Shown here: positions 1 to 20,446 of the stretch, piece by piece
How the letters are laid out: each line of letters starts with the position of its first letter
Position numbering within the stretch: the first letter of the stretch is position 1
Origin: a virus
DNA: 20,446 nt
Direction: 5' to 3' (one strand)
IMG/VR virus record: IMGVR_UViG_3300048928_000288
Location: 1-20,446 of that record
Program-made: the position numbers and the translations under genes
Notes under the pieces: generated by a model
Database searches by the model: none
What the model saw: only the letters and a program-made list of their open reading frames with translations
What the model was told of the DNA's origin: nothing

Positions 1-149
1 AAGTGAAATAGGAAGAAGAAATAATTAGCAGTTATTAATACAAATTAATCAGTTAGAAAATAATATTTTCATTGTGTTCAATGGAGGTGATAACAGGGCA
101 AACTTTTTGCTCACCCCCTGCACCCGCTTTATCCGCCAGATTCTCCCCT
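1..149. other. Host chromosome flank left of the prophage
   Basis: AT-rich non-coding DNA with no convincing reading frame. Because the prophage split the 3' end of fliE, this should be the DNA that originally lay just downstream of fliE. The left att repeat carries the original fliE stop: on the minus strand, bases 148-150 next to the repeat read TAG after the GTG codon. Confidence 0.6.
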
Positions 150-167
150 ACACCGACATGTTCATCA
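150..167. other. attL: attL core (18-bp direct repeat of the fliE 3' end)
   Basis: The 18 bases ACACCGACATGTTCATCA are repeated exactly at 20320-20337. On the minus strand they encode the last codons of FliE (MNMSV). The repeat lies just outside the outermost phage features, with the integrase gene beside the other copy. This is the arrangement expected of the strand-exchange region of a tyrosine-integrase prophage. Confidence 0.85.
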
Positions 168-230
168 TATGAGGCTTAACCTTTTGAATACATAGAAGAA
201 CATGTTAGAGCAGGTACAACACAGACGACT

Positions 231-277
231 AACGCGAGCAGACATTCTAAGCAGGATAGAGAATGTAAGTTCGCGTT
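231..277. repeat. Two-tier interrupted palindrome inside attL
   Basis: AACGCGA (231-237) pairs with TCGCGTT (271-277). Inside it, ACATTCT (242-248) pairs with AGAATGT (260-266). The tiers are separated by symmetric 4-base bulges and an 11-base centre. On the plus strand it is followed by six T residues (280-285), so it could act as a terminator. It could equally be a protein-binding site in the attachment region. Confidence 0.6.
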
Positions 278-282
278 AATTT

Positions 283-303
283 TTTGCCCCATCCATGCCC
301 CAT
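283..303. repeat. Putative integrase arm-type sites, left arm
   Basis: A 21-bp block identical to 20247-20267. It contains two direct copies of TGCCCCAT (285-292 and 296-303) spaced 11 bp apart, about one helical turn. Paired copies near both core sites fit arm-type binding sites for the N-terminal domain of a lambda-type integrase. The role is inferred from position and repetition. Confidence 0.6.
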
Positions 304-310
304 TCACTTT

Positions 311-613
311 TCACTCACTCTTCAGCATGAAGTTATCCAGGCTGTCATCGAACCGCTCGATTTCTTTCTGTTGCCCCGCGATTGCCTGCAACACCTCCAT
401 GCCATACCTGAGAGATACCGGATCCTCGATCACAAACCCGAACCAGCCGTCGTAAACCTGTCCTAACCAGTAACCGCCACCGTGCTCTTTCAGGCGCTGG
501 AAGAAAACGTATGTGCCTGGTTCTATCCAGTCTCTCGTCTCGTCAAGATACACGACATCAAAATTCGAATCCTTCCCGCCCATAGTAACCACCACAAAAT
601 ACTGTTTATACAT
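311..613 (-). CDS. Small prophage protein of unknown function downstream of the tail fibre
   Basis: About 100 residues (MYKQYFVVVTMGGKDS...), rich in aromatic and acidic residues, with no signal peptide or membrane segment. It is the last gene of the late operon, directly after the tail-fibre gene, where lambdoid phages often carry tail-fibre assembly or accessory genes. I do not recognise the family. The frame stays open up to an ATG at 715, overlapping the tail-fibre gene by 20 bp. The N-terminal extension looks non-conserved (KFLSLSISGIKHPP) and lacks a good ribosome site, so I prefer the ATG at 613. An ATG at 583, preceded by GGTGG, is also possible. Confidence 0.6.
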   Translation of the reverse strand: MYKQYFVVVTMGGKDSNFDVVYLDETRDWIEPGTYVFFQRLKEHGGGYWLGQVYDGWFGFVIEDPVSLRYGMEVLQAIAGQQKEIERFDDSLDNFMLKSE

Positions 614-695
614 ACAGTGTAAGCATAAAGTTTTTTGATTGCGAAGTAAGGAAACGGGTGGATGTTTTATGCCGCTGATCGACAAGGAAAGAAAT

Positions 696-2195
696 TTATG
701 AGGCCGGTTCGCCATTGATCCCGAGTTTTGTTTCGACTGTGTCCAAACGCTTCAGCAATGCTGAGATAAGTTCTGCCTGGTCTTCATTGCGTTTCTTTAA
801 TGCTTTAATAGCGGCACCAGAATATGCGGCTGATACCCCAAGTGTGTTGAGCGATAGCGTGTCCTCTTTCGCGAAGATCTCACCTTCCTCGTCGATATAA
901 AGCTGCGGGTTTTGAGTCAATGTGACTGCATCAGGACAATCTTTCTGGACATCCTGCGCAATGAAACCAAAACCTTTAGCGCCCTTTGTTACCGAAATTA
1001 CTTTTCCGGCTTCGTCATATTCACTCGGCACTGAGCAATAATCCCATGAACAAGTTCTCCATGAGGTCAACGCGGTTAAAGCTTCCTCGGGGTCTATCTC
1101 CTCGACATGCATTTTTACATCAATATCAGACACTGCGGTCCATCCTGCGGACGAAGTGCCTTGCCCATTGTCTAACATTGTGAAGTCAGTGATTACGGCG
1201 GTGTTGTTACTATTCACGACACGGAAGCGGAAACCACCACTCCCCTGACCACGGTTACATACAAAGTCAGCTCCACCAACAATGCCCGTACCGTTCCACC
1301 CCATATATGCCCCCTGTATAGCGGGGTTGTTTAGTCCTTGAGTATAAAACCCCGCAGGACCTGCTGAAACTTGTGCTCCGACTGTGAAATTTCCTGATAT
1401 GGACCCATTCCCGGAAAATGCTGGTGATGCTTTGGGCGCGAAGGGAGCCGCAGCGACAGTAGCTGCGCCGGTACCGCCATTTGCCACAGGAATGATGCTC
1501 TTGCCTGTGAAAATGGGCCACCAGTCGGACCAGTTCGGTGCAGCCGAATTGAAATTACCCGTGAGTCCACGAACAAAGGCCTCACCCTGAAAAGTGATAT
1601 ACATCTGCTGGCAACCATACGCTGATTTGGTCACAAATAATGTGCCAGCTTTCCCTATTGGATAGCCGTTCGCAATTATCGCGTTAGCATTGGCCGTCTG
1701 ATAATAAATATTAAAATCTGCGGTATTCCCGAGATTATTGGGGAAAATTGTCGACCCTAAATTCCCACCATCTGCATACGCTTTCGCTATATCTGATGTC
1801 AGCTTAGAGAAGCTGGAAATGTTCACAACGGTATTATCCGGCGCGACAATGGCGATTGTGCCAGTACCGGTCATGATCTGCTGCCAGCCATCCATCTGGG
1901 ACTGGTAGTAACCCAGCTGAGCCGCCAGGCGCTTGGAAAAGTCAGGCACGGAGTCCGTATAAAAGCTCATCACTGCATAAGCAGCGCCAGCGGCCACGGT
2001 TCCGGCAGATGTAGTTAGCGTCAGGTGGGTGGCATCCTCGACGCTGGCAATCTCATAGATTTTAACGGTACCTGATGCCGGAAGCAGAAAGGCTTGCCCC
2101 GGTCCGATGCCGAACTTGGCATCCAAAAAGTTTGTACCGGTGCCGGTAACCTTTGTTGCCGCTACTGCAACCGTGCCTGTTTTATACCAAGTCAT
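696..2195 (-). CDS. Tail fibre / tailspike protein with C-terminal S74 intramolecular chaperone
   Basis: A 499-residue receptor-binding protein. The N-terminal part (about 1-100, starting MTWYKTGTVAVAA) resembles the virion-attachment domain of enterobacterial prophage fibres. The middle is Gly/Ala/Asn-rich, as in trimeric fibres. Residues about 356-499 look like a peptidase S74 chaperone domain: SDIDVK at its start supplies the expected autocleavage Ser, followed by EIDPEEAL, GFGFIAQDV and a C-terminal coiled coil (IKALKKRNEDQAEL). In this family the chaperone trimerises the fibre and then cuts itself off. The gene is full length although no virion genes remain. A terminator separates it from the upstream cor-like gene, so it may have its own transcript. 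Confidence 0.85.
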   Translation of the reverse strand: MTWYKTGTVAVAATKVTGTGTNFLDAKFGIGPGQAFLLPASGTVKIYEIASVEDATHLTLTTSAGTVAAGAAYAVMSFYTDSVPDFSKRLAAQLGYYQSQMDGWQQIMTGTGTIAIVAPDNTVVNISSFSKLTSDIAKAYADGGNLGSTIFPNNLGNTADFNIYYQTANANAIIANGYPIGKAGTLFVTKSAYGCQQMYITFQGEAFVRGLTGNFNSAAPNWSDWWPIFTGKSIIPVANGGTGAATVAAAPFAPKASPAFSGNGSISGNFTVGAQVSAGPAGFYTQGLNNPAIQGAYMGWNGTGIVGGADFVCNRGQGSGGFRFRVVNSNNTAVITDFTMLDNGQGTSSAGWTAVSDIDVKMHVEEIDPEEALTALTSWRTCSWDYCSVPSEYDEAGKVISVTKGAKGFGFIAQDVQKDCPDAVTLTQNPQLYIDEEGEIFAKEDTLSLNTLGVSAAYSGAAIKALKKRNEDQAELISALLKRLDTVETKLGINGEPAS

Positions 2196-2211
2196 TTTTA
2201 CGTTACTCCAG

Positions 2212-2238
2212 ATAATAAAAAACCCGCCGAAGCGGGTT
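2212..2238 (-). terminator. Rho-independent terminator after the cor-like gene
   Basis: On the minus strand AACCCGC-TTCG-GCGGGTT is followed by a T-rich run (2220 down to 2212). It lies between the stop of the cor-like gene (2246) and the start of the tail-fibre gene (2195), so it insulates the two. Confidence 0.85.
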
Positions 2239-2245
2239 GGATAAT

Positions 2246-2482
2246 TTATTTTTCACACGTTGTCGATGTGAAGTTTGATCTGCTGACCCAGCGCCAGCCA
2301 AAAGGGTCTCCGGCTTTATATTGGGTCTGACTGGCTACCTTACGGACGCCATAAATTTGCACGGACGTTTCCTGTCCACCGATGAGCGCGGTACCGCTAC
2401 AAACGGGTTGCTGCTTCTCAAGCACGCCTGAACATCCCGTAAGCACTCCTGCCAATGCAATCATCAATAAAATCTTTGTCAT
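2246..2482 (-). CDS. cor: Cor-like superinfection-exclusion lipoprotein
   Basis: A 78-residue lipoprotein. MTKILLMIALAGVLTGC is a signal peptide with lipobox LTGC (Cys17 lipidated). The mature part has two further Cys residues (VCSG and TTCEK) and the motif GGQETSVQIYGVRKV...YKAGDPFGWRWVS, which I recall from the Cor family of phages N15, phi80 and HK022. Cor proteins sit in the outer membrane and block FhuA-dependent phages. The location just downstream of the J-type tail-tip gene is also the usual one for cor. The ATG at 2482 is preceded by AAGGGA at good spacing. The frame runs open upstream to 2599, but that extension lacks a signal sequence. Bounded by a palindrome upstream and a terminator downstream, so it is probably expressed alone in the lysogen. 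Confidence 0.7.
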   Translation of the reverse strand: MTKILLMIALAGVLTGCSGVLEKQQPVCSGTALIGGQETSVQIYGVRKVASQTQYKAGDPFGWRWVSRSNFTSTTCEK

Positions 2483-2553
2483 TTTTATGTCCCTTCGATA
2501 CTGGATATCGGGACGATAACAACGATGTTTGGAGAGGGATAATTGGTTAAACA

Positions 2554-2575
2554 GATCAATTATGTGAAATTGATC
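2554..2575. promoter_or_regulatory. Palindromic operator-like site upstream of the cor-like gene
   Basis: GATCAATT and AATTGATC form perfect 8-bp inverted arms around ATGTGA in the 125-bp gap upstream of the cor-like gene. The palindrome AACGATCGTT follows nearby (about 2580). No strong sigma-70 promoter is obvious. The symmetry suggests a dimeric regulator site, identity unknown. Confidence 0.4.
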
Positions 2576-2607
2576 GCTCAAAACGATCGTTGAATTCAAT
2601 TTATTGA

Positions 2608-3282
2608 TTAATAAGAAGATACGTCTATCACGTATATCAGATCGTTAGAATTCGCATACCCCACATTTTCAAGTTGATCACCGCCCGGGCTGGTTGTTTG
2701 AGAAGACGAAACGCGGGTGGTTGCTCCGTTGAAATAAGCATACGTCTGGATCGGCGACTGAAAGGGTCTGGTTGCTCCTCCAGAATGAATGACGCCGACC
2801 ATGAGCCCCGTCATCTGCGGCATTACCGCGTAGTTACCGGTGAGCATAGTATCAATGTTATATCCAAGATCCGCAGGGTTACCCGGCGTCCCAACTGCAA
2901 CGGGGGGATTCATCACTTTGGTTTCATTGGTCAGTATGCACTGGCCCTGCGCGTTATTGATCGCTATTCCCCACGCTGGCTTCGGCTGAGGGATGACGAT
3001 GCCAAATATATAGACGGTAACATTCCCAACACCTCCACCGGCCAATGTTCCTACCGTAAGCGTGTATGCCCCACCGTTATTATCCAGCCGTTCATAAACG
3101 CCGGTTACGTCAGATTTGAAGGCGACAACAAAGGGGCTCGATACTGATACGGCTAAGTTAATCACGCCGCCGCTTCCGCCAAAGTTGTACACATTCTTTG
3201 AAACCAGACTCATCGGCGTCGTATCTGGCGTAGAGAACGGTATCCCGAACTCATCGACCAACATTGCCCCATAATTAGCCAT
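2608..3282 (-). CDS. Tail-tip-associated hypothetical protein (DUF6453-like)
   Basis: 224 residues beginning MANYGAMLVDEFGIPFSTPD and ending LIYVIDVSSY; Gly/Ser/Thr-rich and beta-type, without signal peptide or membrane segment. Proteins with the opening MANYG(x)LxxExG lie directly downstream of the J tail-tip gene in many lambda-like prophages of enterobacteria. I associate this one with the DUF6453 type from memory. It is one base from the preceding gene, so the two are co-transcribed. A virion role at the tail tip is inferred from position only. Confidence 0.65.
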   Translation of the reverse strand: MANYGAMLVDEFGIPFSTPDTTPMSLVSKNVYNFGGSGGVINLAVSVSSPFVVAFKSDVTGVYERLDNNGGAYTLTVGTLAGGGVGNVTVYIFGIVIPQPKPAWGIAINNAQGQCILTNETKVMNPPVAVGTPGNPADLGYNIDTMLTGNYAVMPQMTGLMVGVIHSGGATRPFQSPIQTYAYFNGATTRVSSSQTTSPGGDQLENVGYANSNDLIYVIDVSSY

Positions 3283-3283
3283 G

Positions 3284-3598
3284 TTATTGCTTCACTAAGT
3301 AGACGACCAGCCAGCCTTCTGCCGCCGTGAACGTCCCGGTTGAATAATCGGATCCGGCGTTTGAGAGGGACACGCCGGTCGTCGTCGTGGTGATTTTTCG
3401 CCGGGCCGATGAAAGCGCAGCCCCCATGACCGGAGACTGCATCACGGCCACCTTATAACCAGAGGGCATAGCATACGACCATGCCCCTGACACCTGGTCT
3501 TTTGAAAGATAAATAGAGCCCAGTATCAGGATCCTGACCAGCCCCGTGTTATTGGGGGTTCCCGAAGCACTCCACGTTTGAATACCAAAGTTCGCCAA
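3284..3598 (-). CDS. Small tail-associated hypothetical protein
   Basis: 104 residues (MANFGIQTWSAS...GWLVVYLVKQ), predominantly beta, with a Ser/Thr-rich stretch (RRKITTTTTGVSL). It uses a TTG start at 3598 that overlaps the end of the truncated J-like frame (context TCTGATTGGCG), so it is translationally coupled to it. Its N-terminus (MANFGIQTW) resembles that of the following gene (MANYGAMLV), which suggests related proteins. I do not recognise a named family. Position places it with the tail-tip cluster. Confidence 0.6.
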   Translation of the reverse strand: MANFGIQTWSASGTPNNTGLVRILILGSIYLSKDQVSGAWSYAMPSGYKVAVMQSPVMGAALSSARRKITTTTTGVSLSNAGSDYSTGTFTAAEGWLVVYLVKQ

Positions 3599-3785
3599 TC
3601 AGAATACCCCCGTCAGCTCCCCGATCTGCACGCGCAGCACACCATTGCCATCAGCAACGCTGATCGTTGTGTTGGTAGTTTTCATCTTGCCGCCGCTCCC
3701 CGTGCCGTAGTTAACAAAGGTGCCGCCTTTATCCAGCCTCCAGCCGGAGACGTTAACCGTGAAGTTTTCCCCAGCAGTAACGGCA
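3599..3785 (-). pseudogene. C-terminal fragment of a J-like tail-tip (host specificity) protein
   Basis: About 60 residues of a beta-rich C-terminus (AAVTAGENFTVNVSGWRLDK ... GVLRVQIGELTGVF). The ending LRVQIGELTGVF and the position directly before small tail genes and cor fit the C-terminus of a lambda J-type central tail protein, normally over 1,000 residues. Everything upstream is gone: the frame runs straight into the small-terminase gene, with only a chance ATG at 3805. It is a remnant left by a deletion that removed the head and tail genes. Confidence 0.65.
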
Positions 3786-4286
3786 GCAATACCGACGGTA
3801 CTCAACCAGCTCGTTCACGTCGAGCGTTGCCATGTTCCACATCCGAGCAACGATTTGGTCAGCGGTTATAAGCTGACGCTCTGCGATTGCGCGCAACTGT
3901 CGATTAATGGCCTGCGCAATATGATCTTTCCTGATCAGCTGCGGGCCGGTCGAGGAGTCGGAATAGCCAGCGCGCAAAGCAGCCTGAGAGGCGTTCTTAT
4001 CTTTAAGATATTCAATGACAAAGGTGGCTTGCATCGGTGTGAAGCCGTCATCATCAATCAGTTCGTCGATGCTCGACACAACGGCGTCACTGCGCACATT
4101 GCGCATTTTATTCTGCGCAGGTTGCGCAGTTTTTTGCGCATCTGTAGCGGATGGTTTTTTGACGTAGCGGCGCGCCGTGGCGTAGTTGATGCCCTGCGCC
4201 TCACACCAGTCTTTGGGGGATATGTTTGTTATGGCATGATCGGCTAGGAACTTTTTCTGAATGGCCCCCCAATCCGGTTTTGCCAT
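3753..4286 (-). pseudogene. terS: Terminase small subunit, 3'-truncated and fused to the J fragment
   Basis: The small terminase recognises phage DNA for packaging. The ATG at 4286 has GAGGG upstream. Residues about 5-40 form a helix-turn-helix region (SPKDWCEAQGINYATARRYV), followed by a linker. About 80-140 is a Terminase_2-type core (FTPMQATFVIEYL, NASQAALRAGYS). The C-terminus reaches VEYRRYCCRYCWG, a Cys-rich motif normally followed by a longer C-terminal domain. It then ends prematurely within LHG. The sequence after the Cys motif is shared with the J-like frame, so a deletion junction lies at about 3757-3785. About 177 residues remain. The large terminase gene, expected next, is missing. 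Probably non-functional. Confidence 0.8.
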
Positions 4287-4346
4287 GATTTTCCCTCTGG
4301 TCAAAATATTGAATGACCGATAATGTTGATACTTTAGGAGAAAGAT

Positions 4347-4715
4347 ATGAACACAGAAAACGATGTGCCTTGCTTTTGTTCAAGCCACAGCAATAAAACG
4401 ATGATCTGCCCAAAAGAAGTCACATCCCCACAAAATAAATTTAGAAAGCTTATAGAAGTAATCGTTAACAATGGTCCCAAAGGATTCACCTTGGCATGGA
4501 TAGATTGGGACGATGAAGCCGATGGTAATGTAGAGAAAGTCTTGGCGATGCGATGGAATGGTTATATTGAAGATGACGGTTCTTTGAACAAAGGGTACCC
4601 GGTTAATCGGGGTTTTCCTTCATGGTTCATCATTCCGGTCGAGTTGGAGCGACAACTCGTTCCTAATGGCATTTTTCCTTTTAACATTCAACCGAGGATG
4701 CCTCAGCCTGAGTAA
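4347..4715 (+). CDS. Hypothetical protein, first gene of the plus-strand cassette
   Basis: 122 residues (MNTENDVPCFC...PRMPQPE) with a good ribosome site (TAGGAGAAAG). The N-terminus has three Cys and a His (CFCSSHSNKTMIC), possibly metal-binding. The middle is acidic and Trp-rich (AWIDWDDEADG, MRWNGYIEDDG). No signal or membrane segment. It diverges from the terminase gene; the 60-bp gap holds GGTCA and TGACC as an inverted repeat (4299-4318). It is AT-richer than the late genes and opposite in orientation, so it looks like an accessory gene acquired by the prophage. Family not recognised. Confidence 0.6.
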   Translation: MNTENDVPCFCSSHSNKTMICPKEVTSPQNKFRKLIEVIVNNGPKGFTLAWIDWDDEADGNVEKVLAMRWNGYIEDDGSLNKGYPVNRGFPSWFIIPVELERQLVPNGIFPFNIQPRMPQPE

Positions 4716-4771
4716 GTCTAGAGGAGGTATTGCAACTCCTACTAAGGCAGGTATTGTAAAAAATCCCGGGG

Positions 4772-4870
4772 CTAGTCTTTCGCGTTTCCCACCAGAATAG
4801 CCGCTTGCGTGGCGTTCAAATCGATGACGTACTCGCGAAAGAACATCTCTTGTTTGTCGGTGAGCGCCAT
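4772..4870 (-). pseudogene. N-terminal remnant of a second, different terminase small subunit
   Basis: The minus strand reads MALTDKQEMFFREYVIDLNA then TQAAILVGNAKD and a stop. This is the classic opening of Terminase_2-family small subunits (DLNATQAAI normally leads into RAGYS). After about 26 residues the match breaks off and the frame ends. It is distinct from the terS at 3753-4286. The remnant shows that a second packaging gene was cut at the edge of the plus-strand cassette, whose next gene starts 25 bp away on the other strand. Confidence 0.7.
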
Positions 4871-4894
4871 TCTTCCTAATTTATTGGAGTAAAT

Positions 4895-5146
4895 ATGCCT
4901 AAGAATGTTGATGTGACTAAAATTTTCGGCAAGATTAAAATTGTTGAATCCTTCCCTGATTTTAAAGTTAAGGTCGTAGACTCTTTCCCTGACTTAAAAG
5001 TGAAAATTGTCGATTCGTTCCCTAACAGTGAAGGAAAATGGAAGTTAGTTGATGCATTCCCTGATTTCAAAATTAAAATTGTCGATTCGTTCCCAGACTT
5101 TAAAATTAAGTATGTTGACTCATTTCCAGGAGCTACGAAACGCTAA
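4895..5146 (+). CDS. 7(1) septoil-knot-type tandem-repeat protein
   Basis: 83 residues made almost entirely of an 11-residue unit of the form K-(I/V)-K-(I/V)-V-(D/E)-S-F-P-D-(F/L): KIKIVESFPDF, KVKVVDSFPDL, KVKIVDSFPNS, then KWKLVDAFPDF, KIKIVDSFPDF, KIKYVDSFPG. From memory this pattern defines small bacterial proteins named 7(1) septoil knot (Pfam Septknot), predicted to form a deeply knotted beta fold. No signal peptide or membrane segment. The ATG at 4895 follows TTGGAG at normal spacing. It is followed 81 bp later by the DUF6173-like gene in the same direction, suggesting a joint unit. Cellular function unknown. Confidence 0.75.
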   Translation: MPKNVDVTKIFGKIKIVESFPDFKVKVVDSFPDLKVKIVDSFPNSEGKWKLVDAFPDFKIKIVDSFPDFKIKYVDSFPGATKR

Positions 5147-5227
5147 TTTTTATGGCTCTTAATCTTCAAAGAGGATTTGAGTAGAGGTCTTTCCGCTGAG
5201 TTTTCCATTAGAATACAAAGGTTGAAT

Positions 5228-5659
5228 ATGAGTGATAGAGATTTCTTCGGTTTATCTGGAGCTGCATCAGAAAATATGCTGGCAAACCTAGAGAGCTTGA
5301 ATAGACTCCCAAAAGTCCCTCCCATTCCAAAAAATCAAAATCTCGCTGATGAATTCCACAGACGTCTGTTCTGTTGGATTAATGATTTCCATCGCGATTT
5401 AGATGAACAACATGAAGTGGGAGGTCAACTCGCTAGCTTCGGGAAGAACATCGAATTCCATTTCACAAACATCGGTTACTGGAATCCATCCCTGATCTCG
5501 TTTGTTGGCGTTCTTGAGGATGGAAGTCCAGTAGAACTTGTGCAACATGTTAGCCAAATAAATGTTCTTCTTATAAAGAAAAGACGTACACAACCAGATG
5601 AACCAAAGAGGCCGATTGGCTTTGCTTCATGGGATGAATACGACGCATTTAAGAAGTAA
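5228..5659 (+). CDS. DUF6173-like protein
   Basis: 143 residues from ATG 5228 (MSDRDFFGLSG); an upstream TTG at 5177 is less likely. The conserved-looking core is NLADEFHRRLFCWINDFHRD, then VGGQLASFGKNIEFHFTNIG, YWNPSLISFVG and GSPVELVQHVSQINVLL, ending PIGFASWDEYDAF. I recognise this as the DUF6173 type, from memory. Soluble; no membrane segment. It lies directly downstream of the septoil-knot gene and ends 3 bp from the stop of a convergent minus-strand remnant, so the cassette boundary is sharp. Function unknown; its position in a prophage late region suggests a host-benefit or exclusion role. Confidence 0.65.
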   Translation: MSDRDFFGLSGAASENMLANLESLNRLPKVPPIPKNQNLADEFHRRLFCWINDFHRDLDEQHEVGGQLASFGKNIEFHFTNIGYWNPSLISFVGVLEDGSPVELVQHVSQINVLLIKKRRTQPDEPKRPIGFASWDEYDAFKK

Positions 5660-5662
5660 TTA

Positions 5663-5911
5663 CTACAGGGAAGCTTTGTACCAAGCTTGCCAGCGGTAGA
5701 TGTTCAGGCGGAATTCTCTAAGGCATTCCGCCGTTTCTTTATCCACTTGCAGGTCTTCATCTCCTATCTCGTCTATCACAGAAGTCACCGAACTGACTGG
5801 CACGCCGCCTGAGTGCTCCACCTTCTGTTTGTTGGTATATGCGTCGCCGCATTCTTTCGCCGCCTGCTCCATCAGTTGAGCGGTCATCCCGTAGTTCTTT
5901 ACCTTCTCAGT
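5663..5911 (-). pseudogene. C-terminal part of a phage protein cut by an IS remnant
   Basis: About 80 residues, EKVKNYGMTAQLMEQAAKEC ... VEHSGGVPVSSVT ... FRLNIYRWQAWYKASL. Helical at the start, acidic in the middle. The apparent N-terminus (FMGS at 5923) is antisense to the end of an IS3-type transposase gene, so the original 5' part is lost. The C-terminal motif (L)R(E)(F/L)RLN(I/M)YRWQAWYK recurs in a second remnant at 6989-7060. The VEHSGG motif is reminiscent of small-terminase C-termini, but I cannot assign the family. Confidence 0.5.
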
Positions 5912-6020
5912 GAGCGACCCCATGAATCCCTGAACAACTTGACGCCAGAAGAGTACCGGCTGATGGCCGAAAACCCGGAAGTCTCAAAAAGTGCGTGGAA
6001 CTAAAACAGGTGTGCTTACA
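5912..6020 (+). mobile_element. IS3-family insertion sequence remnant (right end)
   Basis: The plus strand reads ERPHESLNNLTPEEYRL, then MAENPEVSKSAWN and a stop at 6004. This matches the C-terminus of the OrfB transposase (DDE integrase core) of IS3-family elements, where RPHxSLxxLTPxEY is typical. The IS should end a few bases after the stop; GTGTGCTTACA (6010-6020) ends in CA as IS3-family right ends do. No other part of the transposase is present. The left boundary is where the frame enters the minus-strand gene fragment (about 5905-5917). Confidence 0.7.
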
Positions 6021-6085
6021 GTGGCATCGGTTTTTGCGTGTTATTAAAGGTGTCTACCATTGGGTTGCCCCTTATCTGCAGGCAA

Positions 6086-6108
6086 TAAAAAACCGCCCGG
6101 AGGCGGCT
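6086..6108 (-). terminator. Terminator after the DUF2513 gene
   Basis: On the minus strand GCCGCC-TCC-GGGCGGT is followed by a T6 run and ATT (6092 down to 6084). It lies just after the stop codon of the DUF2513-type gene at 6114. Confidence 0.8.
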
Positions 6109-6113
6109 GGAAT

Positions 6114-6518
6114 TCAATTTAATAAATTATCTATCTTTTTCTGTACATAACCTTCTAAGAGCTTTTTAGATACGTCAACTAACGTGCCCATGCTTGCATC
6201 TTTAAATCCGGACTTCACTGTTGACCATACCTCTTTATTTCTCAAAGCTTCTATAAAGTCATGTCCTGCTGCGGTTAACCTTAATGGCACGACTGCCCAG
6301 TGAAAAAATCCATCGGCTGATTCCTGCAACCCAAACCCTCGGCTTCCATCACTCTGGCAGATTAATCGACGATCATCTAATAAGCGCATATGGAATACAA
6401 ATTGAGCTGAGTCACAATCGTAACCTTTAATCTTCAACTTGCGTATATCTGTTTGAGGACCCTCTTCATCTTCGAAAGCTTCAAGAATCCCCTTTAAATA
6501 TTCATGATCTATTTTCAC
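6114..6518 (-). CDS. DUF2513 family protein
   Basis: 134 residues with a GTG start at 6518 preceded by AAGGGGAAT. The family pattern is clear: MKIDHEYLKGILEAFEDEEG, then GYDCDSAQFVFHMRLLDDR, then LRLTAAGHDFIEALRN and KEVWSTVKSGFKDASMGTLV. DUF2513 proteins are small, predicted winged-helix proteins scattered in prophages and genomic islands; their function is not established. It has its own terminator directly downstream and a 135-bp non-coding leader upstream, so it is probably expressed independently as a lysogenic accessory gene. Confidence 0.8.
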   Translation of the reverse strand: MKIDHEYLKGILEAFEDEEGPQTDIRKLKIKGYDCDSAQFVFHMRLLDDRRLICQSDGSRGFGLQESADGFFHWAVVPLRLTAAGHDFIEALRNKEVWSTVKSGFKDASMGTLVDVSKKLLEGYVQKKIDNLLN

Positions 6519-6653
6519 TTTTATTCCCCTTTGATTTGAAGGGAATAATTTACCACCATTTCAAGATAAGTTGTGTTCTAACATTATCTAGCCCACTCGT
6601 AAATAGGCTATGGAGTTAGATGTTAAAAAACACATGTAGGCTGCATACTGCCT

Positions 6654-6914
6654 TTAATGCCCAGACCACCGAGGTCTAGTGAATTCTTCATCTGGAAATT
6701 TATTTTTAATTTCTTCGATTGCTGAGTCTAATTGCCCCCTCAACTGCGATGCATTGATGCTGACCCCATCTTCAATGATTTCACTATGGCTTCTGATTTC
6801 ACCATTTACTTCCCATTGCCAGACCAACCGCTTCATTGGCCCTATAGAAAGGATCTGAAGCTTTCTGAATGGAATCATCGTTCCAGCAATATCTTCAATT
6901 TCGTACTCAGTCAT
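6654..6914 (-). CDS. Small hypothetical protein
   Basis: 86 residues (MTEYEIEDIAGTMIPFRKLQ ... EFTRPRWSGH) with a strong ribosome site (AGGAGG, 6 bases before the ATG). Acidic with charged helices at the C-terminus; no membrane segment, no known motif. It stands alone on the minus strand between DUF2513 and the YRWQAWYK remnant. It is a real gene by its ribosome site and clean frame; function unknown. Confidence 0.55.
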   Translation of the reverse strand: MTEYEIEDIAGTMIPFRKLQILSIGPMKRLVWQWEVNGEIRSHSEIIEDGVSINASQLRGQLDSAIEEIKNKFPDEEFTRPRWSGH

Positions 6915-6988
6915 GGAAACCTCCTGTGTGGTATTCGCAACATTATTACTCAGCGATTCATCACGTGCACTCGGAAAACTTTAATGAC

Positions 6989-7100
6989 TTAATGCGTTAA
7001 TTTATACCAAGCCTGCCAGCGGTACATGTTCAGACGGAGCTCTCTGGCGCTCTCTGCCATTGTTACGAGGACATTATCACAGGCACTCAGTGAATGCAGT
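6989..7100 (-). pseudogene. Second copy of the YRWQAWYK C-terminus (gene remnant)
   Basis: The minus strand reads CDNVLVTMAESARELRLNM then YRWQAWYKLTH and a stop at 6989-6991. It aligns with the end of the fragment at 5663-5911 (ETAECLREFRLN, YRWQAWYKASL). Upstream of about 7100 no homologous or open coding sequence continues, so only the last 30-35 codons survive. The two remnants lie in the same orientation 1.3 kb apart, suggesting a duplicated or twice-acquired gene. Confidence 0.55.
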
Positions 7101-7177
7101 TTTCAGCACAAAATAATGCTACTTAGCTTCCTCGTCTGCTTTAAATCTTAACAAAGAAATCCATTGGGATTGCTGAG

Positions 7178-7558
7178 TTAGATACATAAAACGTTCAACT
7201 TTAACTCAATGACATCGTAAACATTTGATTCGGGAGTCAGCTTGAATATTTGCCCTTTTGCTAATGGCAAATATTGTTTTTCCAGTGGTTTATTGTGTCT
7301 GTCTGAATGCTGCGCTACCGTACATCCATTTAAGTAGAACTTAACCTCTCCATCCTTAAGGAGGCGGAGCTCATTGCTCCCCCGCTTCCCACTAAGAATG
7401 TATGTTGATTCTGTACCTGTAGAACCATCTCTTATATCAGCATTGCCACCAGAGAAATCGCCCAAAAACACGACAGCGTTTTGATCTCCGATTTCTAAAC
7501 CTAGTGACACATGATCACTATTTTTTTCTTCAGCCATTCCCGCACAGTTTTTTTTCAT
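7178..7558 (-). CDS. Hypothetical accessory protein
   Basis: 126 residues from MKKNCAGMAEEKNSD to IELKLNVLCI. The start at 7558 follows AAGGGCGG; an upstream ATG at 7579 and an internal one at MAEEKN are alternatives. The middle is beta-rich (GLEIGDQNAVVFLGDFSGGN, TYILSGKRGSNELRLLKDGE). No hydrophobic signal peptide. AT-richer than the adjacent lysis genes and with a 75-bp leader, it looks like a separately expressed insertion between the lysis cassette and the packaging genes. I do not recognise the family. Confidence 0.5.
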   Translation of the reverse strand: MKKNCAGMAEEKNSDHVSLGLEIGDQNAVVFLGDFSGGNADIRDGSTGTESTYILSGKRGSNELRLLKDGEVKFYLNGCTVAQHSDRHNKPLEKQYLPLAKGQIFKLTPESNVYDVIELKLNVLCI

Positions 7559-7658
7559 CTCGCCGCCCTTAAAAAGCAATATTGAAAATTATATGACTTT
7601 CAACGCCGCTAAAGAAGCCTTTAATCATTTCTGCCTAGTCTCTCCATTCAGGGGGGAG

Positions 7659-7883
7659 TTATTCAGCTTTAGTAAACTGGATGAAATACTCAGCGCCCTG
7701 TTCAAACTGGTTGAATACATCAGGGTTTGAAATATGCATCTGGATCAGTCCACCGGGTGTGAGCTTCGACCAGGCTTCATTTTCATGACGGCCGGGAGTG
7801 ACGGCGCTCATATGGATAGTACGGTTTGAATCGTCATCTACCTTTTGAATGAAGTGGCAGCGGAATTTTGCTTTTACAGTCAT
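7659..7883 (-). CDS. Small conserved phage protein after the spanins
   Basis: 74 residues, MTVKAKFRCHFIQKVDDDSN ... DVFNQFEQGAEYFIQFTKAE. Similar short proteins with the opening MTVKAKFRC and ending FEQGxEYFIxxxKAE are common in enterobacterial lambda-like prophages. Its function is unknown. It lies 9 bp beyond the stop of Rz on the same strand, so it belongs to the late transcript. The ATG at 7883 is preceded by AGGAAAAAACC. Confidence 0.7.
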   Translation of the reverse strand: MTVKAKFRCHFIQKVDDDSNRTIHMSAVTPGRHENEAWSKLTPGGLIQMHISNPDVFNQFEQGAEYFIQFTKAE

Positions 7884-7892
7884 GGTTTTTTC

Positions 7893-8402
7893 CTATCTGT
7901 TAATTTTGCAATGCTTCTGGGCTTCAGCGGCATAGCCCTGAAGGTATTGGATCACTTTGTCGTCTTTGATGGCGCTGGCTCGGAGATCGAGAACAGCCCG
8001 TCCACCAGCGCCAGAGAGTTCGACTTGTGCTGTATCGCCCAGGCTGCAGGTGCCGGAAACGCTGTTCCTGATGAGCTGGCTGGTGGCAAGGTTTGCTGCG
8101 GCGATTCGCACCCGGCGAGTACCAGCAGCAACATCAGCACGCAACTTCTCATTCTTGGCCTGTTCATCTGCCATTTCCTTCGTGTGCTTCGCATCCAGCG
8201 CCTGAAATGCTATCAGGGCCGCTTCGCTACGCTTTTGCTGGTTGGTCAGGGCAATCACTGCCTGATCGCTTTGTTTCTTCAGTGCGGCGGTGTGGGCTTC
8301 ATTAAGTTTGGAAACGTCAGCATCCCAACGTATTCCTTCAACCCACCAGACGAGAGCAGCGCCAGCCATAAAGGCCAGCACAATCGATAAATTGTTATTC
8401 AT
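7893..8402 (-). CDS. Rz: Spanin inner-membrane subunit Rz
   Basis: 169 residues. The N-terminus (MNNNLSIVLAFMAGAALVWW) is an uncleaved signal anchor. It is followed by a long, charged periplasmic coiled-coil region (about 25-110: KLNEAHTAALKKQ, KHTKEMADEQAKN). Together with Rz1 it forms the spanin that fuses inner and outer membranes in the last step of lysis. The start overlaps the endolysin stop by 8 bp, the usual lysis-cassette arrangement, and Rz1 is nested in another frame. The length matches the family (about 150-175), so this gene looks intact. Confidence 0.85.
   Translation of the reverse strand: MNNNLSIVLAFMAGAALVWWVEGIRWDADVSKLNEAHTAALKKQSDQAVIALTNQQKRSEAALIAFQALDAKHTKEMADEQAKNEKLRADVAAGTRRVRIAAANLATSQLIRNSVSGTCSLGDTAQVELSGAGGRAVLDLRASAIKDDKVIQYLQGYAAEAQKHCKINR
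7952..8167 (-). CDS. Rz1: Spanin outer-membrane lipoprotein Rz1, nested in Rz
   Basis: 71 residues from ATG 8167 (MNRPRMRSCVLMLLLVLAGC), preceded by AAGGA at 8 bases. A hydrophobic signal ends in lipobox LAGC; the mature part is Pro/Ser/Ala-rich (SPQQTLPPASSSGTAFPAP), as expected for Rz1. It lies wholly inside Rz in another frame, the standard embedded Rz/Rz1 layout. It is an outer-membrane lipoprotein that pairs with the C-terminus of Rz across the periplasm. An alternative start is the next Met (8152). Confidence 0.8.
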   Translation of the reverse strand: MNRPRMRSCVLMLLLVLAGCESPQQTLPPASSSGTAFPAPAAWAIQHKSNSLALVDGLFSISEPAPSKTTK

Positions 8403-8646
8403 CGAGCCCCCAGCAGGTCAATTCGCTTTCCTGTTCCCGGCGTAGCACCTGACCAAGGCAATTATTTGTCCGAACGTTGCAGTCTTTTCCCCCATCATGC
8501 ACCCAACGCTTGATCTCGCTGCACGCACCGCGTTTATCGCCAGTGTTTAGCTTGCGGTAGAAAGTGGATGTGAAGCATTTACCCGGTCCGATGTTGTAAG
8601 GACAAAACGATGCGATGCCAGCAATCTGAGGCTGGGTAAACGGTAC
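8395..8646 (-). pseudogene. C-terminal half of a GH24-type phage endolysin
   Basis: The readable part is [20 protein letters not shown], then KCFTSTFYRKLNTGDKRGAC, then WVHDGGKDC, NNCLGQVLRREQE and LTCWGLDE. These are hallmarks of the P21/P22-type GH24 lysozyme C-terminus ([18 protein letters not shown], GQVxRRxQE). The N-terminal half, with the signal-anchor and catalytic Glu, is missing. Upstream the DNA becomes a dnaB-type helicase in another frame at about 8638-8650. The holin gene that should precede it is also gone. Only about 83 residues remain, so the protein cannot be active. Confidence 0.8.
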
Positions 8647-9052
8647 CGAGCTCACCAAACCGGTTCTTAGTGACAATGATTTCAGCGAACGGAGCCGCCG
8701 GGCTTTCAGGGTCATAAACGGCTTCGCGGTACAGCATGTAAATTCCGTCTGCGTCCTGCTCTATGCTCCCGCCGTCGCGCAGGTCTGAGTTAACTGGTCG
8801 CTTCTGGCCTTTAGGGCGTTTCTCCACGTCGCGGGATAGTTGGCTGAGGGACATCACAGGCGTCTTCAGGTCTTTAGCCATGCGTTTCATGCCGCCGGAG
8901 ATGTGGGCGATCGCCAAATCGTTTCGTTCAGCACGCGGCTTCTCGATCAGGCCGAGGTAATCGCACAGGATGAGAGAAAGATTTGGGTATTTCCGTTTGT
9001 GTCTCTCCGCAATAGCGCGGATCTGCTCAATAGTCAGTTTCGACGAATCGAC
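8640..9052 (-). pseudogene. Internal fragment of a replicative DnaB-type helicase
   Basis: The minus strand encodes [20 protein letters not shown], then [15 protein letters not shown] (Walker-B-like region of the RecA-type core), then [39 protein letters not shown] and [15 protein letters not shown]. This is the C-terminal ATPase domain of phage DnaB/P22 gp12-like helicases. The N-terminal domain and Walker A are missing. The C-terminus is replaced by fusion to the endolysin at about 8640, where the frame continues meaninglessly to a stop at 8579. Both ends are therefore deletion junctions. Confidence 0.85.
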
Positions 9053-9163
9053 TATGAAGAATATTTCGACAGTTTGAAAGAAGGTGAAGAGGCTATGAGC
9101 GAAGCGGAATACAACGAGTGCTTAGCATCCCAAAGTAATCCATTCAATCAGTCACTTAATTAA
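9050..9163 (+). pseudogene. C-terminal tail of a lost plus-strand early gene
   Basis: The plus strand reads [20 protein letters not shown], then [17 protein letters not shown] and a stop at 9161-9163. It is acidic and helical and looks like authentic coding sequence. Immediately upstream the DNA is the helicase gene on the opposite strand. The original gene must have begun in the deleted immunity/early-left region, where N or another pL-proximal gene would lie. Identity unknown. Confidence 0.45.
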
Positions 9164-9227
9164 TAACGGCAGTAAAGCCCTGAGTACCGCAGCAATTCAT
9201 TGGGCTTAAAAGTAAAGGCGGTGGATA

Positions 9228-9350
9228 GCTGGGCATCATCCCAGCACACAACTGAAAGAGCGCTGGCATGCAAAAACAATCTCGCAGCCAGGGTAGTACC
9301 AAAAGCCAGGATGGACCGGCAAAAACGCGGTAGTGCTCTTTCAGTTGTGT
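9228..9350. repeat. Long inverted repeat with an adjacent small hairpin
   Basis: ACACAACTGAAAGAGC (9246-9261) pairs perfectly with GCTCTTTCAGTTGTGT (9335-9350). The pairing extends three further positions inward with one G-T wobble, giving a stem of about 19 bp around a loop of about 67 nt. Just before it, GCTGGG (9228-9233) and CCCAGC (9240-9245) form a second perfect hairpin. No gene covers the region. Confidence 0.75.
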
Positions 9351-9415
9351 CGTAGCATAAAAGGCAATGCGCGGGGTTCCCAACCCCGGATCTGGTTCGA
9401 ATCCAGCGAGGCAGC
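9346..9415 (+). pseudogene. tRNA-Gly(CCC)-like remnant
   Basis: Recognisable tRNA parts in order: TA (8-9 position), D-stem GCAT/ATGC (9355-9358, 9367-9370) with GG in the loop, anticodon stem CGGGG/CCCCG (9372-9376, 9384-9388) with loop TTCCCAA (anticodon CCC), and T-stem CTGG/CCAG with loop TTCGAAT (9396-9402). The 3' acceptor strand GAGGCAG (9408-9414) has no complement at the 5' side, which is instead one arm of the long inverted repeat. The variable loop is also only about 2 nt. It is probably a broken phage tRNA, possibly a structured RNA in its own right. Confidence 0.45.
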
Positions 9416-9448
9416 TCTCTCCGTTAATCATCCAATGCTGTGTGTCTT

Positions 9449-9475
9449 TGCCCCATCCCCTTGGGGCATTTTTTT
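9449..9475 (+). terminator. Rho-independent terminator
   Basis: TGCCCC (9449-9454) and GGGGCA (9463-9468) pair around an 8-nt loop and are followed by seven T residues. It lies about 35 bp after the tRNA-like sequence on the plus strand, so it ends any transcript through the structured region. Confidence 0.85.
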
Positions 9476-9538
9476 CACTTCATCACAAAGAAGCCTGCCA
9501 GCGCGGGCGCTTTGTCATGGATTCAATCGGAGGTTCGA

Positions 9539-9694
9539 ATGCAAAGAAATCCACTTTCAAACATGCCGCGCCAGCGCACCTGTTCATCAATGCATGTCGC
9601 TTTGCCAGTCGTCGTGTTCAGCAGCTGCTGCACGCAGAAACACAGTTGGCCGGTCTGGCCCACTACTCACGCACGGAGAACATCATGGAAATGA
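9539..9694 (+). CDS. Possible small early-left protein
   Basis: 51 codons from an ATG at 9539 with GGAGG five bases upstream, ending inside the next gene (TGA 9692-9694 overlaps ATG 9685), which suggests coupling. The product is Cys- and Arg-rich (RQRTCSSMHVALPVVVFSSC). A competing frame, in line with the next gene, starts at ATG 9517 and would give a 109-residue protein (FKHAAPAHLFINACRFASRR), but lacks a good ribosome site. One of the two is probably real; I cannot decide with certainty. Confidence 0.4.
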   Translation: MQRNPLSNMPRQRTCSSMHVALPVVVFSSCCTQKHSWPVWPTTHARRTSWK

Positions 9695-9846
9695 AACCTG
9701 CTCAGAAAATCCAGTATCGCCACAAGTTGACCGGCGATGACGTCCGGGACTGGGCGCCGTTGACGTGGCGCGGCTTTTGGCTGCCGGTAATTCTTCTGAT
9801 GGTGGTGACCGTCGTCCTGCTGGTGGCTGATTCATTATGCAACTGA
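9685..9846 (+). CDS. Small single-span membrane protein of the early-left operon
   Basis: 53 residues (MEMKPAQKIQYRHKLTGDDV...): a charged, cytoplasmic-looking N-terminus, then one hydrophobic segment at about 31-48 (FWLPVILLMVVTVVLLV) and a short tail. It overlaps the following gene by 10 bp and precedes the exonuclease module, as small membrane genes do in lambdoid left operons. Function unknown. Confidence 0.6.
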   Translation: MEMKPAQKIQYRHKLTGDDVRDWAPLTWRGFWLPVILLMVVTVVLLVADSLCN

Positions 9847-10028
9847 TGCCAGCAGTAACCACCGATCACCAGCTGAATACTGAAAACCTCATTCTCAGCA
9901 TCTGCCTCGACAACCACGTTTCACCGAGCGACCTCGACCACCTGGCCAGTCGCCTCGCCCAGATGGAAGCCGTGGCAGACCAACGCACCGACACAGGAAA
10001 ACAGCATGATCACTTTCCGCGTTATTGA
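9837..10028 (+). CDS. Small hypothetical early-left protein
   Basis: 63 residues (MQLMPAVTTDHQLNTENLIL ... GKQHDHFPRY). The ATG at 9837 overlaps the previous stop and the gene overlaps the exonuclease start (10006) by 23 bp. This tight packing is typical of a phage operon and supports both frames. The middle resembles a short helical hairpin (LSICLDNHVSPSDLDHLASR). No recognised family. Confidence 0.6.
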   Translation: MQLMPAVTTDHQLNTENLILSICLDNHVSPSDLDHLASRLAQMEAVADQRTDTGKQHDHFPRY

Positions 10029-10677
10029 TACGGAAACTACTTCGTTCGAAGGAGGGATCGTTGAGATTGCCAGCGTCGATATCGTAAACGGCGAAATCTG
10101 CAACCCCATGAGTGACTTTGTAAGGCCGCCTGAGCCCATCAGTTTTGAGGCTATGGCGATACATCACATCACCGAAGAAATGGTCGCAGACGCGCCGCCC
10201 ATTGATGATGTGATTGATAAGTACCTCGGTGCGGATATCTACGTTGCCCACAACGCCGCGTTCGACCGCGAAAAGTTACCTCAGATCACCGCGCCATGGA
10301 TTTGCACGTTGAAATTATCCCGCAAGCTCTGGCCGGAAGAGAAATCACACAGCAACCAATATCTGAGATATCGGTTTGGATTGGAGCCGCACGTTCCTGA
10401 TGGGCTTTACGCTCACCGCGCGTTTTACGACTGCTATGTCACGGCAACCACCCTGCTCTACATGAACAGCCTGGCGCACTGGAAAGTGTCAGAAATGCGC
10501 GACATCACCAACCGCCCTTCGCTGCTGCACATCATGAAATTCGGAAAGTACAAAAACGAAACCTTCGTCGATATTGGCGCAAAGGACCCGGGTTACTTCC
10601 GCTGGTGTTTGGCAAACATGGAGCTGAACGAAGATCAGGAATTCACCATGAAACAGGCAATGGGAGCGATGTTCTGA
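10006..10677 (+). CDS. exoX: DnaQ-family 3'-5' exonuclease (exodeoxyribonuclease X-like)
   Basis: 223 residues. DEDDh motifs are present: Exo I D8/E10 (RVIDTETTS), Exo II D87 (VAHNAAFDREK), Exo III H137/D142 (YAHRAFYD). The C-terminal segment KFGKYKNETFVDIGAKDPGY (178-197) is the ExoX C-terminal/DUF3820-type element. It degrades DNA 3' to 5' with two metal ions. Followed by overlapping genes for a Sak4-like ATPase and an SSB, it probably belongs to a phage recombination and repair module. All catalytic residues are intact and the length matches the family, so it may be active. Confidence 0.85.
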   Translation: MITFRVIDTETTSFEGGIVEIASVDIVNGEICNPMSDFVRPPEPISFEAMAIHHITEEMVADAPPIDDVIDKYLGADIYVAHNAAFDREKLPQITAPWICTLKLSRKLWPEEKSHSNQYLRYRFGLEPHVPDGLYAHRAFYDCYVTATTLLYMNSLAHWKVSEMRDITNRPSLLHIMKFGKYKNETFVDIGAKDPGYFRWCLANMELNEDQEFTMKQAMGAMF

Positions 10678-11360
10678 TGGGTACTCCAGTTCTGATACTC
10701 GGGGACTCCGGCGCGGGCAAGTCGTACAGCCTGCGCAACTTTGAGCCAGAAGAATGCCTTCTGATCCAATGCATCCCCAAACTACTCCCGTTCCGTTCGA
10801 AAGGCTGGCGCATTCACGGCCAGCTGGATGGCAACGGCGAACCACAGCGCGGCAACGTGTTCCGAACCGACGACTGGAACGAAGTGCAGGACAAAATCCA
10901 GCGCATGGTTCTCTCTAAATCACGAAAGATACTGATCATCGATGACTTTCAAGTCGTCATGCAGCACGAAAACATGATGCGGGCCTATCAGACCGGTTAC
11001 ACGAAGTTCACTGAAATGGCCGATCACGTCTGGCGGATTATCACCGCCGCCACGCAGCTACCGGACGACGTCCGCGTTTACTTTCTGGCTCACACAGAAG
11101 AAAGCGAAGGCAAAATCCGGATGAAAACTGCCGGAAAGATGCTGAACGAAAAGCTAACGCCTGAGGGGTATTTCTCCATCGTTCTGCGCGCCATCAAGAA
11201 AGACGGCAAACATGTTTTCCTGATCAAAGGCGACGACAACGACACTGCCAAAGCCCCGCCAGACCTTTTCCCTGACCAGTCCGAAATGGACAACGACCTC
11301 AAAGCTGTGGACGTCGCGATCTGCGACTTCATGTCTGATTCCTTAGGAGCAACAATCTGA
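10677..11360 (+). CDS. Sak4-like RecA-fold ATPase (phage recombinase)
   Basis: 227 residues from ATG 10677, which overlaps the exonuclease stop (TGATG). An upstream start at 10605 would lie inside exoX and is rejected. Walker A GDSGAGKS at 9-16 and Walker B KILIIDD at 84-90 identify a P-loop NTPase; a polar segment (FLAHTEESEGKIRMKTAGKM) follows. Phage ATP-binding proteins of this size and layout, next to an SSB gene, are typically Sak4-type single-strand annealing recombinases, a distant RecA branch. The assignment rests on motifs and neighbours; a generic AAA_24-type ATPase is the alternative. Confidence 0.7.
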   Translation: MGTPVLILGDSGAGKSYSLRNFEPEECLLIQCIPKLLPFRSKGWRIHGQLDGNGEPQRGNVFRTDDWNEVQDKIQRMVLSKSRKILIIDDFQVVMQHENMMRAYQTGYTKFTEMADHVWRIITAATQLPDDVRVYFLAHTEESEGKIRMKTAGKMLNEKLTPEGYFSIVLRAIKKDGKHVFLIKGDDNDTAKAPPDLFPDQSEMDNDLKAVDVAICDFMSDSLGATI

Positions 11361-12043
11361 TGCAACCAATGAGCTTTAAATTCGATCCGGAAGCGGCCAA
11401 AAAAGCCGGAACCATGGGTATCTCTGAAAACGGCGCCTACGAGGGCGTCATTGCCTCTGCCATTTATACGTTCGGTAAAGACGGCAGCCAGTCGCAGGCA
11501 CTGGAAATCAGCCTCGATTCCAACGGGGCTAAAGCCAACTATCTGCGCATTAACTATCTGGGCAAGGATGGTGAGCCAACATTTGGCATGGGGCTGATTT
11601 CTGCCCTGATGTGGGCTGCCGGTATCAAAGAAGCTGCACCGGTTCAGATTCAGGGGCCGGAAGGCGTCGAGTGGCATAACCAGGCATTGGTGGGAAAATC
11701 AGTAGGCCTTGTTCTGCAAAAGACGCTTTACACCAAAGCAGACGGAAAAGATGGATATCGCATGGAAATCCGTCAAGCGTTCAAATGTGGCACTCGCAAA
11801 ACCTACGCTGAGCACGCTGAAAACGCACCAGCAGAAGCCGTAGACAAAATGGTTGCCACCTTGAAAGATCGTGACGACCGCGATCCAAATGCCGGTACCA
11901 ACGCGCAGCGCGCCAACGGCGCACACCCCCCATCAAATCCTTATGCCAACCAGGCAACGAACCAGCCTGCTGCGTCGCGCCTGCAGAACCGCAATACCAA
12001 CCAGCAGCCTGTTCAGGACTTTGACGACGATATTCCGTTCTGA
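11360..12043 (+). CDS. ssb: Phage single-stranded DNA-binding protein (DUF669)
   Basis: 227 residues (MQPMSFKFDPEAAKKAGTMG...). The N-terminal two thirds resemble the DUF669 OB-fold type, with YEGVIASAIYTFGKDGSQSQ and a central LRINYLGKDGEPTFGMGLIS. A low-complexity Asn/Gln/Ala linker (about 175-217) ends in DFDDDIPF, the acidic tip by which SSBs recruit partner enzymes. It starts within the stop of the Sak4-like gene (TGATG), so the two are coupled; SSB and Sak4 act together in annealing. The gene looks complete. Confidence 0.8.
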   Translation: MQPMSFKFDPEAAKKAGTMGISENGAYEGVIASAIYTFGKDGSQSQALEISLDSNGAKANYLRINYLGKDGEPTFGMGLISALMWAAGIKEAAPVQIQGPEGVEWHNQALVGKSVGLVLQKTLYTKADGKDGYRMEIRQAFKCGTRKTYAEHAENAPAEAVDKMVATLKDRDDRDPNAGTNAQRANGAHPPSNPYANQATNQPAASRLQNRNTNQQPVQDFDDDIPF

Positions 12044-12104
12044 AGATGACCAGCGCCAGCCCGTTCAGGGCTGGTAATCCCCTTTCCTACCCGAGGCAAT
12101 CACC

Positions 12105-12308
12105 ATGCCCAAAGCAAAAACTCATACCGGCATAGTCGTGCGCGCTGATGGCGAAAAGCGCGTCAAATTGCACATGACGGCTACGACGTGGGTCGCCAGC
12201 GCAAAAGAATATTACTACCGGGATTCCGGTCAGCGCGGCGGCGGCCACGGTCGCGCCAGATTGCTGCTGGACACCATTAAGCCAATCGAAGCGGAGGTCG
12301 CAAAATGA
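12105..12308 (+). CDS. Small basic phage protein
   Basis: 67 residues (MPKAKTHTGIVVRADGEKRV ... IKPIEAEVAK), Lys/Arg-rich with a Gly/Arg patch (GQRGGGHGRARLLL) that could contact nucleic acid. It lies 61 bp after the SSB gene with GAGG upstream. Its stop overlaps the next start (ATGA). Family not recognised. Confidence 0.6.
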   Translation: MPKAKTHTGIVVRADGEKRVKLHMTATTWVASAKEYYYRDSGQRGGGHGRARLLLDTIKPIEAEVAK

Positions 12309-12805
12309 TCCCCTACCAGTTGAATCAGATCGGTCTGTTTTCTGCTATTGCCAAAGAGATTTCGCGTCAGTGTCCAGGTATCCCGGCTGACGCCCGTAGC
12401 AACATCGTGATTAAAGCTGCAGATATGATCGTTGCCGAATATGGGCGTGAACCAGTTGTGGCAAAACCATCTATGGGCTTGGCTGCCTGGCTCGCCAGTG
12501 ATGAAGTCGGTATGAGCAGCGAATACATGGCATGGGTGTTGTCGAAAGGCGATCCGGCGGTGTGGGGGCCGAGACGCCCAAAACTCAGCTATCCACGCGA
12601 CGCTGATGATTTTGGTCGGTGCGTTGGACTCGTTGTTGCCATGCCCAGCTATGAATTTCTCGTTGATGAAATGCGCCTTAACCACGGCGTTTATTGGGCC
12701 GCAGTTGCGGCGAACTGGTATCCGTGGGTGAAGCTGTACGGCTTAGGTCGGTATAAAGAACTGAATCAGGCCATGCGATTAGCCTATTCAAAGGCAGACG
12801 AATAA
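12305..12805 (+). CDS. Hypothetical early-left phage protein
   Basis: 166 residues (MIPYQLNQIGLFSAIAKEIS ... QAMRLAYSKADE). Mostly helical, with Trp/Tyr-rich C-terminal parts (GVYWAAVAANWYPWVKLYGL). No signal sequence or catalytic motif that I can name. The ATG overlaps the upstream stop and its own stop overlaps the next start, so it is part of the continuous operon. It is the last complete operon gene before the tailspike cassette. Confidence 0.65.
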   Translation: MIPYQLNQIGLFSAIAKEISRQCPGIPADARSNIVIKAADMIVAEYGREPVVAKPSMGLAAWLASDEVGMSSEYMAWVLSKGDPAVWGPRRPKLSYPRDADDFGRCVGLVVAMPSYEFLVDEMRLNHGVYWAAVAANWYPWVKLYGLGRYKELNQAMRLAYSKADE

Positions 12806-12903
12806 TGGCTCGCAGGAGGGTGTACTGGGACGACCGGCAGGTTACGTACCGCAGCCCCTCTTATGATTTTCTAACTGATTCAGCGGCTGTTCTTTGTCCG
12901 TAA
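12805..12903 (+). pseudogene. N-terminal remnant of an operon gene at the tailspike-cassette edge
   Basis: An ATG coupled to the previous stop (TAATG) opens a 32-codon frame, MARRRVYWDDRQVTYRSPSY and a dozen more residues, ending at TAA 12901-12903. The basic start and tight coupling look genuine, but the frame ends 15 bp before the promoter of the tailspike gene. It is probably the 5' stub of a gene interrupted when that cassette was acquired. It could also be a very small gene. Confidence 0.4.
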
Positions 12904-12917
12904 ATCAACCTATCGCG

Positions 12918-12926
12918 TGATATAAT
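12918..12926 (+). promoter_or_regulatory. Extended -10 sigma-70 promoter of the tailspike gene
   Basis: TGATATAAT is a perfect TGn-extended -10 element. The -35 region is poor (TTGTCC at 12894, too far), which is tolerable for extended -10 promoters. It sits 31 bp before the tailspike ATG, with GAGAGG as ribosome site, and would allow expression independent of the phage left operon. Confidence 0.65.
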
Positions 12927-12956
12927 TTGTAAAACCCTACGGTATAGAGAGGAACA

Positions 12957-15293
12957 ATGACTACTCTATCAGGAATCTTGCAGACACCAGACGGTACAGC
13001 GATTGCTGGCGCCAAAATCACATTTGAAGCTGTTCGAAACTCTGAGCAGGTTACATTTCATGCAACTTCATCATTAACCACCGGAAGCGATGGTTCTTAC
13101 TCACTCACGCTGCCAGTTGGTTCGTTTAAAGTATTTATCAACTACGACGCAAACAGAATAATTAATGTTGGCGTGATTACTATCCTTGATGGTTCGGTCG
13201 ACGGCACACTTAATGATTATCTACTGACCAATAATGCCCCTGTAGATGATGTGCTTTCCCTCCTTGGCGCTCCAGGCGGAGTGTCGCTTGTAAATGGCGC
13301 TATGGATAAGGCGCAAAATCTTAATGATGTTGCAAGTATATCGTCAGCAAGAACCAACCTTGATGTTGATAGCAAGGACGAAAGTCAGGCTCGTTCTGAT
13401 GCTGTATTGTCATCCCTATTAGCAGATAATGGTGTGGACTTGGTGGGCGGAGCGATGGCTAAGAGCCAAAACTTGGCTGATATCGCCAGCTCATCATCTG
13501 CGCGTGCAAACCTAGACGTCTACTCAAAGGCGGAGTCCGAAGCTCTAACCACTGCACTATCAAACGCATTATCATCAGGATCACAATCAGTAGACGTCAA
13601 TCTCGGACTTACTGGTAGCGTTCTGAGGAGCCTGATTCAAAAGGGAAAAGAAACCCTGTCCGTAATGGACTTCGGGGCAACTGGCGACGGAGTAACCGAT
13701 GACTGCCTAGCATTCCAACGGGCGGTATATGCTGCTTACCTAATGGGTGGCGCGCGCGTATACGTGCCAACTCCTGCGGTAGAGTACCGATGGACATATC
13801 CAGTATTTCTTTTTAGTAACACCGAACTGTTCGGTACTGGACCTTCATGCAGAATCGTCATGGAGAATCCAACGCTTTCAATGCGCGGTCGCGGCTGTAT
13901 CGTCATTGGCTCAAGCTATGAAGTAAATCGCGATAAGGCAATAGCAAACTATAACGCTGGCACATTCCCAAATGCGTCAGTTACCGATACAACATTTGTT
14001 AACCCTGTTATTGGTGCATTCCTTCGCGATAATCAAAGCTTCGTTCAGTCTCATAACTGTTCGGTGCATGACCTTTATATCGTTGCCAAATATACTGGCA
14101 CAACACTTGATGGTGGCTACGGCATTAACATGGTCAACAGTCAATATTGCTCTGTGTATAACATCTGGGGTGAGGGGTGGACTCAGCTCATTGGTATGGG
14201 GTCAGACGTAAGCCCTGAAACACCATCAAACTATGAGTGCCATGCTTATGACTTAGTTGTAGTTAACCCAAACCAGAGCAAGACATATTACTCCATCGGA
14301 TTCATCGCCAACTCTAGTGACTGCTCAATAAGGAGAGCTAAACAATCTAAGCCAATTACTGCTGGCACGCAAAACGGCTCAGGAGTGGCAACCAACGCGA
14401 CCGAGTATTGTGAGATTACCGATATTTTCATACCTAACCTTGGCCGCACCGTTTCATCTGAGGGTGTATTAATTAATAACTCCCGTGGAACGTCAGTCAG
14501 GAACATTTACATCGGTAACGCTGTAACAGCTGTTGCTACATACTTCACACTCACAGCGTTCAATGATACAACCAAGCCCAATATGATTGATGGTGTTACG
14601 GCTGTTGGCTGCGACCAGGCCATAGGCATTCGTGCTAAATATGCAACTTTCGATAATGTCAGCTCAAGCAACTGCATTCAAGAAGTCTACTTTGGCAACC
14701 TGAACGCCTCTGGCAACGTACTTAAATTCAAGCCAGTATCATTCAAATTTTACACTGACCAGTTCCCACTCGTTTACTTCCAGAACAACACTGTAAAAGG
14801 TTATATTCCGCGCCTGAAGTACGTGCGTCCTGCTGACCTGATGCTCAGTGATAAATCAAGCGCACAGACAGTCAGCACAAACAAGAGCGTATCAACTAAG
14901 CCCTCTACTGACCTGCTGTTCCTGTACAACATCCCTGACTATATGAATGCAATTGTTGATATCCGATTCTTCATGACATTCGCAGCAAATTCGCTGACTG
15001 GTAATCCATCTGGAGCATCTAAGCTTCAGATGGACCTACGCAGAATGGTGGCATTTAATGGCAATACAGGAACTGCGCCATACATTGAGTTAACAAACTC
15101 CAGAACATCCGTTTCTGATACCCTACTTGATACCAATCTTGTTATTCAGGCGACGGCAACAACGCCAGGATATATACCGCTGCGAGGCTCAGCTAATGGA
15201 TTAGATGCAAGCCTTGACCTGCTTATCAGCATGACCAATAACGTTCTGAACAACGTGCTGAAAGAAGGCCAAATCACATATCTTGGCGAGTAG
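12957..15293 (+). CDS. Tailspike with pectate-lyase-type beta-helix (putative depolymerase)
   Basis: 778 residues. About 1-90 resembles the prophage tail-fibre N-terminal domain of lambda Stf type (LSGILQTPDGTAIAGAKITF, a beta sandwich that attaches fibres to virions). About 115-195 has two fibre repeats (KAQNLNDVASISSARTNLDV; KSQNLADIASSSSARANLDV, then YSKAE). At 236-260 VMDFGATGDGVTDDCLAFQ opens a pectate-lyase-3 right-handed beta-helix, which runs to about 620; the rest is a beta-rich tip. Such spikes bind and often cleave O-antigen or capsule. Catalytic residues cannot be assigned by eye. It lies in the early-left operon, away from the tail genes, with its own promoter and AT-richer codon use: an acquired accessory gene. 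Confidence 0.85.
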   Translation: MTTLSGILQTPDGTAIAGAKITFEAVRNSEQVTFHATSSLTTGSDGSYSLTLPVGSFKVFINYDANRIINVGVITILDGSVDGTLNDYLLTNNAPVDDVLSLLGAPGGVSLVNGAMDKAQNLNDVASISSARTNLDVDSKDESQARSDAVLSSLLADNGVDLVGGAMAKSQNLADIASSSSARANLDVYSKAESEALTTALSNALSSGSQSVDVNLGLTGSVLRSLIQKGKETLSVMDFGATGDGVTDDCLAFQRAVYAAYLMGGARVYVPTPAVEYRWTYPVFLFSNTELFGTGPSCRIVMENPTLSMRGRGCIVIGSSYEVNRDKAIANYNAGTFPNASVTDTTFVNPVIGAFLRDNQSFVQSHNCSVHDLYIVAKYTGTTLDGGYGINMVNSQYCSVYNIWGEGWTQLIGMGSDVSPETPSNYECHAYDLVVVNPNQSKTYYSIGFIANSSDCSIRRAKQSKPITAGTQNGSGVATNATEYCEITDIFIPNLGRTVSSEGVLINNSRGTSVRNIYIGNAVTAVATYFTLTAFNDTTKPNMIDGVTAVGCDQAIGIRAKYATFDNVSSSNCIQEVYFGNLNASGNVLKFKPVSFKFYTDQFPLVYFQNNTVKGYIPRLKYVRPADLMLSDKSSAQTVSTNKSVSTKPSTDLLFLYNIPDYMNAIVDIRFFMTFAANSLTGNPSGASKLQMDLRRMVAFNGNTGTAPYIELTNSRTSVSDTLLDTNLVIQATATTPGYIPLRGSANGLDASLDLLISMTNNVLNNVLKEGQITYLGE

Positions 15294-15350
15294 GTCACCG
15301 CGTGTTTTATTCAGCAAATTCACAGGAGCTTTAAATATATCAAGACTTGC

Positions 15351-15381
15351 TTGCGCAAAAGTGTCATAAGAAAGATATAAT
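15351..15381 (+). promoter_or_regulatory. Putative sigma-70 promoter of the small membrane protein gene
   Basis: TATAAT (15376-15381) is a perfect -10. TTGCGC (15351-15356) is a weak -35 at 19-bp spacing. It lies in the 145-bp gap after the tailspike stop and 57 bp before the start of the 63-residue membrane protein. Confidence 0.5.
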
Positions 15382-15438
15382 CTACCGATTGACGTTGATG
15401 ATTAATAGTAAGATGGATTTTCAGCCTAAGGAGACAAA

Positions 15439-15630
15439 ATGATGAAAGCACTCAAGGTATTCGTGTTGTTTGTCATTTGTTATTTATTTCAATGTGCTTT
15501 GTTTGGCATTCCATTCTCACCGAACATAGCTTATAGGGCCTTATTCACATCTGCAGTTATTGCTTCTATTTACCCTGTTGTTACGAGCAATTGGTGGAAA
15601 AGGAGAGTTCTGAAATCAAAAGAATACTGA
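15439..15630 (+). CDS. Small two-span membrane protein of the tailspike cassette
   Basis: 63 residues. Hydrophobic segments are at about 5-25 (LKVFVLFVICYLFQCALFGI) and 32-50 (YRALFTSAVIASIYPVVTS), followed by a basic tail (WWKRRVLKSKEY). This predicts an inner-membrane hairpin with a cytoplasmic C-terminus. Ribosome site AAGGAG precedes the ATG at 15439 (a second ATG is adjacent). It has its own promoter and is closed by a strong terminator, so the unit tailspike plus membrane protein is self-contained. Small membrane proteins of prophage accessory units often act in exclusion or envelope change, but nothing here proves that. Confidence 0.65.
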   Translation: MMKALKVFVLFVICYLFQCALFGIPFSPNIAYRALFTSAVIASIYPVVTSNWWKRRVLKSKEY

Positions 15631-15648
15631 ACATCACTGAAAACACAT

Positions 15649-15674
15649 AAGGCTGCCAATTGGCGGCCTTTTTT
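15649..15674 (+). terminator. Terminator closing the tailspike cassette
   Basis: GGCTGCC-AATT-GGCGGCC forms a stem with one central mismatch, preceded by AA and followed by a T6 run. It lies 19 bp after the stop of the small membrane protein gene. Confidence 0.85.
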
Positions 15675-15695
15675 ACGTCTGAAAAAGGTTCCAAG

Positions 15696-15983
15696 ATGGA
15701 AAAGTTAAACATTACAGACCTCCGCCAACGCCTGGTCGTTCATGATAATTGCGGTAATGAGCGACCCGGAGTCGCAGAGCGGTTAAACATCTGGTGCGAA
15801 TTGAATAAGCATCACGGCATGACCTGCAAGCTGTCGCTGGGCTACGAAAGCGGCCCAAGCATTCAGCGCAGCCTGAACGACACAACGGTGTTGTTTTTGG
15901 AAATCGGAAAAGCCCTGGGCGTCGATGTTATCGCGCTCGTCGAGCAACTGGTGGCCAGCCAGTCGAAGGAGACTGAAAGTTGA
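15696..15983 (+). CDS. Hypothetical phage protein of the early-left operon
   Basis: 95 residues (MEKLNITDLRQRLVVHDNCG ... LVASQSKETES). The ATG at 15696 follows AAAAAGG; the frame is open from 15660, but that part overlaps the terminator. Helical N- and C-terminal parts flank a central TCKLSLGYESGPSIQ. No recognised domain. It resumes the operon after the tailspike cassette, with GC-richer codon use like the genes before 12805. Its stop lies in the start region of the following frameshifted gene. Confidence 0.6.
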   Translation: MEKLNITDLRQRLVVHDNCGNERPGVAERLNIWCELNKHHGMTCKLSLGYESGPSIQRSLNDTTVLFLEIGKALGVDVIALVEQLVASQSKETES

Positions 15984-16147
15984 AATTGAGAACTTCGCTA
16001 TCTTGGTCAGTGCTGATGGAGTGACCGGTCAGCTTGTGATGACAGCCACTGAGCAGCGGAGCTCTGGTCGACGCCGACGGTACTGCCAAAATAATCCCAA
16101 TCGATTCCGTCGAATTGCCTGCTAGCTCGAAAATATTCCCTAAATAA
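15979..16147 (+). pseudogene. Frameshifted small operon gene
   Basis: Frame one reads VEIENFAILVSADGVTGQLV then MTATEQR. Removing a single base (A at 16060) lets it continue as ALVDADGTAKIIPIDSVELP, ASSKIFPK and a stop at 16147. The joined product is a coherent 55-residue protein. As the DNA stands, frame one instead turns into an Arg-rich nonsense tail ending at 16125. No standard start codon is visible in frame (CTG at 15973, just after AAGGAG, is the nearest). A one-base insertion, and perhaps a lost start, have inactivated it. Confidence 0.5.
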
Positions 16148-16224
16148 TAAGTATAATTCATTGGCCCAGTTGCGAGTGTATGGGCGGTTTCTTTCCCAGT
16201 TATTCATAAATGAAGGGGGTCGAG

Positions 16225-16503
16225 ATGGGAGTTTTTGAATTGGCAGAAGAGCAGAGAGATTATGCTTTGGGTGTTCTACTTCAAACAGGAGCACTTACTA
16301 ACTGCATGTTTCATGAGGACTGTATTTATGAAGGAAACGGTGAGCTTGAACCTGCATATAAAATCGCAAGCGCTGCATTTAAGCGTGGTGAATTAGATTC
16401 TTTTGACGACCAGCTAGACGCAACAGACACTATAAAAATGGTGTTTGAGGAATATGCAGGGATTGATTTTTGCCCTTCATGCGATAAACATCATGATGAC
16501 TGA
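16225..16503 (+). CDS. Hypothetical protein with C-terminal CxxC motif
   Basis: 92 residues from ATG 16225, preceded by AAGGGGG; an in-frame ATG at 16210 overlaps that ribosome site. Acidic and helical (MGVFELAEEQRDYALGVLLQ), ending IDFCPSCDKHHDD, where the two Cys and two His could bind zinc. TATAAT at 16152-16157 in the upstream gap could be a -10 element. AT-richer than the flanking operon genes and adjacent to another small AT-rich gene. The CxxC end resembles that of small phage proteins of unknown function. Confidence 0.6.
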   Translation: MGVFELAEEQRDYALGVLLQTGALTNCMFHEDCIYEGNGELEPAYKIASAAFKRGELDSFDDQLDATDTIKMVFEEYAGIDFCPSCDKHHDD

Positions 16504-16524
16504 CAACAATATAGGGACTCCGCA

Positions 16525-16806
16525 ATGAACGATATTTTGTTTTTTGGTGCAGGGTATAACGGAGATAAACGCGATATTGAAGGTGTTCCCAATTCAGTAA
16601 AACACTCTGCTAAACCAGTGACGTTTACCATTCAACCAGGTGAGCAAACTACGATTAGTTCGCACTATACGGGCTTCCATGATTTTCAGGTTTTAAAGCA
16701 TACCTATCGTGATAAAACATATCTCATTGCAGTTTTTGGGGATGCCCCATCAAGCGACACTATCAATTACTTCATCGAATCAGCAAGAGTAAACCCCATC
16801 GATTAA
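16525..16806 (+). CDS. Hypothetical small soluble protein
   Basis: 93 residues (MNDILFFGAGYNGDKRDIEG ... FIESARVNPID), with a beta-type pattern (AKPVTFTIQPGEQTTISSHY, DKTYLIAVFGDAPS). No membrane segment. It is 21 bp after the CxxC gene, has AGGGA upstream of the start, and is followed 25 bp later by a terminator. It therefore ends a short transcription unit with the CxxC gene. Function unknown. Confidence 0.6.
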   Translation: MNDILFFGAGYNGDKRDIEGVPNSVKHSAKPVTFTIQPGEQTTISSHYTGFHDFQVLKHTYRDKTYLIAVFGDAPSSDTINYFIESARVNPID

Positions 16807-16830
16807 CCGCAATCATTTATCAATATTTAT

Positions 16831-16856
16831 AAGCCTCGCAAATGCGGGGCTTTTTT
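16831..16856 (+). terminator. Rho-independent terminator
   Basis: AAGCCTCGC (16831-16839) pairs with GCGGGGCTT (16844-16852) with one wobble or mismatch and an AAAT loop, running into a T6 tract (16851-16856). Confidence 0.85.
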
Positions 16857-16872
16857 ACGCCTGGAGAAAGCC

Positions 16873-17112
16873 ATGCGTCACATCATTCGCGGCAATCCAA
16901 CACCGCAAGAAAAGCAGGCAGCAGAAACCGCGCTGAGCTGCCACCAGCAAAAATACGGCGATTATGCCCGGCGGAAGAACAGCGAAACGTGCCAGGTGCG
17001 TGTCGCTGGCCGGAACTACGCCATTGAAGTGATGAACCGGAAAGCGTCATACGTGGCAACGGTCATGAATCACCATCGTCCACTTTCGAAAATATGCGGG
17101 GTACCGGCCTGA
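16873..17112 (+). CDS. Small phage protein (DUF4060-like)
   Basis: 79 residues: MRHIIRGNPTPQEKQAAETA, then QQKYGDYARRKNSETCQVRV and AGRNYAIEVMNRKASYVATV. The order helix, KYGxYxRRK, then VRVxGRxYxxEVxNRKxSYVATV matches what I remember of the DUF4060 type found beside integrases in enterobacterial prophages; function unknown. GGAGAAAG precedes the ATG. Its stop overlaps the methyltransferase start (TGATG), so the two are co-translated. Confidence 0.65.
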   Translation: MRHIIRGNPTPQEKQAAETALSCHQQKYGDYARRKNSETCQVRVAGRNYAIEVMNRKASYVATVMNHHRPLSKICGVPA

Positions 17113-17798
17113 TGTATCAGCTCATCTATGCAGATCCGCCGTGGCAATACAGCAACAAAATCAGCAATGGCGCTGCCGACGACCATTACAGCACCATGAC
17201 GCTCGAAGAAATTAAGCGCCTGCCGGTCTGGTCAATCGCCGCCGACAACGCGGTCCTTGCAATGTGGTACACCGGCAACTTCGCCGCCGAGGCTGTCGAG
17301 CTGGCGCAGGCGTGGGGCTTCAAGATCAAAACCATGAAAGGCTTCACGTGGGTCAAACTTTACGAACAGGCACGCGGGCGCATAGAGCGGGCGCTGGGAG
17401 AACAAACCATGCTCGACTTTGAAGATTTTCTGGATGCGTTGAGTGCTGAAACTGTGATGAACGGGGGCAACTACACCAGAGGGAACAGTGAGGACGTTCT
17501 GATCGCCATCCGCGGCGCCGGGCTTGAGCGTGTCAGCGCCAGCGTCAAGCAGGTCGTTCACAGCTGCCGCGGTGAGCACAGCGAGAAGCCTGCCGAGGTG
17601 CGGTTTCGTCTTGAAGAGCTTTACGGTCAGGTTTCCCGCATCGAGCTTTTCAGTCGCGGTGAAGCTCCTGGCTGGCACCATTGGGGCAATGAAAACCCCT
17701 TCAACAATATCGAGCTGGTACCGGCCACTTTCCAGCGCCAGTACACGTCCCGAACCAAGGTACTGGCTGGTTATTACCAAGTTGTTTTGGCAAACTAA
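17112..17798 (+). CDS. MT-A70 family DNA adenine N6-methyltransferase
   Basis: 228 residues from ATG 17112; an earlier in-frame ATG at 17094 lies inside the preceding gene. The catalytic DPPW motif is at residues 8-11 (MYQLIYADPPWQYSNK), followed by the family pattern HYSTMTLEEIKRLPV, AVLAMWYTG, WGFKIKTMKGFTWVK and GNYTRGNSEDVLIAIRG (AdoMet-binding region), then HSEKPAEVRFRLEEL and RIELFSRGEAPGWHHWGNE, the C-terminal MT-A70 signature. Such phage enzymes modify adenine and are thought to protect phage DNA from host restriction or alter expression. A segment at about 83-118 (YEQARGRIERALGEQTMLDF) appears inserted relative to the core fold. All motifs look intact; no restriction partner is adjacent. 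Confidence 0.85.
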   Translation: MYQLIYADPPWQYSNKISNGAADDHYSTMTLEEIKRLPVWSIAADNAVLAMWYTGNFAAEAVELAQAWGFKIKTMKGFTWVKLYEQARGRIERALGEQTMLDFEDFLDALSAETVMNGGNYTRGNSEDVLIAIRGAGLERVSASVKQVVHSCRGEHSEKPAEVRFRLEELYGQVSRIELFSRGEAPGWHHWGNENPFNNIELVPATFQRQYTSRTKVLAGYYQVVLAN

Positions 17799-17846
17799 CC
17801 ATCAGTTTGCATACGGATATATTTTACCCCCCCCGTAAAGTTTGTA

Positions 17847-18383
17847 TTATTTATTAGATATCTTGATAAAAGTGCAATGTTCAAATAGCATTACTTTTAT
17901 TTCACTAGCCAAGCTAGCTGCTTCATCTAAAATTATAGTTGAGTCAGTTATTTCTTCACCATTGTTATTCCTTAATGGTTTTTCATTAAACTTTTTCCGA
18001 TAGTCTAGGAATAACCCAAACTTAGTATTAAGATTGGGGTCATTAAACAATAAAATAGATGTTTTGTATTTAGCCAGCTGCATTCTATGGTTACCAGCTA
18101 AACCATCTTTTAAGATGCTAATTCCGTTAGAATTTGCATAAATCCTCTGCAGATAGTCAATTTCTTCGTCTAAATACTTGATCAAATCACTCAGGACAAA
18201 TTCGGTAAATAAATTAACTTTGTTACGAATCGCTTCCAATTTAAGACTGTTTTTATTTTGCCAGCGCTGCGTAAAATAGGCTGTAACCAAGCCAATTACG
18301 GCACCAATTATAATACCTAGCAACCCAATTACTGGAGAGCTCAACCAAGACTGACTCATCCTTTCACAATAGACCGTGAGCAC
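17847..18383 (-). CDS. Membrane-anchored protein of unknown function (accessory gene)
   Basis: 178 residues. The GTG start at 18383 is preceded by AAGGAAG at ideal spacing; an ATG at 18359 (MSQSWLSS) is the alternative. One transmembrane segment lies at about 17-37 (PVIGLLGIIIGAVIGLVTAY), followed by a long soluble helical domain (KNSLKLEAIRNKVNLFTEFV, DLIKYLDEEIDYLQRIYANS). It is strongly AT-rich and antisense to the surrounding operon. Inserted between the methyltransferase and excisionase region, it is a typical lysogeny-expressed accessory position. The N-terminal anchor plus cytoplasmic helical domain is compatible with a phage-exclusion protein, but no family is recognised. Confidence 0.65.
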   Translation of the reverse strand: MLTVYCERMSQSWLSSPVIGLLGIIIGAVIGLVTAYFTQRWQNKNSLKLEAIRNKVNLFTEFVLSDLIKYLDEEIDYLQRIYANSNGISILKDGLAGNHRMQLAKYKTSILLFNDPNLNTKFGLFLDYRKKFNEKPLRNNNGEEITDSTIILDEAASLASEIKVMLFEHCTFIKISNK

Positions 18384-18492
18384 ATAACTTCCTTTTCAAG
18401 ATACGATTAAAGACCTAATTGTATCGTTATATCCATTCCCAACCAACATTCATTACCAATAACAACAAAATAATCCTCCGAAAGGAATTATC

Positions 18493-18707
18493 ATGAGAAT
18501 GATATAGAGCGAAACGCCCTGCGCTCCGCTGCGCGGAGATGCAACGAAGAACTTCACCAGGCCGTCGCGGCCAACCCCAAAACACCATTCGATAAACTTT
18601 CCGGCCCGATCATTAAGCGCCACTATCAGCCCATTAAACCGATCTACCGACTGGTCGATTTCCTGTGGACGATTGGCGTGCTCAACGGCCAATTTGAAGA
18701 GAGGTAA
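18493..18707 (+). pseudogene. Frameshifted small gene upstream of excisionase
   Basis: A good ribosome site (AAAGGA) precedes ATG 18493, but the frame stops after four codons (ATG AGA ATG ATA TAG). One base shifted, it reads IERNALRSAARRCNEELHQA, then VAANPKTPFDKLSGPIIKRH and YQPIKPIYRLVDFLWTIGVL, ending NGQFEER and a stop at 18705-18707. Adding one base near 18503 would restore a coherent protein of about 69 residues. It ends 2 bp before the excisionase start, so it was coupled to it. The frameshift appears recent, because the remaining codons are clean. Confidence 0.6.
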
Positions 18708-18709
18708 CA

Positions 18710-18967
18710 ATGTCACAAGTCACTCAGTTAACGCCCGCTAAGTGGGTAACGGAAGATGTCCTCATCACAATTACCGGACTACGCCCTGGTACAATAAAAC
18801 GCGCCAGAGAGAAATCATGGTTACAAGGTCGCGAATATCTGCACTTTGCTCCTGAAGGGGATCCAAAGCCAAACAGCGAGTGCATGTACAATCATCTGGC
18901 TATAGAGCAGTGGATCGAGCGTCAGGCGGCAAGTCAGCCTGATGCTTTAGTCCGCAAGAAAGCATAA
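18710..18967 (+). CDS. xis: Excisionase (DUF1233 type)
   Basis: 85 residues (MSQVTQLTPAKWVTEDVLIT, TGLRPGTIKRAREKSWLQGR, EYLHFAPEGDPKPNSECMYN). This is a small winged-helix/MerR-like DNA-binding protein. The order KWVTExxL, TGLxxxTIKRARExxWxxGxEY, then NSECMYNxxAIxxWI matches the putative excisionase family DUF1233. It would bind and bend the attachment site to steer the integrase toward excision. It lies directly upstream of int, as expected, with GAGAGG as ribosome site. Intact. Confidence 0.85.
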   Translation: MSQVTQLTPAKWVTEDVLITITGLRPGTIKRAREKSWLQGREYLHFAPEGDPKPNSECMYNHLAIEQWIERQAASQPDALVRKKA

Positions 18968-18998
18968 CCTGATCGTCCACTGAAAGCGGAGGTGATAT

Positions 18999-20282
18999 GT
19001 GGTAGAGATAAAATATCCAACTGGAGTAGAAAGCCATGGAGGGTTTCTGCGGGTTTGGTTCATGTATAAAAAGACGAGAGCAAGGGAAGCTTTGGGCGTG
19101 CCGGACACAGCTAAAAACAGGAAGGTTGCTGGAGAACTAAGGGCTTCAGTTGTATACGCAATTAAGACGGGGAATTTTGACTACCAGAAGCAATTCCCCT
19201 CATCTCCGAATTTACGGAAGTTTGGGATTGCCTCAAGACAGTTCACTATTGGGGAGCTTTATGCGAAGTGGATTGAGTTGAAGGAGGTAGATTTATCGAC
19301 TAATAGCCTGGGCCGGTACAAATCGAGAATGCGAGGAACACTGCTCGCATTAGGTGAGAAGATGATCGCCTCATCAATCAGAACGGAAGACCTTATCAGG
19401 TTGAGAAATTCACTTTTGACCGGTGTCCAGCAACTTGGACGTGGTAAAAAGATGGAGAAAATTGGCAGGTCTGTCAGAACGGTAAACGGACACATGAGTG
19501 ATCTGGGTTCAGTATTGAAGTTCGGTCATGATAATGGATATTTGCCATCTAACCCAATTGTTAACCTGAGGCCTTTGCGCAAGTCAAAAGCTGAGCCTGA
19601 CCCAATAACCAGAGATGAATTTTTGCGGATCATTTCAGTATGCAGTCACCGTCAGGTTGCTAACTTATGGTCACTGGCTGTTTATACTGGCATGCGCCAT
19701 GGTGAGTTATGCGCCCTTGCGTGGGAAGACATTGACCTGATAGCTGGAACTATCAAGGTTAAACGCAACCTGACAACGGTTCATGAATTTACGCCACCAA
19801 AGACCAATGCCGGGACAAGAGAAATCCACCTCATACAGCCAGCCATAGATGTTTTACGTGATCAGGCCGAGATGACCAGGATGATGGGCAAAAACAAAAT
19901 AGAAGTTATTCTGCGTGAGTATGGGAAAAAGGACATCGAAGATTGCACCTTCGTTTTTAACCCACAAGTCAGCGCCATTAACAGCCGCAGCGGAACCTAC
20001 TATTCCGTCTCTTCGATTGGTCAGTCATGGAATACCGCTTTGCGCCGGGCAGGTGTCAGGCATCGCAAAGCATACCAATCGAGGCACACATATGCGTGCT
20101 GGTCACTTTCAGCAGGGGCTAATCCAAACTTCATAGCCAGCCAAATGGGACACACTTCAGCCCAGATGGTTTACTCAGTGTATGGAACCTGGATGAACGA
20201 CAATAACGGAGAGCAGATTGCAATGCTCAACCAAAAATTAGGAGACTTTGCCCCATCCATGCCCCATAAGAAAACAGGCTAG
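18999..20282 (+). CDS. int: Tyrosine-recombinase integrase
   Basis: 427 residues from GTG 18999, preceded by GGAGGT. The N-terminal 1-75 is an arm-binding domain of DUF3596 type (YPTGVESHGGFLRVWFMYKK, REALGVPDTAKNRKVAGELR). It is followed by a core-binding SAM-like domain (about 82-180) and a catalytic domain. Catalytic residues: R233 (TGMRHGEL), K268 (PPKTNAGTREI), R362 in YQSRHTYA (the box-II His is Tyr359, as in related integrases), H385 (MGHTSAQ) and the nucleophile Tyr395 (or Tyr392; VYSVYGTW). It catalyses site-specific integration and excision. The last codons contain one of the arm-type repeats, and the gene ends 37 bp before the attR core. The sequence is complete. Confidence 0.93.
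   Translation: MVEIKYPTGVESHGGFLRVWFMYKKTRAREALGVPDTAKNRKVAGELRASVVYAIKTGNFDYQKQFPSSPNLRKFGIASRQFTIGELYAKWIELKEVDLSTNSLGRYKSRMRGTLLALGEKMIASSIRTEDLIRLRNSLLTGVQQLGRGKKMEKIGRSVRTVNGHMSDLGSVLKFGHDNGYLPSNPIVNLRPLRKSKAEPDPITRDEFLRIISVCSHRQVANLWSLAVYTGMRHGELCALAWEDIDLIAGTIKVKRNLTTVHEFTPPKTNAGTREIHLIQPAIDVLRDQAEMTRMMGKNKIEVILREYGKKDIEDCTFVFNPQVSAINSRSGTYYSVSSIGQSWNTALRRAGVRHRKAYQSRHTYACWSLSAGANPNFIASQMGHTSAQMVYSVYGTWMNDNNGEQIAMLNQKLGDFAPSMPHKKTG
20247..20267. repeat. Putative integrase arm-type sites, right arm, inside int
   Basis: A 21-bp block identical to 283-303, with TGCCCCAT at 20249-20256 and 20260-20267. It overlaps the int codons for FAPSMPH, so the same DNA both encodes the integrase end and probably binds it. 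It lies 52 bp inside the attR core. Confidence 0.6.
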
Positions 20283-20317
20283 TATAATTATTCAATTTAA
20301 TCAATCACCTAACCAAC

Positions 20318-20446
20318 TCACACCGACATGTTCATCACATCCTGATACGCTGCTACCAGTTTATTTCTTACCTGGACCCCAAGCTGCAATGAAATCGAGG
20401 ATTTTTGCAGATCGACCATCACGTCGTTCAGACTGACACCGGGAAC
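20318..20446 (-). CDS. fliE: Flagellar hook-basal body protein FliE, C-terminal part (runs off the window)
   Basis: The minus strand reads [20 protein letters not shown], then [22 protein letters not shown] and TGA at 20318-20320. This is the conserved C-terminus of FliE, about 104 residues in full, the MS-ring/rod junction protein of the flagellum. Only the last 42 codons are in view; the 5' end is beyond the window. The final codons overlap the attR core, and the stop TGA comes from the phage side, while the original TAG stop is at the left end (148-150). The gene product should thus be unchanged by the insertion. Confidence 0.92.
20320..20337. other. attR: attR core (18-bp direct repeat)
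   Basis: Exact copy of 150-167. It lies within the last codons of fliE, 37 bp beyond the int stop. Bases 20339-20340 (AT) also match 169-170 after one mismatch, so the exchange region may extend to 21 bp. Confidence 0.85.

What the first reader, a model, noticed from the sequence alone, without database searches (positions are those of the whole stretch)
4347..5659. Plus-strand cassette with a 7(1) septoil-knot repeat protein and a DUF6173-like protein inside the packaging region
The 83-residue protein consists of six or seven copies of an 11-residue (I/V)KIVDSFPDFK unit, a knotted-fold family with no known role. It is paired with a DUF6173-like gene and preceded by a Cys-rich unknown gene. 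All run against the late operon and are wedged between two different small-terminase genes. This is a good candidate for an undescribed accessory (defence, exclusion or host-fitness) module.
Basis: partly seen in the sequence, partly recalled or inferred. Interest (0 to 1): 0.75.

Follow-up and report, generated by a model that had tools for sequence, protein, structure and literature searches.

The report
Prophage-borne knotted-protein and DUF6173 morons
A damaged bacterial virus integrated in a bacterial genome carries, in a cargo slot beside its DNA-packaging gene, a gene for a relative of the most tangled protein knot known plus an unrelated DUF6173 gene; each turns up separately in other viruses, so they look like independent hitch-hiker genes, perhaps protective, rather than one two-gene system.

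Summary
The observation largely holds. The 83-aa repeat protein (4895-5146 +) is homologous to the crystallised 7_1-knot protein Q9PR55/UU089.1 (E 6.3e-11; model aligns at Z 8.2, 2.1 A, 46% identity); 5228-5659 is DUF6173 (E 4e-25). Corrections: the first gene has 3 Cys in 122 residues and no known family; one terminase is truncated, and the second is a ~100-bp remnant lying between the first gene and the repeat gene.

The 'paired module' reading fails. Septknot and DUF6173 sit together only in this phage and a sibling contig: 1 of 36 DUF6173 viral loci, none of 96 other septknot loci, 0 of 20 septknot genomes. Instead, each alone occupies the same slot in other prophages, its start codon 23-27 nt from the divergent small-terminase start. 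In 24 of 36 DUF6173 loci all identified packaging or lysis genes run opposite. They are independent morons under purifying selection.

Septknot is a large bacterial family (449 relatives in one scan; most of 97 loci examined look secreted). The window's copy belongs to a leaderless, mobile group; its two nearest relatives (Bacteroidota) lie beside defence-type genes, and another leaderless copy directly follows a Thoeris-like pair. Anti-phage action in the lysogen, as for the moron Tab, is the leading but unproven mechanism.

The parts
4895..5146 (+). Septknot gene: 83-aa leaderless member of the 7_1-knot family (phrog_6462)
   Evidence: purifying selection
5228..5659 (+). DUF6173 gene, 143 aa from ATG 5228 (an upstream TTG at 5177 would give 160 aa)
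   Evidence: PF19670 E 4e-25, phrog_3306 E 1.9e-20; relatives; selection
4347..4715 (+). Orphan gene, 122 aa, 3 Cys; seen only here and in the sibling contig
   Evidence: no family; only L004 = window, and L005/L006/L035 = sibling contig, among the loci held then
4775..4870 (-). 5' remnant of a second terS; its start codon is 24 nt from the septknot start codon
   Evidence: 86-90% identical over 87-98 bp to the terS starts of L029, L132, L016, L019; translation; alignment and gaps
3753..4304 (-). Small terminase (phrog_51 type), truncated relative to the 338-aa sibling copy in L035
5663..5923 (-). Small phage ORF closing the slot on the lysis side; a homologous stretch also lies next to the septknot gene in the prophage L135/L159
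   Evidence: phrog_546/phrog_5672; window 5672-5761 matches L135 at 74%
7893..8402 (-). Rz-type lysis gene, landmark on the other side of the slot
   Evidence: PF03245 E 8.7e-16, phrog_2466 E 1.8e-39

Best explanation
Two unrelated moron (cargo) genes, plus an orphan, stacked in a recurrent slot between the lysis genes and small terminase of an enterobacterial (lambdoid/P22-like) prophage. Shown: homology, opposite orientation, the same slot used by either gene alone in other prophages, separate mobility, purifying selection. Inferred: because only 23-27 nt separate the terS start codon from the cargo start codon, the cargo promoter probably lies inside the terS 5' coding end, which would explain why a terS remnant travelled with this cargo; the genes would then be transcribed from the silent prophage. 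Most likely mechanism (inferred): the cytoplasmic septknot, and separately DUF6173, act in the lysogen as single-gene anti-phage or exclusion proteins in the manner of Tab, a small minus-strand moron in a packaging region; the knotted protein would serve as a rigid, hard-to-unfold binding scaffold. Rough weights: independent morons about 0.85; anti-phage action given that about 0.5.
For: Start codons of septknot (window 24, L052 27) and of DUF6173 (L029 25, L016 23, L019 26, L186 26) lie 23-27 nt from the divergent terS start. In 24 of 36 DUF6173 viral loci every identified terS/terL/lysis landmark is on the opposite strand; 5 of 36 lie 13 nt from an integrase; 7 had no landmark. Similar opposite-strand placing in an E. 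coli prophage, in the regulatory region of a Clostridioides phage and in a Paenibacillus plasmid record near terS and an integrase. Septknot in other prophages, opposite to the nearest late genes: L052 beside terS; L159 between endolysin and terS-terL (same place as L135); L198, P2-like by eye, between gpD-like and repressor-like genes. Purifying selection: septknot window/L052 pN 0.127, pS 0.885; DUF6173 window/L008 pN 0.191, pS 0.838. Defence lean: the window septknot groups with L053 and L144 (98/80); L053 lies between HEC-01A/B genes and ThsB-TIR + SLATT genes, L144 beside an AAA_15/OLD-like ATPase; the leaderless L074 directly follows ThsB-TIR and ThsA-Macro genes. Tab: 83 aa, minus strand, own promoter, gives resistance (PMC10884400, passages).
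Against: No function was tested. No PADLOC match for any of the three genes. Most of the 97 septknot loci examined look secreted, and several chromosomal ones lie beside metabolic genes. The defence-neighbour signal is weak: 3 of 9 non-phage leaderless loci, while the control (126 neighbours at 28 leadered loci) also gave PADLOC matches (33 families at E<=1e-15), so no enrichment is shown. Promoter-like sites in 4200-5950 are no more than chance (3 found, 3.0 expected) and none lies in the terS remnant. In Leptospira-type prophages septknot is co-directional inside the tail operon. Tab is not homologous to either protein by BLASTP.
Confidence: 0.45

Rival explanations
1. Host-fitness gene unrelated to phage defence: a stable binding or stress protein captured from a chromosomal, mostly secreted family.
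For: Most of the 97 septknots examined have an N-terminal hydrophobic leader (by eye). Chromosomal copies lie near a urtA-like gene in 12 Pseudomonas loci and near urocanate hydratase, succinylarginine dihydrolase and agmatine deiminase genes as named by eye.
Against: The window copy is leaderless and its closest kin are mobile or beside defence-type genes.
Confidence: 0.28
2. Counter-defence or anti-host protein used by the phage during infection, for example blocking a host defence protein.
For: In L159 the septknot gene lies near a gene that looks like Acb2 by eye; leaderless relatives lie beside defence-type genes.
Against: Orientation against the late genes fits lysogen rather than late lytic expression; L053 and L074 are bacterial contigs without phage genes noticed beside the septknot.
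Confidence: 0.12
3. Septknot and DUF6173 form a two-gene system.
For: Adjacent and co-directional here and in the sibling contig.
Against: Linked in 1 of 36 DUF6173 viral loci, the sibling contig; none of 96 other septknot loci, with flanks of up to 7 kb, often cut by contig ends; 0 of 20 septknot genomes; in 295 genomes of one family sample 7 had septknot and 1 had DUF6173, none both.
Confidence: 0.07
4. Virion or tail component, as the Leptospira-type tail-operon position might suggest.
For: In Leptospira-type prophages the gene lies among baseplate genes, co-directional, overlapping the next by 4 nt.
Against: Those copies carry leader peptides; in L052, L159, L198 and L038, as in the window, the gene runs opposite to the phage structural or packaging genes nearest it.
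Confidence: 0.05
5. Decaying remnants without function in a defective prophage.
For: The window has a truncated terS and gene fragments.
Against: The three cargo proteins are 100% identical in window and sibling contig, and for septknot and DUF6173 pN is far below pS against distant relatives (the orphan has no distant relative to test).
Confidence: 0.03

Closest known systems
Q9PR55 / UU089.1 (PDB 8iwa, 8iwb, 8jrm), the 7_1-knot protein of Ureaplasma urealyticum
   Same: Homologous (phmmer E 6.3e-11); predicted fold superposes, Z 8.2, 46% identity.
   Different: Prophage-borne; closely related to mobile bacterial copies. Whether the window protein is really 7_1 and not 5_1 knotted was not computed; a homologue with a predicted 5_1 knot is described in PMC9278004 (passages).
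PF19670 / DUF6173
   Same: Over the family cut-off; 14-row alignment with many invariant columns.
   Different: Nothing seen; an ordinary member. No function found: 'DUF6173' returned 0 papers.
Tab, prophage JBD26 moron (PMC10884400)
   Same: Single small gene (83 aa, as here), opposite strand, in the terminase region of a prophage (passages; gene of that size and strand seen).
   Different: No sequence similarity. Tab lies between terS and terL and has a late-operon partner (anti-Tab), which was not sought here.
Lambdoid/P22-type morons between lysis and packaging genes (class known from recall)
   Same: Position, orientation, cargo swapping.
   Different: No paper on these cargo genes in phages was found by the term searches; an own promoter is not demonstrated.

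Membership tests
7_1-knot (septknot) family, phrog_6462 | Sequence homology to Q9PR55 and to the family profile | tested here: met
7_1-knot (septknot) family, phrog_6462 | Same fold | tested here: met
   Z 8.2, rmsd 2.1 over 66 residues; Foldseek E 2.8e-6. Against it: Foldseek's own superpositions are poor, TMq 0.32-0.59 with rmsd 3.3-10.1.
7_1-knot (septknot) family, phrog_6462 | Backbone actually forms a 7_1 knot | not tested
   Model coordinates were not found in the Python box.
DUF6173 (PF19670) | Score over the Pfam gathering cut-off | tested here: met
   88.6 bits vs 27
Phage moron | Extra gene present or absent at a given site between conserved phage genes | tested here: met
   septknot alone, DUF6173 alone or both at the terS start
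Phage moron | Own promoter and terminator, expressed from the prophage | tested here: inconclusive
   consensus scan at chance level; no transcript data
Phage moron | Opposite or independent transcription relative to the late operon | tested here: met
   strand; 24 of 36 DUF6173 loci
Tab-type defence | Sequence homology to Tab | tested here: not met
   no alignment with E<=100 for septknot; 13.5 bits, E 0.78 for DUF6173
Tab-type defence | Gives phage resistance when expressed from the host | not testable with these tools
   needs a plating assay
Known anti-phage system component (PADLOC) | Match to a PADLOC model | tested here: not met
   no match at E<=1 for the three cargo genes
Septknot + DUF6173 two-gene module | Recurrent linkage in unrelated genomes | tested here: not met

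The most novel reading that the evidence does not exclude
Leaderless septknots are a mobile class of cytoplasmic anti-phage or defence-accessory proteins, carried by prophages and beside bacterial defence genes such as Thoeris-like and HEC-01-like pairs. The most complex known protein knot would then be used for its resistance to unfolding, as an indestructible binder or decoy in phage-bacterium conflict.
Probability: 0.25. Interest if true: 0.85.

Novelty: new variant of a known kind. Interest (0 to 1): 0.55.

Why it matters
I found no stated role for the 7_1 knot. The family turns out to be large and spread over many bacterial phyla, mostly apparently secreted in the loci examined, with leaderless copies that travel on prophages and, on the tree, across phyla. 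That gives short, clonable genes in a defined setting in which the purpose of a complex knot can be tested. It also gives a concrete cargo slot (about 25 nt from the terS start) in which to look for further unknown morons.

Tried and rejected
Two-gene module: rejected on linkage. Direct Pfam/NCBIfam naming of the repeat protein: no model over its cut-off. tblastn of septknot in annotated phages: none at E<=0.01 for the window protein and none at E<=1 for a Burkholderia relative; BLAST's low-complexity filter was on. Septknot DNA in 5426 E. coli genomes: none, while DUF6173 is in 33 of 5426. Fold search for DUF6173: best E 0.02, none at or under 0.001; no functional hint. Its model has mean pLDDT 78.5 with residues 1-35 under 50. 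Promoter/terminator scan: chance level. Rfam on 3700-6000: none. The tool warned that the 0-of-20 DUF6173 search had no positive in its own control genomes; the same family search does ring in the window record and in one genome. Defence-neighbour enrichment: attempted with a control and not established. For the control, 43 of 71 leadered genome loci were kept after removing near-duplicates, the first 32 of a random order gave 150 proteins, and 28 of these loci (126 proteins) were scanned; four loci (23 proteins) were dropped for the residue limit and one neighbour that was itself a septknot was left out. On the leaderless side 10 hand-picked neighbours were scanned one by one and 39 others pooled, so the two sides were not treated identically. 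'Leaderless' was judged by eye from the start codon nearest the domain; no signal-peptide program was run, and for L074 and L088 upstream starts exist. Genes were called by a simple longest-frame script, weak in GC-rich DNA. The tree rests on 79 columns, many forks are open and its bootstrap had not settled.

Full report
The window is one complete IMG/VR record of 20,446 bp: a defective enterobacterial-type prophage with tail-fibre genes at the left, an integrase (18999-20282) at the right and fragments of other genes between. The plus-strand cassette is real. The 83-aa protein at 4895-5146 has an 11-residue periodicity far beyond chance (32 lag-11 identities, maximum 18 in 100,000 shuffles). 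It is homologous to Q9PR55, the 89-residue Ureaplasma protein with a crystallised 7_1 knot (phmmer E 6.3e-11; phrog_6462 E 9.2e-26). A model from a 75-row alignment reaches pLDDT 92 and aligns to 8iwa at Z 8.2, rmsd 2.1 over 66 residues, although Foldseek's own superpositions were poor (TMq 0.32-0.59). I did not compute the knot itself; a related protein with a predicted 5_1 knot is described in PMC9278004 (passages). DUF6173 at 5228-5659 is a clear family member (88.6 bits, cut-off 27). The first gene (4347-4715) matches nothing, has 3 Cys, and was seen only here and in a sibling contig.

Surroundings. The left terminase gene (3753-4304) ends where the sibling contig L035 carries on to 338 aa, followed there by terL- and portal-like genes. 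A second terS survives only as its first 30 or so codons (4775-4870), and the septknot gene starts 24 nt from that start codon. This remnant is 86-90% identical to the terS start of other prophages (L029, L132, L016, L019), in which the next gene, divergent, is DUF6173. In the Enterobacter contig L052 the next gene is septknot and no DUF6173 was found. The start codons of both kinds of cargo lie 23-27 nt from the terS start in all six phages compared: septknot 24 (window) and 27 (L052, GTG), DUF6173 25 (L029), 23 (L016), 26 (L019), 26 (L186). So septknot and DUF6173 use the same slot. With so little room, their promoter probably sits inside the terS 5' end; that is inference, and a consensus scan gave no support.

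Linkage. Of 36 viral loci found with a DUF6173 alignment, one has septknot beside it, and that is the sibling contig L164. Of 97 septknot loci examined (17 viral, 80 genomic), only the sibling contig L035 has DUF6173; flanks are up to 6-7 kb and often cut by contig ends. Two loci, L091 and L104, hold two septknots each. Twenty septknot genomes searched whole had no DUF6173 (0 of 20; the same search does find it in the window record). In 295 genomes of one family sample, 7 had septknot and 1 had DUF6173, with no overlap. The module is not supported.

DUF6173 as cargo. In 24 of 36 loci all identified terS, terL or lysis landmarks are on the opposite strand (in L177 and L197 my gene caller missed the DUF6173 frame, whose strand comes from tblastn); in 5 it lies 13 nt from an integrase; 7 had no landmark. 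It is opposite to terS and an integrase in a Paenibacillus plasmid record, in the regulatory region of a Clostridioides phage, on small Acinetobacter plasmids without phage genes, in chromosome-like surroundings in Ruegeria, and in 33 of 5426 E. coli genomes.

Septknot family. One scan of the species-genome collection gave 449 relatives among 480 candidate stretches; the best 80 were kept, from Pseudomonadota, Bacteroidota, Planctomycetota, Verrucomicrobiota, Myxococcota, Spirochaetota, Cyanobacteriota and Acidobacteriota (record titles). Sampled frequencies, seed genomes included: 11 of 395 (phylum of G002), 6 of 398 (phylum of G013), 5 of 296 and 19 of 149 (two orders). Most of the 97 loci examined have a hydrophobic N-terminus that reads as a signal peptide (by eye). 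Twelve rows in the tree were judged leaderless, the window among them. The window groups with L053 and L144, two Bacteroidota copies (98/80), and is 84% identical to L053, which suggests transfer between phyla. The leaderless label needs 6 changes on the tree against a mean of 11.5 for shuffled labels, so it is clustered but not one clade. Further Cys-bearing leaderless copies occur in Bacteroidales (L208, L210, L211, L213) and were not in the tree.

What stands beside leaderless copies. Prophages: window, L052, L198 (P2-like by eye: gpD-like, tape measure, Ogr-like, repressor-like genes). L053: HEC-01A/HEC-01B on one side, ThsB-TIR and SLATT genes on the other, with a dual-specificity phosphatase directly upstream. 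L074: ThsB-TIR and ThsA-Macro directly upstream on the same strand. L144: an AAA_15/OLD-like ATPase. L107: two scanned neighbours had no match; further off lie ParA/ParB-like and helicase-like genes, plasmid-like by eye. The pooled other neighbours of all nine non-phage leaderless loci (39 proteins, five of the loci being L088, L098, L108, L114 and L128) gave only mad2 in two members and mad3 in one, loci not resolved. Three of nine is suggestive only; the control of 28 leadered loci also held PADLOC matches (33 families at E<=1e-15, mostly kinase-like PD-T4-6 models hit by single members, also mad3, mad6, mad8, DolB and others).

Mechanism. Shown: homology, shared slot, opposite orientation, separate mobility, purifying selection (septknot window/L052 pN 0.127 vs pS 0.885; DUF6173 window/L008 0.191 vs 0.838; L107/L198 dN 0.108, dS 1.433). 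Inferred: expression from the prophage and a protective role. The best analogue is Tab, an 83-aa minus-strand moron with its own promoter between terS and terL of phage JBD26, which blocks tail assembly of incoming phages (PMC10884400, passages; a gene of that size and strand seen). Neither window protein is homologous to it. That Q9PR55 resists urea and AAA+ unfolding is my recall; the paper was not held.

Against my reading: leadered septknots are the majority of those examined, several beside metabolic genes; Leptospira-type prophages carry leadered copies inside the tail operon, co-directional; no promoter was found; no defence model matches the cargo. Literature: 'DUF6173' 0 papers, 'septoil knot' 1 unrelated paper, 'Q9PR55' 3 papers, of which I read passages (PMC9278004, PMC11223836, PMC13352647); none of these passages gives a function or a phage link. 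PMC12724215 was read in passages. The library holds only open-licence papers.

Verdict: a real, correctly spotted accessory cassette, but two independent morons rather than a module; the interesting part is that the 7_1 knot belongs to a widespread family with mobile, leaderless, phage-carried members.

Noticed in passing
window 3753-4304 and 3599-3805: terS is truncated and runs straight into tail-fibre-like sequence; terL-, portal- and other head-like genes present in the sibling contig L035 are missing beside it: a large deletion or an assembly join.
   Followed up: partly
window 8398-8917: A DnaB-like helicase fragment directly abuts an endolysin fragment, a second apparent deletion junction.
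   Followed up: no
L030, L031, L040-L051: Two Leptospira-type prophage families carry a leadered septknot gene inside the tail/baseplate operon, in different positions (between W- and J-like genes, or before a D-like gene; names by eye); L038 has one among tail genes on the opposite strand.
   Followed up: partly
L054 and 11 other Pseudomonas loci: Leadered septknot lies just upstream of a urea-transporter urtA-like gene; other chromosomal copies lie near urocanate hydratase, succinylarginine dihydrolase or agmatine deiminase genes (named by eye): a possible nitrogen-catabolism theme.
   Followed up: partly
L053:4125-4571: A dual-specificity phosphatase gene directly upstream of a leaderless septknot, in a stretch with HEC-01-like and ThsB/SLATT genes.
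   Followed up: no
L074:5357-7231: ThsB-TIR, ThsA-Macro and septknot in a row on one strand: possible third gene of a type II Thoeris-like locus.
   Followed up: partly
L159:9909-11338: A prophage with leadered septknot and a gene resembling the Acb2 anti-CBASS sponge (by eye) in the same lysis-terminase interval.
   Followed up: no
L214:1027-1713: One open frame with two septknot domains in tandem.
   Followed up: no
window 9346-9415 +: tRNA-Gly(ccc) gene inside the prophage record.
   Followed up: no
window 2608-3282 -: Match to phrog_425, listed as moron, membrane associated protein.
   Followed up: no
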